Of a DNA stretch of 64,000 nt, positions 1-64,000 are shown piece after piece. Source of the DNA: Chryseobacterium sp. G0162 (GTDB taxonomy: Bacteria; Bacteroidota; Bacteroidia; Flavobacteriales; Weeksellaceae). Within the stretch, counting starts at the first letter, position 1. Every line of letters starts with the position of its first letter. The notes below the pieces were generated by a model. That model searched no databases. It had not been told where the DNA came from and saw only the letters and a program-made list of their open reading frames with translations. Position numbers and translations under genes: made by a program. The stretch spans positions 3,334,001 to 3,398,000 of the forward strand of contig NZ_CP033922.1 in assembly GCF_003815715.1 (NCBI RefSeq), read 5' to 3'.

Positions 1-114
1 CAAATCGGTATGAAGTTCTGCATTTAAAATATAGTAGGTGCCAATAATATTTTCCTCAGGTAAAACCCCGTGGTAGGCATATATTTTTACATCTTCAAGA
101 TATATCTTACTCAT
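1..114 (-). CDS. folB: Dihydroneopterin aldolase, 5' part only (cut by window edge)
   Basis: The first 38 codons of a minus-strand gene are visible; the rest lies beyond position 1. The start MSKIYLEDVKIYAYHGVLPE fits the N-terminus of dihydroneopterin aldolase (folate pathway), whose family begins with an I-x-L-x-x-(x)-x-x-Y-A-x-H-G-V pattern followed by an acidic residue and a G. The start codon lies 3 bp after the thrC stop, so the gene is probably the last or a later member of the thr operon; why folate and threonine synthesis would be linked is not obvious. The identification rests on a short stretch, so it is likely rather than certain. Confidence 0.75.
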   Translation of the reverse strand, partial: MSKIYLEDVKIYAYHGVLPEENIIGTYYILNAELHTDL

Positions 115-117
115 TGC

Positions 118-1422
118 TTAATTTTTATCAAGCAAAAATCGTTTTAATTCTTCAAAATCTGAATTTATTTCTACAGTTTTTTTCTCCTTTTTCATTAGGG
201 CTTCCAAAGATTGGGGAATTTCAATTTTTGTTTTGATTGCATTTTCTACAGCATCAGGAAATTTTACAGGATGTGCTGTTCCCAGGATGAAACCTTTTTT
301 ACCTGGATTTTCTTTAATATATTGCTCAAGTGAAGCAAATGCTACTGCACTATGAGGATCCAGAACATAGTGATCCTTGTGGTAGACATCTGTAATTGTC
401 TGCATGGTTTTTTTATCATCTATGGAATAGCCGGATATCTTATTCTTTAGAGCATCAAACTCATTGTTGAAAAGTTCCAGAATTCTGACAAAATTGCTGG
501 GGTTTCCCACATCCATAGCATTGGATAAAGTAGCGACAGTCTTTCTAGGGCTAAAATTCTGGGTTTCCAAATACTCAGGAATTACATCGTTGGTATTGCA
601 GGCTGCAATGAAATGTTCTGTAGGAAGACCACGTAAATGAGCCAAAATTCCAGCACAGATATTCCCAAAATTTCCACTTGGAACACAGATTACAGGAGCT
701 TTGTTTTCTATTTGCTGCCATTGTTTTAATGCTAACATATAATAAATCTGCTGCGGAAGCCATCTGGCAATATTGATAGAATTGGCAGAAGTCAGGAAGA
801 CTTTGTTATGGACTTCTTCACTGGAAAAAGCTTGTTTTACCAGATTTTGACAATCATCAAAACTGCCATTAACTTCCAGCGCGTAAATATTTTTACCTAA
901 TGCGCTAAGTTGCTTTTCCTGAACAGGGCTAACCCTATTTTTAGGATAAAGAATGACAACATCAATGCCCGGAAGGTCATAGAATCCATGAGCAACAGCT
1001 CCGCCAGTATCTCCGGAAGTCGCTACTAAAACAGTAACTTTTTTCTGTTGATTTTCTAAAAAATAAGACAGACATCTGCTCATAAATCCTGCACCGATAT
1101 CTTTGAATGCCAGAGTAGGGCCATGAAAAAGTTCCAAAACTGAAATGTCATTATTAATTTTTTTCAAAGGAATTTCAAAGCTGATGGTTTCTTCAACAAT
1201 CTTTTTAAGTATTGCTGAAGGAATTTCATCTCCAATAAAGTCTTTCATACATTGAAAAGCAATCTCCTCATCAGAATATTTAGAGAGATTGTGGATGAAT
1301 TCTTCTTCGAAGCAAGGGATATTTTCAGGAAAGAATAATCCTTTATCTCTTCCCTGTCCTTTTATGGTTGCAGTTCTGAAATCAATGCTTTCTTTACTGT
1401 CTTTTAAATTATAATATTTCAT
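118..1422 (-). CDS. thrC: Threonine synthase
   Basis: Last step of threonine synthesis: O-phosphohomoserine to threonine, a cytosolic PLP enzyme. At 434 residues it is full length. The PLP lysine sits in GPTLAFKDIGAGFM (about residue 107) and the phosphate-binding loop is SGDTGGAVAHGF; CVPSGNFGNICAG is a second typical loop. It begins 7 bp after the thrB stop and ends 3 bp before folB, so it is the third gene of thrA-thrB-thrC. Expression should follow the thr leader and promoter upstream of thrA. Nothing unusual is seen in the protein. Confidence 0.97.
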   Translation of the reverse strand: MKYYNLKDSKESIDFRTATIKGQGRDKGLFFPENIPCFEEEFIHNLSKYSDEEIAFQCMKDFIGDEIPSAILKKIVEETISFEIPLKKINNDISVLELFHGPTLAFKDIGAGFMSRCLSYFLENQQKKVTVLVATSGDTGGAVAHGFYDLPGIDVVILYPKNRVSPVQEKQLSALGKNIYALEVNGSFDDCQNLVKQAFSSEEVHNKVFLTSANSINIARWLPQQIYYMLALKQWQQIENKAPVICVPSGNFGNICAGILAHLRGLPTEHFIAACNTNDVIPEYLETQNFSPRKTVATLSNAMDVGNPSNFVRILELFNNEFDALKNKISGYSIDDKKTMQTITDVYHKDHYVLDPHSAVAFASLEQYIKENPGKKGFILGTAHPVKFPDAVENAIKTKIEIPQSLEALMKKEKKTVEINSDFEELKRFLLDKN

Positions 1423-1429
1423 TTTGTCT

Positions 1430-2365
1430 TTAATCTAGTTTTGATTCTTCAATGGCTTCAATTCCAACAGGATTTATTTTGGAAACATATACGAAGTTGT
1501 CTATGTCAATTTCATCATACATGGTTTTCATAAGGTCAGCAATTTTTTCTGCCGTTTCTTTTTTTTCTGCCAGCATGAAAATAGAAGGCCCTGATCCCGA
1601 AATTCCTCCTCCCAGAGCTCCAAGCTCAAGACTTTTTGATTTAATTTCATCAAATTTTGGAATTAAAATACTACGTATAGGTTCTATAATGACATCGTTG
1701 AGACTTCTGCCAATCAGTGCAAAATCATTTTTCTGAATACCTGCTACCAATCCTGCAATATTTCCCCATTGTTCAACAGCGCTTTTTAAGGCGATATTTT
1801 TCTTTAAAATTTGCCTTGAATCGGAAGTTTTAACTTCAACCTGAGGATGTACGGCGGCAACAAATAAATCAGGGGCATTCAATGGGATGATATCAATGGG
1901 ATCTGTAGATTTTACTAAAGTAATTCCACCATAGATACATGGAGCGATATTATCGGCATGACGAACTCCGGAAGCGAGTTCTTCTCCAAACATGGCAAAA
2001 TGTACCGCTTCATCTTTTGACATGATATTTCCCAATATGATATTGGCTCCTATGGCGGCTCCGGCAGCACTAGCCGCGCTGGAACCGAGTCCACTTCCCG
2101 GTTTTATATGTTTATGAATAATAACTTCAAAGCCATTTTTTAAGTTGAAATGTTCCTGAATTTTTAAAAGTACAATACCTGCAACATTTTTAGCCGGCTC
2201 TTCAGGAAGCCCAAAAGAATCTGTATGCTTTATGATGATTTCCGAAGTTTCCAGTAAACGGATTTCCATTTCATCATAAGGTTCATTAACAGCCATTCCA
2301 AGAATATCAAATCCACATACTAAATTGGCTACAGTAGCCGGAATCTTTAATTTTACTTTTTTCAT
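1430..2365 (-). CDS. thrB: Homoserine kinase
   Basis: GHMP-family kinase that phosphorylates homoserine with ATP to give the ThrC substrate. The family ATP loop is clear in PGSGLGSSAASAAGAAIGAN (about residues 89-108), and the C-terminal GHMP motif GALGGGISGSGPSIF is present. The length of 311 residues is normal. It lies 11 bp after thrA and 7 bp before thrC in the same direction, a typical tightly packed thr operon. Confidence 0.97.
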   Translation of the reverse strand: MKKVKLKIPATVANLVCGFDILGMAVNEPYDEMEIRLLETSEIIIKHTDSFGLPEEPAKNVAGIVLLKIQEHFNLKNGFEVIIHKHIKPGSGLGSSAASAAGAAIGANIILGNIMSKDEAVHFAMFGEELASGVRHADNIAPCIYGGITLVKSTDPIDIIPLNAPDLFVAAVHPQVEVKTSDSRQILKKNIALKSAVEQWGNIAGLVAGIQKNDFALIGRSLNDVIIEPIRSILIPKFDEIKSKSLELGALGGGISGSGPSIFMLAEKKETAEKIADLMKTMYDEIDIDNFVYVSKINPVGIEAIEESKLD

Positions 2366-2376
2366 ATTTTTTGTTT

Positions 2377-4827
2377 TTAAACTGAACGGATAATGTCTGC
2401 AAAAATACCACTGGCAGTTACTTCAGCTCCTGCACCGGCTCCTTTGATAACCAATGGCTGTTCGGAGTATCTTAAGGTTTTAAAAATGACAATATTATCT
2501 TTTCCATAAAGATGAAACAGATCGCTTCCCGGAGCAACATGCTGTAAACCTACTTTGGCTTTTCCTTCTTCAAATTCTGCAATATACTTCAGTATTTTTC
2601 CTTCCTTTTGGGCGTTACCCAATAAAGACTTAAAATGACTTTCATATTCTGTAAGCTTTTCATAGAAATGCTCTACACTACCTTCCATACAGGCTGCCGG
2701 TAGGAAACCTATATTTTCAATTTCTTCAAACTGAAGTGAATATCCGGCCTCTCTGGCAAGGATTAAAATCTTTCTGGCCACATCGGTTCCGGAAAGGTCC
2801 AGTCTTGGGTCCGGTTCTGTATAGCCTTCTTTTTGTGCCTGAGCTACCACTTCAGAAAATGTTCTGCTTCCATCGTAGTTGTTGAATACAAAATTTAATG
2901 TTCCACTAAGTACAGCTTCAATAGAAGTTATTTTATCCCCACTTTTAATGAGATCATTAATGGTTCCTATTACCGGAAGCCCGGCTCCTACATTCGTTTC
3001 AAAGTGAAAAGTGCAGTTATGGTTTCTGGCGGTATTCTTTAATGTCGTATATCTGTTAAAATCCGATGAAGCCGCAATTTTATTACAGGCAACAATATTG
3101 ATACTCCTTTTCAAAAGTTCTTCATATACTTCAGGAATTTCAGAACTTGCGGTGATATCAACAAAAACAGAGTTTCTTAAATTACGGGCTTTGATTTCTT
3201 CGGCAAATTTTTGAGCTGAAGCCTCAATACCTGATTCATTCCAGTTGAGGTATTCTTCTTTGGAAATTCCTTTGTCTGCAAAAATCATCTTTCGGCTGTT
3301 GGACAGACCAGCAATTCTTAAGTTGATGAAGTGGTTTTCTCTCAGATATTTATTCTGATTATAGATCTGCTGGATAAGCTTGGTGCCCACATTTCCTGTT
3401 CCACAGATATAAAGATGAATTTGTTTTATTTCTGATTCGAAAAACTCTTCATGAAGGACATTAACTGCTTTTCTGGCATCTTTTTCAGCAACAACAACAC
3501 TGATGTTTCTTTCTGAGGACCCTTGTGCAATAGTTCTGATATTAATTCCATTATTACCTAGACACCCAAACATTTTAGCACTTACCCCACTTCTACTTTT
3601 CATGTTTTCTCCTACTAAAGCTACAATTGAAAGATCTGTTTCAATATGAACCGGAGCTACTCTTTTTAAATCAATATCATCAGCAAAAGAAGCATTAATC
3701 ATCGTTTCAGCAGTTGATATATCTTTTTCGTGAATGGCGATAGTAATGGAATGTTCCGAAGAACCTTGGGTAATGAGAATCACATTTATTTTTTCCTGGC
3801 TCAGACATTGGAAAAGTTTTGCGGAAATTCCAGGAATGCCTACCATTCCACTACCTTCCAGAGTGAGAAGGGCAATATGGCCCATATTTGAAATTCCTAC
3901 TGCTACCTCATGTTTCTCATTTTCTGAAATTTCCAGATTATGGGATACTAATGTTCCTTGCGCTTCCGGATCAAAGGTGTTTTTAATTTTAAGCGTAATA
4001 TTTTTTACCATCACAGGTTGAATAGATGGTGGATAAATAACTTTTGCTCCAAAATGAGAAAGCTCCATAGCTTCATGATAGGAAATTTCTGCGATGGGTT
4101 TTGCATGGGAAACCAAGCGAGGATCAGCAGTCATCATTCCACTTACGTCCGTCCATATCTGAAGTTCCTCAGCCTGAATGACAGCAGCAATTATAGCAGC
4201 AGTATAATCTGAACCACCACGTCCTAATGTTGTTGTATGACCTTTTTCGTCACTGGCTATAAAACCGGGACCTATCAGGATACGGTTCTGATGCTTGTTG
4301 ATATAATTTTTAATATTGCTTTCAGTGGCGCTGAAATTTACTTTCGCATGAGTAAAATTGCTGTCTGTTCTAATGAGTTCTGAAACATTCATCCATAAAC
4401 AATCCATTTCCTGATGCTGAAGTCTTGCTGCAATGATACTGGATGATAAAAATTCTCCGTATGAGGCAATTTTATCCTTGATTCTTGGGGTAAGCTCTCC
4501 AAGAACGAAAATTCCGTTGTATAGATCTTCCAGATCATTGAAGTGTTTTTTTACAAAACTTAGTAAAGAACTTTGTTCTAGAACAGGAATAAGTTCCTTG
4601 ACAAGGTTCAGGTGTTTTTCCTCCGCATTTTTAAGCAGCTGTAAATAATCTTCATTTTTAACAGCTGCATATTCTGCTGCCATAATAAGATGATCTGTTA
4701 CACCATGAAGTGCAGATAAAATGACTACAACATTGCTTTTTGAAGATTCCTTTTTGATAATATTTTCCACCAGCAGGATATTCTGAGAATTGGCGACTGA
4801 TGTTCCGCCAAATTTTAAGATTTTCAT
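2377..4827 (-). CDS. thrA: Bifunctional aspartate kinase / homoserine dehydrogenase I
   Basis: Catalyses the first and third steps from aspartate to homoserine. The 816 residues match the usual size of ThrA-type fusions. The N-terminal aspartokinase domain opens with KFGGTSVANSQNI; two ACT-like regulatory segments follow around residues 310-460 (GISNMGHIALLTLEG and VGENMKSRSGVSAKMF). The homoserine dehydrogenase half starts with a Rossmann motif (ICGTGNVGTKLI, about residue 465) and carries the catalytic-domain motif ETNVGAGLPVIGTI. The ACT region implies feedback inhibition, as known in the family. It is the first enzyme gene of the operon, and a Thr-rich leader peptide precedes it by 93 bp. 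Confidence 0.97.
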   Translation of the reverse strand: MKILKFGGTSVANSQNILLVENIIKKESSKSNVVVILSALHGVTDHLIMAAEYAAVKNEDYLQLLKNAEEKHLNLVKELIPVLEQSSLLSFVKKHFNDLEDLYNGIFVLGELTPRIKDKIASYGEFLSSSIIAARLQHQEMDCLWMNVSELIRTDSNFTHAKVNFSATESNIKNYINKHQNRILIGPGFIASDEKGHTTTLGRGGSDYTAAIIAAVIQAEELQIWTDVSGMMTADPRLVSHAKPIAEISYHEAMELSHFGAKVIYPPSIQPVMVKNITLKIKNTFDPEAQGTLVSHNLEISENEKHEVAVGISNMGHIALLTLEGSGMVGIPGISAKLFQCLSQEKINVILITQGSSEHSITIAIHEKDISTAETMINASFADDIDLKRVAPVHIETDLSIVALVGENMKSRSGVSAKMFGCLGNNGINIRTIAQGSSERNISVVVAEKDARKAVNVLHEEFFESEIKQIHLYICGTGNVGTKLIQQIYNQNKYLRENHFINLRIAGLSNSRKMIFADKGISKEEYLNWNESGIEASAQKFAEEIKARNLRNSVFVDITASSEIPEVYEELLKRSINIVACNKIAASSDFNRYTTLKNTARNHNCTFHFETNVGAGLPVIGTINDLIKSGDKITSIEAVLSGTLNFVFNNYDGSRTFSEVVAQAQKEGYTEPDPRLDLSGTDVARKILILAREAGYSLQFEEIENIGFLPAACMEGSVEHFYEKLTEYESHFKSLLGNAQKEGKILKYIAEFEEGKAKVGLQHVAPGSDLFHLYGKDNIVIFKTLRYSEQPLVIKGAGAGAEVTASGIFADIIRSV

Positions 4828-4863
4828 CTATTATTTATTTGAGGTTAGATAAAGTGAGTGAGT

Positions 4864-4885
4864 TACTCTTTGTAAAAAAAGAGTA
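4864..4885 (-). promoter_or_regulatory. Hairpin in the thrA 5' leader RNA
   Basis: On the minus strand TACTCTTT and AAAGAGTA form a perfect 8-bp stem around a 6-nt loop, 37 bp upstream of thrA and downstream of the leader peptide. A GGAGTA stretch inside the leader peptide (minus strand of 4963-4968) could pair with its 5' arm through GAGTA/TACTC, giving a possible alternative fold. The stem is not followed by a T-run, so it may not be an intrinsic terminator. A regulatory role is inferred from position. Confidence 0.4.
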
Positions 4886-4920
4886 CAGGTACCGGAAATA
4901 ATATGTGAAAATTTACCCCT

Positions 4921-5022
4921 TTATGGGGTAGTTGTTGTAGTTGTGAATGTAGAAACAGCAGATACTCCTGAAATAGGTGACTTCAGGATAGAAATATCAG
5001 ATATGTTTCTTGAAAAATTCAT
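4921..5022 (-). CDS. thrL: thr operon leader peptide (attenuation-type, predicted)
   Basis: A 33-codon open frame starts 10 bp downstream of an exact TAnnTTTG box and ends 93 bp before thrA. Its C-terminal part reads TFTTTTTTP: seven of the last nine codons are threonine, using ACA, ACT and ACC. Four isoleucine codons lie in the first half. In enterobacteria a Thr/Ile-rich leader peptide controls the thr operon by ribosome stalling; the same logic is inferred here. A hairpin (4914-4919 with 4925-4930) straddles the leader stop codon, and another (4864-4871 with 4878-4885) follows, but neither has a clear U-run, so the exact attenuation mechanism is not shown by the sequence. Confidence 0.75.
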   Translation of the reverse strand: MNFSRNISDISILKSPISGVSAVSTFTTTTTTP

Positions 5023-5032
5023 TGTAACAGGA

Positions 5033-5062
5033 CAAATGTACAAATTATTTTGAAATAGCAAA
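5033..5062 (-). promoter_or_regulatory. Promoter of the thr operon
   Basis: On the minus strand TTTG (5059-5062) and TACATTTG (5033-5040) are separated by 18 bp. This matches the Bacteroidota sigma-70 pattern, a TTG/TTTG -33 element and a TAnnTTTG -7 element. The leader-peptide ATG follows the -7 box by 10 bp, giving an extremely short 5' UTR. Confidence 0.65.
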
Positions 5063-5105
5063 CTTTTAACATAATAAATTTGTAAATCCTTTTATAGAGA
5101 AATAT

Positions 5106-5136
5106 TTTGTGTAATTAATTAAAAATCTTACATTTA
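5106..5136 (+). promoter_or_regulatory. Promoter of the Cys-rich peptide cluster
   Basis: TTTG (5106-5109) and TACATTTA (5129-5136) are 19 bp apart. The -7 box has one mismatch to TAnnTTTG. It lies 25 bp upstream of the first peptide gene and is divergent from the thr promoter, so the two transcription units share about 140 bp. Confidence 0.5.
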
Positions 5137-5161
5137 TCAAACTAACTATAATGAATATCCA

Positions 5162-5356
5162 ATGAAAAATTCAAAAAAAATTAAAAGAGAACATTTAAAA
5201 TCAATTAATGGTGGTGGAATAGGGGATTGTTATGAAAATTGTCCTGTTGGACCTTATGGACCAAATGAACCAAGATCATGTGGAGACTTTTATGGGCTGC
5301 CAGAGTGCTGTAAAAAAAGAGTATTGGTAAGTATGGACTGTTTTGACCGTTATTAA
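5162..5356 (+). CDS. Cys-rich peptide precursor with GG leader (peptide 1)
   Basis: The product has 64 residues. A Lys-rich leader of the KKIKREHLKSINGGG type ends in a double-glycine motif; the remaining ~45 residues hold six cysteines as CYENCP, then SC, then ECC, and finally VSMDC. Conserved with the peptides at 5636, 5886 and 6150 are CP, YG, a C-x4-GL/AL segment and VS-x2-C. Such leaders are typical of Bacteroidota natural-product or bacteriocin-like precursors and are normally cleaved during export. No modifying or exporting enzyme is encoded nearby, so the processing route is unknown. The function is not known; an antibacterial or signalling peptide is a guess. Confidence 0.7.
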   Translation: MKNSKKIKREHLKSINGGGIGDCYENCPVGPYGPNEPRSCGDFYGLPECCKKRVLVSMDCFDRY

Positions 5357-5375
5357 TATCTTTCAATAATATAAG

Positions 5376-5400
5376 AGCATTGTTTTTACAGTGCTTTTTT
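5376..5400 (+). terminator. Intrinsic terminator after peptide 1
   Basis: AGCATTG pairs with CAGTGCT (7 bp, one G-U) around a short T-rich loop and runs into six T. The stem core GCAnTG is the same as in the terminators at 6380 and 6698. It separates the first peptide gene from the rest. Confidence 0.75.
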
Positions 5401-5427
5401 GCTTTATCATCTTAAAATTAAAATAAT

Positions 5428-5598
5428 ATGAAAACAATTAAAAGATTATCAAGAGAGCAGAAGAAGAATATCAGTGGTGGCGCTACACAAATTCAAATCG
5501 AAGCTTGTGGTAGTGAACAACTTGTATGTTTTATGGGTGGAGGCAGATGGGGATGCTGGCTTAAGCCTGGTGGAAAATGCTATCCTCCCATGCTGTAA
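5428..5598 (+). CDS. Small peptide precursor with GG leader and Gly/Trp/Cys-rich core (peptide 2)
   Basis: A 56-residue frame starts at an ATG preceded by an A-rich stretch. The leader KTIKRLSREQKKNISGG is a textbook member of the local leader family, but the core is different: it has four cysteines and a glycine-rich centre MGGGRWGCWLKPGGKC. It does not share the CP...YG...ALP...VSxxC pattern of peptides 1, 3, 4 and 5. It lies 37 bp upstream of peptide 3 and probably shares its transcript. The shared leader with an unlike core suggests one processing machinery acting on several products. The function is unknown. Confidence 0.6.
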   Translation: MKTIKRLSREQKKNISGGATQIQIEACGSEQLVCFMGGGRWGCWLKPGGKCYPPML

Positions 5599-5635
5599 TT
5601 TGAATCAAATTGAAATCATTCAAAATCTTTACAAT

Positions 5636-5833
5636 ATGAAAAAGTTATCCAGACATCATCTTAAAAATATTAAAGGTGCGAATGCTTCTCTTTGCAACGG
5701 ATGTCCAACTCATATTAAGTATGGGCCGGGAGTGGAATACACTGGAACCTGTGATAATTATTTTGCATTACCGGATTACTGCAAAGACCAAAATTGTGTT
5801 AGAGTCAGCAGATCTTGTTTTGGAGATAGTTAA
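5636..5833 (+). CDS. Cys-rich peptide precursor (peptide 3)
   Basis: The product has 65 residues from the ATG at 5636. A longer in-frame start at 5474 exists but overlaps peptide 2 and lacks a leader at its N-terminus, so the start giving MKKLSRHHLKNIKG was chosen. The leader ends KGAN rather than GG. Six cysteines follow the family layout: C-x2-CP, YG, TC-x3-YFALPDYC, NC and VSRSC. Its closest relative here is peptide 4. The function is unknown. Confidence 0.68.
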   Translation: MKKLSRHHLKNIKGANASLCNGCPTHIKYGPGVEYTGTCDNYFALPDYCKDQNCVRVSRSCFGDS

Positions 5834-5885
5834 CAGGAATAATTATCAATGATCAGTAAAACATTAATTAATAACAAATCTAAAC

Positions 5886-6095
5886 ATGAAAAAATTATCA
5901 CGAACAAACCTGAAGGATATTAATGGTAAAGGAACGGGATGTAACTTCTGTCCGACTTCCGGAAACTATGGAGATGGTCCTGAATATACCAATGGCTGTA
6001 TGGCTTTTTGGGCATTATCTCCTACGTGTAGAAATTGCGTTGATGTAAGTGCCGATTGCTATGGACCAGATTATTCTGATTATTATGGTCACTAA
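5886..6095 (+). CDS. Cys-rich peptide precursor (peptide 4)
   Basis: The product has 69 residues. The leader MKKLSRTNLKDINGKG differs from that of peptide 3 at only a few positions. The core has C-x2-CP, a YGDGPEYTNGC segment, FWALSPTC, NC and VSADC, so six cysteines in conserved order, then a Tyr/Asp-rich tail (DYSDYYGH) not found in its siblings. It lies 52 bp after peptide 3. It is one of four homologous tandem copies that probably arose by duplication. The function is unknown. Confidence 0.7.
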   Translation: MKKLSRTNLKDINGKGTGCNFCPTSGNYGDGPEYTNGCMAFWALSPTCRNCVDVSADCYGPDYSDYYGH

Positions 6096-6149
6096 ATGAA
6101 AATTTTGCTAAACAATACTATTCAATAACATCAAAAAATTAAAATAACT

Positions 6150-6353
6150 ATGAAAAATATAAAGAAATTAAACAGAAAAGAATTAGGAGGCATAAATGGT
6201 TCAATTGGATCAAACTGTAGCAGATGTCCACAGCATACAACATATGGAACTGGTCCCAATGATGCTCCATGTAGTGCTTATCAAGCGCTTCCTACTTATT
6301 GCAAAGCATGCGTAATTGTAAGTATGGAGTGTATGGATGGAGGAGTATCTTAA
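6150..6353 (+). CDS. Cys-rich peptide precursor (peptide 5)
   Basis: The product has 67 residues. The leader MKNIKKLNRKELGGINGS is followed by C-x2-CP, YGTGPNDAPC, AYQALPTYC, AC and VSMEC: six cysteines in the same order as peptides 3 and 4. It is the last plus-strand gene of the cluster and is followed by a strong bidirectional terminator. The even number and regular spacing of cysteines suggest disulfides or thioethers, an inference only. Confidence 0.7.
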   Translation: MKNIKKLNRKELGGINGSIGSNCSRCPQHTTYGTGPNDAPCSAYQALPTYCKACVIVSMECMDGGVS

Positions 6354-6379
6354 TATAAAGATGACTCATCGAAAATAAA

Positions 6380-6406
6380 AAAGCACTGTAAAAATTACAG
6401 TGCTTT
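6380..6406. terminator. Bidirectional terminator between peptides 5 and 6
   Basis: A perfect 12-bp stem (AAAGCACTGTAA with TTACAGTGCTTT) has a 3-nt loop. The A-rich left flank and T-rich right flank let it serve both convergent genes. Confidence 0.8.
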
Positions 6407-6411
6407 ATGTT

Positions 6412-6570
6412 TTAACATTCAGTAGGGAAATAAGGTCCTTTTGGAAGGCAAATAGGTTGTCCATAGCATCCTATATCACAAATTTCACGTATACTACAAT
6501 AGCTACAGGTATTTGACCCTCCGTTTACTTTTTTAAGATTTTCTCTGTTTAATTTCTTTAAATTTTTCAT
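6412..6570 (-). CDS. Small Cys-rich peptide precursor with GG leader (peptide 6)
   Basis: A minus-strand frame of 52 residues converges on peptide 5. The leader KNLKKLNRENLKKVNGG is clearly of the same class and ends in GG. The core has six cysteines in another order: C-x2-C, then IC, GC, IC and a C-terminal C, with Pro-rich spacing (LPKGPYFPTEC). It lacks the ALP...VSxxC block of peptides 1, 3, 4 and 5. It shares the terminator at 6380 and lies 156 bp from nadA. The function is unknown. Confidence 0.62.
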   Translation of the reverse strand: MKNLKKLNRENLKKVNGGSNTCSYCSIREICDIGCYGQPICLPKGPYFPTEC

Positions 6571-6697
6571 ATTATAAATTATTAGTGTGAATTATAAATA
6601 TAATAAATAATTCACTAGTAAAAGAAATAATAATATATTTTTAAAGAAAATTAAATAGATTTTTAATTATTTTTTCTCTTTACTGATAGCATTAAAA

Positions 6698-6721
6698 AAA
6701 GCACTGTAAAAACAGTGCTTT
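6698..6721 (-). terminator. Terminator downstream of nadA
   Basis: AAAGCACTG pairs with CAGTGCTTT (9 bp, 6-nt loop); on the minus strand it runs into seven T. It sits 4 bp past the nadA stop. It is the third copy of the GCACTG stem within 1.4 kb. Confidence 0.8.
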
Positions 6722-6725
6722 AAAT

Positions 6726-7745
6726 TTACTTTATACTTTTCGAAAGATCAAGCATCGCCTCAATGGGCTTCAATGCTTTTAATCTTAATTCTTCGTCGAT
6801 AAGAATCTCAGGAAGCTCATATTTCATACATAAATACAGCTTTTCCATTGTATTACGTTTCATGTAGAAACATTCTGAGCAGTTACAACTTTCGTCGAAA
6901 ACTAATGCAGGAATTAATTCCTTGTGTGGTGCACGTTTTCTCATCTCATGGAGAATCCCTTCTTCTGTTGCGATGATGAATTTCTGGCAATCATCCTTTT
7001 CTACAAAGTTCAGCAGAGCAGAAGTGGAACCAATGAAGTGTGCTAATTTTAAAACAGCTTCTTCACTTTCCGGGTGTGCAATCATTTTTGCATCCGGATT
7101 GTCTGCAAGTTGTTTTGCAATTCTTTCCATTGAAAATGCCTCGTGTACTATGCAGCTTCCGTCCCAAAGGATCATATCGCGACCTGTCTTTTTAGATAAA
7201 TATCTTCCCAGGTTTTTGTCCGGTGCAAAAATGATGGGTCTGTCTTTTGGAAGCGCTTCAATAACGGTTTCAGCATTTGAGCTTGTTACGATAATATCAC
7301 TTTCAGCCTTTGTTTCTGCATTACAGTTAATGTAAGTAGCAATTAAAGCATCAGGATGTTGCTCACGCATTTTTCTTAATCCTTCTCCAGAGCATCCGTC
7401 TGCCAGAGAGCATCCAGCCATGGTATCAGGAAGAACTACTTTTTTAGTTGGATTAAGAATTTTTGCTGCTTCAGCCATGAAATGTACTCCACAGAATACA
7501 ATCATGTCAGCATTAGTTTCTTTTGCCTGTCTTGCCAATTGCAGAGAATCTCCAAGGAAATCAGCAATATCCTGAATTTCTCCCGGTTGGTAATAATGGG
7601 CAAGGATTACAGCGTTTTTCTCTTCCTTAAGTTTTAGAATGGCTTTTACCAGTTCTTCTCCCTGAGGAATCGCTATGCCTTTTATATCCAGGAATCCTTT
7701 TACGGGAATCGCAGATTTAGCTTTTTCTAATGTTTCGGTACTCAT
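6726..7745 (-). CDS. nadA: Quinolinate synthase
   Basis: Condenses iminoaspartate with dihydroxyacetone phosphate to quinolinate in NAD synthesis, using a 4Fe-4S cluster. The 339 residues show AHYYQPGEIQDIADFLGDSL (about 49-68), the first cluster cysteine in FCGVHFMAEA (C85), DTMAGCSLADGC, and a C-terminal CNCSECFYMKRNTM cluster region. It follows gmk in the same direction with a gap of 106 bp filled with AGAAGTTAGA-like words, so cotranscription is uncertain. nadB and nadC are not in the window. Confidence 0.96.
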   Translation of the reverse strand: MSTETLEKAKSAIPVKGFLDIKGIAIPQGEELVKAILKLKEEKNAVILAHYYQPGEIQDIADFLGDSLQLARQAKETNADMIVFCGVHFMAEAAKILNPTKKVVLPDTMAGCSLADGCSGEGLRKMREQHPDALIATYINCNAETKAESDIIVTSSNAETVIEALPKDRPIIFAPDKNLGRYLSKKTGRDMILWDGSCIVHEAFSMERIAKQLADNPDAKMIAHPESEEAVLKLAHFIGSTSALLNFVEKDDCQKFIIATEEGILHEMRKRAPHKELIPALVFDESCNCSECFYMKRNTMEKLYLCMKYELPEILIDEELRLKALKPIEAMLDLSKSIK

Positions 7746-7851
7746 ATCAACCTCAATGTTTTTTATTATCAGAAGTTAGAGGTTAGAAATTAGAAGTTAG
7801 ATTTTGATGAAAGTACGTTCCTTTCATCTTCTGACCCCCATCTTCCAGCCA
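7746..7851. repeat. Degenerate intergenic words (AGAAGTTAGA / CATCTTCC)
   Basis: The gap between nadA and gmk carries near-direct repeats of TTAGAAGTTAG and a CATCTTC...CATCTTCCAGCC pair. The same words reappear at 18050-18210 and 34398-34470. They look like a decayed simple repeat used as spacer in this genome; no gene is seen. Confidence 0.45.
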
Positions 7852-8415
7852 TTAATTATTGATAAAACTTTTTATTAAACTTTCTATTTCTTTTTTAGCT
7901 TCATCAAGATCGGAATTGATGACGATCCTGTCAAATTCACTGGCATAAGACATCTCTTCTTCAGCTTTTTCTACACGGGTTTTGATGGTTTCATCATCGT
8001 CCGTATTTCTTGAAATCAATCTTCGTTCCAGTTCTTCAATGGAAGGTGGTTCTATAAAAATAGACAACGCTTTTTCTCCAAAATATTTTTTCAGGGAAAT
8101 TCCTCCTTTTACGTCTACATCAAAAATAACAACTTTTCCCTGATTCCAAATCTTTTCCACTTCAGATTTTAAAGTTCCGTAATATTTATCAGTGTATACT
8201 TCTTCATATTCTACAAAAGCATCTTCTGAAATTTTCTGTCTGAATTCATCAGGTGATAAAAAATGGTAATCTACTGCATGTACTTCACTTCCTCTTGGCT
8301 GTCTTGTAGTACATGAAATTGAAAACTCCAGTGTAGGGAAAGTTTCAAGAGAATGCTTTACCAATGTAGTTTTTCCGCTTCCAGACGGTGCTGAAAATAT
8401 AATTACTTTATCCAT
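7852..8415 (-). CDS. gmk: Guanylate kinase
   Basis: Phosphorylates GMP to GDP. The 187 residues begin with the P-loop IIFSAPSGSGKTTLVKH and continue with the GMP-binding stretch SCTTRQPRGSEVHAVDYHFL and the YGT-containing segment DKYYGTLKSEV. Length and motif order are normal. It follows yicC by 80 bp on the same strand; a yicC-gmk pairing is common in bacteria, consistent with linked nucleotide and RNA metabolism. Confidence 0.97.
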   Translation of the reverse strand: MDKVIIFSAPSGSGKTTLVKHSLETFPTLEFSISCTTRQPRGSEVHAVDYHFLSPDEFRQKISEDAFVEYEEVYTDKYYGTLKSEVEKIWNQGKVVIFDVDVKGGISLKKYFGEKALSIFIEPPSIEELERRLISRNTDDDETIKTRVEKAEEEMSYASEFDRIVINSDLDEAKKEIESLIKSFINN

Positions 8416-8495
8416 ATTTTTGAGTTTCGAGCTCCAGAGTCCGAGTTGCTTATCCCATCAATAATAATTGTGATCCCGCATCTCGTACCTGGTCG

Positions 8496-9353
8496 CTACA
8501 ACACGTTTAACGTTTGTTCTTTAATTTTCTCCAAATCATCCTTCATCATCACTACCAGTTTCTGGATTTCGGCATGGTTGGCTTTAGAACCTAAAGTGTT
8601 GATCTCTCTTCCGATTTCCTGAGAAATAAAGCCCAGTTTTTTACCATTGAAAGATTCATTGTCCATTACTTCCTTGTAATATTTCAAATGCTGGGTCAGT
8701 CTTACTTTTTCCTCTGAAATGTCCAGTTTTTCTGTGAAGTAAGCCATTTCCTGATAGAAACGGGTTTCGTCCACATTTTCGAATTCTTTCAGAGTCTTTT
8801 GGTAACGTTCTTTTACACTCACGATTCTTTCTTCTTCAAAAGGAATCACTTCGCCCAGATATTTATCAATGTTTTGAATATTTCTGCTAAGCTCTTCATG
8901 TAAAATACTGCCTTCAGTTTTTCTGAATTCTTCAAATCGATCTACTGCAGCATGAACGATTTTTGCTAATGCTTCCCATTCGCCTTCTGTAAGCTCATCA
9001 GGTCTTGAGGTGATGGCATCCGGCAATCTTACTGCCATTTTCAGATATTCGAAATCAGGACCATCTGATGCAATATTTTTAAGTTCATTGATGTATGAAT
9101 CAATTAAACCTTTATTAATTTTTACATCATTAGATTCTTCAAGATTTTCAAGATTGACATAGCAGTCAACTTTTCCACGGATAATTCTATCGTTAAGAAT
9201 TTTTCTGATCTCAAATTCTTTTTCTTTGTAACGTAAAGGAATTTTGATATTTAAATCAAAGCTCTTGCTGTTCAGTGATTTAATATCTATTGTTATTTTT
9301 TTTCCTTCAAAAACACCTTCGGCCCTACCGAAGCCAGTCATTGATAAAATCAT
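8496..9353 (-). CDS. YicC/YloC family endoribonuclease
   Basis: The 285-residue protein starts MILSMTGFGRAEG, the hallmark of the YicC/YloC family, and continues with DIKSLNSKSFDLNIKIP; the C-terminus has the conserved SFNGKKLGFISQEIGREINT and GSKANHAEIQK blocks (DUF1732). Members have been described as endoribonucleases. It is the first gene of a likely yicC-gmk unit and has an exact TATCTTTG box 17 bp before the ATG, which supports this start. Confidence 0.9.
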   Translation of the reverse strand: MILSMTGFGRAEGVFEGKKITIDIKSLNSKSFDLNIKIPLRYKEKEFEIRKILNDRIIRGKVDCYVNLENLEESNDVKINKGLIDSYINELKNIASDGPDFEYLKMAVRLPDAITSRPDELTEGEWEALAKIVHAAVDRFEEFRKTEGSILHEELSRNIQNIDKYLGEVIPFEEERIVSVKERYQKTLKEFENVDETRFYQEMAYFTEKLDISEEKVRLTQHLKYYKEVMDNESFNGKKLGFISQEIGREINTLGSKANHAEIQKLVVMMKDDLEKIKEQTLNVL

Positions 9354-9370
9354 AGTTTTTTATTGTTCTA

Positions 9371-9378
9371 CAAAGATA
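9371..9378 (-). promoter_or_regulatory. -7 promoter element upstream of yicC
   Basis: TATCTTTG on the minus strand matches TAnnTTTG exactly and ends 17 bp before the yicC start. No convincing TTG -33 element was picked out. Confidence 0.5.
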
Positions 9379-9448
9379 AACATTTAAATTAGCACAGTGA
9401 AATCTGTAAAAGATTCTATTTTACTGATAAAATAATGAATGTGCACTG

Positions 9449-10363
9449 ATGAAAAATCTGATTTCTGTAGTAGGACCCACCGGAATAGGGAAGACAAAAC
9501 TGGCAATTGATCTGGCAAAACATTTCAATACCGAAATTGTTTCCTGTGATTCCCGGCAGTTTTTCAAGGAAATGAAAATAGGAACAGCCGCACCATCTGA
9601 AGAAGAGTTGGCTGAAGCACCTCATCATTTTATTGGCAATCTTTCCGTTGAAGAATACTATTCAATTGGTCAATACGAAGAAGATGTCCTGAAAAAACTC
9701 ACTGAACTTTTTCAAAAACATAACACCGTCATTCTTGTAGGAGGAAGTATGATGTATGAAAAAGCTGTGATTGAAGGGTTGAATGATCTGCCTGAAGCCA
9801 ATGTTGAAAATCAGGAAAAGCTTCAGAAACTTATGGAAGAGGAAGGTGTTGAAAAACTTCAGGAAATTTTAAAAGAATTAGATTCCGAATATTTTGAAGT
9901 AGTCGATATTCACAATCACCGAAGACTTTTACGTGCTATTGATGTGATCTGGCAAACCGATAAAAAGTATTCTGAACAGATTGCTGTTTCTCAGGATTCC
10001 AGAGATTTTAACGTTATCAGAATTGGAATTGAAGCGCCAAGAGAAGAATTGTATGATAGAATCAACCGTAGAGTGGATATTATGATGGAAAAGGGTCTTT
10101 TGGATGAGGTAAAAGGTCTGGAGAAATTCAAAGGACTGACTGCTTTGAATACGGTTGGTTATACTGAATTATTCAAATATTTAGATGAAGAATGGGATCT
10201 TGATTTTGCTGTTTCTGAAATTAAAAAGAATAGCCGCAGATATGCTAAGCGTCAATTGACATGGTATAGAAAGGCTGATGATATTCATTATTTGCAGTTG
10301 GGATATTCTCAGCAGGATTATGAGGATTTGATTCTTTGGATTACTGAGCAGTTTCAGAAATAA
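9449..10363 (+). CDS. miaA: tRNA dimethylallyltransferase
   Basis: Transfers a dimethylallyl group to A37 of tRNAs that read UNN codons. The 304 residues contain the P-loop VVGPTGIGKTKLAIDLA, the D-S-R-Q motif CDSRQFFKEMKIGTA, HHFIGN, the GGSMMYEKAVIEGLND segment, and YAKRQLTWYRK near the C-terminus. It is divergent from yicC, 95 bp away. Nothing odd is seen. Confidence 0.96.
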   Translation: MKNLISVVGPTGIGKTKLAIDLAKHFNTEIVSCDSRQFFKEMKIGTAAPSEEELAEAPHHFIGNLSVEEYYSIGQYEEDVLKKLTELFQKHNTVILVGGSMMYEKAVIEGLNDLPEANVENQEKLQKLMEEEGVEKLQEILKELDSEYFEVVDIHNHRRLLRAIDVIWQTDKKYSEQIAVSQDSRDFNVIRIGIEAPREELYDRINRRVDIMMEKGLLDEVKGLEKFKGLTALNTVGYTELFKYLDEEWDLDFAVSEIKKNSRRYAKRQLTWYRKADDIHYLQLGYSQQDYEDLILWITEQFQK

Positions 10364-10531
10364 ATTTTTGAACTATTAAGATTATAAGAGGGTTAGAGGA
10401 GCCTGGCTTTAAGGAATACTGTTCTTAAAATCTATTGATTCGCATCGATGAAATTTAATTTCTTTAATCATTTAAAAATTGAAGACAGACATTGAGATTC
10501 CTCGGAATGACAAAGACTATATGTATTGTTT

Positions 10532-10606
10532 GTCATTCTGACGAAGGAAGAATCTTGTATATTGTTTCAGAGATTCTTCACTCCACGTTGTTCCGTTCAG
10601 AATGAC
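10532..10606. repeat. REP-like palindromic repeat
   Basis: GTCATTCTGA at the left end and TCAGAATGAC at the right end are exact inverted copies. Inside, AGAATCT (10549-10555) is mirrored by AGATTCT (10571-10577). A partial unit (ATTCCTCGGAATGAC) sits just upstream. It resembles repetitive extragenic palindromes; other copies would be expected elsewhere in the genome. Confidence 0.6.
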
Positions 10607-10675
10607 AGCGTATAATTAGATGTCCTGGGGATAATCTAAAGCATAGAGTTTATGTTGATTTAATATAATTTAACA

Positions 10676-10707
10676 ATAAAAAAATGCGGTTCTATAAAGA
10701 ACCGCAT
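10676..10707 (-). terminator. Terminator after the RND outer-membrane gene
   Basis: A perfect 10-bp stem (ATGCGGTTCT with AGAACCGCAT) has a 4-nt loop; on the minus strand a T-run follows. It ends the efflux transcription unit 23 bp past the stop codon. Confidence 0.85.
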
Positions 10708-10730
10708 GTCAAACAATATAATTTAATTTA

Positions 10731-12143
10731 CTACTTCCAACCGCCACCCAGCGCTCTGTATAAATCTACAATGCTGCTTAATCTTTGTCTTTTAATGGAA
10801 GCAAGATTCAACTCTGCTTGAAGAGAATTTCCCTGTGCGGTAATCACTTCAAGATAATTGGTAGAACCTCCTCTGTAAAGAAGTTGTGCACTTTTAATTC
10901 CATCTTTCAATGTAGTGGACTGTTCTGCTGCTTTTTGTTCCTGGACTTTTAAATTTTCATTAGAAACTAAAGCGTCAGAAACTTCCCCTACTGCATTTAA
11001 TACGGCTTGACGGAACGCCAATACATTTTTCTCTCTTTGAATTTTAGCTACCTCAAAATCGGTTTTTAATTGTCTTTTCTGGAAAATCGGCTGAGTAATT
11101 CCTCCTAAAACCGACCCAAATAATGATGCCGGAATCTGAAACCAGTTATCGAATTTAAATGAATTAACTCCGCCATTTGCTGTAATCTTTAAAGCAGGAT
11201 ACATATTGGCCTGGGCAATTCCTACCATGGCATTAGATTCCAGTAAAACCAATTCCTGCTGACGTACATCCGGTCTGCGGCTTACCATAGCTGCAGGAAG
11301 TCCTGCCATGATATTTTGAGGCAGAGAAGTATCAGACATCTCAATCGTTCTGTTGACTTTATTAGGCGTCTCACCTACCAGAATACTCAATGCATTTTCC
11401 TGAATCGCAATATTCTGTTCCAATTGAGAGATCAAAAGTTCAGTGGCTTGTTTCTGAGCAGTAGCCTGCTGAACTCCCAAAGAAGTGGTATCTCCACTTT
11501 CCCACATTTTTTGTGTAATTAATAGAGTATTACTGGTTAACTCCAGATTGGATTTGGCAATTGCCAGCTGTTTATCCAGCATCAGAAGATTGTAATATCC
11601 CTGGGCAATAGCGGCTACCACTTGAGTTTGAATAGCCTTTGAACCTTCATACGTTTGCAGATACTGCATTCTGGAAACTTCTTGCTGGTTTTTGATTTTC
11701 CCCCAGATATCGGCCTCCCATGAAAGATTGAAGGCTGCATTATAATCTTCAACATGGCTTTGACCTAAAAACAGGTTTAAGCTTTGTCCGTTCATACTGT
11801 TTTTAGATGGCTTAGAAATCTGAGCCGCTACTCCAAATCCAACATCCGGATATTGCATATATTTTGCCTGTTTCAGTTTTTCCTGTGAAGAAGCTACTTG
11901 TTTTAAGGCAATTTGAAGATCATAATTATTTTTAATTCCTTTTTCAATCAGACCTTGTAAAATAGGGTCATTGAAAAATTGTTTCCATTCCAGATTGGCA
12001 ATACTTGCTGTATCAGCAGTGGCCGTGTACTGGAATTTTTCCGGTAGCGGAAGATCCGGCTCCGTGTATGCCAGTTTTGACACACACGAAACAGATCCTA
12101 AAGCTATGGCGAATGTTAATATAATATTTTTTAGTCTTTTCAT
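10731..12143 (-). CDS. RND efflux outer-membrane lipoprotein, NodT/OprM family
   Basis: Forms the outer-membrane channel of a tripartite pump. The 470 residues start with a lipoprotein signal ending GSVSC (Cys20). Two repeats of the outer-membrane efflux domain are recognisable; SRRPDVRQQELVLLESNAMVGIA and the C-terminal GGSTNYLEVITAQ are family signatures. It is the last of three genes (adaptor, pump, channel) on the minus strand, but 346 bp of repeats separate it from the pump gene. A strong terminator follows. The substrate cannot be told from sequence. Confidence 0.93.
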   Translation of the reverse strand: MKRLKNIILTFAIALGSVSCVSKLAYTEPDLPLPEKFQYTATADTASIANLEWKQFFNDPILQGLIEKGIKNNYDLQIALKQVASSQEKLKQAKYMQYPDVGFGVAAQISKPSKNSMNGQSLNLFLGQSHVEDYNAAFNLSWEADIWGKIKNQQEVSRMQYLQTYEGSKAIQTQVVAAIAQGYYNLLMLDKQLAIAKSNLELTSNTLLITQKMWESGDTTSLGVQQATAQKQATELLISQLEQNIAIQENALSILVGETPNKVNRTIEMSDTSLPQNIMAGLPAAMVSRRPDVRQQELVLLESNAMVGIAQANMYPALKITANGGVNSFKFDNWFQIPASLFGSVLGGITQPIFQKRQLKTDFEVAKIQREKNVLAFRQAVLNAVGEVSDALVSNENLKVQEQKAAEQSTTLKDGIKSAQLLYRGGSTNYLEVITAQGNSLQAELNLASIKRQRLSSIVDLYRALGGGWK

Positions 12144-12186
12144 AGTTTTTCTTTAATAGACTTTAATGGAGTACAAAACTTTAAGG

Positions 12187-12475
12187 GTTTTATTTTCCCA
12201 CAGATTTCACAGATTTACACAGATGCTTTCAGGTGATAAAATCAAAGATTTTCAAAAAAACTTAAGTGTACTGCTTATGCAAAAGCTTTTGTAACTTTTG
12301 TGGTAATCTTATTTGAAAAATTTTATTTCCCACAGATTGCGCAGATTTACACAGATGCTTTCGGACAAGAAAATCAAAGATTTTCAAAAACTTATATGTA
12401 CTTCTTATGCAATATATTTTTAACTTAAAATCACTTAAGTGTTTGAAATATTTTATGATTTATAAATTCCATTTT
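12187..12475 (-). repeat. Two copies of the dispersed ~160-bp repeat
   Basis: This fills most of the 346-bp gap between pump and channel genes. Two direct units about 132 bp apart each contain CCCACAGATT...ACACAGATGCTT, CAAAGATTTTC, an ACTTAWRTGTAC word and TTATGC. Reverse-complemented, they match the tandem units at 18971-19368, including TTTTGTGGTAATCTTATTTG. No gene is apparent. The gap could affect relative expression of the channel gene. Confidence 0.7.
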
Positions 12476-12489
12476 TTGTTACCATTTAA

Positions 12490-15400
12490 TTAATGAGGAG
12501 TTGCCAGAAGTTCTTCTTCCATTTGCTTTTTCAGAAGTCTTTTCTTCTTTCTGCTTGGCATTTTTTCATGCAGATATTGGAAGACAACATACATCACAGG
12601 AATAATGAAAATTCCGAATACTACTCCTGTAAGCATTCCACCTACGGTACTATACCCAATAGAATGGTTTCCTTTTGCAGAAGCTCCCTGCGTCCAAACT
12701 AATGGAAGCATTCCTACGATGAAAGCAAAAGAAGTCATCAGGATGGGTCTTAGACGTAATCTTGAAGCCTGAAGTGCAGATTCAATCAATGATCTTCCTG
12801 CTTTTCTTCTCTGAACAGCAAATTCTACGATCAGGATGGCATTTTTTGCTAATAATCCCACCAACATGATTAATCCTACCTGTACATAAATATTGTTATC
12901 AATTCCTGCCAGACCTGTGAAGGCAAATACTCCGAATATTCCGGTTGGAATAGTTAAAATAATGGCAAACGGAAGAATATAACTTTCGTATTGAGCGGCT
13001 AACAGGAAATACACAAATAAAATACTTAGTAAGAAGATAAAAGTTGTTTGTCCTCCTGTTTTAATCTCCTCACGCGTAATTCCTGTCCATTCATATCCAT
13101 AGCCTCTCGGAAGTGATTTCTGAGCAACTTCTTCTACAGCTTTAATGGCATCTCCGGTACTGTATCCCGGTTTTGGAGTACCATTAATAGTTACCGCATT
13201 GAAAAGGTTATTTCTCGTCACAGTTTCCGGCCCGAAGGTTCTTTTTAAGGTGACTAAAGTTTTAGCAGGAACCATTTCTCCAGATTTGTTTTTCACATAG
13301 ATTCCCTCCAAAGAATTAATATCCGTACGGTAAGGAATATCTGCCTGAGCCATTACCCTATAGTATTTCCCGAATCTGTTGAAATCAGAAACGAAGCTAC
13401 TTCCGTAGTAAATCTGCATGGTCTGCATTAATTCGGTGATAGAAACTCCTAACTGATTGGCTTTATCTGTATCTACATCAATGGTGTATTGTGGATTTCC
13501 GGCTGCATACGTTGTAAAGGCAAAGGCAATTTCCGGACGCTTCATTAATTCACCAATGAATTGTTGAGTCGTGGTTCCCAATTGCTCAAAAGATCCGTTG
13601 GTTTTATCCTGTAGCATAAATTCAAAACCGGACACGTTACCAAATCCCTGAATGGTAGGGAAATTGAAGAAGAAAGCATTAGCGTCTTTTACCTGGCTTA
13701 CTTTTCCTGTTAATGCAGCAGCAATTTGATCCGGATCCTTCATTTCTCCACGTTGATCATAATCTTTAAGTTTGATAAAACCTGCAGAATATGGAGAAGT
13801 ATTCGCATTACTGATGAAGTTCATTCCATCGGCTACCCAAAGGTGGTTGGTTGCTTTTTCTCCGTTAATGATTTTATCAATCTGTTCAGTCGCTCTGTGA
13901 GTCCTTTCCAATGAACTTCCCGGAGGAGTATTCACTGCATATAATACAAATCCCTGGTCTTCCGTTGGAATAAATCCTGATGGTGCTTTTTTAATCATAA
14001 AAATACTTGCTGCTGTGATGACAACAAGGCCTCCAATAGCTACCCATTTGTTTTTGATTAAAAACTTAAGACTGTAAATATATTTTTTGGTCATATTATT
14101 GAAGCTGGCATTAAATGCATTGAAAAACCTCGCTCCAAAACCTTTTTTGTGACCATGTTCACCGTGCTCTCCTTGAGGATCACTTAAGAAAAGGGCGCAT
14201 AATGCTGGGCTTAACGTTAAAGCATTCACCGCCGAAATCATAATGGCAATGGCTAATGTAAAGGCGAACTGTCTGTAGAAAACTCCCGCAGGACCTTGCA
14301 TAAAACCAACCGGAATAAATACTGCACACATCACCAATGTAATTGAAATAATGGCTCCGGAAATCTCACTCATAGAGTTCATGGTTGCGTGTTCCACAGG
14401 CATTCCTGTTTGTTCCATTTTAGAATGGACGGCTTCTACCACGACAATAGCATCATCTACCACAATACCGATGGCCAGAACCAATGCAAATAAAGTAAGC
14501 ATGTTGATACTGAAATCAAATAACTGAAGGAAGAAGAATGTACCAATAATAGCGACAGGTACGGCAATGGCTGGGATTAAAGTAGATCTGAAATCCTGAA
14601 GGAAAATAAATACTACAATAAATACCAAAATAAATGCAATCACCAATGTTTCAACGACCTGATGAATAGAAGCATCAAGGAAATCTTTGGAGTTATACAT
14701 GATAATTGGCTTCACTCCTTTAGGCAGGGTAGTGCTGAACTGGTCTACCTGTTTTTCAATCTCAGTAAGGATCTCATTCGCATTGGAACCAGCTGTTTGT
14801 AAAATAGCAAACCCTGAAACAGGCTTTCCATCCACTCTGTTGGCCGCTGTATAAGTATAAGATCCGAATTCTACTCTTGCAACATCTTTTAATCTTAAGA
14901 AAGAACCGTCACTATTCGCTTTGATGGCGATATTTTCATAGTCTTCATTCTTGTTTAGTTTTCCTTTATATTTAAGGATATATTCGTAAGTTTCCTTACT
15001 TCCCTGTCCAAGACGTCCCGGAGCAGCTTCAAGGTTATGATCTTTGATAGCGCCTAACACTTCCTGTGGAGAAAGGTTATTAGCAGCTAATCTGTCCGGT
15101 TTCAACCAGATTCTCATCGAATAATCTCTGGTTCCGAATACCTGTGCCTGTGCAACTCCCGGAATACGCTGTATCTGAGGAATGATGTTGATTTTTAGAT
15201 AATTCTGCAAGAAAAGCTCATCATATTGTTTAGGATCATCACTCGTTAATCCCATAAACATAATCATACTGTTCTGAACTTTCTGAGTGGAAATTCCAGC
15301 TTGTACTACTTCCTGAGGAAGTTGGCTCATCGCTTTTGATACACGGTTTTGTACGTTTACGGCAGCATTATCGGGATCAGATCCTTGCTTAAAGAAAACG

Positions 15401-15672
15401 CTTAAGGTCATGGTACCGTCATTACTGGAGTTGGAAGTCATGTATGTCATGTTCTCCACTCCATTCACAGCTTCCTCAATAGGGGTTGCTACAGAACGTG
15501 CCACTACTTCAGCATTTGCTCCCGGATAAAAAGCCGTTACCTGGACACTCGGTGGAGCAATATCCGGAAAGAGGGCGATAGGCAAATTAAAGAGAGACAA
15601 AGCTCCCAATAATAAGAGTATTATGGAGATGACCGTGGAAAGGACCGGTCTTTCTATAAATTGTTTTAACAT
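12490..15672 (-). CDS. RND multidrug efflux permease (HAE1/AcrB type)
   Basis: Inner-membrane proton-driven pump subunit of 1060 residues. It begins MLKQFIERPVLSTVISIILL, the typical first transmembrane helix, and shows the duplicated architecture: two six-helix blocks and two large periplasmic loops. The proton-relay aspartates are in VLAIGIVVDDAIVVVEAV, and the second-half signature is GLLAKNAILIVEFA. The porter-loop sequence EAVNGVENMTYMTSNSSNDG is characteristic of the hydrophobic and amphiphilic efflux subfamily. It sits between adaptor and channel genes. Regulation by the TetR protein at 17357 is inferred from the shared operator palindromes upstream of the adaptor. Confidence 0.96.
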   Translation of the reverse strand: MLKQFIERPVLSTVISIILLLLGALSLFNLPIALFPDIAPPSVQVTAFYPGANAEVVARSVATPIEEAVNGVENMTYMTSNSSNDGTMTLSVFFKQGSDPDNAAVNVQNRVSKAMSQLPQEVVQAGISTQKVQNSMIMFMGLTSDDPKQYDELFLQNYLKINIIPQIQRIPGVAQAQVFGTRDYSMRIWLKPDRLAANNLSPQEVLGAIKDHNLEAAPGRLGQGSKETYEYILKYKGKLNKNEDYENIAIKANSDGSFLRLKDVARVEFGSYTYTAANRVDGKPVSGFAILQTAGSNANEILTEIEKQVDQFSTTLPKGVKPIIMYNSKDFLDASIHQVVETLVIAFILVFIVVFIFLQDFRSTLIPAIAVPVAIIGTFFFLQLFDFSINMLTLFALVLAIGIVVDDAIVVVEAVHSKMEQTGMPVEHATMNSMSEISGAIISITLVMCAVFIPVGFMQGPAGVFYRQFAFTLAIAIMISAVNALTLSPALCALFLSDPQGEHGEHGHKKGFGARFFNAFNASFNNMTKKYIYSLKFLIKNKWVAIGGLVVITAASIFMIKKAPSGFIPTEDQGFVLYAVNTPPGSSLERTHRATEQIDKIINGEKATNHLWVADGMNFISNANTSPYSAGFIKLKDYDQRGEMKDPDQIAAALTGKVSQVKDANAFFFNFPTIQGFGNVSGFEFMLQDKTNGSFEQLGTTTQQFIGELMKRPEIAFAFTTYAAGNPQYTIDVDTDKANQLGVSITELMQTMQIYYGSSFVSDFNRFGKYYRVMAQADIPYRTDINSLEGIYVKNKSGEMVPAKTLVTLKRTFGPETVTRNNLFNAVTINGTPKPGYSTGDAIKAVEEVAQKSLPRGYGYEWTGITREEIKTGGQTTFIFLLSILFVYFLLAAQYESYILPFAIILTIPTGIFGVFAFTGLAGIDNNIYVQVGLIMLVGLLAKNAILIVEFAVQRRKAGRSLIESALQASRLRLRPILMTSFAFIVGMLPLVWTQGASAKGNHSIGYSTVGGMLTGVVFGIFIIPVMYVVFQYLHEKMPSRKKKRLLKKQMEEELLATPH

Positions 15673-15711
15673 AAGAAGTTTATTTTTTTAATTTGCTTAC
15701 ACTTTTTTAAC

Positions 15712-15815
15712 ACTTAAGTTTTAAAGATTTTCAAATACTTATATGTACTTATCAGCATAATCAATTCAACTGTATATACTTATCTAAAAGCTTTTATGAC
15801 TTTTGTGGTTAAAAA
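15712..15815 (-). repeat. Partial copy of the dispersed repeat
   Basis: The gap between adaptor and pump genes contains AAAGATTTTCAAATACTTATATGTACTT-like sequence and GACTTTTGTGGT, the same words in the same order as at 12187-12475 but without the CCCACAGATT end. It is a truncated member of the family. Confidence 0.6.
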
Positions 15816-15826
15816 AGTTTAAACAG

Positions 15827-16987
15827 TTACAACGGCTTTGCTCTCAATAGGCTATCCGAAGAAATAGCTTTGGGTTTGATGGAGGCTCCGTCTTTCAGGT
15901 TTCCGATTCCGGTGTAGACAATTTTTTCTCCTGGTGAAAGTCCTTCAGAGATAAAGTAATAACTATCTGTTTTTCCTGAAATTTTAATAGGTTTTCCGGT
16001 TACCTTTTTATCATTGCCCATTACATAGACATACGTTTTATCCTGAATTTCGAAAGTAGATTCCTGTGGAATAACCACTGCATTTGAAATCAGTTGTGGC
16101 ATACGTATTCTTCCTGTATTTCCGGTTCTCAGTGTTCCGTTGGTATTAGGAAAAACGGCACGTACGCTGATGGCTCCTGTTGTTTTGTCAAACTGTCCGT
16201 CTACAATGCTTAATCTTCCTTTTTCAGGATAAGTACTGTTGTCGGCAATAACCAAGTCTACCATAGGCATATTTTTTAACTTTTCCTCTAAAGTTGCGCC
16301 GGGATATTTATTCTGAAAAGCAATAAAATCAAGTTCACTTAAAGAGAAATAGGCATAAATTTCACTGATGTCTGATAGTAAAGTCAATGGATTAGGATCA
16401 GTTCTTGAGATCAGGCTTCCCTTTTTAAAAGGAATTCGTCCGATATATCCGCTTACGGGTGCTGTAATCGTAGTAAATCCTACATTGATTTTAGCACTGC
16501 CAACAGATGCTCTGGCCTGTGATGCGGCAGCTATAGCGGCTTCATAGTTGGCTTTTGCTGTTTTAAGCTGAACATCAGATACAACTTTTGCAGCAACTAA
16601 AGGCTGAAGTCTGTCCACTTCTACTTTTGCCTTTTGTATATTGGCGTTGGCAACCTGAAGATTAGCATTTGCCATATTCATCTGCTCGCCATAGCTTCTT
16701 GAATCTATTTTAAATAAAGGCTGTCCGGCTCTTACATACGCGCCTTCCTCTACATAAATTCTGTCCAGATATCCATCAACCTGAGATCTGATTTCCACAT
16801 TGTTTTTCCCTTCTAAAGCAGTTGGGAATTCCTGATAGGTGGTAGCAGGAGAAGATATAACGGTATAAACCGGAAGTTCAGGAGCTGGAGGTGCAGTATT
16901 GGATCCTTCCGCAGCCTTGGTGCAGCTCTGTAAAAGAATTATACTTGATATAAGTACAATAAACCTTGTTTTTCCAGGTATGTTCAT
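15827..16987 (-). CDS. RND efflux periplasmic adaptor (MFP/AcrA type) lipoprotein
   Basis: Links pump and outer-membrane channel. The 386 residues start with a signal and lipobox (LLQSC, Cys22). The lipoyl-like half motif EIRSQVDGYLDRIYVEEGAYV and its partner GFTTITAPVSGYIGRIPFKKGS flank an Ala/Lys-rich coiled-coil hairpin (about residues 100-170), followed by beta-barrel and membrane-proximal domains. It is the first gene of the efflux set. Its upstream region (16988-17356) contains three copies of the CTAAC-RGY-GTTA palindrome, so repression by the adjacent TetR protein is likely. Confidence 0.95.
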   Translation of the reverse strand: MNIPGKTRFIVLISSIILLQSCTKAAEGSNTAPPAPELPVYTVISSPATTYQEFPTALEGKNNVEIRSQVDGYLDRIYVEEGAYVRAGQPLFKIDSRSYGEQMNMANANLQVANANIQKAKVEVDRLQPLVAAKVVSDVQLKTAKANYEAAIAAASQARASVGSAKINVGFTTITAPVSGYIGRIPFKKGSLISRTDPNPLTLLSDISEIYAYFSLSELDFIAFQNKYPGATLEEKLKNMPMVDLVIADNSTYPEKGRLSIVDGQFDKTTGAISVRAVFPNTNGTLRTGNTGRIRMPQLISNAVVIPQESTFEIQDKTYVYVMGNDKKVTGKPIKISGKTDSYYFISEGLSPGEKIVYTGIGNLKDGASIKPKAISSDSLLRAKPL

Positions 16988-17059
16988 TGTTAATTTAATT
17001 TTTTAAATAAAGTGTTAGATTGAAGTAATGTTTCTTTTTAATAAATGCTGTTTTTTTTC

Positions 17060-17072
17060 CTAACAGTGTTAA
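17060..17072. promoter_or_regulatory. Probable TetR operator 1
   Basis: CTAACAGTGTTAA is a 13-bp near-palindrome (last base deviates), 73 bp upstream of the adaptor start. It is the same as the perfect palindrome at 17965 except for the last base. Confidence 0.65.
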
Positions 17073-17194
17073 TGAATTGTTCAAAAAAAATTACAGATTT
17101 TTAATGTCCGATCAAGTCGATTGTTTCCATAATTGAAAATTGTTTTTAATGTTTAAGTATATGAAGATGTGAGGTGTAAATCATGTTAATTTTG

Positions 17195-17207
17195 CTAACG
17201 GTGTTAA
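17195..17207. promoter_or_regulatory. Probable TetR operator 2
   Basis: CTAACGGTGTTAA, same arms with a changed centre, lies in the adaptor upstream region. Confidence 0.6.
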
Positions 17208-17325
17208 TTTAAAAAGAAAAAATAAGTACCTTTAACAATCGAATCGTGTAGAGTTTTACATAGATGTTTTTTTATTTTTAATAAGGTTTTAACAAATATT
17301 TTACATTAATCAAGTGTTAAATTTC

Positions 17326-17338
17326 CTAACGGCGTTAA
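17326..17338. promoter_or_regulatory. Probable TetR operator 3
   Basis: CTAACGGCGTTAA lies 18 bp beyond the stop codon of the TetR gene and far upstream of the adaptor. The arms are conserved while the middle varies, as expected for a dimer-binding site. Confidence 0.6.
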
Positions 17339-17356
17339 CTTTAGTTCAAAAAAATA

Positions 17357-17953
17357 TTATAAAGACTTAATAAATGATGAAACAGTCTCATCCAAAGTCG
17401 ATTTATTCATAGTAGATGGAATATCTCCTGTACGCATCATCATAATGGAAATCATCCCATGAACCGCTGAAAATAGGGCGTGAGACATATGACATGCATT
17501 ATCTGTATTCGATCCGTTTTTTTCAATGATGTTATAGGTACATTCATAAATCAATTCCTGGAACGAAGAAAATTCTTTTTTCATCTGTCCTTTCCCACAA
17601 CATTGCATTCCCAGCCCAAACATGAGTTGGTAATATTCCTTATTATTAAAAGCAAAGTTCCAATAAGCATCTACAAGAGCTATAAGCTGCTCTTCCGGAG
17701 TATCATATTGCTGTTGTGCTTTTAATAATTCTATGTGTAATTTGTGAAAGCCATCTAATGAAATTTCAAATAGAATAGCATCCTTGTTTTCGAAATAATC
17801 ATACACCACTGGTGCGCTGTATTCAATAGCGTCTGCTATTTTACGCATAGATAGTGATGCCCAGCCTTCAGATTTCGCCAAAGTGAATGCCGCCTGCAAG
17901 ATACTTGCACGTATGGATTCTTTTTCTCTTTGACGACGTTCATGTAAGCCCAT
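17357..17953 (-). CDS. TetR/AcrR family transcriptional regulator
   Basis: Likely local repressor of the RND pump. The 198 residues begin MGLHERRQREKESIRASILQ; the helix-turn-helix is in ILQAAFTLAKSEGWASLSMRKIADAIEYSAPVVYDYF-type sequence (about residues 20-55), with the usual VYDYFENKDAIL end. The C-terminal ligand domain is variable. A TTG codon 27 bp upstream would add nine residues, but it lies within the operator palindrome and the start region, so the ATG at 17953 was chosen. The gene is upstream of and in line with the efflux genes, with 369 bp of operator-bearing sequence between. Confidence 0.92.
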   Translation of the reverse strand: MGLHERRQREKESIRASILQAAFTLAKSEGWASLSMRKIADAIEYSAPVVYDYFENKDAILFEISLDGFHKLHIELLKAQQQYDTPEEQLIALVDAYWNFAFNNKEYYQLMFGLGMQCCGKGQMKKEFSSFQELIYECTYNIIEKNGSNTDNACHMSHALFSAVHGMISIMMMRTGDIPSTMNKSTLDETVSSFIKSL

Positions 17954-17964
17954 GATATTCTTTT

Positions 17965-17977
17965 CTAACAGTGTTAG
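17965..17977. promoter_or_regulatory. TetR operator 4 (perfect palindrome, autoregulatory)
   Basis: CTAACAGTGTTAG has perfect 6-bp arms around a central G. On the minus strand it starts immediately after the TAGTTTTG -7 box of the TetR gene, so a bound dimer would cover the transcription start. Autorepression is inferred. Confidence 0.7.
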
Positions 17978-18010
17978 CAAAACTACTAACTTTTGAAGAT
18001 ATCTTCCAAA
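17978..18010 (-). promoter_or_regulatory. Promoter of the TetR gene
   Basis: On the minus strand TTTG (18007-18010) and TAGTTTTG (17978-17985) are 21 bp apart and match the Bacteroidota TTTG / TAnnTTTG pattern. The operator palindrome abuts the -7 box. Confidence 0.6.
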
Positions 18011-18236
18011 CGATATTTTAAATTTAATGAAAAAATAAGGAATTTGAGATAGACCGGAAGCTGGAAGAATGGTTGCTGGAAGTAGTTTAAGTATATAATT
18101 AAAAAATTATTGTAATAATTAATAAGGTAAATAGCCTGAGTCAATAAATAGAATATGAGAATAGATATTTTATGGCTTCAATAAACTTCCATCTTCCAGC
18201 CTCCATCTTCCTTACCAATATAACCAAAGAAATTTT

Positions 18237-18244
18237 TATCTTTG
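18237..18244 (+). promoter_or_regulatory. -7 element of the thioredoxin-like gene
   Basis: TATCTTTG, an exact TAnnTTTG, ends 20 bp before the ATG at 18265. This supports the short form of the protein, because a start farther upstream would lie outside the transcript. Confidence 0.5.
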
Positions 18245-18264
18245 TGAAACTAAAGAAAAAGGAT

Positions 18265-18819
18265 ATGAATACTCCCTCCAATATGTTGGCATTAGGTACA
18301 AAAGCTCCGTTTTTTGAGCTTCCGAACCCGTCAAAAACGAATGAACTTCAGTCTTTAGAAGAACTGAAAGGAGAAAAAGGAACGCTGGTTATCTTCATGT
18401 GCAACCACTGTCCGTTTGTTCTTCATGTAATTGATAAAATCAATGAATTGTATGAAGACTATAATGAAAAAGGAATTGAATTCATTGCGATCAATGCTAA
18501 TGATATTGAAAAATATCCGGATGACTCTCCTGAAAAAATGATTGAGTTCCAAATCGAAAGAAACTTCGATTTCCCTTATTTATTTGATGAGAGCCAGGCT
18601 ATTGCAAAAGCTTATGATGCAGAATGTACTCCTGATTTTTATTTCTTTGATGATAAATTAGACCTTGTATACAGAGGCCAGATGGATGATTCAAGACCTG
18701 GAAATAACAAAGATGTTACCGGAGAAGATTTGATTATTGCTTTTGAAAATCTTTTAGCTGGAGAATCTCAGGAAGAAATTCAGAGACCTAGTATGGGATG
18801 TAATATTAAATGGAAGTAA
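18265..18819 (+). CDS. Thioredoxin-fold (AhpC/TSA-like) protein
   Basis: The 184-residue protein has a redoxin domain: ALGTKAPFFELPNP at the start, then the redox motif CNHCPFVLHVID (Cys46 and Cys49), AINANDIEKYPDDSP, and the cis-Pro segment CTPDFYFFDD. This pattern is that of the widespread thioredoxin family proteins that carry the NHCPFV signature. It has no signal peptide and is presumably a cytosolic thiol reductase or peroxidase-like protein; the partner is unknown. The start was chosen at MNTPSNML because the upstream in-frame codons precede the -7 promoter box. It is monocistronic with its own terminator. Confidence 0.88.
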   Translation: MNTPSNMLALGTKAPFFELPNPSKTNELQSLEELKGEKGTLVIFMCNHCPFVLHVIDKINELYEDYNEKGIEFIAINANDIEKYPDDSPEKMIEFQIERNFDFPYLFDESQAIAKAYDAECTPDFYFFDDKLDLVYRGQMDDSRPGNNKDVTGEDLIIAFENLLAGESQEEIQRPSMGCNIKWK

Positions 18820-18853
18820 TTTCCGGTTACGGTTCTTACTTGTTATAATATAT

Positions 18854-18880
18854 GGCTGTTCTTTTTAGGACAGCTTTTTT
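18854..18880 (+). terminator. Terminator after the thioredoxin-like gene
   Basis: GGCTGTTC pairs with GGACAGCT (8 bp with two G-U) around a T-rich 6-nt loop, followed by a run of six T counting the last stem base. Confidence 0.75.
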
Positions 18881-18882
18881 GT

Positions 18883-19402
18883 TTCCCATAGATTGATTAG
18901 TAATCTCGCAGATTTAGGAGATCATGCAAATTTTTTCCTGGAGATAATCAATACTATAATATTCCTAACCGCAAGCATCTGTGCAAATCTGCGCAATCTG
19001 TGGGAAATAAAATTTTACAAATAAGATTACCACAAAAGTCACAAAAGATTTGAAATACTTAAATGATTTTAAGCTAAAAGTATATAGCATAAGAAGTACA
19101 CATAAGTTTAGAAAATCTTTAATATCCTTATCCGCAAGCATCTGTGCAAATCTGCACAATCTGTGGGAAATAAAATTTTACAAATAAGATTACCACAAAA
19201 GTTACAAAAGATTTGAAATACTTAAATGATTTTAAGCTAAAAGTATATAGCATAAGAAGTACATATAAGTTTAGAAAATCTTTAATATCCTTATCCGCAA
19301 GCATCTGTGTAAATCTGCGCAATCTGTGGGAAATAAAACTTTACAAATAAGATTACCACAAAAGTCATAATCATCTGCAAAATTTGCGTGATCTGCGAGA
19401 AA
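18883..19402. repeat. Tandem 163-bp repeats (2.4 units) with flanking fragments
   Basis: Units begin with GCAAGCATCTGTG at 18971, 19134 and 19297, exactly 163 bp apart; the third stops near 19368. Copies differ at only a few bases. Each unit contains CAATCTGTGGGAAATAAAA, ATTACCACAAAAGT and ATAAGAAGTACA. Fragments of the same words precede (TCTCGCAGATTT near 18906) and follow (ATCTGCGAGAAA near 19391). The minus-strand open frames inside are themselves repeated and look fortuitous. Related copies in the opposite orientation lie at 12187-12475 and 15712-15815. Confidence 0.85.
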
Positions 19403-19403
19403 C

Positions 19404-20267
19404 TCAGACACTCACCTTATTATGAGCATAATCTTTAATGAACTCTGAAGGCGTTTTTCCTGTATACTTTTTAAACATCCTGTTGAAATAGGTTACATTA
19501 TTGAAGCCACAACCGTAACTGCATTCTGAAATAGATTTATCCTGAGCCATCAGCAGACAGGCTTTATTGATGCGATATCGGTTTACAAATTCCGTAAAGG
19601 TGATCTGGGTTGCTTTTTTAAAAAAATTACAAAAGGCCGGTAAAGTCAGGTTTGCCAGTTTTGCGACATCTTCAATATTGATTTCCTTGTCGTAATGGTG
19701 TTCTACATAAGTGAAAATATTTTCAAGACGCGTTTTATTTTTTGAAATAATGGTGTAAGGCATAATTTCCTTATTCAAAAGGTCATAGTCTGTACACTTT
19801 GACAGTTCAAAAAGAATTTCCAACAGCAATAAATATCTTTTATAACCTTCTGATTCCAACATCAATTTTAATTTCGGAAGGAGAGCTTTCTTTACTTTAT
19901 GATGAAAGTGAATGCCATATTTTGAAAGTTCAAGCAGATTTTTGATGGATCTGGCTTCCACTTCTTGTTGGGGAAACTGGAGAATTTCTTCTTTAAACTG
20001 AAGGACTATTTCTTCATGCGGATCAATAGAATTCAATCCAAATCCTGAATGGGGAATATTAGAACCGATCAGAACGAGATCTCCATGTGTATAATTGCTT
20101 TTATGATAGCCAACGTGACGGGTTCCGCTCCCGGAAATGACACATACCAGCTCAATTTCGGGATGATAATGGTACTCCCATTTGAATTCTGAAATAGGAG
20201 AGTTATTATGAATGGTACGAAAGGAGCTTTTCTCATTGGGAATTACTCTTTCAAAAGTAACTTTCAT
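19404..20267 (-). CDS. AraC family regulator with cupin sensor domain
   Basis: Likely regulator of the adjacent trehalose locus. In 287 residues, an N-terminal cupin-like domain (WEYHYHPEIELVCVISGSGT, then GDLVLIGSNIPHSGFG) precedes two helix-turn-helix units (IEDVAKLANLTLPAFCNFFK and ISECSYGCGFNNVTYFNRMF) ending KKYTGKTPSEFIKDY. This is the usual sugar-responsive AraC layout. It is divergent from the MFS gene across 123 bp. That it senses trehalose is inferred from context. Confidence 0.92.
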   Translation of the reverse strand: MKVTFERVIPNEKSSFRTIHNNSPISEFKWEYHYHPEIELVCVISGSGTRHVGYHKSNYTHGDLVLIGSNIPHSGFGLNSIDPHEEIVLQFKEEILQFPQQEVEARSIKNLLELSKYGIHFHHKVKKALLPKLKLMLESEGYKRYLLLLEILFELSKCTDYDLLNKEIMPYTIISKNKTRLENIFTYVEHHYDKEINIEDVAKLANLTLPAFCNFFKKATQITFTEFVNRYRINKACLLMAQDKSISECSYGCGFNNVTYFNRMFKKYTGKTPSEFIKDYAHNKVSV

Positions 20268-20363
20268 TTAATTAATCATATTTAATCACTAAAAATACTA
20301 ATTATATTAATATTGTTCAAATATTGATTTATTGTGTTAAATTATTGTGAACAGAAATGCTTC

Positions 20364-20371
20364 TATCTTAG
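20364..20371 (+). promoter_or_regulatory. -7 element of the trehalose operon
   Basis: TATCTTAG, one mismatch from TAnnTTTG, lies 19 bp before the MFS start codon. Repeated TTGTG words just upstream could be part of the promoter or an activator site. Confidence 0.35.
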
Positions 20372-20390
20372 CCGCAAAGAAATAACCTGA

Positions 20391-21620
20391 ATGAAAAACT
20401 TCAACATCAAGGCGGTTTTATTTTTGAACTATTTTGTTTTCGCAATTCTTCTGAATTCTGTGGGAACAGTGATTTTGCAGGTACAGCAAAACTTCGGGAT
20501 TTCAAAATCATCTGCGAGTGTACTGGAAGGCTTTAAAGATCTTCCGATTGCGATCTGTTCATTTATTCTCGCTTCGTTTCTTCCTAAAATTGGGATTAAG
20601 AATTCAATGCTGATTGCACTATTTCTGGTGAGCGGAATGTGCTTTGTGATGCCGTTTACAAATGATTTCTGGATCTTCAAAGTATTATTTGCCATTGTAG
20701 GAGTTTCTTTTGCGCTTATTAAAATTTCTGTTTTTACTTCCATAGGTTTGGTGACAGAAACAGATAAAGAGCATTCAAGCTTTATGGGATTTCTGGAAGG
20801 ATTTTTTATGATTGGCGTATTGGCTGGAAATGTTTTATTCAGTTTATATATTGACGATCATAATCCGAAATCTACCCATTGGCTGAATGTGTATTGGGTG
20901 TTAGGAATACTTTCATCCCTGTCATTTTTATTTTTATTCTTTTCAAAGCTTAATGAAAAAGAGGCGAGAAGCGAGAAAACCGATTTATTAGGTGATCTAA
21001 AGAACAGTGTAAGTTTATTCAGCTATAAAAAAGTATTGTTCTTTTTACTCTGCGCATTCCTTTTTGTATTGGTAGAGCAGAGTTTTCAGACATGGACTCC
21101 CACATTTTATAAAGAAATTTTAAAAGTTCCAACCTCTATGAGTATTCAGGCAGGAGCCGTTTTGGCAGGAGCTTTTGCGCTGGGAAGATTTTTATCCGGT
21201 TTCTTTTCCAGAAAAATCAGCTGGATTTATGTGGTGTCATTCTGTGTGATTGGTTTTGCTGTAAGTTTACTCCTGGTCCTTCCATTGACACATAATATTC
21301 ATATTGATACAGGTACAAATTGGCTGAATGCACCACTTGTAGTGTATTTATTTCCATTAATGGGAGGTTTACTGGCCCCGATTTATCCGAGTATCAACTC
21401 AGTGATTCTTGCTTCCATCCCTAAATATTTACACAGTGCGATGTCTGGATTGATCGTGGTTTTCTCTGCCATCGGGGGAACAATAGGTTCAATCATTACA
21501 GGTTTTGTGTTTCAGGAATTCAGCGGACAGCAGGCATTTTACCTGTCTTTGATTCCCCTTTCATTGTTGATAACTTCAGCAATTTTCATGAATAAATTAA
21601 AAATTAACCCTAAGAAATAA
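20391..21620 (+). CDS. MFS transporter, probable trehalose or sugar importer
   Basis: The 409-residue protein has about twelve hydrophobic segments in two halves; an MFS-type loop (FLPKIGIKNSMLIAL) follows helix 2, and GRFLSGFFSRKISW occupies the equivalent place in the second half. No signal peptide is apparent. The gene precedes the trehalase gene by 2 bp and is the first gene of a plus-strand set with trehalase and TonB-dependent receptor. The substrate is inferred to be trehalose because the trehalase lacks a signal peptide and would need the sugar imported intact. Confidence 0.85.
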   Translation: MKNFNIKAVLFLNYFVFAILLNSVGTVILQVQQNFGISKSSASVLEGFKDLPIAICSFILASFLPKIGIKNSMLIALFLVSGMCFVMPFTNDFWIFKVLFAIVGVSFALIKISVFTSIGLVTETDKEHSSFMGFLEGFFMIGVLAGNVLFSLYIDDHNPKSTHWLNVYWVLGILSSLSFLFLFFSKLNEKEARSEKTDLLGDLKNSVSLFSYKKVLFFLLCAFLFVLVEQSFQTWTPTFYKEILKVPTSMSIQAGAVLAGAFALGRFLSGFFSRKISWIYVVSFCVIGFAVSLLLVLPLTHNIHIDTGTNWLNAPLVVYLFPLMGGLLAPIYPSINSVILASIPKYLHSAMSGLIVVFSAIGGTIGSIITGFVFQEFSGQQAFYLSLIPLSLLITSAIFMNKLKINPKK

Positions 21621-21622
21621 TT

Positions 21623-23104
21623 ATGAGTAATCAGCTTTATATAAAAGAAATCCAGGTACTTTTTGATGCCGTACAAAAGTCGAAGATTTTTGAAGATCAG
21701 AAAATGATGACCGATGCCGTTCCTTTATTTCCGATTGCGGAGATTAATGCAAAATACGAACAGGAAAAAGATACTGCCGGTTTCGACCTGAAAAATTTTG
21801 TGATGACTTATTTTGATTTTCTAGGTGCTAAAGTTTCTATCCGTAGAGAAGATGATCTTCCAATCGGGCAGCATATAGAAAAACTTTGGGATGAATTAAC
21901 ACGCACAGCTTACGAAGAAAAAGGCACTCTTTTAAAATTACCAAAACCTTATATCGTTCCGGGTGGACGTTTCAATGAGTTTTTTTATTGGGATAGCTAT
22001 TTTATTATGCTTGGGCTACAGGTTTCAGGTAGAGTAGAAATGATGGAGAATATTGTAGAAAACTGTTCTTACCTGATTCAAAATGTTGGATTTGTTCCCA
22101 ATGCCAGCAGGACTCATTTCTTAAGCCGCTCACAGCCTCCCTATTTTTCGCTGATGCTTGATCTTCTTGCTGAGACTAAAAATGATGAAACTATTTATAC
22201 TCAATATGATGATACTTTAGAAAAAGAATATGCTTTCTGGATGGACGGGGAAGAGGAAACAAAAATTGGGACTGGGTTGAAAAGAGTAGTAAAAACTAAG
22301 GATGGAGATGTTCTGAACAGATATTATGATACAGAAAACGAACCTCGTCCTGAAAGTTATCTGATTGATATTGAAGACCAGGAAAATGCGTCAGGAGAAG
22401 AATTTTATAGAAATATAAGAAGTGCCTGTGAATCCGGCTGGGATTTTTCCAGCAGATGGTTTGCAGATGGAGAACATATACAGACTATTGAAACACTGAA
22501 TCTTGCTGAGGTAGACTTAAACTGTCTTTTATGGCATTTAGAAACAACACTGGCAAAATCATCAGCGCTTCAGCATCTGAAAGACAAAGAAAATTATTTT
22601 ACTGAAAGAGCAGCAAGCCGAAGACATATGATTAATAAATACTTCTGGGATGAAAAGACGAAGATTTACAAAGATTATCATATTCAAAAAAACACAAAAA
22701 CACCGTCTCAACATATTGCTGCTCTTTACCCTTTATTTCTGGGAATTGCAGATCAGAATCAAGCCAAAGCAGTAGCTGAAACCATTTTTGAAAAATTTTT
22801 ATATCCGGGAGGGTTGGTTACTACGACTAAAAAAACAGGTCAACAATGGGATTTACCCAATGCATGGGCTCCTTATCAATGGCTTGGCTTTAAAGCCATG
22901 AAAAATTATGGTTTTGATGATGAGGCGGAACTTATTAAAAACAACTGGTGTTCGAATGTGGAAAGAGTGTATAAGAACACTGGGAAATTGATGGAAAAAT
23001 ACAATGCATTAGATACGGAAACAATTGCAGGAGGCGGGGAATATCCCAATCAGGACGGATTCGGTTGGACGAATGGAGTGTATTTAAAACTACAACAAAA
23101 CTGA
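21623..23104 (+). CDS. treF: Cytoplasmic alpha,alpha-trehalase, GH37
   Basis: Hydrolyses trehalose to two glucose. Both family signatures are present: PGGRFNEFFYWDSYF (about residues 112-126) and QWDLPNAWAPYQWLG (about 411-425), plus ESGWDFSSRWF with the likely catalytic Asp and GGGEYPNQDGFGWTNG with the likely catalytic Glu. The 493 residues show no signal peptide, so the enzyme should be cytoplasmic. It overlaps no neighbour and sits 2 bp after the transporter and 23 bp before the receptor. The symbol treF is assigned on family and localisation. Confidence 0.95.
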   Translation: MSNQLYIKEIQVLFDAVQKSKIFEDQKMMTDAVPLFPIAEINAKYEQEKDTAGFDLKNFVMTYFDFLGAKVSIRREDDLPIGQHIEKLWDELTRTAYEEKGTLLKLPKPYIVPGGRFNEFFYWDSYFIMLGLQVSGRVEMMENIVENCSYLIQNVGFVPNASRTHFLSRSQPPYFSLMLDLLAETKNDETIYTQYDDTLEKEYAFWMDGEEETKIGTGLKRVVKTKDGDVLNRYYDTENEPRPESYLIDIEDQENASGEEFYRNIRSACESGWDFSSRWFADGEHIQTIETLNLAEVDLNCLLWHLETTLAKSSALQHLKDKENYFTERAASRRHMINKYFWDEKTKIYKDYHIQKNTKTPSQHIAALYPLFLGIADQNQAKAVAETIFEKFLYPGGLVTTTKKTGQQWDLPNAWAPYQWLGFKAMKNYGFDDEAELIKNNWCSNVERVYKNTGKLMEKYNALDTETIAGGGEYPNQDGFGWTNGVYLKLQQN

Positions 23105-23127
23105 AACTAACAATAAAAAATAGGGCT

Positions 23128-25563
23128 ATGAAAAAAAAATCAATCTTTTTAATTGCCGCAACTGCTGTATTATATTTCAATAAAGCATATGCACAGGAAA
23201 CTCCACAAGATTCTGTGAAGGTTTCTTCTATCGATCAGGTTGTCATTACAGGGAATTCCAATCCCAAGAAAAAAATAGAATCCAGTACTGCTATTTCCAC
23301 ATTCAGTGCCAAGGAAATTCAAAAGCAGAATCCCATCAGTGCAGCAGCTTTGCTACAGAGAGTTCCGGGATTTGCTGTGGAAACTTCAGGAGGTGAGGTT
23401 GGAAATAACCTTTTTGCAAGAGGAATCCCTTCTGCTGGAGCGTACGAATTTGTGCAGGTTCAGGAAGATGGTCTTCCGGTTTTTGAAGATGGAGCACTTC
23501 AGTTTGCCAATGCGGATAATTTTTTCCGTGTAGATAATTCTGTAAGCCGTCTGGAAGCTTTAAGAGGAGGGTCAGGGTCTATTTATGCCAATAATTCTCC
23601 GGGAGGGCTTATCAACTTTATTACCAAAGAAGGAACTAATGACTTTAAAGGAACTGCCAAGCTTGAAACCAGTACTTATGGATTAATGCGTACAGATCTT
23701 AATGTGGGGGGGGCTTTGGTGAAAGATAAATTATTCTTCAATATAGGTGGTTTCTATAGATCAGATGACGGAATCAGAAAAACAGGATTCAAAGCTAATA
23801 ATGGTGGGCAGATCAGAATGAACCTGAAGTATGTCTTTGATAAAGGCTACGTTAAAGTGTATTATAAAAAACTGGATGACAGAAATACCTTCTTCCTCCC
23901 GATTCCATTGACGCAAGATGGTGATAAATTAAAAGGATTCAACGGTTTTGATCCTAATTATGGAACGTACAGTTACAGAGCCATCAGTCAGTTAAACATT
24001 CCACAGGCCGGAGGTGGTTTTTTCAGCAGAAACCTGGAAGATGGAATTCATCCGAAAGTAGATGTATTGGGAGCAGAATTTAAATATGACCTGGGTGGAA
24101 ACTTCAGCGTTTTAAATAAAACCCGGTACACCAATATCAATATGAATTATACGGGGATTTTCCCGGCAGGGGCACCTCAAACCGGAGCAGATTTTACGAA
24201 AGGTATGGGAATGACCAATTACCAGTATTCTATGGTAAGCAGTGGAGCATTGGTTGATCCTCAATTTGTTCAAAAACTAGGGTTCTGGGCGATTGATAAG
24301 CAGATGAATAATTTTGTGAATGATTTACAGTTCAATTATAAATTCGACAAAGGAAATGTAACGGCCGGATTTTATAAATCAAACTGGAAATCCCATCAAT
24401 ACTGGAACTGGAGTAATATCCTGACTACTGCTACAGACAGGCCCGAGCTGCTAAACCTGGTAGATCCATCTCTTAGTCCAAGCAGTGTAGGATATTCTAA
24501 AACGTATAACGGAGTGACGGATATGTCTACTTTGCTTAGGGATTCACAGATCCAGGGAAGTCTGAATGATCTTTATTTAAATCTGGATTACAATGTGACG
24601 GATGCATTAAGCTTTAATGGAGGAATCCGCTACAGCCGCGATTTCTACAGAGGATACAAAGTTAATACGACTACAGCCAATCTTAATAATTCAGGGTTAA
24701 CCGTTGATGGAACTCATGGTTTTGATACCACGACTGCTGATGACCATATGAATGTTCTCGGAAATCAGTTTACCTATTGGTATTATGATATTAATAAAGT
24801 CTCTTATACATTGGCATCTAATTATAAGATCAATCGTGAAAATGCGATATATGCCCGTTTTTCTCACGGATTCAGATCTCCAAATGAAGAAGCATATTAC
24901 AATAATATAGGAAATTTAAGTGTTGTAAAACCTGTATTAACCAACCAGTTGGAAGTAGGGTATAAGTATTATTCCCGTACTTTCGATATTGCAGTGATTC
25001 CTTTCTATTCGGCACTTAAAAACCTTTCATTTACAGATGTTTACTCAGACGGAACTTCGGAAAATAAATTTGCCAATACTACCAATTTTGGGGTAGAAAT
25101 TGAAGGATATGCGAGATTATTCAATAATGTCTTTGAAGTTACTTTCAACGGGACCATTCAGAATCCGAAATATAAAGATTTTAACGGACGAAATGCTGAT
25201 GGTACTACCTTCGATTATAGTGGAAATATTGTAAGAAGAATTCCTAAGTTCTATTTCAATATTGCGCCTGCGGTGAATATTACCAAAGAATGGAGAGCGT
25301 ATGTGAGTATGAATTATTATGGAAAACGTTTCCAGAATGAAGGAAATACAGATGATAATATTCTGCCATCATTTACTGAATTTGGAGCCGGAATGTCTTA
25401 TCAGTTAGGAAAAATTCGCTTTGCAGTAGATGGAACCAATATCTTTAATACGATCGGAATTACAGAAGGAGATCCAAGGTCTCAGACTGTAGCCGGAAAT
25501 ATAAGAATGGCAAGACCTATTATGGGAGCAGCTGCCAGAGCATCTATTACTTTAGATTTCTAA
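23128..25563 (+). CDS. TonB-dependent outer-membrane receptor (probable trehalose uptake)
   Basis: The 811-residue protein begins with a signal peptide (KKKSIFLIAATAVLYFNKAYA). A TonB-box-like VDQVVITGN-type stretch follows, then a plug domain (SAAALLQRVPGFAVETSGGE through GSIYANNSPGGLINFITKEG) and a long beta-barrel ending in ARASITLDF. A longer start 63 bp upstream overlaps trehalase and would mask the signal peptide, so the ATG at 23128 was used. It lacks the N-terminal carboxypeptidase-like domain and the SusD partner common in glycan loci, and looks more like a ferric-citrate-type receptor. The trehalose role is inferred from the operon. Confidence 0.9.
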   Translation: MKKKSIFLIAATAVLYFNKAYAQETPQDSVKVSSIDQVVITGNSNPKKKIESSTAISTFSAKEIQKQNPISAAALLQRVPGFAVETSGGEVGNNLFARGIPSAGAYEFVQVQEDGLPVFEDGALQFANADNFFRVDNSVSRLEALRGGSGSIYANNSPGGLINFITKEGTNDFKGTAKLETSTYGLMRTDLNVGGALVKDKLFFNIGGFYRSDDGIRKTGFKANNGGQIRMNLKYVFDKGYVKVYYKKLDDRNTFFLPIPLTQDGDKLKGFNGFDPNYGTYSYRAISQLNIPQAGGGFFSRNLEDGIHPKVDVLGAEFKYDLGGNFSVLNKTRYTNINMNYTGIFPAGAPQTGADFTKGMGMTNYQYSMVSSGALVDPQFVQKLGFWAIDKQMNNFVNDLQFNYKFDKGNVTAGFYKSNWKSHQYWNWSNILTTATDRPELLNLVDPSLSPSSVGYSKTYNGVTDMSTLLRDSQIQGSLNDLYLNLDYNVTDALSFNGGIRYSRDFYRGYKVNTTTANLNNSGLTVDGTHGFDTTTADDHMNVLGNQFTYWYYDINKVSYTLASNYKINRENAIYARFSHGFRSPNEEAYYNNIGNLSVVKPVLTNQLEVGYKYYSRTFDIAVIPFYSALKNLSFTDVYSDGTSENKFANTTNFGVEIEGYARLFNNVFEVTFNGTIQNPKYKDFNGRNADGTTFDYSGNIVRRIPKFYFNIAPAVNITKEWRAYVSMNYYGKRFQNEGNTDDNILPSFTEFGAGMSYQLGKIRFAVDGTNIFNTIGITEGDPRSQTVAGNIRMARPIMGAAARASITLDF

Positions 25564-25584
25564 ACTCTATTTCTTTATAACATG

Positions 25585-25617
25585 AAACCGCCAGGGCCTA
25601 GCCCTGACGGTTTTTTT
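25585..25617 (+). terminator. Terminator of the trehalose operon
   Basis: AAACCGCCAGGGC pairs with GCCCTGACGGTTT (13 bp, one C-A mismatch) around CTA, with a continuing T-run. Confidence 0.88.
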
Positions 25618-25690
25618 ATTTCCCTCACAGACGATGTAGATTAAACCGCTTTTATTATAAATAGAAATCTGCATAATCTGTGAGCGATTA
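25618..25690. repeat. Fragment of the CACAGAT/ATCTGTG repeat
   Basis: TTTCCCTCACAGACGATG and AATCTGCATAATCTGTGAG form an imperfect inverted pair with the same words as the family at 18883-19402. Confidence 0.4.
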
Positions 25691-25815
25691 AATATCTTAT
25701 TTCACAGCAATCCTGATTGTTTGAAATACAATACTTAGATTCTTCCAGAATGATAAAGATGTGTGTCGTCTCACCTATACCCTCAAACTTTCCGACTCTA
25801 AAACCCGATTCCTGC

Positions 25816-26454
25816 CTATTTAAAAAACGGATTATACTGCTTTTCAAAACCTATCGAAGTAGGGTTTCCATGACCGGAGAAAACCTGTGTGTCAGGGTCC
25901 AGTACGAAAAGTTTCGTTTTGATACCATCAATTAATTGTTCGTAATTTCCTTTATAAAGATCTGTTCTGCCGATACTGCCTTCAAAAAGTACATCACCGG
26001 AGATCATGAATTTCTGATTTTCGTTGTGATAAACAACACTTCCCGGAGAATGTCCAGGGACATGATAAATTTTGAATTTCTCTCCATCCAGCTCAAGTTC
26101 TTCCCCTTCGTTAATATATTCGATATCTACTTTTACAGGATCAACAGGGAATCCAAATCTCATTCCACTCGCCTGAAGCATATCAAGAACTTCTTGATCT
26201 TCCTGATGCATATTCACCGGAACCTTGAACGTATCAAATGCCCACTGAAGTCCCAAAACATGGTCAATATGTGCATGAGTTAAAAGAATTTTCTGAATGT
26301 TCAGTTCTTTTTCTTTGATAAAATTATCAATGGCTTTGGTTTCCTGCTCATTCATATTTCCTGGATCTATTAACCAGGCATTTTTATTTTCATTATAAAG
26401 AATATAGGTATTCTCACTCGCGAAGTTGCATACGAAACCTTGAATCTGAAGCAT
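25816..26454 (-). CDS. MBL-fold metallo-hydrolase (glyoxalase II-like)
   Basis: The 212-residue hydrolase has the metal motif THAHIDHVLG (HxHxDH, about residues 58-67), the later His in YHVPGHSPGSVVYH, SGDVLFEGSIGRTDL with the bridging Asp, and VFSGHGNPTSIG. The layout is that of small glyoxalase II-like proteins. An in-frame start 69 bp farther upstream would run to within 2 bp of the divergent gene; MLQIQGFVCN matches the family start better and was chosen. The true substrate (lactoylglutathione-like thioester or other) is not known. Confidence 0.88.
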   Translation of the reverse strand: MLQIQGFVCNFASENTYILYNENKNAWLIDPGNMNEQETKAIDNFIKEKELNIQKILLTHAHIDHVLGLQWAFDTFKVPVNMHQEDQEVLDMLQASGMRFGFPVDPVKVDIEYINEGEELELDGEKFKIYHVPGHSPGSVVYHNENQKFMISGDVLFEGSIGRTDLYKGNYEQLIDGIKTKLFVLDPDTQVFSGHGNPTSIGFEKQYNPFFK

Positions 26455-26524
26455 AATCTGAATATTTTTATTCAAAAATACGATATTATTAAGAAAATGG
26501 CTATTTTTCGTTATCTTCGTCATA

Positions 26525-27739
26525 ATGAAAACTTTGCGAATACTCTTACTTTCCCTGGGTGGACTGGTTTATGGACAAAATATCCAAAGTATCCAGCTAT
26601 TCAACCCACAGACGAATGATGAAACGCCGGTCATCAAATTCGGTGAACAATTGGTGTTAAGCTTTGATGATCTTACCAATGGTAGTGAGATCTACAGATA
26701 TACCATCAAACATTATGACAGAAACTGGAATGATGATAATTTGTTCTTTACGGAATTTGCCACTGGTACTATGAATGCGCTTTTAGACAAGTTTCAATAT
26801 TCATTCAACACTTTACAGGCATATACTCATTATAAGCTGACTTTTCCTAATGATAAAATTCAACCGAAAATATCAGGAAATTATGAACTGATTGTTTACA
26901 AAGATTCTGTAGATAAACCGCTTTTTAAAAGAAGATTTTATCTGGTGGAAGATATGGCGACCTTAGGCGTGAATGTTTCAAGAATAGCAGATGCCAAAAA
27001 TCCTAATATCAATCAGAGAGTAGAAATACAGGCTTTACCGAAAGCTGGTGATCTTTCTTCCAATGTAAACTCTATGAGTTTGAATGTGATGCAGAATAAC
27101 AATCCCAATATGACGGTTTCCAATTTGAAACCAAGTTCTGTTTTGGGGAACCAGCTGCTTTTCCAGCAAATGAATCTTGCTTTCCCCGGAGATAATGAAT
27201 TTTATTATTTCGATAATAAAAACATGACGACTCCTGCGGATATGGTTCGTGCCGTAGAAGTTAAAGATGATGTCAATCATACGTATTTATATCCGGTTTG
27301 GGCATTTCCTTTAAATTATCAGTACCAACCCGATGTAAACGGAGCCTGGTACTATAGAAGAAATGACCTGGGAAGAGAAAGGGATGCTGAAAGAGAAGCA
27401 GATTATTCCTGGGTATATTTTTATCTGGAATCAGATCCGGTAGATAAAGACATTTATATTCTTGGAGGATTCAATAATTTTAAACCTGGCAAAGAAAATC
27501 AGATGCAATATGATGCTGCAACGAAACAATATGTAGCTAAATTATTCCTGAAGCAAGGGTTTTATAACTATATTCTTGCCACAAAACAAGGGGATGCACC
27601 TTTAGATTTTGGTGAGGTGAATGGTAATTTCTGGCAGACTGAAAACCTTTACCAGGCTTTTCTTTACTTTGCCCCTTTTGGGCGTAATTATGATGGATTG
27701 ATGGGGTATGGAGAATTCAGGACTCCGGTTAGAAAATAA
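26525..27739 (+). CDS. Type IX secretion system plug protein (DUF5103 family)
   Basis: The 404-residue protein has a short signal (MKTLRILLLSLGGLVYGQ), then a beta-rich domain beginning NIQSIQLFNPQTNDETPVIKFGE-like sequence, with YRYTIKHYDRNWN and a C-terminal part with YILGGFNNFKPG and YNYILATKQG. This arrangement fits the DUF5103 family, one member of which was found as the plug bound to the SprA translocon of the T9SS in Flavobacterium. The role is therefore periplasmic sealing of the outer-membrane channel, by homology. Two T9SS-sorted proteins are encoded in this window, at 28069 and 56391. Confidence 0.8.
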   Translation: MKTLRILLLSLGGLVYGQNIQSIQLFNPQTNDETPVIKFGEQLVLSFDDLTNGSEIYRYTIKHYDRNWNDDNLFFTEFATGTMNALLDKFQYSFNTLQAYTHYKLTFPNDKIQPKISGNYELIVYKDSVDKPLFKRRFYLVEDMATLGVNVSRIADAKNPNINQRVEIQALPKAGDLSSNVNSMSLNVMQNNNPNMTVSNLKPSSVLGNQLLFQQMNLAFPGDNEFYYFDNKNMTTPADMVRAVEVKDDVNHTYLYPVWAFPLNYQYQPDVNGAWYYRRNDLGRERDAEREADYSWVYFYLESDPVDKDIYILGGFNNFKPGKENQMQYDAATKQYVAKLFLKQGFYNYILATKQGDAPLDFGEVNGNFWQTENLYQAFLYFAPFGRNYDGLMGYGEFRTPVRK

Positions 27740-28068
27740 AAATGTAAAATCAATATTAAATGATAATAAAGGTTATTTCGAAAGAGATAACCTTATTTTT
27801 TTATCCAAAATATCAAATAAGGATAATTTTATCCAATAAAATGCAGTACATAATGAAAATAATAATTCACAAAAGAATGATTTTTGTGAAATTAATTCAT
27901 GAAAACTATTTATAATAATAAAATTATGTTTAATTATTTCTCTTTGTTTTAAAATCGTTATTGTGGTTTGTTTAATGATTTATATTTTCAATTGAATTTT
28001 AAATAACATATATATCATTTTGTTGTGAAAAGTTTATACCTTCGTTTTACACTTAACAAATATTATTT
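27740..28068. other. 329-bp AT-rich gap before the M4 protease
   Basis: It holds the terminator at 27769-27801 and a likely -7 box TACCTTCG at 28037-28044, 24 bp before the protease start. The middle is very AT-rich and shows no frame or repeat. Confidence 0.5.
27769..27801 (+). terminator. Terminator after the T9SS plug gene
   Basis: AAGGTTATTTC pairs with GAGATAACCTT (11 bp with one G-U) closed by a GAAA tetraloop, followed by a T-run interrupted by one A. Confidence 0.82.
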
Positions 28069-30024
28069 ATGAAAACAAAATTTATTTTAGCAGTCAGCGT
28101 TGCAGCCTGCTCCTTCGTTTTTGGACAAAACACTCCATCAAAAGTAATTTCCGGTAAAAATGGATTACACGCAGAATTTCTAAGATTTGATAAAAACGGG
28201 CCTGCTTTTCAGGGAAGTCCTGTTTTATTTGATGAAAGATCTGAAAGACTTTCACCGGGGCAATCTCGTAAATTGGGTGCTGAAACAGACCAGCTAGGGT
28301 TTGAAACTCACAGATTCCAGCAAACAGTGAATGGTATTCCTGTAGAATATGGAATGATGGCTGTACAGACTAAAAACGGTAAAATAGTAGGACAGACAGG
28401 AAAATGGATTCTTGATGTTCCTCAAAGCGTTGAGAAACAGGCAAACCTTTCTGAAAGTATAGCGCTGCAAAATGCCTTATCATTTGTAGGGGCAGAATCT
28501 TATAAATGGCAGAATAAAGATGAAGAAGATTTTATTAAAAGAGAAACGAATGATAAAAATGCCAGTTTTGCACCCAAGGGTGAGCTGGTTTACTATTCAG
28601 AACCTACTGACGAAAAGCTAAATGATCTTACCTTAGCCTATAAATTTGATATTTATGCAGAAAAGCCATTAAGCAGACAATATGTTTTTGTAGATGCAAA
28701 AAATGGAAAGATATTAGGAACTGACGCATTGATTCATGATATTAATACACCGGGAACAGCTACAACAGGTTATAGCGGAAACAGAAATATTGTTGCAGAC
28801 TCTTATAATGGAAGTTACAGACTAAGAGAGACCGGAAGAAACGGTGGAACAGCTGTTGAAACTTATGACTTAAAAAAAGGAACAAATTACTCAACGGCAG
28901 TAGATTTTACAGACTCTGATAATGTTTGGAATAATGTAAATACCAATAAAGATCAGTATGCAACAGATGCACACTGGGGAGCAGAAATGACGGTAGATTA
29001 CTTGTATACAAAATTTGGCAGAAAGAGTATTGATAACAATCATTTTGCTATAAAATCATATGTTCATTATTCCACCAATTATTTCAATGCATTTTGGGAT
29101 GGCTCAAGAATGACCTATGGTGATGGAAGTTCTACCACAAACGGAGGAAAGCCTCTGACAGCCATTGATGTTTGTGGACACGAAATCACACATGGAATGA
29201 CCTCTAAAACTGCGAATTTGGTATATCAAAGAGAACCGGGAGCTCTGAATGAAGGGTTTTCAGATATTTTTGGTAATACAATAGAAAAATGGGCCAGACC
29301 AAGTCAGGCGAGTTGGACATTGGGTGAAGATTTCAGTTATGTGATCAGAAATATGGCAAACCCTAATGCTTACAGCCAGCCGGATACTTATATGGGAACC
29401 TACTGGAAAACTACCACTACCTCAGGTTGTGTAACTCCTAGCCAATCCAATGATTATTGTGGAGTTCATACCAACTCGGGAGTTCTTAACTTTTGGTATT
29501 ATTTATTGGTAACAGGAGGTACAGGAACTAATGATAAAGGTTTTGCCTATAATGTTTCAGGAATAGGATTTGATAAAGCAGCTGCAATTGCTTATAGAAC
29601 ACTGACTAATTACCTTACTTCTAGTTCCAATTATGCAAATACAAGAACATATTCTTTACAAGCTGCTACAGATTTGTATGGGGCAGGAAGTAATGAAGTA
29701 ACACAGGTGACTAATGCCTGGAATGCAGTAGGTGTTGGAGGCGGTACCTCTCCGGCAGGACTTATTGCATCAGCAGCTAATGAGTCTCCTTATACGATCA
29801 GTCCAAACCCGGCAACAGACAGGTTTACTGTATTATTTAATGGAAAAGAAGGTAAAGGAACTGTAGAAGTGGTTAATTTAACAGGAAGAAAAGAACTTTC
29901 TGAAAAAGTTAATCTTACAGATGGGGCAAATAAACTGGAAATAAAGCTGCCATCCAATATGCTTCCTGGCGTTTATGTTGTAACCGTGAACGGACAGAAA
30001 GCTGGAAACTTAATTAAAAAATAA
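28069..30024 (+). CDS. Secreted M4 (thermolysin-like) metallopeptidase with T9SS sorting domain
   Basis: In 651 residues the order is signal peptide (MKTKFILAVSVAACSFVFGQ), an FTP-type propeptide to about residue 210, then the M4 catalytic domain. The zinc site is HEITH (about residue 371) with the distal Glu in ALNEGFSDIFG; NSGVLNFWYYLL supplies the usual C-terminal helix. The last ~75 residues (YTISPNPATDRFTV to the terminal NLIKK) are a T9SS type A sorting domain, so export across the outer membrane with C-terminal removal is expected. The gene is monocistronic, between two terminators. It lies just upstream of a cytolysin-like lipoprotein. Confidence 0.95.
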   Translation: MKTKFILAVSVAACSFVFGQNTPSKVISGKNGLHAEFLRFDKNGPAFQGSPVLFDERSERLSPGQSRKLGAETDQLGFETHRFQQTVNGIPVEYGMMAVQTKNGKIVGQTGKWILDVPQSVEKQANLSESIALQNALSFVGAESYKWQNKDEEDFIKRETNDKNASFAPKGELVYYSEPTDEKLNDLTLAYKFDIYAEKPLSRQYVFVDAKNGKILGTDALIHDINTPGTATTGYSGNRNIVADSYNGSYRLRETGRNGGTAVETYDLKKGTNYSTAVDFTDSDNVWNNVNTNKDQYATDAHWGAEMTVDYLYTKFGRKSIDNNHFAIKSYVHYSTNYFNAFWDGSRMTYGDGSSTTNGGKPLTAIDVCGHEITHGMTSKTANLVYQREPGALNEGFSDIFGNTIEKWARPSQASWTLGEDFSYVIRNMANPNAYSQPDTYMGTYWKTTTTSGCVTPSQSNDYCGVHTNSGVLNFWYYLLVTGGTGTNDKGFAYNVSGIGFDKAAAIAYRTLTNYLTSSSNYANTRTYSLQAATDLYGAGSNEVTQVTNAWNAVGVGGGTSPAGLIASAANESPYTISPNPATDRFTVLFNGKEGKGTVEVVNLTGRKELSEKVNLTDGANKLEIKLPSNMLPGVYVVTVNGQKAGNLIKK

Positions 30025-30043
30025 TCTTTTATATATCTTAAAT

Positions 30044-30083
30044 AAAGAATCTGTCCTCAATAGAGGCAGATTCTTTTGTTTTT
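30044..30083 (+). terminator. Terminator after the M4 protease
   Basis: AAAGAATCTG-CCTC pairs with GAGGCAGATTCTTT, with a single bulged T, around AATA; TTTTGTTTTT follows. Confidence 0.82.
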
Positions 30084-30289
30084 ACACGTTTGACATCAAA
30101 TGATAAACCTGTGAAATCCTTTATCTTAAAGCTATTTTTGGTTTTTTATGTATTGTTCTCTATAAATTTAATTTGAAAGCTAGACAAATTTCGGGTGTAT
30201 TATTCACTTAATAATGATATTTCTCATTTATTTAATTTTTGATTTGTGAAGTCACTTCTTGTTGAAATATATTTTTTTAAATTCGCTGA

Positions 30290-30307
30290 CCCCATTTATT
30301 AATGGGG
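30290..30307 (+). promoter_or_regulatory. Short hairpin in the 5' region of the cytolysin-like gene
   Basis: CCCCATT pairs with AATGGGG (7 bp, 4-nt loop), ending 25 bp upstream of the ATG. It lacks a T-run, so it is not a standard terminator. It could be an mRNA stabiliser or protein-binding site; the role is unknown. Confidence 0.35.
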
Positions 30308-30332
30308 GATTCTAATAAAAAAATATAAAAAA

Positions 30333-31826
30333 ATGAAGCGGATTATTTTATTTTGCTGCGCAGTTTCTCTGTGCCTTATTTCCTGTGTAAGGGATAATAA
30401 CAATGAAGAATTTCTACATTCTGATCAATCTCAAAAAATGGGTCGTTTCGACACTCAGCCTTTTAGTTGGGATGTCTCTACTATTGATAAAGATCACATC
30501 TTTGTTGGAGATAACAGTACAAAAGTGGGAGTTTCAGGAGTTAACCCGGCTACAGGGAAAAATATCAGTGTTAACAGTTCAACAATATATCCGGGAGCGG
30601 TATATCCTTTAAACAGAATTGAAAATTTTACATTTGATTCAGAAGTTAATTATGATAAGAATCCATATGATTTGATTTTCTCATTTTCTAATCCTTATGT
30701 TATTGAAGGAATAGATAGTCCAAAAGGATTTACTACCTATAATAATATGCTGTCTCAGGCAGTTACATCTAAAAATTTCAATGATTACATCAATTCAGGG
30801 GTGAAAAAAAGTGTTGATTATTCAGCAACAGAATGTTATAGCTATTCAGATGTTCAGAAGGCACTTTCTTTTAATGTTGGTTTAGGAACCATTTTTACTA
30901 CAAAAATGTCCCAAAATACACATACTACAAAATATAAGAGTATCTATTTTGCAAGACTTGTAGCAACTTCATTCGATGTAATATTCGAACCTAGCAAAAA
31001 TGGATTTTTTAAATCACCGGAGCACAATAACGATGCTAAAACCATTCAGCAGACAGGTGTTCCTTCTCAATATTTTACCAGCAAACCTTACTTTACTAAG
31101 CAGGTAACTTATGGAAAATATGCTTATTTAGCGATTGAAAGTGAATATTCTTACGAAAAAGTAAAATCTGCTATTGAGGCTACCTTTAATATCTGGAAAG
31201 TATCAGGTGGTGGTGGATATAACCAGGAAACAACAGAAATTTTATCAAAATCTGTAGTAACGGTTATGACTACAGGAGATAAGAGTACAGAGCCTTTCTG
31301 GGGAAATTCCTTGGATAACCTGTATTCTATGTTCAATGTGAAATTTGATTCTAACTTCTATGGTTACCCTATTTTTACTCAAATGAGAAGTGTAGCTACT
31401 GATGAAACTCTTGAATTGGACAATCCTACAAGTGTTGATAGAGCTAAACTTGTAACTTATGTTTATAAAGGAGATAAACGTTGGACAGGATTTGGAGGGG
31501 TAAAAGTGTTAAACCTGAAAGCGAATTCTAACAATACCAACGAATTCTCAAGAATGGATATTGATGTTTCATTCAGAAGTAATAGTTCAGGAGCCTATAT
31601 AACAAGATCGTATACGAAATATTTTACTCCAACTTCTACATCCATTCATGTTCCGGAACAAATGTTCAAAGAAGGATTTAAGCTGGATCATAACTGGGTA
31701 GGAAGAACCTGGGATGGAGAATCTGAAACAATGACCAGAATAATCCTGTATGATAAAGCCGGAAACAAAGTTTCTGTTCCGCATACTACAGAGTTTGCAT
31801 GGTTTGGTTCGTATGATAATTTTTAA
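30333..31826 (+). CDS. Thiol-activated cytolysin (CDC)-like lipoprotein
   Basis: The 497 residues start with a lipoprotein signal ending CLISC (Cys18). The body resembles cholesterol-dependent cytolysins: SSTIYPGAVYPLN (about 83-94) matches the conserved IYPGAL region, KSIYFARLV (about 202-210) the KQIYYTVSV-like strand, and VTYGKYAYLAIES with YEKVKSAIEATF (about 258-285) the VAYGRxxYVKLE...VKAAFEA block. The C-terminal ~110 residues look like a beta domain in the domain-4 position, but the cholesterol-sensing undecapeptide (ECTGLAWEWWR-like) is absent. Related CDC-like proteins are known from Elizabethkingia and relatives. Pore formation and target are inferences. Confidence 0.8.
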   Translation: MKRIILFCCAVSLCLISCVRDNNNEEFLHSDQSQKMGRFDTQPFSWDVSTIDKDHIFVGDNSTKVGVSGVNPATGKNISVNSSTIYPGAVYPLNRIENFTFDSEVNYDKNPYDLIFSFSNPYVIEGIDSPKGFTTYNNMLSQAVTSKNFNDYINSGVKKSVDYSATECYSYSDVQKALSFNVGLGTIFTTKMSQNTHTTKYKSIYFARLVATSFDVIFEPSKNGFFKSPEHNNDAKTIQQTGVPSQYFTSKPYFTKQVTYGKYAYLAIESEYSYEKVKSAIEATFNIWKVSGGGGYNQETTEILSKSVVTVMTTGDKSTEPFWGNSLDNLYSMFNVKFDSNFYGYPIFTQMRSVATDETLELDNPTSVDRAKLVTYVYKGDKRWTGFGGVKVLNLKANSNNTNEFSRMDIDVSFRSNSSGAYITRSYTKYFTPTSTSIHVPEQMFKEGFKLDHNWVGRTWDGESETMTRIILYDKAGNKVSVPHTTEFAWFGSYDNF

Positions 31827-31851
31827 TTAAAAAGAATATCCCATAAAAATA

Positions 31852-31884
31852 AAAAGGGCTGCCTTAAGATGAGGCAGCCCTTTT
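31852..31884. terminator. Bidirectional terminator between cytolysin-like gene and hemH
   Basis: A perfect 13-bp stem (AAAAGGGCTGCCT with AGGCAGCCCTTTT) has a 7-nt loop, between two convergent genes. Confidence 0.88.
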
Positions 31885-31900
31885 ATATTGTGATAAATGA

Positions 31901-32935
31901 TTATACTAAATAAAAATCATTCAGTTTTTCTTCGCAAAGTGTTTTTACCACTTCTATCCATCGGTCTTCATCATTCAGACAGGGAATGTAGTGGAAGTTT
32001 TCCCCACCACCATGCATGAACTGCTCTTTTCCTTCTACAGAAATTTCTTCCAGTGTTTCAAGACAGTCTGATACGAACGCAGGACAAACCACAGCAAGAT
32101 TTTTAACACCTTTTTGAGGAATGGTTTCCAGGGTTTCATCTGTATAAGGCTCAATCCATTTATCTTTTCCTAATCTTGACTGGAAAGAAACAATTGTTTT
32201 TTCCTTTGGAAGTCCCATCTTGGCAATTACTGCCTCAGTGGTTTTATAACATTGATGTCTGTAACAGTAAGCATTATGAGTATCTACCTGACTGTTGATA
32301 CAATTGGCATCATCAATTTTACAGGTGTTGGAAGGATCTGTTTTATACAGATGTCTTTCCGGAACTCCGTGATAAGAAAACTGAAGAGCATCAAAATTCT
32401 CAGGAAGTTTTTCCTTGATACTTTCAGCAAGACAGTTGATGTAGATATCTCTGTTGTAAAAAGGTTGAATATAATTGATCTTTACGGTTGGAAATTTCTT
32501 TTTTCTTACCTCTTCTGCTTTTTCAATAACAGTTTCTGTAGTACTCATTGCATATTGAGGGTAAAGCGGGAAAAGAACGATTTCAGAAATTCCCTGATCC
32601 ACCAGTTTTTGAATTCCGGTTTCAATACTGGGTTCAGCATATCTCATCCCGATTTCCACAGGTACGTCTACCAGTTTTTGAAGCTTTTTCTGAATCTTTT
32701 CAGTAATGGCGATCAAGGGTGAACCTTCATCCGTCCATACCGTTTTATAGGCTTCGGCAGATTTAGCAGGTCTTGTTTTCAGGATAATCCCCTGAACAAG
32801 CAACGCCCGAAAGATCCAACGGTAATCAATTACCCTTTCATCCATCAAAAATTCATCAAGATATTCCTTTACATCATTTACAGCTGTAGATCTTGGTGAT
32901 CCAAGGTTGACCAGTAAAATTCCTTTTTTATTCAA
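31901..32935 (-). CDS. hemH: Ferrochelatase
   Basis: Inserts Fe(II) into protoporphyrin IX. The 344 residues start MNKKGILLVNLGSPRSTAVNDVKEYL; the catalytic His is in FSYHGVPERHLYKTD, with PLYPQYAMSTTETV and a C-terminal CPAFVSDCLETLEEI segment holding the metal-site residues. A cysteine-rich insertion (CKIDDANC ... YCYRHQC, about residues 203-228) follows the catalytic loop. It is the third gene of a nifU-flavin reductase-hemH operon, 5 bp after the reductase stop. Confidence 0.95.
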   Translation of the reverse strand: MNKKGILLVNLGSPRSTAVNDVKEYLDEFLMDERVIDYRWIFRALLVQGIILKTRPAKSAEAYKTVWTDEGSPLIAITEKIQKKLQKLVDVPVEIGMRYAEPSIETGIQKLVDQGISEIVLFPLYPQYAMSTTETVIEKAEEVRKKKFPTVKINYIQPFYNRDIYINCLAESIKEKLPENFDALQFSYHGVPERHLYKTDPSNTCKIDDANCINSQVDTHNAYCYRHQCYKTTEAVIAKMGLPKEKTIVSFQSRLGKDKWIEPYTDETLETIPQKGVKNLAVVCPAFVSDCLETLEEISVEGKEQFMHGGGENFHYIPCLNDEDRWIEVVKTLCEEKLNDFYLV

Positions 32936-32940
32936 TTTTT

Positions 32941-33477
32941 TTATTTTAATGATGAAACAGACTTTTCAAAATCTGTTACCAATTCTAATACTTTAGCAAA
33001 GGTATTGTTTTCAACTGAGCCATCAGGCTCAAACTTACCCTTTATCGCTTTGATTAAAAGCTGATGTTTATCATCAATGACAGCACCAAGGGTTTTTAAA
33101 ATCAATAATAATTCTTCATGACCTTTCTCTCCATGGGCAGAACCTGTAATGATGGCAACAGGCTTATCCAGAAAAACATTCGTGGAAACACACCATTCCA
33201 AGAGGTTTTTTACTCTGCTCGGAATACTGAAAATATATTCCGGAGTAGAAATAATAACACCTGCTGAATCTTCAATATCTTCTCTGATCTTCATAATTTC
33301 CTCAGGCGTATCAACATCCGTTAATGCCGTATCAAAATGAGGAAGAACAGAAAGATCATCATACATCTGGAATGTAATATTGGGATTCTTATCCAATACC
33401 TGTTGTATCAGTTTCTGATTACTGGAATTGTTTGTAGCGCTTCCAATAATGATGAGGATCTTTTTTGAAGGGATCAT
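32941..33477 (-). CDS. NADPH-dependent FMN reductase family protein
   Basis: The 178-residue flavodoxin-fold protein begins ILIIIGSATNNSSNQKLIQ, has the flavin-binding ISTPEYIFSIPSRVKNLLEW (the PEYN/GSIP-type loop) and AIITGSAHGEKGHEELL. Members reduce FMN or quinones with NAD(P)H. It lies 10 bp after the NifU gene and 5 bp before hemH, so it may supply reduced flavin for iron handling in Fe-S or heme assembly; that role is inferred only from the operon. Confidence 0.85.
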   Translation of the reverse strand: MIPSKKILIIIGSATNNSSNQKLIQQVLDKNPNITFQMYDDLSVLPHFDTALTDVDTPEEIMKIREDIEDSAGVIISTPEYIFSIPSRVKNLLEWCVSTNVFLDKPVAIITGSAHGEKGHEELLLILKTLGAVIDDKHQLLIKAIKGKFEPDGSVENNTFAKVLELVTDFEKSVSSLK

Positions 33478-33487
33478 GAACTCCTGA

Positions 33488-34366
33488 TTATCCGTTTACT
33501 GCTTCCACTCTTTCTACAAGGTCCGGAACGAATTGTTTTAAAATATTTTCAATTCCGTTCTTTAGAGTAGCCGTAGAACTTGGACATCCTGAACACGCTC
33601 CCTGCAAAAGCATTTTAGCTGTTTTGGTAGATTCATCATATTCCATAAGGGAAATTTTTCCACCATCATTTTCTACAGCCGGAGCCACATATTCATTTAA
33701 GATATCAGAAATCTTCTGCTCATCATCAGTATAATCTCTGTTGATGATCTTTTCTACAGGATTTTCGTGTTTCTGCGGTTCAATGTTTGAAATTTCACCA
33801 CCATTTTGAAGATACTCAGCAATAAGAGCACGCACGGTCATCATTACTTCATGCCATTCCACAGAGTTATCTCTGGTAACTGCTACAAAGTTATCTGAAA
33901 TGAAAACCTCAGTTGCAAAATTAAATTCCTTAAAGATAGCTGCCGCTAAAGGAACCTCAGCTGCTGCTTCTCTTGATTTTACTTCTATAAAGCCTTCCAT
34001 AAGCAGTTTGCTGGAAACAAACTTCATTACATTCGGGTTAGGCGTCATCTCAGAATAGATCTGATACATTTCTTTTTTCTTCTGAAGATAAATTCTTGGA
34101 TTGGCCAATAATTCGTCTTCAATCACATTTTTCAGGCTTTCAGCTACATGTTCCCATTCGATAGTATCCTGTTTTGCTACTGCTACAAAATTAGCTGTGA
34201 TGAAAATTCTTTCTACAAACGGATAATTGAAAAGTTCCTGTGCCAAAGGAATTTCTGAAATATCTGAATTTCTGTCCAACTCCAAAGACCCTGGAATCAA
34301 GTTGTAATCTGCTACAAATTTCATCACTTTTGGGTTTTCAGTTGGTTCTATAAGTACGGTACGCAT
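33488..34366 (-). CDS. NifU/Nfu family Fe-S scaffold protein with two N-terminal Nfu domains
   Basis: The 292 residues contain two similar Nfu N-terminal modules (VLIEPTENPKVMKFVADY and YSEMTPNPNVMKFVSSK, each followed by an IFITANFVAVAK-type strand) and a C-terminal NifU domain with GACSGCPSSTATLKNGIE, whose C-x2-C binds the cluster between subunits. Duplication of the N-terminal module is usual in Bacteroidota homologues. An ATG 24 bp upstream would add MYLKFNEK; MRTVLIEPTE was preferred by family fit. It is the first gene of the operon with flavin reductase and hemH. Confidence 0.92.
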   Translation of the reverse strand: MRTVLIEPTENPKVMKFVADYNLIPGSLELDRNSDISEIPLAQELFNYPFVERIFITANFVAVAKQDTIEWEHVAESLKNVIEDELLANPRIYLQKKKEMYQIYSEMTPNPNVMKFVSSKLLMEGFIEVKSREAAAEVPLAAAIFKEFNFATEVFISDNFVAVTRDNSVEWHEVMMTVRALIAEYLQNGGEISNIEPQKHENPVEKIINRDYTDDEQKISDILNEYVAPAVENDGGKISLMEYDESTKTAKMLLQGACSGCPSSTATLKNGIENILKQFVPDLVERVEAVNG

Positions 34367-34397
34367 TTTTTCGTTAAATTTGAGATACAAAAATACG

Positions 34398-34470
34398 CAT
34401 TAGAAGTTAGAAGCTGTAAATTGGGAGTTAGATTTTTGCTATCACTGTAATTTAGAAGTTAGATACTAAA
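34398..34470. repeat. AGAAGTTAGA-type degenerate repeats
   Basis: TTAGAAGTTAGAAG, GGGAGTTAGA and TTAGAAGTTAGATA occur within 60 bp in the divergent gap between nifU and the gamma-carbonic anhydrase gene. The same word occurs at 7770-7800. No function is seen. Confidence 0.45.
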
Positions 34471-34532
34471 AAGCAGAAGGTAAAAATCATGACTTTCAAA
34501 CAGGCTTATTTTCAAATTTTCAAATTAAAACT

Positions 34533-35069
34533 ATGGCACTTATAAAAGAACTTTTAGGAAAAATACCACAGATCGGAGAAAATACTTTTTTAGCTGAAAC
34601 CGCTACCATTATTGGAGATGTTACGATGGGAAAAGACTGCAGCGTTTGGTATAATGCAGTGATCAGAGGTGATGTTCATTATATTAAGATGGGTGATAAA
34701 GTAAATGTTCAGGACAATGCAATGCTACACTGTACCTATCAGAAACATCCATTGAATATTGGAAATAATGTATCCATTGGTCATAATGCTATTGTTCATG
34801 GATGTACAATCAAAGATAATGTACTGATCGGAATGGGAGCAATTGTGATGGATGACTGTCTGGTTGAAGAAAATTCAATTGTAGGAGCAGGTTCTGTAGT
34901 AACTCAGGGAACACATATTAAATCCGGAGAAGTCTGGGGTGGAGTTCCTGCCAAAAAGATCAAGGATATCAACGCTCAGCTATTGGAGGGCGAAGTAAAC
35001 AGAATTGCAGATAACTATGTGAAATATTCATCATGGTATAAAGAGAATGTGAAAGATTACGAATTGTAG
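34533..35069 (+). CDS. Gamma-class carbonic anhydrase family protein
   Basis: The 178-residue left-handed beta-helix protein has hexapeptide repeats (ATIIGDVTMGKDCSVWYNAVIRGD). The three metal-ligand histidines are in AMLHCTYQ and GHNAIVHGCT, and IGMGAIVMDD and VGAGSVVTQG continue the helix. Length and motifs fit the YrdA/gamma-CA group, not an acyltransferase. The active site looks intact, but many members have no proven carbonic anhydrase activity. It is monocistronic. Confidence 0.9.
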   Translation: MALIKELLGKIPQIGENTFLAETATIIGDVTMGKDCSVWYNAVIRGDVHYIKMGDKVNVQDNAMLHCTYQKHPLNIGNNVSIGHNAIVHGCTIKDNVLIGMGAIVMDDCLVEENSIVGAGSVVTQGTHIKSGEVWGGVPAKKIKDINAQLLEGEVNRIADNYVKYSSWYKENVKDYEL

Positions 35070-35183
35070 AGAATAGAGTACGAGATGCATGGTGTGAGTT
35101 TCGGATGCAAGATTTTTGATTGGACAGCAGGTCTTGATATGAAACTTCCAGGTCTCTGGTTTGAATCTAATACATAAAAAACA

Positions 35184-35209
35184 AAAGCTCTGTCTTTCGA
35201 CGGAGCTTT
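35184..35209. terminator. Terminator between gamma-CA gene and lipoprotein gene
   Basis: AAAGCTCTGTC pairs with GACGGAGCTTT (11 bp, one G-U) around TTTC. The A-rich left flank gives a T-run for the convergent minus-strand gene. GTACGAGATGC just after the gamma-CA stop recurs in reverse at 8477-8491. Confidence 0.7.
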
Positions 35210-35258
35210 GTATATCAAGCCTTTTGTGTTGATTTGATATAGAACCTTTGCTTTATTT

Positions 35259-35711
35259 TTATTTTGATTCTGGAGTAATTAATCGTGCTTCTCCATCAAT
35301 ACATTTAATATATGACGGAGGCGTAATCATCATACAGTCAGACATAATATTATATTTTTCGTTAAAAATCCTTACTTTATCCGTATACTCATTAATTCTC
35401 GGTAAAATTGAGGACTCAATTTTTTTAGGATAAGCAATATATTGCTGAGGTCCACCACAGGACTTTACACCCATGGGAGCGAAGGTCCAGTCGCTGGCAT
35501 TTGTACAATTTTCCCCTTTAGCTTCAGATTCAATGGAAGCTTTTAATTTATCCAGCTGTGCCTGGTCGTACTTTTGGCTGTCTTCATCAGCAGGTCGATT
35601 GCTAATATCTATGGGAAGATTAGTATCAAGATTCTTTGTTGAATTACAGGAAACCAGAGTTAATGTAGTACATAATACTATTGCAGGGATATGCAGGAAA
35701 ATTTTTTTCAC
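35259..35711 (-). CDS. Hypothetical lipoprotein
   Basis: The 150-residue protein has a signal ending TLVSC (Cys22) and is not recognised beyond that. The mature part has four further cysteines (NCTNASDW, KSCGGPQQY, SDCMMITPP, KCIDGEAR), enough for two disulfides in the periplasm. The acidic linker after the lipid anchor (NRPADEDSQKYDQAQ) suggests a tethered globular domain. It is divergent from the helicase gene by 82 bp. The function is unknown. Confidence 0.75.
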   Translation of the reverse strand: MKKIFLHIPAIVLCTTLTLVSCNSTKNLDTNLPIDISNRPADEDSQKYDQAQLDKLKASIESEAKGENCTNASDWTFAPMGVKSCGGPQQYIAYPKKIESSILPRINEYTDKVRIFNEKYNIMSDCMMITPPSYIKCIDGEARLITPESK

Positions 35712-35793
35712 AATTGACTTTTTTCTTTTTAAGATTTTTCAAAACTTATGCCAAGGTAAGAAAATCAAATTCATTTCCGTATTTTTGACAACG

Positions 35794-37920
35794 ATGAACA
35801 ATCATTTTTTTGACTTAATAGAGTATACCAACAGAAGTGTTTTTCTGACTGGAAAAGCCGGAACAGGTAAAACAACGTTTCTTAACGATTTTGTAAGACG
35901 AACAAAGAAAAAGCATGTAGTGATTGCCCCTACTGGGATTGCAGCAATTAATGCGGGTGGAGTCACCATCCATTCCATGTTTGGATTACCCCTGAGAACT
36001 TTTTTGCCTACCACAGAAAGGATAGATACCAGTTTGGCTAATAATATTGCCGATCTGATGCCCCATTTTAAATACCGTAAAGATAAACTTAAGCTTCTAA
36101 GAGAAGTTGAGATTATTATTATTGATGAGGTTTCCATGTTAAGAGCTGATGTACTGGACATGATGGATTTTTCTTTACGATTTATCAGGAGAAATAATCA
36201 AAGGTTTGGTGGAGTACAAATGTTGTTCATTGGGGATTTATTTCAGCTTCCGCCTGTGGTAAGAGACGAACACATTCTAAAAATGTATTATGATTCGCCT
36301 TTCTTTTTTGACAGTCATGCGATTAAAGACATTCCGATTGTTACCATTGAGCTTACAAAAGTCTACAGGCAGTCTGATCAGGAATTCTTAGAGATATTGA
36401 ACGCCATTCGTGATGGTGATGTAGCCAATATAGATTTCAACCATCTGAATAAAAGATACGATCCGGATTTTGATATGGGGAAAGAATCTTACGTTTATCT
36501 GTGTTCTCACAATAAAATGGCAGATGAAATCAACCAGGAAAAACTGAAGGAAATAAAAGTAGATCCTAAAACCTATGAGGCCAAGCTTGTTGGAGATTTT
36601 AAAGAAAATCAATTTCCCAATGACCAGTTTTTGGAACTTAAAATAGGTGCCCAGATTATGTTTATCAGAAATGATATTTCCGGAGAGAAGAAATATTTTA
36701 ACGGAAAGCTTGGAGAGATTATCGGGTTGGATGAAGATGAAATTCGCGTTGTTCTGGATGAAAGCGAAAGAGAAATTACCGTAAAAAAAGAAACCTGGGA
36801 ACAGAAAAAATATTTCCTGGATACAGATAAAACAATCAAGGAAGAAGTTTTAGGAAGTTTTGAGCAATTTCCTATCAAATTAGCCTGGGCTGTTACCATT
36901 CATAAAAGCCAGGGGCTTACCTTTGATAAAGTAATTATTGATGCTGGAAAAAGTTTTACTGCCGGTCAGGTCTATGTAGCCTTATCACGTTGCCGAACGT
37001 TGGAAGGAATTGTTTTAAAATCAAAAATCACTCCTGAGGTTATTTTTAAAGACAACAGAATCCTGCAATTCCATAGCAATACGGTTGCCAACGATCATAT
37101 AGATGCTATTTTGAATCAGGAGAAATACGATTACAGTATTAGAAAAGTACTTCGTACTGTGGATTGTCAGTGGTTTTTAAATGAAGTAGAGGAGTGGAAC
37201 AAGCTTTCTGTTACCACTAAAAATATAGACCGCGCTAAAGCCAATCAGCTGTATCTTCAGTTGAAACATGAAGCTACCAATCTTGGAAAAATTTTTGAAA
37301 AGCTGGAGCGTGTGATCTTTCAAAAGGTGAATAATTTCATTGAACAGAAAGAAGAATGGTCCGAAATTGAAAGCAAGTCCAAAGGAGCGGTTAATTTCTT
37401 CTTTACCGAAACCCGAAATAAAATTTTCGATCCATTGAAAGAGTTTTATGCTGAAATTAAAGGGGCAAAAGGTCTGAAACAATACAATGAAGAAGTGAAA
37501 AGCTGGCTGGAAGATATTGAAGAATACCTAAATAGTTTAAAGGATATTCACCTTCTTGAAGTAAAGCTTCTTGATGAAAAGAATGATAAAGAAGTCAGCA
37601 TGAAAATTGCTAAAGTTCCTTCACAGGTTCTAACTTTTCAACTTTTTGAACAAGGCAAAACAATTGGTGAAATTGCATTGGAAAGAGGATTGGTGAAAGA
37701 AACCGTAATTGGCCATCTTGCCAAGTTTGCGGAACAGGGATTGCTGGATATTTCAAGAGTCATTACCTCAGATAAGATCAAGGCATTTGAAGATGAATTT
37801 TATAAAAATCCACATGAGACTTTAACAGAGTGGAAGAATGCTTTACCCAACCATTTTGAATTTAATGAAATCAGAATTTTAATCAATCATTACAATTATA
37901 AAAAAGAAAAGAATTCCTAG
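35794..37920 (+). CDS. Pif1/RecD-like helicase with C-terminal helix-turn-helix
   Basis: In 708 residues, the P-loop FLTGKAGTGKTTFLNDFVR is at about 17-35, followed by VIAPTGIAAINAGGVTIHS, the Walker B IIIDEVSMLRADVLDMMD, FIGDLFQLPPV and the C-terminal superfamily 1 motif AWAVTIHKSQGLTFDKVIID...QVYVALSRCRTLEG. The C-terminus holds a winged HTH-like module (FQLFEQGKTIGEIALERGL) of the type shared with RecQ/YpbB proteins. A start 321 bp upstream runs through the divergent lipoprotein gene; MNNHFFDLIEYTNRS was chosen. Its role in DNA metabolism is inferred. The stop codon lies in a terminator loop. Confidence 0.88.
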   Translation: MNNHFFDLIEYTNRSVFLTGKAGTGKTTFLNDFVRRTKKKHVVIAPTGIAAINAGGVTIHSMFGLPLRTFLPTTERIDTSLANNIADLMPHFKYRKDKLKLLREVEIIIIDEVSMLRADVLDMMDFSLRFIRRNNQRFGGVQMLFIGDLFQLPPVVRDEHILKMYYDSPFFFDSHAIKDIPIVTIELTKVYRQSDQEFLEILNAIRDGDVANIDFNHLNKRYDPDFDMGKESYVYLCSHNKMADEINQEKLKEIKVDPKTYEAKLVGDFKENQFPNDQFLELKIGAQIMFIRNDISGEKKYFNGKLGEIIGLDEDEIRVVLDESEREITVKKETWEQKKYFLDTDKTIKEEVLGSFEQFPIKLAWAVTIHKSQGLTFDKVIIDAGKSFTAGQVYVALSRCRTLEGIVLKSKITPEVIFKDNRILQFHSNTVANDHIDAILNQEKYDYSIRKVLRTVDCQWFLNEVEEWNKLSVTTKNIDRAKANQLYLQLKHEATNLGKIFEKLERVIFQKVNNFIEQKEEWSEIESKSKGAVNFFFTETRNKIFDPLKEFYAEIKGAKGLKQYNEEVKSWLEDIEEYLNSLKDIHLLEVKLLDEKNDKEVSMKIAKVPSQVLTFQLFEQGKTIGEIALERGLVKETVIGHLAKFAEQGLLDISRVITSDKIKAFEDEFYKNPHETLTEWKNALPNHFEFNEIRILINHYNYKKEKNS

Positions 37921-37934
37921 GGAATTCTTTTCTT
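37904..37934. terminator. Bidirectional terminator containing the helicase stop codon
   Basis: A perfect 14-bp stem (AAGAAAAGAATTCC with GGAATTCTTTTCTT) encloses a loop of exactly TAG, the stop codon of the helicase gene. The A-rich 5' side can serve the convergent astacin gene. Confidence 0.85.
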
Positions 37935-37960
37935 GCATGATATTAATAGGAGTTTGAGAT

Positions 37961-38809
37961 TTATGGATACATTGTATTAATGGTATTGATATCTCCGGTT
38001 GTAAATCCTGTTCTGTTGTAGGTAAAATTAGTGTTGTCTGCTCTTTTAATAGTAGGTAAACCATTTTTAGAATAGGAATTTGGCCAGTACATCATTACAG
38101 AATTGATATTAAAAGGTCCTATATCCGTTCCGGAAGTATATTTATTGAAATTATAAGCCTGTCCGTCCTGAATATTGTTCCACTGAATGCTTACATACTG
38201 ATCTCTGTCTTTACGGGCATGTTCATGATAAAGCCCTACCGTATGACCCATTTCATGAATCACCGATCCTACCGAAATATATTGATCTAAAGAAACAGTC
38301 TGTTTTCCGCCTTGGTATCCTATATGAGCCCATCCATCTGATCCATTTGAATTTCCGAAGATAAACTCAACATAATTAGATTGATTGGTACGTGGAATCC
38401 ACTGAGTATTGGTTTTGTTATTATACTCACTTACTGCAGTATTGATTTTATTAACATTGATGGAACCCATATTGCTGGCAATCGTGTAATATATTTTACC
38501 ACTTGGCCATTTGTATAAACTGGCGCCTCCTTTATTGGCTGTGCCTCCTTCTGATAATTGTTGATCAGAAAGAACAATGTCTCCCTGGAAAAAATTCAAA
38601 TCATTTTTTCTTTCATAAGTAATTTCCTGGCCATTTAATTGCCCTTTTTTAAGATGAGCAATATTCACTGCATTGGTTTGGGTTTCGCTTGCCATTTCGT
38701 CATTACTTTTGCTGCATGAGGATACTATTGCAGTCATCGCAAGGCTTACTATGAAAGTTCTTTTAGTCAATACTTCCTGAGAAAACAAGTTATTAATTTT
38801 TTTGTTCAT
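37961..38809 (-). CDS. Astacin (M12A) family metallopeptidase lipoprotein, flavastacin-like
   Basis: The 282-residue protein has a signal/lipobox region ending VSSC (about Cys32). The astacin zinc signature HEMGHTVGLYHEHARKDRD (about residue 187 on) contains all three His ligands plus the family Glu, and the Met-turn is in SVMMYWP. The propeptide is short. It resembles flavastacin-type proteases from related flavobacteria, but no T9SS tail is seen and the lipobox suggests membrane anchoring. It converges on the helicase gene. Substrates are unknown. Confidence 0.92.
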   Translation of the reverse strand: MNKKINNLFSQEVLTKRTFIVSLAMTAIVSSCSKSNDEMASETQTNAVNIAHLKKGQLNGQEITYERKNDLNFFQGDIVLSDQQLSEGGTANKGGASLYKWPSGKIYYTIASNMGSINVNKINTAVSEYNNKTNTQWIPRTNQSNYVEFIFGNSNGSDGWAHIGYQGGKQTVSLDQYISVGSVIHEMGHTVGLYHEHARKDRDQYVSIQWNNIQDGQAYNFNKYTSGTDIGPFNINSVMMYWPNSYSKNGLPTIKRADNTNFTYNRTGFTTGDINTINTMYP

Positions 38810-39036
38810 GATAAAGATTTTTTCAAATTGTTTATATACGAATATAATAAATATATCTCTTTATTTTGAATTATTTTTCAAATGTTTATAAATATATAGA
38901 TGAAAGTGATAATGAATTTGCTTGAGATTATTTTAAAAGTGGCGAGAGTAACCTGAGAAATGAATATAAAAAATAACACAAAAGGGGGATGGTATACGAT
39001 GGCATTAGTTTATAACTTTATGATAAACTAATGCCC

Positions 39037-39996
39037 ATGAAAACAATATTAATCTCAGTTTGTTCTTTTGTGTGCGGATTATACCATGCTCAGGAGAAAT
39101 CTTCGGATAATTTTCAGTTTGGAGCGACGCTGAAAGCCAGTATTAATTTTACAAGTAAAGAGAATAAGAACAGATTAAAAAATGAACCGGTTTTATTTTT
39201 TAAGATATCCACTTCATTTGGAGTTGCAAATACTTGGTTGAGTAAAAGCTTTTACCCCTCTCTGAATACTGAAATTCACCTATATAATGGGGGTTTAGGA
39301 AGTGATAATGTAAGGAAATCTGCTACCAATCGTATGATTTTAGATGCCATCTTTGCTTTAACACTTACTTCAGGATTTAATTATAATCCTGATACTCATA
39401 ATCCTTTAAAATATTTTGCAGACTTTGCTATCCCTGCTTTAAACAATCCATATTCTGTTTCAGGATCACTAGGAACTAATTTGATTTTTACAACAGATAA
39501 AAAGAGAGAAACTCAAAGAGTGGGCTTTGCCGGTCTCAATGTTAAAGGAGTTCAGGCATTCACCTATAACGATGGGAGCTTTTTTGCTAGAATGTTTTTG
39601 GGAGATGGTGAAGATCGTTATTATACAGGAGGAGGGGGATTGTCTTATACTACCAGCTGGAGAAAGGCTGAAAATCTGCAAGATGCCTCATTGGAGTTGT
39701 CTTATCATAAATTTACAGGGTATACAGACGAAACATTTCAGTTAAGTTATGATATTGGGGCTTCTATGGTTACCTATAAAGATGAAGATCAATATAAATA
39801 TAATAAGAGCTTATGGAAGCTTAGCGCCAGATATACAGAAAATAATGTTGGATATGGAGTCAATATTAACCAGTATAATTCTGCAAAATGGGATGCCCAA
39901 CATTTGATTCATTGGCTCACCTACTGTCCGTATCATTTTGTTCCCTACAATAAATTTTATTCTGTTGAACCATTTCTATACATAAGAAAACAATAA
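39037..39996 (+). CDS. Unrecognised exported protein, probable outer-membrane beta-barrel
   Basis: The product has 319 residues with a signal (MKTILISVCSFVCGLYHAQ) and a mature part rich in alternating strands with aromatic residues (FFKISTSFGVANTWL, SLELSYHKFTGYTDETFQL, FYSVEPFLYIRKQ). The last stretch could be a terminal barrel strand. An ATG two codons upstream (39031) is also possible. It is followed after 4 bp by the lipoprotein gene at 40001, so the two are probably cotranscribed and may act together. No family was recognised. Confidence 0.65.
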   Translation: MKTILISVCSFVCGLYHAQEKSSDNFQFGATLKASINFTSKENKNRLKNEPVLFFKISTSFGVANTWLSKSFYPSLNTEIHLYNGGLGSDNVRKSATNRMILDAIFALTLTSGFNYNPDTHNPLKYFADFAIPALNNPYSVSGSLGTNLIFTTDKKRETQRVGFAGLNVKGVQAFTYNDGSFFARMFLGDGEDRYYTGGGGLSYTTSWRKAENLQDASLELSYHKFTGYTDETFQLSYDIGASMVTYKDEDQYKYNKSLWKLSARYTENNVGYGVNINQYNSAKWDAQHLIHWLTYCPYHFVPYNKFYSVEPFLYIRKQ

Positions 39997-40000
39997 TGCC

Positions 40001-40822
40001 ATGAAAACAAAAATATTATTATGCTTTATGGTGATCTGTTCACTAATGAGCTGCAAATTTTACGTCATGTATAAAGAAACGGCTGAGCTTGGATTTGCAT
40101 GTGGCAAAGAGGATGATGAATTCATAACAGTTTATGAAAAAGATAAGAAAGAATACGAAGTTTATGTACGATATAATCAATCTAAATATTTGTACTTTAA
40201 CAATACTCAGAGAGTAAATCAGCCGGGGTATGATTCCAAAAAATACAGAACAGAAATTCAGTATATTATTGTAAATACTAAGAATAATCATATGTTTTTT
40301 GTTTCAACAACTCCTTCCCGATATATTTTGAATAAGGATAAGAATACTTATTTAATCGGAAAAAAGGGAAACAGTTATTTTTTTAATAGTTATTTTATCG
40401 GGAAAATTACTGATACAACAATGATATTTAAAAGTGATAAAGAGAAAATGATCTGGAAGTTTAGGAGAAAAAATGATACTTTGAATATTAATACTGTTAT
40501 TAATTATAAAATTAGGGCAAATAAAGAAATTCACACTTCCACCCGGTTAATATCCGAAATTTTAGGATGTGATTTTAAATTTGTAAAGCTTAATGATTTT
40601 GAAAACTTTACCTATGTAGAGCCAAGGGTATTTAATAATAAAGATTCCATAAAGGCGATAAAAGCTGGTAATGAAATCTCTTTGAACAGGATAAGGTATA
40701 TTGCTTGCGGAAATCAGGCTGTAAAAGTCTTGCTCAACTATGATAATGCAATTGATGAAAATAATGAGTTTAAAAATATCTTTTATAAACAGGGCCGTAT
40801 CCGATTTATTAACGATCATTAA
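40001..40822 (+). CDS. Unrecognised lipoprotein
   Basis: The 273-residue protein has a lipoprotein signal ending SLMSC (Cys18). The mature part is Lys/Asn/Ile-rich with many short strands (YFNNTQRVNQPGYD, QYIIVNTKNNHMFFVST). No catalytic motif or known domain was seen. It lies 4 bp downstream of the putative barrel protein gene. Its AT content seems higher than the core genes, which may mean weaker codon selection or recent arrival; this is an impression, not a measurement. Confidence 0.65.
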   Translation: MKTKILLCFMVICSLMSCKFYVMYKETAELGFACGKEDDEFITVYEKDKKEYEVYVRYNQSKYLYFNNTQRVNQPGYDSKKYRTEIQYIIVNTKNNHMFFVSTTPSRYILNKDKNTYLIGKKGNSYFFNSYFIGKITDTTMIFKSDKEKMIWKFRRKNDTLNINTVINYKIRANKEIHTSTRLISEILGCDFKFVKLNDFENFTYVEPRVFNNKDSIKAIKAGNEISLNRIRYIACGNQAVKVLLNYDNAIDENNEFKNIFYKQGRIRFINDH

Positions 40823-40941
40823 TGATTTCGTTGGATTACAAAAAATAATAAGGAAGGTGAAGTACTTTCTAATAGTTTTTCCCTGAACTCATCAATAGAT
40901 CCTATTAATTACAAAAAGTAACTAATGCAATTCAGATGTTT

Positions 40942-40949
40942 TAAATTTG
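40942..40949 (+). promoter_or_regulatory. -7 element of the LLM oxidoreductase gene
   Basis: TAAATTTG is an exact TAnnTTTG box, 35 bp before the ATG. No clear -33 element. Confidence 0.4.
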
Positions 40950-40984
40950 TATGATTTTTAAAATCTAAAAATTAACATCTCAAT

Positions 40985-41989
40985 ATGAAAAATTTTGAAA
41001 TTTCTGTTTTAGACCTTGCACCGGTAAAGCAAGGGAAAAGCATTCATGATACTTTTCAGGACAGTTTGTCCTTAGCCAATCATGCAGAAGGCTTAGACTA
41101 TAAAAGATTCTGGCTGGCGGAACATCATAATATGGAAAGTATTGCCAGTTCAGCCACTTCCGTATTAATAGGTTTTATCGCCAATGGAACAAAAAAAATC
41201 AGAGTAGGATCAGGAGGAATTATGCTTCCCAACCACAGTTCTCTGATTATTGCAGAACAATTTGGAACATTGGAATCCCTTTTCCCAGGAAGAATTGATC
41301 TCGGACTAGGAAGAGCACCCGGAACCGATGGCTTAACGGCTCAGGCGCTAGGAAGAAATCCTGCGATCATTAACGAGCAGTTTCCAAGACAGATTCTGGA
41401 ACTTCAACGATATTTTTCCAAGGAAAATGCTGATGCAATGGTTCGCGCTATTCCAGGAGAAGGATTGGATATTCCATTGTACATTTTAGGATCCAGTACA
41501 GATAGTGCTTGGCTGGCTGCAGAACTTGGTCTGCCCTACGCTTTTGCAGGACATTTTGCTCCCGAACAGATGGAAATGGCTTTTAAAATTTACAGAGAAC
41601 ATTTTCAACCTTCAGTCTATTCAGAGAAACCGTATATCATTGCCTGCGTGAATGGAGTAGCAGCAGAAACTTCTGAGGAAGCTCATAAAATTTCTACAAC
41701 TTTATTTCAGGCGTTCATCAATATTATAAGAAACGACAGAAAACCTTTTGCCCCACCGGTAGATGATATGGATGAAATATGGTCACCTATGGAGAAATCA
41801 ATGGTTTTGCAGAAGCTGAGATATACGTTTATCGGAGATCAGGATGAAATTAAGACAAAGCTTAAAGATTTTCAGGAAAAGTTTAATGTAGATGAACTGA
41901 TGATTAATTCACATATTTACGATCATCAGAAAAGAGTAAGATCTTACGAGATCATCAGAGAAGCGGTGAACTCTTTATCCAAAGCGTAA
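40985..41989 (+). CDS. LLM class flavin-dependent oxidoreductase
   Basis: The 334-residue luciferase-like TIM barrel begins FEISVLDLAPVKQGKSIHDT and shows RFWLAEHHNMESIASSA, VGSGGIMLPNHSSLIIAEQFGTLESL and RIDLGLGRAPGTD, the typical YxRxWxAEHH/GxGRAPG pattern of the MsuE/YhbW-like group. It needs FMN or F420; FMN is more likely in this phylum. The substrate is unknown. It has its own promoter element and precedes ribB, a flavin-precursor gene, on the same strand. Confidence 0.9.
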   Translation: MKNFEISVLDLAPVKQGKSIHDTFQDSLSLANHAEGLDYKRFWLAEHHNMESIASSATSVLIGFIANGTKKIRVGSGGIMLPNHSSLIIAEQFGTLESLFPGRIDLGLGRAPGTDGLTAQALGRNPAIINEQFPRQILELQRYFSKENADAMVRAIPGEGLDIPLYILGSSTDSAWLAAELGLPYAFAGHFAPEQMEMAFKIYREHFQPSVYSEKPYIIACVNGVAAETSEEAHKISTTLFQAFINIIRNDRKPFAPPVDDMDEIWSPMEKSMVLQKLRYTFIGDQDEIKTKLKDFQEKFNVDELMINSHIYDHQKRVRSYEIIREAVNSLSKA

Positions 41990-42006
41990 TAAACCATTCA
42001 TATAAA

Positions 42007-42038
42007 TTGGCAGATGCTTATTTTTATGAGTATCTTTG
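42007..42038 (+). promoter_or_regulatory. Promoter of ribB
   Basis: TTG (42007-42009) and TATCTTTG (42031-42038) are 21 bp apart. The ATG follows 18 bp later, which leaves no room for an FMN riboswitch. Confidence 0.55.
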
Positions 42039-42056
42039 CACAAATAAAAAGTAAAA

Positions 42057-43178
42057 ATGTCTGAGATTAAATTAAATACTATTCCAGAGGCCATTGAAGA
42101 CCTTAGAAATGGGAAAATAATCATAGTAGTAGATGATGAGGATAGAGAGAATGAAGGAGATTTTCTTTGCGCAGCAGAATTAACAACACCAGAAATTATC
42201 AACTTCATGGCGCTTCACGGAAGAGGGCTTATCTGTATGCCACTCCCTGAAAAAAGATGTGATGAACTAGGACTTGAAGTAATGGTAAGCAGAAGTAGCG
42301 ATCCTAAAGAAACTGCTTTTACCGTATCTGTTGACCTTTTAGGAAACGGAACCTCTACAGGGATTTCTGCAGGAGACAGAGCGAAAACGATTTTAGCTTT
42401 GATGGATGAAAAATCCAAACCTACAGACTTCATGAGACCAGGACATATTTTCCCGCTTCGTGCCAGAAAAGGAGGAGTATTGAAAAGAGCAGGACATACT
42501 GAAGCTGCCATTGATCTTACTCATTTAGCAGGTTTGAAGGAAGGTGGAGTAATCTGTGAAATCATGAACGAGGACGGAACAATGTCCCGTTTACCTGAAC
42601 TTCAAGCATTTGCTCAAAAGCACGATATGAAAATCGTTTCTATTGAAGATTTAATTCACTATCAGCTTAAAAAAGGGAATCTTGTAGAAAGACTGGAAGA
42701 GAAAAAAGTAAAAACACATTACGGTGACTTTGACTTCTATGCATTTAGAGAGACTTCTAACGATCAGATCCATTTTGCATTGACAAAAGGAGCGTGGACA
42801 GTAGATGAGCCGGTTTTGGTAAGAGTACAGTCTTCAGATTCATATTTTGATGTATTAACAAGATTGAATAATGGTGAAAAACCTTTATTGGAAAAAGTAA
42901 CCAATATGGTGAACGAAGCTGGAAAAGGAGCCATTATCTTCATCAATAACGTTTCAAATTCAGAAAATACATTAAGAAAACTTCAGCAATTCCTGAACTA
43001 TCAGGATGGGCAGGAGCAGCATCCTACTTTAGCGTACAACTATAGAGATTATGGTATCGGAACGCAAATCTTAAAGAATTTAGGAATCAATAAGTTTAAA
43101 GTAATCACTCAAAACCCTGCTATCAAGCCTCAGGTTGGAGGATATGATGTAGAGGTTACTGAATTGGTACAGCTATAA
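42057..43178 (+). CDS. ribB: 3,4-dihydroxy-2-butanone-4-phosphate synthase with degenerate GTP cyclohydrolase II-like domain
   Basis: Makes the four-carbon precursor of riboflavin from ribulose 5-phosphate. The N-terminal ~200 residues carry the RibB motifs: VDDEDRENEGDFLCAAE (about 24-40) with the acidic metal residues, GRGLICMPLPEKRCDEL, TGISAGDRAKT, and RAGHTEAAIDL. The C-terminal ~170 residues align in position with GTP cyclohydrolase II, but the HSECLTGD...RCDCG zinc site is replaced by VQSSDSYFDVLTRLNNG; no zinc cysteines remain. So it is probably RibB only, with another protein supplying cyclohydrolase II. It has a short leader and a strong terminator. Confidence 0.9.
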   Translation: MSEIKLNTIPEAIEDLRNGKIIIVVDDEDRENEGDFLCAAELTTPEIINFMALHGRGLICMPLPEKRCDELGLEVMVSRSSDPKETAFTVSVDLLGNGTSTGISAGDRAKTILALMDEKSKPTDFMRPGHIFPLRARKGGVLKRAGHTEAAIDLTHLAGLKEGGVICEIMNEDGTMSRLPELQAFAQKHDMKIVSIEDLIHYQLKKGNLVERLEEKKVKTHYGDFDFYAFRETSNDQIHFALTKGAWTVDEPVLVRVQSSDSYFDVLTRLNNGEKPLLEKVTNMVNEAGKGAIIFINNVSNSENTLRKLQQFLNYQDGQEQHPTLAYNYRDYGIGTQILKNLGINKFKVITQNPAIKPQVGGYDVEVTELVQL

Positions 43179-43238
43179 TAAGTAAATAGACAATAGTGAA
43201 TTTACTTCACTTTGAATAATTGTTTATAAAATGAAATA

Positions 43239-43269
43239 AAAGGTTTAGGATTTTTCTAAACCTTTTTTT
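43239..43269 (+). terminator. Terminator after ribB
   Basis: AAAGGTTTAG pairs with CTAAACCTTT (10 bp, 7-nt loop), extending to a T-run of seven. Confidence 0.88.
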
Positions 43270-43280
43270 ATTTTTAAACC

Positions 43281-43865
43281 ATGACCGAGTCTTTACAAAA
43301 ACATATCCGGGAGTATGTGGAAATTTCAGATGAAAAGCTGGAAAAATATTGCAATGCCTTTACCCATCGAAAAATAAAAAAGAAAGAGTTTTTATTAATG
43401 GAAGGAAATATCTGTGATTTTGAAGGATTTGTAGTGAGTGGTTGTTTTAAGGTTTTTCATACCAATCGAAATGCAGCAGAGCAGATATTATATTTTGCTA
43501 TTGAAAATTGGTGGATCTCTGATATAGACAGCTTTATCAACAGGATTCCATCCAAGCTTACCATTCAGGCGCTCGAGAACAGTGAAATTCTTTTGATTTC
43601 AAGAAAAGATAAAGAAAAGCTTTACCAGGAGATGCCGGAAGTGGAAAGATTAATGAGACTTAAGTTTCAGAGTTCAATTATTGCATTACAACGTAGAATT
43701 ATTGATAATTTAAGCAAGTCTTCTGAAGAGCGCTATATTGAATTTTTAAAAAAATATCCCCAAACAGCCCATCGTCTTACCAATATTCAGATTGCAGCTT
43801 ATCTGGGAGTAACTCCTGAATCTCTCAGCAGAGTTCGTAAAAATATTGTAAAGAAAGATGAATAA
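43281..43865 (+). CDS. Crp/Fnr family transcriptional regulator
   Basis: The 194-residue protein has a cyclic-nucleotide-binding-type beta barrel in the N-terminal ~125 residues (KKKEFLLMEGNICDFEGFVVSG) and a C-terminal winged helix with LTNIQIAAYLGVTPESLSRVRK. No cysteine cluster for an Fe-S sensor is seen, so an FNR-type oxygen sensor is unlikely. Such short Crp-like proteins are common in Flavobacteriia with unknown ligands. It starts 11 bp after the ribB terminator. No target site was found nearby. Confidence 0.9.
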   Translation: MTESLQKHIREYVEISDEKLEKYCNAFTHRKIKKKEFLLMEGNICDFEGFVVSGCFKVFHTNRNAAEQILYFAIENWWISDIDSFINRIPSKLTIQALENSEILLISRKDKEKLYQEMPEVERLMRLKFQSSIIALQRRIIDNLSKSSEERYIEFLKKYPQTAHRLTNIQIAAYLGVTPESLSRVRKNIVKKDE

Positions 43866-43920
43866 GATCCGTTTTTTTTTGCTTAAAAAGTTATTTAACT
43901 TAACGATCCTGGATGGTTTA

Positions 43921-43959
43921 AAAAAGAAAAGTCACAACAAAAATGCCTGTTGTGACTTG
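43921..43959 (-). terminator. Terminator after fmt
   Basis: AAGTCACAACA pairs with TGTTGTGACTT (perfect 11 bp, 8-nt loop); on the minus strand a T-rich tail follows. Confidence 0.82.
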
Positions 43960-43987
43960 TATGTATGGTTAAAATTCAACTGTAAAA

Positions 43988-44932
43988 CTACAGTGTTATT
44001 TCATCAAAGTTTCTGAAACCATTCAGGAAATCCTTTACTGTCATTCTTTTCTTGCCTTCTAACTGAAGTTCCTGGGGAAAATATACACCATCCTGAGTAT
44101 ATATTTTGAACTCACTTTTTGAAATATCCAATGTTCCGGCAGGTTTTCCATGATGGGAGATTTCAAATTTTCCACCAAATATTTTTAATCCTTTTTCCTC
44201 TTCACCAATTTTCAAAGTTGTGAAAGCAGCAGGATAAGGCGACATTCCCAGAATAAACTGATGTACAGTTTTAGAAGGTGCTAACCAATTGATTCTAGTA
44301 TCCTCTTTAAATATTTTATAGGCATTTTTTGGGTGTTCAACCTGTGGTTGGGGTTTTTCTTCAATAGCATTGTCAGCCAATCCATCTAATGTTCTTACGA
44401 CTAATTTTGAACCCATTTCCATCAATCTGTCATGAAGACCTCCTGCATTTTCATCCGGTAGAATTTCAAGCTCTTCCTGAAGAAGAATATTTCCTTCATC
44501 AATTTTTTCATTAATGAAGAACGTAGTTGCTCCAGTTTTTTCCTCGCCGTTAATAACTGCATAGTTGATAGGAGCAGCCCCTCTGTAATCAGGAAGTAAA
44601 GAGGCATGAAGGTTAAATGTTCCCATTCTAGGCATTTCAAAAAGAACCTTAGGCATCATTCTAAAAGCTACCACTACAAAAACATCAGCATCCAGTTTTC
44701 TGAGTTCTTCTAAAAATTCAGGATTTCTTAATTTTTCCGGCTGAAAAACAGGAATATTATTTTCTGAAGCATAAACTTTTACTGGTGATTGGTTTATTTT
44801 CTGGCCACGTCCGCTTGCTTTATCCGCTACAGTTACCACACCTACAACCTGATGCTGAGATTGATGAATAGCCTCCAAAGAAGTTTTTGCAAACTCAGGA
44901 GTACCTAAAAAAACGACTTTCAATGATTTCAT
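43988..44932 (-). CDS. fmt: Methionyl-tRNA formyltransferase
   Basis: Formylates initiator Met-tRNA with 10-formyl-THF. The 314 residues start VVFLGTPEFAKTSLEAI; the formyl-transfer core is FNLHASLLPDYRGAAPINYAV with the catalytic His, and FFINEKIDEGNIL carries the Asp. The C-terminal domain is present and ends in FLNGFRNFDEITL. It follows recQ on the same strand after 129 bp, so linkage is loose. Confidence 0.96.
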   Translation of the reverse strand: MKSLKVVFLGTPEFAKTSLEAIHQSQHQVVGVVTVADKASGRGQKINQSPVKVYASENNIPVFQPEKLRNPEFLEELRKLDADVFVVVAFRMMPKVLFEMPRMGTFNLHASLLPDYRGAAPINYAVINGEEKTGATTFFINEKIDEGNILLQEELEILPDENAGGLHDRLMEMGSKLVVRTLDGLADNAIEEKPQPQVEHPKNAYKIFKEDTRINWLAPSKTVHQFILGMSPYPAAFTTLKIGEEEKGLKIFGGKFEISHHGKPAGTLDISKSEFKIYTQDGVYFPQELQLEGKKRMTVKDFLNGFRNFDEITL

Positions 44933-45061
44933 AATGCAAAGATAAGTTTTTGCTCTGAGAGTGGGGAGTGTATGAGACTTAGGAGAAGAGAAATGGTATT
45001 TTTAAAATGCAAATCGTACCCCTATTTCTTATTTTAACCATTTCATTACTCATTACTCACA

Positions 45062-46969
45062 TTACCCATGATTAAGTGCATATGTTCTGAAATTCAACAT
45101 TTTTACCTTTCCGGAGTCTAATAGAAAAATTAAGTTTTCCAATATGCTTTCTTTGGAATGATAACTTAGTTGTACAGAAAGTTCTTCGATGGTTGCTGAT
45201 TTTTTTGCCAGTAAATTAATGATCTGCTGGGAAATATTTTTGCCAAAAATAGACTGTTTATTCTTTTCACAAACAGAACATTGGCCGCAGTTTTTTGAAT
45301 TTTTTTCCCCGAAATAAGCCAGAATAAGTTTCATTTTACAATAATCCTTATCTTCAACATAGAATTTCATTTCTTCCCATTTCTGAATTTTATTTCGTTG
45401 AATATGTTCAAAAAGTTTCCAATAAGCATTATTGACAGCTCTCTCATCACGAGGTTTCAGAAATTTGATACTCGATAAAGCGCCGTCCAGGTATTCAAGA
45501 TAGTTTCTCTGCTGAAGTTCCTTTAAACGTTCTTTGATTAAAGGAATACTCACTCCAATTTTATGGCTTACCTGCTGTTCACTGAACATCACTTTATGGG
45601 TTGTAATTCCGGACACAGTACGGAGCAAAAGCTCTATGAAATAAGCATCTTTTTGTGACAGCTGATCTATTTCATCAGATTTAATAAAAAGCTCCAAAGA
45701 TGACAGGCTTTTATTGTCATTGTAGTAAATGATTTCCTGGTTATGAAGGAAATTGAGGACATTATTGATTTTGGCTTTTGATAACCTCGTGAAATTTTGT
45801 ATTCCGGTTGTATTCAGTTGGAATGTTTTCTCGGGTAACTCAAATTCTGCTACCTGAAAAATAGAGTAGAGATAGCTGATGATCTTTAAAAATTCTGCCT
45901 TGTTGGGAATCTGATTTTTCAGGATTTGATCAAAATTCAGAAGTTCCTGTTTGTTCCAAAGCATAAATGCAAAACTCTCCTTACCATCCCTTCCGGCTCT
46001 TCCTATTTCCTGGTAATAATTTTCAATTGAAGCAGCAGGTGAGTAGTGTAGCACAAAACGAACATTATCCTTGTCAATTCCCATTCCAAAGGCATTGGTA
46101 GAAATTAAGACCTGATTATCACTATTATTCCAGGTGTTTTGTCTTGTATTCTTTTCCTTTGTAGTTAAACCTGCATGAAAATAATCTACATTTTTTAGCT
46201 GATTTTTCTTTAAAAACTCTGAAAGCAGTTCAGCTTCTTTTCTGGTTCTTACATAAACAATTCCTGAATCTGTATTGTATTTTAAAATATCCAGAACCCG
46301 TTGGAATTTATCGGAAACCTCTTCTGTAAATATTTTGATATTATCTCTTTTAAAGCTTTTCTGGAAGACAGCCGGGTTTCTCAGTTCAAGCTTATTTTTG
46401 ATCTCTTCCAGAACCTTTGGAGTTGCAGTTGCAGTAAGTGCCAGGCATGGAGTTTCCGGATTATTCATTCTGAAACCTTTGATATTCTGATAGCTTGGAC
46501 GGAAATCCTGTCCCCATTCAGAAATACAGTGTGCCTCATCAACAGCAATGAATGAGAGTTCAATTTCTTCGATATTCTGAAGAAACTGAATATTGGTTAG
46601 TCTTTCAGGAGATACATAAAGCAGCTTGGTAAGACCTTCTTTGCAACGATTGTAAATAGCTTCAGCATCATATTCATCCAATTCAGATGACAAGTATTCT
46701 GCTTCTATACCACGAAATTTCAGCTGATTCACCTGGTCTTTCATTAAAGCCAGCAAAGGGGAGATCACCAGACAGGTTCCTTCTTTTAATAAAGCAGGCA
46801 GCTGGTAACATAATGACTTACCGGCACCTGTAGGAAGAAGTACCAGACTGTCTTTTTCATTGATAACAGCATTGATAATTTCTTCCTGAGAATCTCTGAA
46901 GCCGGTATAGCCCCAGAAATACTTAAGAGTATCATATTTTAGCTTTTGAAAGTCCTGCGGAGAAATCAT
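45062..46969 (-). CDS. recQ: RecQ family ATP-dependent DNA helicase
   Basis: 3'-5' helicase for recombination and fork repair. In 635 residues: FRDSQEEIINAVINEKDSLVLLPTGAGKSLCYQLP (motif 0 and Walker A), VDEAHCISEWGQDFRPSY (DEAH and aromatic-rich loop), STNAFGMGIDKDNVRFVLHYSP and YYQEIGRAGRDGKES. The zinc-binding region has CKMKLILAYFGE...CGQCSVC. The C-terminus has a winged-helix part but no clear HRDC domain, a shortened form often seen in this class. An unidentified second RecQ elsewhere is possible. Confidence 0.93.
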   Translation of the reverse strand: MISPQDFQKLKYDTLKYFWGYTGFRDSQEEIINAVINEKDSLVLLPTGAGKSLCYQLPALLKEGTCLVISPLLALMKDQVNQLKFRGIEAEYLSSELDEYDAEAIYNRCKEGLTKLLYVSPERLTNIQFLQNIEEIELSFIAVDEAHCISEWGQDFRPSYQNIKGFRMNNPETPCLALTATATPKVLEEIKNKLELRNPAVFQKSFKRDNIKIFTEEVSDKFQRVLDILKYNTDSGIVYVRTRKEAELLSEFLKKNQLKNVDYFHAGLTTKEKNTRQNTWNNSDNQVLISTNAFGMGIDKDNVRFVLHYSPAASIENYYQEIGRAGRDGKESFAFMLWNKQELLNFDQILKNQIPNKAEFLKIISYLYSIFQVAEFELPEKTFQLNTTGIQNFTRLSKAKINNVLNFLHNQEIIYYNDNKSLSSLELFIKSDEIDQLSQKDAYFIELLLRTVSGITTHKVMFSEQQVSHKIGVSIPLIKERLKELQQRNYLEYLDGALSSIKFLKPRDERAVNNAYWKLFEHIQRNKIQKWEEMKFYVEDKDYCKMKLILAYFGEKNSKNCGQCSVCEKNKQSIFGKNISQQIINLLAKKSATIEELSVQLSYHSKESILENLIFLLDSGKVKMLNFRTYALNHG

Positions 46970-47000
46970 GTTGTAAAAATAAGGAAAGTATTAAGACAAA

Positions 47001-47025
47001 AAAAGCCACGCAAGGCGTGACTTTT
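47001..47025 (-). terminator. Terminator after the 47048 OmpA gene
   Basis: AAAAGCCACGC pairs with GCGTGACTTTT (11 bp, one C-A mismatch) around AAG; on the minus strand a run of seven T follows. Confidence 0.82.
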
Positions 47026-47047
47026 ATATAATAAATTAATAAGCTTA

Positions 47048-48484
47048 TTATTTAGCTTCGAAGTATACTCTTCTGTTAGCTCTGTTTTTCCACTCAGGGC
47101 ATTTCGTTGCTGGTTCACACTCAGGATATTTAAGGTCTTTTTCACCTTTACCTACAGCGTTTAATTTGCCAGACTGAACTCCGTTTTTGATTAGATAGTT
47201 CTTAACGTTGTTGGCTCTTCTCTGAGATAGTTTTTGGTTGTAAGCATCAGTACCTCTTGTATCAGTAGCTCCTACAACATTGTAAGAACCGTTTGAAGAA
47301 TTGATGTAGTTTACAGCATTATTTAAGATAGGAGTGTTTGAAGGTAAAATTCTATCAGAATTTAAGTCAAACTCAATACCTTCCAGTTTAGTTTCTGTTT
47401 CTACTACTGGTCCTGTAGTGGTAGTAGGACAACCGTTGTTTTCAACAGGTCCTGGAACCGTTACACACTTATCATAAAGGTCAATAACACCATCAAGGTC
47501 TGTATCAAGAGCAACACCAGCACCATCCACTCTAGCTCCTGCAGGAGTGTCAAGCTGTCTGTCCCAATCGTCGCATACTCCATCGTTATCAGCATCCCCT
47601 TTCTTACATACTTCGATATCCTGGTTTTTATTAGCCAAAACATCAAGTTTGTAATAGATTTCCTGAAGTGGGTCATGCCACATTAAGTGAGACTCATGTT
47701 TTCCTAATTTTACAGAAAGTCCTAAAGTTGCATTAAAGAAGTTATCAGAAACCTGTGAAGAACGTCTGTTGATCTCACTGTATGGATCACCTCCACCATC
47801 AAAAGTATCATCACCAGTTACTACATACATTAATCTACCTTCAATATCAATTCTTCTGTTCACTTTAAACTTCAGACCTGTACCAGCCTGCATGAATAAA
47901 GAACCTAATTTAAATGGCTTCACTTCAGTCATCAATCTTTGTCCAGTGGCATCTTTTTGGTATGCTCTGTAAGCAATGGTACCAACACCGGCATATCCGT
48001 GTAGGGCCCATCTGTAAGGAGAATGATTATCAACTCTTCTTAAAAGGTTAGAGAAGTTAATATCTCCCAAGATTGAGATCGCGTCGTATTGAGTTCTACC
48101 CGCTACCGCCTTTGCATCAGGTGCTGCATCTTTGGTATTGAACCATCCTTGTCTTGTTTCACCTCTGTCATATTGTAAATTGATTCCAAAAGCATGGGTG
48201 ATCGCTTTATCAATACTTACATAAGCTGAATATCCGAAAAGGTTTTTACCGTTACCATTCTTAATGGAGGTTAAATCTGCTGACTGAAGTAGTGGAACTC
48301 CAACCCCTGCAGAAATAGACCAGTCATTAAATCTTTTTGATTGATTTGTGAATGGGGAAATGTTGGCAGACCCAGACGAGAACGTATTGGGATACTCTCC
48401 TTTTGAAACTGCCGTTGAGTCTTGTGCATAACTGGCAGTAGGAATCGCCAAAGCTAATGCAACAATTGCTAAACTTAATTTCAT
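47048..48484 (-). CDS. OmpA family outer-membrane protein (paralogue 1)
   Basis: The 478-residue protein has a signal (MKLSLAIVALALAIPTASYAQ), an eight-strand-type barrel to about residue 285, then a calcium-binding TSP3-like linker with KKGDADNDGVCDDWDRQLD and DTDLDGVIDLYDKCVTVPG, and a C-terminal OmpA peptidoglycan-binding domain (IEFDLNSDRILPSNTPILNN...GATDTRGTDAYNQKLSQRRANNVKNYL). The first ~350 residues differ from paralogue 2 by only about twenty residues by eye, whereas the OmpA domains are clearly different. It anchors the outer membrane to peptidoglycan by family role. Confidence 0.92.
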   Translation of the reverse strand: MKLSLAIVALALAIPTASYAQDSTAVSKGEYPNTFSSGSANISPFTNQSKRFNDWSISAGVGVPLLQSADLTSIKNGNGKNLFGYSAYVSIDKAITHAFGINLQYDRGETRQGWFNTKDAAPDAKAVAGRTQYDAISILGDINFSNLLRRVDNHSPYRWALHGYAGVGTIAYRAYQKDATGQRLMTEVKPFKLGSLFMQAGTGLKFKVNRRIDIEGRLMYVVTGDDTFDGGGDPYSEINRRSSQVSDNFFNATLGLSVKLGKHESHLMWHDPLQEIYYKLDVLANKNQDIEVCKKGDADNDGVCDDWDRQLDTPAGARVDGAGVALDTDLDGVIDLYDKCVTVPGPVENNGCPTTTTGPVVETETKLEGIEFDLNSDRILPSNTPILNNAVNYINSSNGSYNVVGATDTRGTDAYNQKLSQRRANNVKNYLIKNGVQSGKLNAVGKGEKDLKYPECEPATKCPEWKNRANRRVYFEAK

Positions 48485-48641
48485 AGTGTTATTTTTTTAG
48501 TTAAGTTATTTTAAATGATTTTTTTACGCTAAAAAGTGATTTTTGTGTTATTTTTTCCAAAACAATAGTGTCTATATCTTGCCAATATTGCACCTATTCC
48601 CCGGAAAATGATATAAAGGTATGTAAAAAAATTCGTAGTAG

Positions 48642-48679
48642 AAAAAAAAAAACCGAAAAGAACAATTCTTTTCGGTTTT
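48642..48679 (-). terminator. Terminator after the 48697 OmpA gene
   Basis: A perfect 14-bp stem (AAAACCGAAAAGAA with TTCTTTTCGGTTTT) has loop CAA; a T-run follows on the minus strand. It separates paralogue 2 from paralogue 1, which should have its own promoter in the 212-bp gap. Confidence 0.88.
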
Positions 48680-48696
48680 ACATGTATTATAAGAAA

Positions 48697-50223
48697 TTAC
48701 TTCTTCTTTTTCTTAGATGGTGCTTTTTTTACTGGTTTTTTTACAGAAGCATCTTCATAGTCTTTCTTTTTAAGAGAATCCCATTCTGAACCTTCTATAA
48801 ATCTTACCGTAACTTTTCTATCTGCCATTCTTTCAGCATCAGAGGCTGAAGCTGGAATTTTAGCATCTACAGATCCTACTCCTCTTGATTTCAGTACACT
48901 TTCATTGATACCTCTGTTTTCAAGCGCTCCTACTACTGCAGCAGCTCTTTCTTTAGATAATCTTAGGTTATAAGCTGCATTTCCTTTAATATCAGTATGT
49001 CCTGTTAGTAAGTAGGTGCCTCCGTTTTCTTTAATAATCGAAGCTGCTACATCAAGTTTACTGTTAGATTCAGGTCTGATCGTAGCCTTATTAAAGTTAA
49101 AGTAGATGTCTTTCAACGTTTTTTCTACTTCTACAGCAGTCTTATGATTATCTTTTTTCTCTATTGGACAACCGTTGTTTTCAACAGGTCCTGGAACCGT
49201 TACACACTTATCGTAAAGGTCGATAACTCCATCAAGGTCTGCATCAAGAGCAACACCGGCACCATCCACTCTAGCTCCTGCAGGAGTGTCAAGCTGTCTG
49301 TCCCAGTCGTCGCATACTCCATCATTATCAGCATCCCCTTTCTTACATACTTCGATATCCTGTTTTTTATTAGCCAAAACATCAAGTTTGTAATAGATTT
49401 CCTGAAGTGGGTCGTGCCACATTAAGTGAGACTCATGTTTTCCTAATTTTACAGAAAGTCCTAAAGTTGCATTAAAGAAGTTATCAGAAACCTGTGAAGA
49501 ACGTCTGTTGATCTCACTGTATGGATTACCTCCGCCATCAAAAGTATCATCACCAGTTACTACATACATTAATCTACCTTCAATATCAAGTCTTCTGTTT
49601 ACTTTAAACTTCAGACCTGTACCTGCCTGCATGAATATAGAGCCTAACTCAAATGGTTTCACTTCAGTCATCAATCTTTGTCCAGTGGCATCTTTTTGGT
49701 ATGCTCTATAAGCAATAGTACCAATACCGGCATATCCATGTAATGCCCATCTGTAAGTAGAATGGTTATCAACTCTTCTTAAAAGGTTAGAGAAGTTAAT
49801 ATCTCCAAGAATTGAGATCGCATCATATTGAGTTCTACCTGCTACTGCCTTTGCATCAGGTGCTGCATCTTTGGTATTGAACCATCCTTGTCTTGTTTCA
49901 CCTCTGTCATATTGTAAATTGATTCCAAAAGCATGGGTGATCGCTTTATCAATACTTACATAAGCTGAATATCCAAAAAGGTTTTTACCATTACCATTCT
50001 TAATGGAGGTTAAATCTGCAGATTGAAGCAGTGGAACTCCTGCTCCTACAGAAATAGACCAGTCATTAAATCTTTTTGATTGATTGGTAAATGGGGAAAC
50101 ATTCGCAGATCCAGAAGTAAAAGTATTAGGATACTTTCCATCTGCAGCTGCTGATGAATCTTGTGCATAGCTGACGGTAGGGATCGTCAATGCTAATGCA
50201 ACGATTGCTAAACTTAATTTCAT
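48697..50223 (-). CDS. OmpA family outer-membrane protein (paralogue 2)
   Basis: The 508-residue protein has signal, barrel and TSP3-like linker nearly identical to paralogue 1. The C-terminal OmpA domain (IYFNFNKATIRPESNSKLDVAA...TGHTDIKGNAAYNLRLSKERAAAVVGAL) is a different version, followed by a Lys-rich tail (VKKPVKKAPSKKKKK) that could bind peptidoglycan or surface acids. It lies 54 bp downstream of the shorter paralogue 3. Near-identity of the 5' part with a divergent 3' part points to gene conversion or recombination between tandem copies. Confidence 0.92.
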   Translation of the reverse strand: MKLSLAIVALALTIPTVSYAQDSSAAADGKYPNTFTSGSANVSPFTNQSKRFNDWSISVGAGVPLLQSADLTSIKNGNGKNLFGYSAYVSIDKAITHAFGINLQYDRGETRQGWFNTKDAAPDAKAVAGRTQYDAISILGDINFSNLLRRVDNHSTYRWALHGYAGIGTIAYRAYQKDATGQRLMTEVKPFELGSIFMQAGTGLKFKVNRRLDIEGRLMYVVTGDDTFDGGGNPYSEINRRSSQVSDNFFNATLGLSVKLGKHESHLMWHDPLQEIYYKLDVLANKKQDIEVCKKGDADNDGVCDDWDRQLDTPAGARVDGAGVALDADLDGVIDLYDKCVTVPGPVENNGCPIEKKDNHKTAVEVEKTLKDIYFNFNKATIRPESNSKLDVAASIIKENGGTYLLTGHTDIKGNAAYNLRLSKERAAAVVGALENRGINESVLKSRGVGSVDAKIPASASDAERMADRKVTVRFIEGSEWDSLKKKDYEDASVKKPVKKAPSKKKKK

Positions 50224-50277
50224 CGTGTATTATTTATTTTTGATTTTTTTGAAAAAATAGTTTTTTGGACTTTTTTA

Positions 50278-51399
50278 TTATTTGATAGGGCATCCGTTGT
50301 TTTCAACAGGTCCAGGAACGGTTACGCACTTATCGTATAAGTCAATAACACCATCAAGATCCATATCTAAAGCAACACCGGCACCATCTACTCTTGCTCC
50401 TGCAGGAGTATCAAGTTGTCTGTCCCAATCGTCACATACTCCATCATTGTCCTGGTCTCCTTTTTCACAAACCACAAGATCTGTAGTAGCATTTTCTAAA
50501 ACATTGGTTTTGTAGTATGCTTCCTGAAGTGGATCATGCCATGCTAAGTGAGATAGATGTTTTCCTAATTTGAAAGATACCCCCAAAGATACCGTCCAGG
50601 CATTGTAAGATCTTCTGTTGTTAAGGATTGTATATCGATATCCTGATTCTGTAGGGGCTTTAGGATCATAACTTGAATTATTGTATCCACTACCATCAAA
50701 TGACTGCTCCCCACTGATAATATACATGGTTCTTGCTTCAACATCAATAAGTGGTGAAACATTATACTTTAGTCCTAAACCAGCCTGATAATATACAGAA
50801 TTAATATCAAGATCCTGCTTTACAAATAATGGTGTTCTTTTAGGATTGTCACTCCATCTGTTTCGATCATTATCGTGTAAAGAAGTTCTGTACCCTTGAA
50901 GTCCAATTCCTCCATACCCGTGGAATGCCCATCTGTAAGGGGAGTGATTATCTACTCTTCTTAATAAGTTGGAAAAGTTGATATCACCCATCAAAGCGAT
51001 TTGGTCAAACTGTGTAGTTCCGGTAGCTACGCCCGCAGCTATTCCAGGAGCTCCAGGAAGTTGTCCTGTTTGTTTCGTTTCTCCTCTGGTGTAGATAAGG
51101 CTTAAACCGAAAGTATGTGAGATCTGCTTATCAATACTTATATAAGCATTGTATCCCCAGTTCGTCTTATCCGAACGAAGAGATTTAAGTGCAGAGTGAA
51201 CCATAAATGCGGAACCACCTCCTACGGAGATTGACCAGTCTCTGAAGCGTCTGGCTTTGTTGTCAAAAGGCTGTACGTTAGCTGAACCTGAAGAGAAGGT
51301 ATTAGGATACTCAGTAGAAGAGTTTACTGTAGTACTGCTATTCTGAGCGAAAGCTGCAATTGGCAAGGTTGTAGCCAATAATAATAAACCTAATTTCAT
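50278..51399 (-). CDS. OmpA-like barrel protein lacking the OmpA domain (paralogue 3)
   Basis: The 373-residue protein has signal MKLGLLLLATTLPIAAFAQ, a barrel clearly related to paralogues 1 and 2 (FSNLLRRVDNHSPYRWAFHG; KLGKHLSHLAWHDPLQEAYY) but much more divergent, and the same TSP3-like linker. It ends right after NNGCPIK, where the others continue into the peptidoglycan-binding domain. The TAA stop is clean, with no downstream remnant of an OmpA domain in the 54-bp gap, so it is a domain-less paralogue rather than a recent frameshift. It starts 17 bp after folK and may be cotranscribed with it. Confidence 0.88.
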   Translation of the reverse strand: MKLGLLLLATTLPIAAFAQNSSTTVNSSTEYPNTFSSGSANVQPFDNKARRFRDWSISVGGGSAFMVHSALKSLRSDKTNWGYNAYISIDKQISHTFGLSLIYTRGETKQTGQLPGAPGIAAGVATGTTQFDQIALMGDINFSNLLRRVDNHSPYRWAFHGYGGIGLQGYRTSLHDNDRNRWSDNPKRTPLFVKQDLDINSVYYQAGLGLKYNVSPLIDVEARTMYIISGEQSFDGSGYNNSSYDPKAPTESGYRYTILNNRRSYNAWTVSLGVSFKLGKHLSHLAWHDPLQEAYYKTNVLENATTDLVVCEKGDQDNDGVCDDWDRQLDTPAGARVDGAGVALDMDLDGVIDLYDKCVTVPGPVENNGCPIK

Positions 51400-51416
51400 A
51401 CAATATGTTTTATGTT

Positions 51417-51833
51417 TTAAATAAAATCTTTTAATAATATTCTGGAAAAATCCCTTTCAAAAAGATGTTTTTTATGAGGGATTTCTAATCTTTCTGATCT
51501 AAAATTTAATTCATTATACTTAATGATATCAATATCTATTATCCTGTCTGTGTAACCTCCGGATACTTTTGAATCATTAATTCTTCCCATTTCAACTTCT
51601 ATCTCTTTAATACAATCAAGCAGCTGAATTGGTGAAAGATGCGTGAATATTATTGTTGCAATATTACAAAAAATATTGGAACTGACAAATTCTACAGGAT
51701 CAGAGATTAAAAATTCGCTTGTTTGTGAAATGTGGTTTCCGGCATCTCTTATTTTCTGTAAAGCAAGCTCTATATTTTTTTTTTGCTCTCCGAGGTTACT
51801 TCCGAGTAACAAAACTACCTTTTGTTGCGACAT
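51417..51833 (-). CDS. folK: 2-amino-4-hydroxy-6-hydroxymethyldihydropteridine diphosphokinase
   Basis: Pyrophosphorylates hydroxymethyl-dihydropterin in folate synthesis. The 138 residues begin VVLLLGSNLGEQKKNIELAL, with FCNIATIIFTHLSPIQLLDCIKEIEVEMGR as the central block. The normally conserved R-(W/Y)-G-P-R-x-(I/L)-D-(I/L)-D motif is represented by GGYTDRIIDIDIIKYNEL, which keeps R, D-I-D but lacks GP. The protein is shorter than typical FolK (about 155-160). It is probably functional, but the pterin/Mg loop is unusual. It is divergent from sppA by 20 bp and 17 bp upstream of the barrel gene. Confidence 0.85.
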   Translation of the reverse strand: MSQQKVVLLLGSNLGEQKKNIELALQKIRDAGNHISQTSEFLISDPVEFVSSNIFCNIATIIFTHLSPIQLLDCIKEIEVEMGRINDSKVSGGYTDRIIDIDIIKYNELNFRSERLEIPHKKHLFERDFSRILLKDFI

Positions 51834-51853
51834 ATTGGAAAATTGATTGATTT

Positions 51854-53611
51854 ATGAGAAGTTTCTTTAAAAATGTTTTGGCAAATATAGTAGCAATAAT
51901 CATACTTTGCGCTGTGTTTTTCGTCTTTTTTATTATGATGCTTGTGTTTAGTTCTATGGGAAGCGACAAGTCTGTGGTAGTTAAAAAGAATTCGGTTCTA
52001 ACTATTAATGTAAAGACTAATATAATAGACAGCCCTACAGAAGAACAAATGGATCTGTTTGGTTTAGGCAGCCAAAATAAGAATGTACTCCTGTATGATG
52101 TACTTGAGGCCATTAATAAAGCTAAAACTGATGATAATATTAAAGGGATCAGTATTGAGATGGATGACCTGAATGCAGGACTCACTCAAATTGACGATGT
52201 TAGAAATGCTATTGAAGATTTCAAGAAAAGCGGAAAGTTTGTATACGCTTACGGAAACGGAGTTTCTCAATCTGCTTATTATCTGGGATCAGTGGCAGAT
52301 CAGTATTATCTCCATCCAGCAGGAGGTATAGAATTGAAAGGACTTTCTACTGAGGTTACATTCTTTAAGGATTTTGCAGACAAATATGGTATTGGAATAG
52401 AGGTGATCCGTCATGGTAAATTTAAGTCTGCGGTAGAGCCTTTCTTAAGAAATGATATTTCTCCGGAAAATAAAGAACAGCTAAGTACCCTGTTGAATGA
52501 CCTTTGGAAAAATACATCTTATAAAATGGCAACTTCAAGAAAAATTGATACTGCTCAATTCAGAACGATTGTTGACAGCTTATATGGAATGATCCCTGAG
52601 CAGGGGGTAAAATATAAATTGGCAGATAAGCTTATCCAAAAATCAGAATATGAGGATATGCTTAAAACGAAGTTGAATGTAAAAGATAAAGAAAAACTGA
52701 ATAAGGTCTCTTTAACCAACTATATCAGTTCTTTAACTGATGAAGATAAGTCAGGAGAAAAAGTGGCTATATTATATGCTTCTGGATCTATCAATAATGG
52801 TGATCAGTATAATGATATTCATTCTGAGAAGTATGTTAAGTATATTAAAAAGCTTCAGGAAGATGATAAAGTAAAAGCGGTTGTATTCAGAATTAACTCT
52901 CCTGGAGGAAGTGCGAATGCTTCAGATGAAATTTTATTTGAATTGCAGCAACTGAAAAAGAAAAAGCCATTGGTAGTTTCTTTCGGTGATTATGCAGCTT
53001 CAGGTGGTTATTATGTAGCGATGGCTGCAGATAAGATCTATTCTGAGCCTAATACACTTACGGGTTCTATTGGAGTATTCGGAGTATTACCTTATTATAA
53101 GGATATAGCCAATAAGAATGGTATCCGTGCGGATGTTGTGGCCACCAATGCTAACTCAATGTATTATTCAGGATTAAACGGAGTAACTCCTTATGGAGTA
53201 AACATGATGACGAGAAGTGTGGAAGGTACTTATAAAAGATTTGTACATTTCGTTACTCAAAACAGAAAGAAAACATTTGAGCAAATTGATAATGTAGGTG
53301 GTGGTAGAGTATGGAGTGGTGTTCGTGCAAAGGAAATCGGTTTGGTAGATGAATTGGGGACGCTTAACGATGCGGTGAAGTTTGCAGCACAGAAAGCAGG
53401 AGTGAAATCTTACTATGTAGAATCTTATCCTAAGAAAATGAGTCCATTCGAGCAGATCTTTAAAGATCTTAATGAAGAAGATGTTTCTGCAAGAATCATC
53501 AAAAATAAAATTGGAAAGGCGAACTATGAAATTTTACAACAGATTACAGACAAGAAATTACAGTCTGAGGTAAAAATGGAAATGCCTTACCAAATCAGAA
53601 TCAACAACTAA
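51854..53611 (+). CDS. sppA: Signal peptide peptidase SppA, 67-kDa type
   Basis: Membrane serine protease that degrades leftover signal peptides. The 585 residues have one N-terminal transmembrane helix (about residues 9-31). The two-repeat architecture is visible; the catalytic Lys is in RHGKFKSAVEPF (about 197) and the Ser in FGDYAASGGYYVAMAADKI (about 382), with INSPGGSANASDEI before it. The size indicates the long E. coli-like type. It is divergent from folK with only 20 bp between, so its promoter must overlap folK coding sequence. Confidence 0.95.
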   Translation: MRSFFKNVLANIVAIIILCAVFFVFFIMMLVFSSMGSDKSVVVKKNSVLTINVKTNIIDSPTEEQMDLFGLGSQNKNVLLYDVLEAINKAKTDDNIKGISIEMDDLNAGLTQIDDVRNAIEDFKKSGKFVYAYGNGVSQSAYYLGSVADQYYLHPAGGIELKGLSTEVTFFKDFADKYGIGIEVIRHGKFKSAVEPFLRNDISPENKEQLSTLLNDLWKNTSYKMATSRKIDTAQFRTIVDSLYGMIPEQGVKYKLADKLIQKSEYEDMLKTKLNVKDKEKLNKVSLTNYISSLTDEDKSGEKVAILYASGSINNGDQYNDIHSEKYVKYIKKLQEDDKVKAVVFRINSPGGSANASDEILFELQQLKKKKPLVVSFGDYAASGGYYVAMAADKIYSEPNTLTGSIGVFGVLPYYKDIANKNGIRADVVATNANSMYYSGLNGVTPYGVNMMTRSVEGTYKRFVHFVTQNRKKTFEQIDNVGGGRVWSGVRAKEIGLVDELGTLNDAVKFAAQKAGVKSYYVESYPKKMSPFEQIFKDLNEEDVSARIIKNKIGKANYEILQQITDKKLQSEVKMEMPYQIRINN

Positions 53612-53628
53612 CTAAATTATATTGTACA

Positions 53629-53673
53629 AAAATCCCGGATCTGAAATTTCAGATCCGGGATTTTATTTTTTTT
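53629..53673 (+). terminator. Terminator after sppA
   Basis: Two 18-nt arms (53629-53646 and 53647-53664) form a perfect 36-nt palindrome with core ATCCCGGATCTGA, followed by a T-rich tail. It may also stop the convergent GlsB gene. Confidence 0.9.
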
Positions 53674-53685
53674 ATCAGCATTACA

Positions 53686-53946
53686 TTAGCTTTTCTTCGT
53701 GGCCATTCCGTAAATCCAGAGGACAATTAAAGCTCCTCCGATGGCAAGAATCCAGCTTCTTGGATTCCAGAATGAAGTAACATCTCCCCAATGTAGAATG
53801 TAAACTCCTATAGCTCCTCCTACAAATGCTCCTACAATTCCTAGGATAATAGTGATTAGCCAACCTCCTCCTTGAGTTCCCGGCATAATCATTTTAGCGA
53901 TTGCACCTGCAATAAGACCGAATAAGATCCATGTTATAATTCCCAT
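53686..53946 (-). CDS. GlsB/YeaQ/YmgE family stress-response membrane protein
   Basis: The 86-residue protein has two or three hydrophobic segments. The family start is seen in GIITWILFGLIAGAIAKMIM, then PGTQGGGWLITIILGIVGAFVGGAIGVYI; the C-terminus is WILAIGGALIVLWIYG. Members are small inner-membrane proteins called transglycosylase-associated, with unclear function. It is monocistronic. The gap before ftsY is 73 bp. Confidence 0.9.
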   Translation of the reverse strand: MGIITWILFGLIAGAIAKMIMPGTQGGGWLITIILGIVGAFVGGAIGVYILHWGDVTSFWNPRSWILAIGGALIVLWIYGMATKKS

Positions 53947-54019
53947 AGTTGCAAATTTTTTAATGGTTAATATTTAAAAATGATTTGTTTTACTAATATA
54001 AGGGAAAACATGATGTAAA

Positions 54020-54973
54020 TCATCTTTTCTTGAAGAATGAGTCTACAAATTCCGTACCATTGAAAAGCTGCAGATCTTGCATTTTTTCACCTACTCCTAT
54101 ATATTTTACTGGAATTTGGAACTGATCTGAGATCCCGATAACAACACCTCCTTTTGCTGTTCCGTCTAATTTTGTTACGGCTAAAGCATTCACTTCTGTT
54201 GCTGCTGTAAATTGTTTAGCTTGTTCAAATGCATTTTGCCCTGTAGAACCGTCAAGTACCAATAAAATCTCATGAGGAGCATCAGGAATCACCTTTTGCA
54301 TTACTCTTTTAATCTTGGAAAGCTCATTCATCAGGTTGATCTTATTATGAAGTCTTCCTGCAGTGTCAATGATAACAACGTCTGCATTTTGAGCTACGGC
54401 ACTTTGTACGGTATCAAAAGCTACAGAAGCAGGATCGGAACCCATTTCCTGTTTTACAATAGGAACACCCACTCGTTCGCTCCAGATAACAAGTTGGTCA
54501 ACAGCTGCAGCTCTGAAGGTATCAGCAGCTCCAAGAACTACTTTTTTACCTTCGGATTTAAACTGGTGAGCCAGTTTTCCAATAGTGGTTGTTTTTCCAA
54601 CTCCGTTTACACCTACTACCATAATGACGTAGGGTTTTTTAGAAGTATCAATATTTCCTGTGCCTGCATGAGGATTTTCAAGCAGTAATCCTGAAATTTC
54701 TTCACGAAGAATAGCATCCAGTTCGTTCACTCCAACATATTTGTCGCGGGCAACACGTTCTTCAATTCTCTCTATGATTTTAATGGTAGTGGAAGCGCCT
54801 ACGTCAGAGGCAATCAGTACTTCTTCCAGATCATCCAGAACTTCATCATCTACTTTGCTTTTACCGACTACGGCCTTCGTCATTTTTTCAAAGAACCCCT
54901 GGCTGGATTTTTCCAATCCTTTATCCAGTGTTTCTTTTTCTTCCTTTTTGAAAATATTTTTAAACCAACTCAT
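54020..54973 (-). CDS. ftsY: Signal recognition particle receptor FtsY
   Basis: GTPase that docks SRP-ribosome complexes at the membrane. The 317 residues comprise the NG domain: MVVGVNGVGKTTTIGKLAHQF (G1), LGAADTFRAAAVDQL, IIDTAGRLHNKINLM (G3), VTKLDGTAKGG (G4) and KYIGVGEKMQDLQLF. The acidic A domain found in E. coli is nearly absent, as is usual in this phylum. It is preceded by ridA with a 15-bp gap, while the ribosomal operon lies farther upstream. Confidence 0.96.
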   Translation of the reverse strand: MSWFKNIFKKEEKETLDKGLEKSSQGFFEKMTKAVVGKSKVDDEVLDDLEEVLIASDVGASTTIKIIERIEERVARDKYVGVNELDAILREEISGLLLENPHAGTGNIDTSKKPYVIMVVGVNGVGKTTTIGKLAHQFKSEGKKVVLGAADTFRAAAVDQLVIWSERVGVPIVKQEMGSDPASVAFDTVQSAVAQNADVVIIDTAGRLHNKINLMNELSKIKRVMQKVIPDAPHEILLVLDGSTGQNAFEQAKQFTAATEVNALAVTKLDGTAKGGVVIGISDQFQIPVKYIGVGEKMQDLQLFNGTEFVDSFFKKR

Positions 54974-54988
54974 AGTTTTAGTTTATTC

Positions 54989-55459
54989 TTATCTTTTGTT
55001 TTTAATCACTGCTGTGGCTTCTACTTCTATCAGTACATCATTCCTGAAAAGCTTATTGACCTCTACAAGGCTGCTTACGGGAGGATTCTGAAGATTGACA
55101 TATTCATCCCTTATTTTTCTGAAATCCGGGGTTTTTGAGATGTCTGTGATGAAGATAGTCAGTTTGACGATATCTTTCCCTGTACCTTCATACTCCTTCA
55201 GAATATTTTCAATGTTTTTGAAAATCTGATGGGTCTGTTCCTCTACATTATTTCCCACCAGGTTTCCTTTTGAATCTAAAGGAACCTGACCAGATAATAA
55301 AATCATTCTGGAAGTACCGCAATCAATGCTTACTGATTGTGATAATCCCGGGATGCTGAAAACTTTTGGTGAACTTTTGTATACTATAGGATCCATCGTT
55401 TTCTGACTGAATGAAAATTGAAAAATAACTGTGCCTATTAGTACAAGAATCTTCTTCAT
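54989..55459 (-). CDS. Exported RidA family protein
   Basis: The 156-residue protein has a signal-like start (MKKILVLIGTVIFQFSFSQ) and a RidA/YjgF domain: LSQSVSIDCGTSRMILLSGQVPLDSKGNLVG, QTHQIFKNIENILKEYEG, and NPPVSSLVEVNKLFRNDVLIEVEATAV, with the conserved Arg near the C-terminus replaced or moved (FRNDVLIEVE). Cytosolic RidA removes reactive imines and enamines; a signal peptide on this protein suggests a periplasmic or surface role, inferred. It starts 38 bp after the terminator of the ribosomal operon and is likely cotranscribed with ftsY. Confidence 0.85.
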   Translation of the reverse strand: MKKILVLIGTVIFQFSFSQKTMDPIVYKSSPKVFSIPGLSQSVSIDCGTSRMILLSGQVPLDSKGNLVGNNVEEQTHQIFKNIENILKEYEGTGKDIVKLTIFITDISKTPDFRKIRDEYVNLQNPPVSSLVEVNKLFRNDVLIEVEATAVIKNKR

Positions 55460-55496
55460 ATTTCACTGATTAATAATCTGGTGAACAAAGATAACA

Positions 55497-55527
55497 AAAA
55501 AACTACCCAAAATATGAGTAGTTTTTT
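55497..55527 (-). terminator. Terminator of the rpmB-rpmG operon
   Basis: AAAAAACTAC pairs with GTAGTTTTTT (10 bp, 11-nt loop); the minus strand continues with T. It lies 22 bp past the DUF4295 stop, so ridA-ftsY form a separate unit. Confidence 0.78.
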
Positions 55528-55548
55528 ATATTGTAAATAAAGTATTGA

Positions 55549-55698
55549 TTATTTTTTCAAAAAACCATCTACTTCATCAGCATTCATTACTTTTTCTTCG
55601 AAAACGTAAGCTCCTGATTTAGAAGACTTCACCATTTTCACCACTTTAGTCATTTTCTTAGACCCAGTTTGTAGGGTTGCTACTACTTTCTTTGCCAT
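55549..55698 (-). CDS. DUF4295 small basic protein
   Basis: The 49-residue frame MAKKVVATLQTGSKKMTKVV...DEVDGFLKK is highly basic and small. DUF4295 proteins are typical companions of rpmG in Bacteroidota and have been proposed as ribosome-associated. It starts 20 bp after rpmG. The function is unproven; a ribosomal protein-like role is inferred from charge, size and operon. Confidence 0.85.
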   Translation of the reverse strand: MAKKVVATLQTGSKKMTKVVKMVKSSKSGAYVFEEKVMNADEVDGFLKK

Positions 55699-55718
55699 GG
55701 TAAGTTATTATTTAAAAA

Positions 55719-55901
55719 TTACTTAATTTCTTTGTGAAGGGTAGATCTCTTAAGAACAGGATTGTATTTTTTCAATTCCAATCTCTCTGTAGTGTTCTTT
55801 TTATTTTTTGTAGAAATGTATCTAGACATTCCTGGCATACCGCTTTCTTTGTGCTCTGTACATTCAAGGATTACTTGAACTCTGTTTCCTTTTTTTGCCA
55901 T
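55719..55901 (-). CDS. rpmG: 50S ribosomal protein L33
   Basis: The 60-residue protein shows [17 protein letters not shown]...[20 protein letters not shown], the L33 pattern. It has a single Cys (Cys14), so no CxxC zinc ribbon: a zinc-independent form. It lies 6 bp after rpmB and 20 bp before DUF4295. Confidence 0.97.
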
Positions 55902-55907
55902 GATTTA

Positions 55908-56150
55908 TTAATTCTTTTTAATCAATCCGTTTCTTGTAGCTCTTTCAATAGCTTCCTCGATTCCAATCTTGTTAATCACTCTCAATCCATGAGCTGATAC
56001 TTTCAGTGTAACGTGCTTATCTTGCTCTGGAAGGTAAAACTTCTTCTCTAATAAGTTAATTTCAAAACGACGCTTCGTTTTGTTATTAGCGTGAGAAACG
56101 TTGTTACCAACCATTGCACGCTTTCCTGTTATTTGGCAAATTCTTGACAT
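55908..56150 (-). CDS. rpmB: 50S ribosomal protein L28
   Basis: The 80-residue protein begins [20 protein letters not shown] and contains [17 protein letters not shown] and [13 protein letters not shown], the L28 pattern. It is the first gene of rpmB-rpmG-DUF4295 on the minus strand and has a recognisable promoter. Confidence 0.97.
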
Positions 56151-56186
56151 ATCTCGATGTTCTTATTTGTATAATATTTGAGAGTG

Positions 56187-56218
56187 CAAAATAACGAAGA
56201 ATTTTTTAGATAGACAAA
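56187..56218 (-). promoter_or_regulatory. Promoter of the rpmB operon
   Basis: On the minus strand TTTG (56215-56218) and TTATTTTG (56187-56194) are 20 bp apart. The -7 box deviates slightly from TAnnTTTG. Confidence 0.45.
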
Positions 56219-56357
56219 TCTTTTGGAAAATATTTGTAAATAAGTGACTGATTATAAATATTGATTTTTTAAAATATTCGAATTTTCGGGATATAGCAGT
56301 AAATCAGTGCTGATATATTTCATACCCGTTTTTTTTTAATCAAAAAAATTAATATTC

Positions 56358-56365
56358 TATCTTTG
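56358..56365 (+). promoter_or_regulatory. -7 element of the FG-GAP gene
   Basis: TATCTTTG, an exact TAnnTTTG, lies 25 bp before the ATG. No TTG at the right distance was found. Confidence 0.45.
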
Positions 56366-56390
56366 TTTTTAATTAATCTAAATAAAAATT

Positions 56391-58103
56391 ATGAAGAGAA
56401 TTTATATTCTATTGTCTATGCTGCCTGTTGGTTTATGTGCTCAGAATTTTACGGAGATACAGACCGGGATGAACAATTTTTATTTCTCAGCTTCTGATAT
56501 CGCTGATGTAGATAATAACGGTACACTGGATATTGTAGTCAATGGAGCTATAGATTCAGATGGGGATGGAAATCCTGATGCTACCTATAATGAAGTGTAT
56601 CAGAATACAGGAACAACCTTTCAGCCTTATACGGACCTGGGTGGAGATGTAACACATTTGGGGGATATAAAATTCATCGACTATAACAATGATGGGTTGA
56701 TGGATATTATTTCTACCGGGTTGAGCTATATGGATATTGTAAACTATAAGCATTACCGTTTTAAAAATACCGGAGTAGGCTTCACAAGAGAGGAGGAGCT
56801 TCCGGGAAAAATTTATGGTTCGTTAGAGGTTTTTGACTTCAATCATGACGGAAAGCAGGACTACGCCATCAATGGAACTCAGTTTGCGCACGGAGGAGGT
56901 TTTAGAAATACGGTTGATTTTTATAAGAATACAGGATCGGGCTTTGATATGACTGAAAATTGGGCTGATGGAACTCAAAATGGAAGCTTTAAAATGGTAG
57001 ATCTTAATAATGACCAGCTTTTGGATATGGTTATTATAGGCTCAGATATTAACGGTGATCCGGTTTCTAAAGTATATATTAATCAGAATGGAACATTGGT
57101 TGATACCCAGGCTCTTGATTCTTTAATTTCAGGAAAACTGGAAGTGGCTGATTTTAATGCGGATGGTTTCCAGGATATTGTAGTGGCGGGTAAAGATGCC
57201 AATGATGACCCTTATCTTGCAGTTCTGATGAATGACGGAACCGGTAATTTAATCACTCACCAGATCACATCAGAGGTTTCTGAAGCCTCCATAAGTGTTG
57301 GAGATTTGAATAATGATGGATATTATGACTTTATGATTGCCGGAGATATTAATTATAACGCTGTTGTAAAATCCTATTTATATAATACATCCAGTCAGAC
57401 GTTTACAGAAGGAGCTGTCACTGGCTTACACAGCTTAGGAGGCCCGGGAACGATGCAGCTGTTTGATTTTAATAATGATAATCATTTAGATGTCCTGTTA
57501 AGTGGATTTGATTGGGCAGGTCAGGACAATCCATCTTTGACAAAGGTTTTTAAAAATAATTCTACAGCGCAAAATGGAAAGCCAATGGCTCCAACACACT
57601 TAAATCTGACTAAAAACGGAAACCGATTTAACTTTACATGGAGTGGGGCAACAGATGATAAAACTCCAGTTAACGCGCTACGTTATGAAATTAAAGTAGG
57701 ATCTACACCAGGTTCACAGAATATTGCCAAATATATTGTAACAACTCCTTCATGGTTTCTGGATCTTGATCTGTCTGTTCAGAATGTATACTGGAGTGTA
57801 AGATCAATTGATGCTTCAAAGGTATATTCTGATACATCTGCACAAGGAACATTGGCAACGAAAGAGAATATGATCAATCGTGAAAAAGACTTTGTTATAT
57901 ATCCGAACCCAACTTCTGATAAAGTTTATATAAAAGGGGAGAAGGTTTCAGAAGCTGAGATCTATTCAATGGAAGGCCGAAAGCTGAATGTGATTTTAAA
58001 CAGAGATCAGTCTATTGATGTATCTCATCTTCCTAAAGGGGTATATTTATTAAAACTGAAGATAAAAAACGAAATAACCACTAAAAAAATTACTATTAAA
58101 TAA
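56391..58103 (+). CDS. FG-GAP/VCBS repeat protein with T9SS sorting domain
   Basis: In 570 residues, a signal (MKRIYILLSMLPVGLCAQ) is followed by about seven D-x-(N/D)-x-D-G repeats such as DYNNDGLMDIIS, DFNHDGKQDYAI, DFNADGFQDIVVAG and DLNNDGYYDFMIAG, a beta-propeller that binds calcium. A fibronectin III-like segment (about residues 400-490) comes next, then a T9SS type A sorting tail (FVIYPNPTSDKVYI...KKITIK). It should be a surface or secreted protein exported by the T9SS, perhaps an adhesin; no ligand is evident. It is monocistronic. Confidence 0.9.
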   Translation: MKRIYILLSMLPVGLCAQNFTEIQTGMNNFYFSASDIADVDNNGTLDIVVNGAIDSDGDGNPDATYNEVYQNTGTTFQPYTDLGGDVTHLGDIKFIDYNNDGLMDIISTGLSYMDIVNYKHYRFKNTGVGFTREEELPGKIYGSLEVFDFNHDGKQDYAINGTQFAHGGGFRNTVDFYKNTGSGFDMTENWADGTQNGSFKMVDLNNDQLLDMVIIGSDINGDPVSKVYINQNGTLVDTQALDSLISGKLEVADFNADGFQDIVVAGKDANDDPYLAVLMNDGTGNLITHQITSEVSEASISVGDLNNDGYYDFMIAGDINYNAVVKSYLYNTSSQTFTEGAVTGLHSLGGPGTMQLFDFNNDNHLDVLLSGFDWAGQDNPSLTKVFKNNSTAQNGKPMAPTHLNLTKNGNRFNFTWSGATDDKTPVNALRYEIKVGSTPGSQNIAKYIVTTPSWFLDLDLSVQNVYWSVRSIDASKVYSDTSAQGTLATKENMINREKDFVIYPNPTSDKVYIKGEKVSEAEIYSMEGRKLNVILNRDQSIDVSHLPKGVYLLKLKIKNEITTKKITIK

Positions 58104-58129
58104 ATAACTGAATCATTTATTCTATCTTG

Positions 58130-58166
58130 AGAGAAGTCAGACGTCCAGCTGGCTTCTCTTTTTTTT
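58130..58166 (+). terminator. Terminator after the FG-GAP gene
   Basis: AGAGAAGTCAG pairs with CTGGCTTCTCT (11 bp, one G-U) around an 8-nt loop, followed by T. Confidence 0.85.
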
Positions 58167-58214
58167 GTTCTGATAATCTGTTATTATCGTGAAAAAGATT
58201 GATTTGATGGAAAT

Positions 58215-58430
58215 GATGCTAAAAAGTTTCCCGCAGATCTCACGGATTAGGCAGGTGTTTATGGATAGCGGTATGATAATAAGCTTGTTTTCTCATGGAT
58301 TACAGGCTTCACATAGATGCTTTTGTGAAAATTATGATATTGAGTGCCTGCTAAATAAAAAAATCTGCGTCATCAGCTTAATCAGTGAGAGTTTACTATC
58401 TCTTAGATCTTGCAGATAACGCAGATTATA
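58215..58430. repeat. Degenerate CGCAGAT/ATCTGCG repeat stretch
   Basis: CCCGCAGATCTCACGGATTA, CTTCACATAGATGCTTTTG, AAAATCTGCGTCATCAG and TTGCAGATAACGCAGATT carry the words of the dispersed repeat family, in both orientations and much diverged. Confidence 0.55.
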
Positions 58431-58470
58431 TTTTTTCAGTATAAAAATCAGTGTGGCTGATATTCAAATA

Positions 58471-60105
58471 CTAAGCTTTTTTGATTTTTGCCTGAAATCT
58501 TTTAATCAGATAATAGAATAATAAAAATCCTAAAGCAAATATTGAAAATCTCGAAAGAAGATCTCCTGCTCTTGAGTAAAATGTCATCCCTTCATAAAGA
58601 TTGATCTTTGAAAATAATGCGGTTTGGTCTCCGTAGAAGGTATCTGCTATCACTTCTCCTTTAGCATTGATATGGGCTGAAATTCCACTGTTGGCAGCAC
58701 GGGCAATTTCTCTTCTGGTTTCAATAGCTCTTAATTTTGCATAAGATAAAAGCTGCTTGTGTCCTTCTGTAACGCCCCACCAGGAATCGTTGGTCATAAT
58801 ACCCAGAAAGTTAGCCCCCTTCTTTACATAATCAGTGACAAATTCCCCATAAATACTTTCGTAGCAAATAATAGGCGCCATTTTTCCTTTGTTGTAAGGG
58901 TTGGAAAAGGCCATTCTTTCTTTATCTGTCCCTAAAGAAGCAACTGTTCCTCCTAAATTCAGCATGGCATCCCCTAAAATAGGTTTTAAAACATTCATGT
59001 AAGGGAAAATTTCAACACCGGGAACCAGTTTTCCTTTGTGATAGACCTGAGTTTTTTGCTGTGGAGCAAGCTGAATAGCGGTGTTATAGCTTGCTACCCA
59101 AACTCCAGGATTGATCTGGTAAGCTTCTTTTGGTAGTGCTGCGGGATCAAAATACAAACGGTGTGAGGAAATTCCTGTTGCAAAAACAGATCCGGGATGT
59201 CTAGATAAAAAGTCCTTGATATTATTTAAAAGTAAACTCTTTTCAATGCCTGTTTCAGAAATAGAACCTCTGCCAGGCAGAGATGTTTCCGGGGCAATAT
59301 AGTAATCTATTTTTGTTGTTGAATTTTTTTCGGCCAGTGCCAAAAGATCCTGTTCAATCGTTAAGCTGTCTTTTGAATATTTTTCAGCATAAGGATCAAG
59401 ATCAGGCTGAAGCATCAGTACATTGACCTGCCCGGATGGCTTTTCATTAAAACCATTATATTTAATGATTGAAATTATCATTGGAACAGCAATTAAAGCT
59501 ACTATAATTGATGAGTTTTTAATCAAGTCTTTTTTCTTTCTTCCGGCTTCCCATGTTCTTACAGTATAGAAAATGAGAACGTTGATTAATAAGATCCAGA
59601 AACTTCCTCCCGTAGCTCCTAAGGTATCATACCATTGAATCAGTTTTGGATAATCTGAAAACACATTCCCTAAGTTCAGCCAGGGCCAGGTAAGTTCCCA
59701 GCCTAAGTGGAATTTTTCAAAGCTCATCCAGATGGCGATAAAGAATCCTAATCCCCAATAGGTTCCCTGTGCATTTTTATACCAATGATAACATTGGAAC
59801 ACTAAAGAATATAAAAGTGAATTGACAAGAACCGGGAATACAACAGCCATCAGAGAGTGACTGCCATCCGGGTTTTTAGAGCCATAGAGCCATCCTGTAG
59901 TTACAATATTCCAGATAACAAAGCAAAGATAAGATAGCCCGAAGATCATCCAGCTTTTTCTTTTATAGTCTGAAAATTTTGAAATTCCATGTTCCATCAT
60001 GAGAAGAGGAACGAGGGCAAAAAATATAAAAAACGGAACTCCATAAGTAGGCCAAGAGACCGACAGCAGCATTGCTGAAATAAGTGTTAGCAGAACGTAT
60101 TTCAT
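58471..60105 (-). CDS. lnt: Apolipoprotein N-acyltransferase
   Basis: Adds the third acyl chain to lipoproteins in the inner membrane. The 544 residues have six or so N-terminal membrane segments, then a nitrilase-type domain: the catalytic Glu is in YIAPETSLPGRGS, the Lys in YHKGKLVPGVEIFPY and the Cys in PIICYESIYGEFVTDYVKKGA, followed by MTNDSWWGVTEGHKQLLSYA. Presence is consistent with the many lipoproteins in this window. It has an exact TAAATTTG promoter box upstream. Confidence 0.95.
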   Translation of the reverse strand: MKYVLLTLISAMLLSVSWPTYGVPFFIFFALVPLLMMEHGISKFSDYKRKSWMIFGLSYLCFVIWNIVTTGWLYGSKNPDGSHSLMAVVFPVLVNSLLYSLVFQCYHWYKNAQGTYWGLGFFIAIWMSFEKFHLGWELTWPWLNLGNVFSDYPKLIQWYDTLGATGGSFWILLINVLIFYTVRTWEAGRKKKDLIKNSSIIVALIAVPMIISIIKYNGFNEKPSGQVNVLMLQPDLDPYAEKYSKDSLTIEQDLLALAEKNSTTKIDYYIAPETSLPGRGSISETGIEKSLLLNNIKDFLSRHPGSVFATGISSHRLYFDPAALPKEAYQINPGVWVASYNTAIQLAPQQKTQVYHKGKLVPGVEIFPYMNVLKPILGDAMLNLGGTVASLGTDKERMAFSNPYNKGKMAPIICYESIYGEFVTDYVKKGANFLGIMTNDSWWGVTEGHKQLLSYAKLRAIETRREIARAANSGISAHINAKGEVIADTFYGDQTALFSKINLYEGMTFYSRAGDLLSRFSIFALGFLLFYYLIKRFQAKIKKA

Positions 60106-60122
60106 TAAATTATTTTAATATA

Positions 60123-60130
60123 CAAATTTA
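60123..60130 (-). promoter_or_regulatory. -7 element of lnt
   Basis: TAAATTTG on the minus strand is an exact TAnnTTTG, 17 bp before the lnt ATG. Confidence 0.45.
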
Positions 60131-60160
60131 ATGTTTTTGAAATGAATATATTAGCATCCG

Positions 60161-60574
60161 ATGTTAAAGAAATTATATAAAATTGTTATTCTTCCTTACA
60201 CACTGTTTCTGCTTTATCTGATGTTTTTTGGAATGGGCAGGTTTCAGTATGAGGATAACCTGATTACGGTAGAGCCTGTGTTTTCCACCATAAAATTTAT
60301 CCAGGGTGCAATGTCATGGAAGGATATTGTTATTATTGTGGTGGGAAATATTGTGATGTTTATTCCTTTTGGTTTCCTGGGCTGGATTTTTCCAAAACTG
60401 GAAGATTTGAAATCTTTGCTTTTTACTTTTATACCAGCCATTACCATTGTGGAAGGACTTCAATATTTTACAAGAATGGGAATATTTGAGGTAGATGATA
60501 TCCTCCTGAACACGTTTGGAGTGTATTTAGGATGGCTGGTATGCAGGTGTATTGAAAGAAGATTTAGCTATTGA
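60161..60574 (+). CDS. VanZ-like family protein
   Basis: The 137-residue protein has four hydrophobic segments, beginning YKIVILPYTLFLLYLMFFG, with GNIVMFIPFGFLGWIFP and TIVEGLQYFTRMGIFEVDDILLNTFGVYLGW. The N-x-x-x-F-x-P-x-G and E-x-x-Q pattern is that of VanZ-like proteins. Resistance is not implied; most members have unknown roles. It is divergent from lnt by 55 bp and overlaps proC by 11 bp at the 3' ends, a convergent overlap. Confidence 0.88.
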   Translation: MLKKLYKIVILPYTLFLLYLMFFGMGRFQYEDNLITVEPVFSTIKFIQGAMSWKDIVIIVVGNIVMFIPFGFLGWIFPKLEDLKSLLFTFIPAITIVEGLQYFTRMGIFEVDDILLNTFGVYLGWLVCRCIERRFSY

Positions 60575-61367
60575 GTTCTTTTGCTCTTTTTTCAGCATTT
60601 AAAATTCCCAGTTTTAGAATTTCCTTAAAGCTGTTTTCTTCAAAAGTTTTCAAAGCGGCTTCTGTGGTTCCACCTTTGGAAGCTACATCTTTGATCAGTT
60701 CTTCAAGGTTCTTTTCAGAATTATTGATGAGATGATAAGCTCCCAGCATGGTTTGTTTTACAAATAATTTAGAAAGGTTTTCTTCAATTCCCATTTCGAT
60801 TCCTGCTTTAATCATGGCATCAATAATATAGTAAAAATAAGCAGGTCCACTTCCGGAAAGTGCAGTAACGCCATCCAAAAGATTTTCATCTTCTAAATAA
60901 ACAGATCTCCCGGTACTGTTTAATAATCTTTCAATATTGATAAGCTGGCTGAAGGAAATACCATCTGCAGCCGTATAACCTGTAATTCCCATTCCCAGAA
61001 GGGTAGGAGAATTGGGCATTGCTCTTACAACGAGTGGATGGTTTAATGATTTTTGAATTTTCTCAATATTAATTCCAGCCATAATGGATAGAACCATTTG
61101 ATTATCCTTTAAGGTAAACTTAAAATTCTGAACAACTGTCTGGAAATCCTGTGGTTTTACGGCAATGATAATTAAGTCTGCATCCAGCTCTGTAACTTCA
61201 TCAAAGGTGGATGTTTTTGATTTGGGAAATTCACCTGCCATTTTAGAGATTTTAGTCTGGCTTCGGGTAATCAGGTGAAGGTTTTCCGGTTTAATCAGTT
61301 CATATTTCAAAAATGATTTTGAAAATGATAGTCCCATGTTTCCGGCTCCCAAAATAGCTATTTTCAT
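60564..61367 (-). CDS. proC: Pyrroline-5-carboxylate reductase
   Basis: Final step of proline synthesis with NAD(P)H. The 267 residues start IAILGAGNMGLSFSKSFL (Rossmann motif), with SIMAGINIEKIQKSL, RAMPNSPTLLGMGITGY and the family signature ALSGSGPAYFYYIIDAMIKAG (about residues 156-176). VASKGGTTEAALKTFEE completes the dimerisation part. It is monocistronic, and its 3' end overlaps VanZ by 11 bp. Confidence 0.96.
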   Translation of the reverse strand: MKIAILGAGNMGLSFSKSFLKYELIKPENLHLITRSQTKISKMAGEFPKSKTSTFDEVTELDADLIIIAVKPQDFQTVVQNFKFTLKDNQMVLSIMAGINIEKIQKSLNHPLVVRAMPNSPTLLGMGITGYTAADGISFSQLINIERLLNSTGRSVYLEDENLLDGVTALSGSGPAYFYYIIDAMIKAGIEMGIEENLSKLFVKQTMLGAYHLINNSEKNLEELIKDVASKGGTTEAALKTFEENSFKEILKLGILNAEKRAKELNS

Positions 61368-61458
61368 ATTGGCGTGTTTATTTCTAACGAAATTAATGTT
61401 TTTTATCGGGATGAGGAAGAGATGGGAAGCTGGGAGGTATTATAGTATTTTCAGCAAC

Positions 61459-61488
61459 AAAAAGGTCCGGCCAATGCCGAACCTTTTT
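61459..61488 (-). terminator. Terminator after the cytochrome c peroxidase gene
   Basis: AAAAAGGTCCGGC pairs with GCCGAACCTTTTT (13 bp, one C-A mismatch) around CAAT, 2 bp past the stop codon. Confidence 0.85.
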
Positions 61489-61490
61489 AT

Positions 61491-62639
61491 TTATTCTACC
61501 GGAAATTCAGGTCGTCTCATTTTATATTTTGTGCCTGAAAGAGCTTCAAGGAAGGAAACCAAAGCTTTTTTCTCTTCTTTGGTGAGCTTTAAGGGTTTTA
61601 ATAAAGGATCAGTTACGGGATACAGCGGATCTTTCTCTTTTGCTTCAGGAGAAGGATCTATCATGTGCATTCCACTGTTGTATATATTTACGATCCCTTC
61701 CAATTCTCCGAAAAAGCCATTATGCATCCATGGTTGAGTAAGCATCAGATCTCTTAACTGAGGGGTTCTGAATTTTCCTACATCTTCAGGTTTTTTGGTA
61801 ATATTATACAATCCGAGATCTTCGTATTTTCTTTTGTAATAGGTAAGGCCAATATTGTGGAAAGATTCGTCTGTAAGATTTTGGCCGCTGTGGCAGTTCA
61901 TACAGCGTGCTTTTGTTCTGAAAACATGCATTCCATAGATTTCTTCATCAGACAATGCATTGTATTTTCCCTCCAGGAATTTATCAAAACGGCTTGGCTG
62001 GCTTTTAATGGTTTTCTGGAAATCAGCTATTGCTTTTACAATTCTGTCATAAGTTACTTTCTCATCACCATAGGCATTTTTGAAAAGAGGTTTATATCCC
62101 TTTATAGCCTGGATTTTTGCAGGTAATGTTTTCACATCCATTGCCATTTCATGATGGGCTCCCAACGGACCGGCCGCCTGCTCTTCAAGCGTTTTTGCTC
62201 TTCCATCCCAGAAAAATGACTGTCTTTCTGCTATATTATACAAAGATATTGTATTTCTGTTTCCAAGAAGATGATTGTTCCCTAATGCTACCTGTCTTCG
62301 GTCTGACCAACCCATTTCAGGATCGTGACATGAGCTGCACGAAATCTGACTGGATTGGGATAATTTTGGATCAAAGAATAGCATTTTCCCCAGAATAACA
62401 CCAGGCTTATCCTGTTCTACAAAAAATGTGGAGTCTCTTTTAATAGGGGAAAATTCTTTCCATTTTACACCATGATCAATATCCGGTTTGGGCCATTCTG
62501 AGATTGCTTTTTTATAACTTTTTACAATATCTTCGATGGTAGGGTCCTGAAGTTCCAGTAAATCCCGATTTACCTTAGGTGTAAAGCTTAATAAAGTCAA
62601 TACAATACCCCCTAATCCCCAATATATTAATTTTTTCAT
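61491..62639 (-). CDS. Diheme cytochrome c peroxidase (CcpA/MauG family)
   Basis: The 382-residue protein has an N-terminal signal-like segment (YWGLGGIVLTLLSF) and two c-type heme sites: CSSCHDPEMGW (about residue 101) and CMNCHSGQNL (about 246). KFRTPQLRDLMLTQPWMHNG is the conserved C-terminal-domain motif. It reduces peroxide in the periplasm or oxidises protein substrates in the MauG branch. It starts 2 bp after the stop of the upstream barrel protein gene, so the pair is an operon; the partnership is uncertain in function. Confidence 0.92.
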   Translation of the reverse strand: MKKLIYWGLGGIVLTLLSFTPKVNRDLLELQDPTIEDIVKSYKKAISEWPKPDIDHGVKWKEFSPIKRDSTFFVEQDKPGVILGKMLFFDPKLSQSSQISCSSCHDPEMGWSDRRQVALGNNHLLGNRNTISLYNIAERQSFFWDGRAKTLEEQAAGPLGAHHEMAMDVKTLPAKIQAIKGYKPLFKNAYGDEKVTYDRIVKAIADFQKTIKSQPSRFDKFLEGKYNALSDEEIYGMHVFRTKARCMNCHSGQNLTDESFHNIGLTYYKRKYEDLGLYNITKKPEDVGKFRTPQLRDLMLTQPWMHNGFFGELEGIVNIYNSGMHMIDPSPEAKEKDPLYPVTDPLLKPLKLTKEEKKALVSFLEALSGTKYKMRRPEFPVE

Positions 62640-62641
62640 GT

Positions 62642-64000
62642 CTAAAATGTTATCCCTATGCTTGCCGCTGCAAAATTATTGTTTTTTTCCTGGATTTTTT
62701 GTGTCTGGTATTGTGCACTTACAAAGAATGCCGGTAGTTTATCTAATTTAAAGTCATATCTCAGAACTGCTCCAAAAGCATTAATATCACTGGCCTGGAA
62801 CATGTAGTCCTGTAATACCCATTCATCAACCGCCGGATTTGCTGTTGTGCTTAAAGCATTGATAGATTGGTTGACCATTCTTTTATAAAAATACGGCTGG
62901 AATGTAAGCATCTGATTATTATTAATCTGCTGTTTGTAATCAGCATTAAGTCCGAAATAAGAATATACAAATTTCTGTCCTGAATTTGGGTAAAGCCTGC
63001 GTTCCTTGATTTCTTCATATCCAAAAAACGGAACTGCTGTAATGGAGAACCTTTCCTGGTTATATTGGTAAAAACCTTTGACGGTTGCAATGTAATTATC
63101 TCTGCGGTAAGCTTCTCTTTTGAAGATTTGAGTCATTATGGAAGTATTCATTGAATACCCATATTCAGACCCTGTTTTTCGGGAAGAAGTATATCCTGCT
63201 AATAATCCGATACGGTGTTTTTCGTTAATATTAAAAAATTTAGCTCCTTCCAATTTAAATTCCTCATTTTTCAAGTCAGAAATGTCATTGTAGGTATTGG
63301 AGCCATCATTGTAGCTTTTAATGTTGTTCGCTTTTCCTATAACAGCCTGAAGGTAGAAGTCTCTTCCTTGTTTGTTGGAGATCTGGATTCCTCCTTTATA
63401 AGCAAATTCTTCAAAAGTATTGGTAGGACGTGTTCCTCCGTTAAACAGATAGTTAGAAAAACCAAGTCCAGACATGAGGTATACATAAGGTCTTCCCAGA
63501 AGACTTTGAAACTGAATCGAATTATTTTGGGTGTATTTGTTGAATTCACCAAAAACTCCGGCTTCATATTCTCTGAAGATTCTGTAATTCACACCGGCAT
63601 TTATTCTCAGGTCTGAAGTTTTACTTTCCAGTCTGGGATCTTTTGAACGATAGCCCATCTGTGCAGAATAACTTATCTGTCCGGCAACAGTCCATCGGTC
63701 CATTTTCTCAAGGTATCCTCCGGCAAACTGATAACGCTCCAGATTTAATTTCCCTCCAACAGAGTCTGAGGTGATGTAAGGAGCGATACGTTCATAATCT
63801 AATGTTTCGTTCCACTTTACAGAACTCATTTTTAAGTTCTGATAGCTTGCACTTCCCCATACAGATCGGTTAGGTTTCAGCTTTTGAAAAGACTGGGCTT
63901 TTATCATCAGTCCTTTGCTGCCATTTCCTAATTGTTGACGGTAAGCATTTTCTTTATTGTCCTGATAACCGACACTGAATTCTGAAAATGAAGAAGTACT
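62642..64000 (-). CDS. Outer-membrane beta-barrel protein (DUF6850-like), 5' end outside window
   Basis: The frame stays open to the right edge, giving 452 visible codons; the ATG at 63907 is internal and the true start lies beyond 64000. The sequence alternates aromatic and small residues in strand-like runs (WTVAGQISYSAQMGYRS, RISITAVPFFGYEE-like, FFVSAQYQTQKIQEKNN) and ends with ASIGITF, a C-terminal Phe typical of barrels. It resembles the DUF6850 outer-membrane family, which in related genomes can accompany a cytochrome c peroxidase. No substrate is known. Confidence 0.7.
   Translation of the reverse strand, partial: STSSFSEFSVGYQDNKENAYRQQLGNGSKGLMIKAQSFQKLKPNRSVWGSASYQNLKMSSVKWNETLDYERIAPYITSDSVGGKLNLERYQFAGGYLEKMDRWTVAGQISYSAQMGYRSKDPRLESKTSDLRINAGVNYRIFREYEAGVFGEFNKYTQNNSIQFQSLLGRPYVYLMSGLGFSNYLFNGGTRPTNTFEEFAYKGGIQISNKQGRDFYLQAVIGKANNIKSYNDGSNTYNDISDLKNEEFKLEGAKFFNINEKHRIGLLAGYTSSRKTGSEYGYSMNTSIMTQIFKREAYRRDNYIATVKGFYQYNQERFSITAVPFFGYEEIKERRLYPNSGQKFVYSYFGLNADYKQQINNNQMLTFQPYFYKRMVNQSINALSTTANPAVDEWVLQDYMFQASDINAFGAVLRYDFKLDKLPAFFVSAQYQTQKIQEKNNNFAAASIGITF

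Follow-up and report, generated by a model that had tools for sequence, protein, structure and literature searches.

Six small genes between thrA and nadA of Chryseobacterium sp. G0162 as a resident locus of putative disulfide-bonded, bacteriocin-like peptides probably exported and oxidised in trans

Six small genes for Cys-rich peptides stand between two housekeeping genes of Chryseobacterium sp. G0162, and the locus raises the question of what these peptides are and which machinery could export and finish them. We analysed a window of 64,000 nucleotides around them (NZ_CP033922.1, positions 3,334,001 to 3,398,000) in a genome that consists of one contig of 5.28 Mb. The ORF list contained all six frames that the initial annotation had placed at 5162..6570, and the locus is laid out as follows.

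2377..4827, minus strand: thrA, bifunctional aspartate kinase/homoserine dehydrogenase, a flank outside the system
5162..5356, plus strand: p1, GG-leader precursor, member of the core family, dN/dS 0.15
5373..5398, plus strand: terminator-like hairpin after p1, a pattern match only
5428..5598, plus strand: p2, GG-leader precursor with 4 Cys and a core unrelated to the others, dN/dS 0.08
5636..5833, plus strand: p3, GG-leader precursor, member of the core family, 6 Cys, dN/dS 0.14
5886..6095, plus strand: p4, GG-leader precursor, member of the core family, 6 Cys, dN/dS 0.10
6150..6353, plus strand: p5, GG-leader precursor, member of the core family, 6 Cys, dN/dS 0.12
6380..6406, either strand: terminator-like hairpin between p5 and p6, usable by both strands, a pattern match only
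6412..6570, minus strand: p6, convergent GG-leader precursor with an unrelated core and 6 Cys, top leader score of the six, dN/dS 0.18
6726..7745, minus strand: nadA, quinolinate synthase, a flank outside the system

The thrA–nadA gap measured 1898 bp. We confirmed the housekeeping flanks, to which guanylate kinase and homoserine kinase can be added, and as proposed the ORFs between thrA and nadA included no maturation gene; there was also no obvious immunity gene among them, and no receptor or regulator was seen at the window locus. Pattern matching found 6 terminator-like hairpins in the region where 0.8 were expected.

Lack of conservation in relatives and codon substitution rates like those of noncoding DNA had been named beforehand as grounds for giving up the genes, and both checks favoured real genes. 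Pooled pairwise dN/dS over eight relatives was 0.08–0.18 for p1–p6, rough values since dS was saturated in some pairs and p6 and p3 were compared in 3 and 4 of the 8 relatives, respectively; the yardsticks thrA and nadA gave 0.07 and 0.01. All six genes are thus under purifying selection, and the possibility of noncoding or chance ORFs was rejected by these ratios. Of the 173 genomes of the genus, our own included, 127 had a match at E ≤ 1e-10 to the family defined by the core of p1, p3, p4 and p5. Weaker core matches, mostly at the score level of the leader alone, occurred in 32 further genomes, and 14 of the 173 had no core match at E ≤ 0.01.

We found that the position of the genes is equally well kept. 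In each of the 20 core-bearing relatives that we retrieved, core peptides stood no more than about 1.5 kb from nadA, and in 17 thrA lay on their opposite side; the sample was chosen from the best core matches, and the count therefore holds for core-bearing genomes. In two peptide-less relatives the thrA–nadA gap shrank to 301 and 329 bp, and thrA was not found beside nadA in the remaining peptide-less genomes. The window held no tRNA. The idea of an inserted island was therefore not borne out, and a recent insertion or mobile island was rejected by the synteny in relatives together with the missing tRNA. Copy number, which had been suggested for comparison between strains, did vary among relatives. 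The conserved nadA/thrA position and the short gaps in peptide-less relatives identify the array as a resident one, which expands, shrinks and can be lost.

Each of the six peptides starts with a short basic leader of 14–17 residues (by reading) that ends in GG or in a variant, NG or KG. Read by eye, the cut-site pairs were GG in p1, p2 and p6, KG-A in p3, NG-K in p4 and NG-S in p5. The common leader claimed for the six genes was recovered by NF047798, which matched all of them (E 3e-8 to 7e-4). This 18-position model has a curated cut-off of 23.5 bits, which was passed by p1 and p6 when searched as proteins, while p2, p3 and p5 scored 22.0–22.6 bits. A scan of the genome brought five of the six over the cut-off (p1, p2, p3, p5 and p6), p2 only with its neighbours in frame, and p4 stayed below it in both searches (19.7 bits as protein, 22.5 bits in the genome scan). 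The leader is thus already named at NCBI, as 'leader_Chryseo, bacteriocin-like protein', and some relatives of the core already carry the label 'bacteriocin-like protein' in the sources, in support of the initial view of the cluster as bacteriocin-like GG-leader precursors. NF047798 describes the same N-terminal leader as in our peptides but covers the leader only, and not the core, the rule for Cys number described below, the exporter or the oxidase.

Other models fitted less well. The putative CCPGW bacteriocin family NF047792, a whole-length model with a cut-off of 80 bits, gave at best 22.5 bits (p6), and Pfam PF10439 Bacteriocin_IIc (cut-off 27.1 bits) matched p6 alone, at 17.5 bits. There was no match at E ≤ 10 between the six window peptides and TIGR04139, the grasp-with-spasm target family.

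The cores of p1, p3 and p5 are 43–52% identical to that of p4 (values of 43, 46 and 52%). The four genes had been said to share one core with set motifs; we found that the shared core and its six Cys each held, whereas motif details differed in p1, which has C-x3-CP and LPECC with the fifth Cys shifted, and in p4, which has ALSPTC in place of ALP..C. The core family uses two main Cys spacing frameworks that place the fifth Cys differently, and p1 represents framework II (C-x3-C-x12-C-x8-C-C-x9-C). Six Cys were counted in 82 of 83 family members and seven in the other. Our genome carries four copies, after which the score drops from 107 to 28 bits. Pfam and NCBIfam searches matched no family of its own to the six-Cys core. 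The structure model of p4 (mean pLDDT 75.7) gave no fold match in the PDB or a viral library, which does not establish the fold as new, and the p4 sequence had six weak PDB matches (E 0.085–4.8), none convincing.

With no processing enzyme at the locus, it had been proposed that the products are processed in trans by enzymes encoded elsewhere. Among the genes to be sought for this, C39, LanB/LanC and ATP-grasp genes were present outside the window locus, and so were SPASM genes. Two C39 exporter matches were found in the whole genome. The first stands with LanB and LanC, and within 19 kb around it we detected no leader_Chryseo peptide. The second belongs to an operon with the order grasp-with-spasm pair, VKOR–DsbA-like fusion (502 aa), GG peptide, exporter, GG peptide, HlyD, at about 1775.9–1781.5 kb of the genome (exporter at 1777.7 kb) and more than 1.5 Mb from the window cluster. 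Both leader_Chryseo peptides inside this operon pass the NF047798 cut-off. The leader type that the window genes have in common with an exporter operon supports processing in trans as a likely route.

We then compared this region in 20 relatives. The regions were hand-picked, mostly where VKOR and C39 matches lay close together, so that adjacency is descriptive here; the peptides were not a criterion. The exporter was 88–99% identical in all 20, the fusion oxidase was encoded in the same region at 60–97% identity in 18, and GG peptides lay inside the operon span in 17. The three regions without GG peptides in the span were those of G030, a peptide-less genome with the exporter but an oxidase of only 25% identity, of G089, which is likewise peptide-less, and of G142, where the oxidase is elsewhere and has three GG peptides beside it. 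Both grasp-with-spasm genes were present in 4 of the 20 regions, in two of them as distant versions (31–42%), and a fifth region had the SPASM gene alone. Outside the genus, the order oxidase (48%), GG peptides, exporter (86%), HlyD recurred in G290. The six Cys of the fusion, four in two VKOR pairs and two in a DsbA-like CxxC, were invariant in 23 of 23 sequences. A model of the fusion (pLDDT 61.6) matched VKOR folds in one part and ScsC/BdbD/DsbA folds in the other, as expected and in agreement with Pfam.

The leader model further revealed that the window peptides are a small part of a larger set. At least 80 leader matches at E ≤ 10 were found in our genome, at least 45 of them over the curated cut-off (150 of 173 candidates scored). 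Reading the matches in frame and removing four, two in long frames and two in very short ones, left 76 precursors, and in 73 of these the number of core Cys was even and non-zero (2 Cys in 1, 4 in 27, 6 in 41 and 8 in 4). The three odd cores had 1, 3 and 5 Cys; the first is a 30-residue frame and the second, by reading, has a grasp-type leader. All six window peptides have an even number of Cys in the mature part. Pattern mining over the fetched loci gave the same picture, with 356 of 362 distinct peptides even and non-zero (own genome 62/63, same genus 248/252, outside the genus 46/47), and the single peptide with zero Cys resembles a chance frame. Grouping the mined peptides by core left 42 of the 45 loose clusters even, and over all loci read 81 of the 84 tight ones were even, with binomial tails under random parity of 4e-10 and 5e-21, values to be read with the clusters being not fully independent. 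The core-family profile is biased towards six-Cys cores within its own family, which does not affect the own-genome census.

As a control we counted Cys in the other short ORFs of the same loci. Among those with 4–8 Cys, 101 were even and 23 odd, an impure set: 18 frames contain the peptides, a few others are leader peptides overlooked by the pattern, and many are shadow frames that recur from one relative to the next. For the remainder the numbers at four, five, six, seven and eight Cys were 65, 16, 14, 3 and 4, after 99 at three Cys, a steep fall with no even/odd alternation. Long ORFs with 2–9 Cys were even in 21 cases and odd in 14.

Where members of a family differ, Cys are lost mostly in pairs. 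Mixed Cys counts occurred in eight tight families, five of which showed a difference of two. The fourth and sixth Cys were lost together in the L025 family (3/5) and in L186 vs L177, the first and sixth in L024 vs four relatives, and the third and fourth in two families (3 of 12 and 1 of 28 members). One mixed family differs by four Cys (8 vs 4), and one cluster of 109 members mixes 4 and 6 Cys with a single 7. Another differs by one (5 vs 4): four genomes retain the five-Cys family (L076, L157, L166 and L199), and its sole four-Cys relative differs by that one Cys. Near-universal even counts and paired loss are expected if every Cys is disulfide-bonded and are not expected for thioethers.

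These counts also bear on two other readings of the peptides. Even Cys numbers would fit metal binding, and the peptides might be cytoplasmic metal-binding small proteins such as zinc ribbons, with parity set by a four-ligand metal and the leader likeness incidental. Four and six Cys are common in metal sites, and paired Cys are frequent; the same leader, however, stands on peptides inside C39 exporter operons, and the spacing of Cys varies widely between core families whose counts run through 2, 4, 6 and 8, which makes this reading very improbable. Enzymatic modification is an unlikely alternative of a different kind, in which LanB/LanC would form lanthipeptides, or grasp-with-spasm enzymes graspetides or radical-SAM products, and the Cys would sit in thioethers or stay free. 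LanB, LanC, TIGR04192 and TIGR04193 are indeed all in the genome, each set near a C39 exporter. A thioether, however, links one Cys to some other residue and imposes no parity, and the observed parity is nearly perfect; the grasp-with-spasm pair is patchy over the oxidase–exporter regions; the grasp-type precursors of the genome have, by reading, a different leader and 2–3 Cys (L067:4534, with 26.2 bits to TIGR04139 at a cut-off of 40; 1452315); and no window peptide scored above any cut-off of a graspetide or lanthipeptide precursor family. Parity and the patchy maturases thus speak against a main step of lanthipeptide or graspetide type.

We consider it probable, on sequence grounds, that the window genes encode orphan disulfide-bonded, bacteriocin-like peptides that are exported and oxidised in trans by the one distant operon. 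The six precursors would be one locus of the dispersed set of about 76 members with a common short GG-type leader. We infer that the C39 exporter cuts these six leaders and exports the peptides with the HlyD adaptor, and the membrane VKOR–DsbA-like fusion, with its invariant redox Cys, would oxidise their Cys in pairs. The products would act against other bacteria, most likely as antibacterials. Prochlorosins are a familiar case in which numerous scattered precursors share a single leader type and are served in trans; they are lanthipeptides made by one synthetase, whereas the common step proposed here would be disulfide oxidation.

The oxidase may also take part in leader recognition. Among 55 of the 120 homologues listed, residues 1–115 showed the highest conservation within the fusion, with 56% of positions invariant compared to 44% in the VKOR part and 25% in the thioredoxin part. 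This N-terminal part scored 18 bits against Peptidase_C39 (Pfam cut-off 22), a second homologue 13.5 bits and a third gave no match; read by eye, the alignment shows none of the C39 catalytic residues (Cys, His and Asp). A comparison with exporter profiles gave E 0.023, a value that none of 20 column shuffles reached (best 0.036), while the HHalign probability was only 2%. Foldseek with the whole oxidase model returned the C39 exporter PCAT1 (8vp5_B; E 9.2e-4, TM 0.11–0.15), the N-terminus of the model being of low confidence and the displayed structural alignment rows (VIA) leaving it uncovered. A C39-like domain without catalytic residues that may dock the leader is, at this stage, a lead only.

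We also examined whether peptides, exporter and oxidase go together. VKOR was found in 162 of the 173 genomes, 3 of which lack peptides, and was not found in 11, 10 of which lack peptides. 'VKOR present' here means any Pfam VKOR, except in 17 genomes, including those without a Pfam match, that were checked beyond Pfam. One of these, G107, was rejected as a VKOR-less genome, as it has a divergent oxidase (46–47%) next to an exporter, HlyD and a six-Cys GG peptide. The 13 peptide-less genomes were defined by the core-profile search; the leader search was also zero in eight (G004, G018, G036, G060, G076, G089, G108 and G111), and the other five do not appear among the leader-search rows with a match, although that search may not have covered them. 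A tree of 41 genomes, among them every genome with an absence, offered five independent pairs. Paired by peptides, 3–4 agreed and none was opposite; paired by oxidase, 3–4 agreed and at most one was opposite. Corrected for kinship, co-occurrence was not significant with these five pairs (p 0.125–0.625). Individual genomes depart from the pattern: G069 keeps core peptides though no C39 or VKOR match was found, and a DDE transposase adjoins one of these peptides, so the locus may be decaying, while G089 and G137 keep exporter and oxidase with no peptide found. These three genomes, together with G030, the five-Cys family and the absence of a GG pair in p3, p4 and p5, count against export and oxidation by the distant operon.

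The closest tested precedent is that of the bacteroidetocins, proposed as class IIf. As described in PMC6671954, they have a leader of 15–16 aa that is cleaved after GG, a Cys core with disulfides supported by gel shift, a C39 exporter and no immunity gene, and they kill Bacteroidales; deletion of their thiol oxidoreductase weakens toxin activity. The locus described there has four genes, with one peptide gene and an adjacent exporter, thiol oxidoreductase and 5-TM protein (PMC6671954). Here, six precursors stand alone and none of those three adjacent genes was found between thrA and nadA; the presumed exporter operon is distant, most cores have 4–8 Cys, the oxidase is a VKOR–DsbA-like fusion and HlyD is present. 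Since the four-gene locus was not found and the likeness recorded is one of described architecture and inferred steps, we leave the window peptides outside the bacteroidetocin class. Grasp-with-spasm (graspetide) systems, including the chryseoviridins, are likewise described from Chryseobacterium with a C39 exporter and multiple tandem precursors (PMC8939145), and in our genome their two maturases stand directly before the oxidase; they differ in the rarity of the full maturase pair in the oxidase–exporter regions and in the lack of a match between the window peptides and the target family. Titles and abstract openings of open-licence papers yielded no literature on this peptide set or on a VKOR–exporter operon in the genus.

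Killing is not the only use that such peptides could have. With export and oxidation unchanged, they might serve as kin signals, in the matrix or at the surface, or towards a host or grazers, a role that we regard as possible though rather doubtful. The strong purifying selection and long persistence at a single site across most of the genus, the lack of an obvious immunity gene at the window locus and the very many precursors per genome would suit such a role. Bacteroidetocin loci, however, are also without immunity genes in their published description and yet make killing peptides (PMC6671954), and a signal finds no receptor or regulator beside the window genes. Nor did a common regulator emerge upstream: the sequence before the starts of the 76 precursors was A-rich, the only pattern enriched there was the Bacteroidota promoter pattern, and a gapped-dyad search for a shared motif gave 16 vs shuffle maxima of 12–16.

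What is new here is the genome-wide parity of Cys and the link to one exporter–oxidase operon outside the window, for peptides so far catalogued as orphans, either 'bacteriocin-like' or 'hypothetical'. Parity offers a simple sequence test of what the Cys do, and paired loss predicts their connectivity. In Chryseobacterium and its near relatives the set could quite conceivably, though we hold this tentatively, be a large, fast-diversifying disulfide-rich arsenal served by one export–oxidation machine, in which a pseudo-C39 domain of the oxidase grips the leader, so that oxidation would be coupled to leader recognition, and selection would hold the Cys number even through core divergence, in the manner of animal venom peptides and defensins. 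If export and oxidation do run through the one operon, loss of a single exporter or oxidase would silence dozens of peptides, which makes their function directly testable, and VKOR-type oxidation would be a route to disulfide-bonded bacteriocins in Bacteroidota.

Within the interval between thrA and nadA of G016, an additional ~2.7 kb separates two copies resembling p1, a core-family precursor (L088:3503-6368). In G069, where neither a C39 exporter nor VKOR was found, a p1-type peptide and a transposase were present, and one hairpin at the same locus (L121) resembled three in the window. Judged by sequence, these four hairpins are of a common predicted terminator type.

L121:4711-4902, p1-type peptide close to nadA (G069)
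L121 about 4977-5930, DDE transposase between this peptide and nadA (G069)
Window 5373-5398, 6380-6406 and 6698-6721, similar hairpins, GCACTGT...ACAGTGC with T-runs

Among the families seen, just one clear case broke the rule that precursor cores nearly always have an even Cys number: a five-Cys GG-leader family conserved across four genomes, which may possibly form a dimer or retain a free Cys.

L076:2150-2314, L157:15592-15756, L166:4401-4568 and L199:3160-3324, five-Cys family members

Further loci were located in the G0162 genome itself. Pattern mining revealed a large array of seven GG peptides, all on the same strand with 4 or 6 Cys each, and no leader_Chryseo (NF047798) precursor was seen within the LanB-LanC-C39 stretch.

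L081:13434-17192 (about 4557-4561 kb), large precursor array
L068:7349-13866 (about 4026.3-4032.9 kb), consecutive LanB, LanC and C39 exporter
L067:5606-7784 (about 1773.6-1775.8 kb), ATP-grasp and SPASM maturases of the grasp-with-spasm type, immediately ahead of the oxidase-exporter operon

The grasp-with-spasm maturases are accompanied by a precursor with 2 Cys (L067:4534), and their adjoining the oxidase-exporter operon suggests that two chemistries have one exporter in common.
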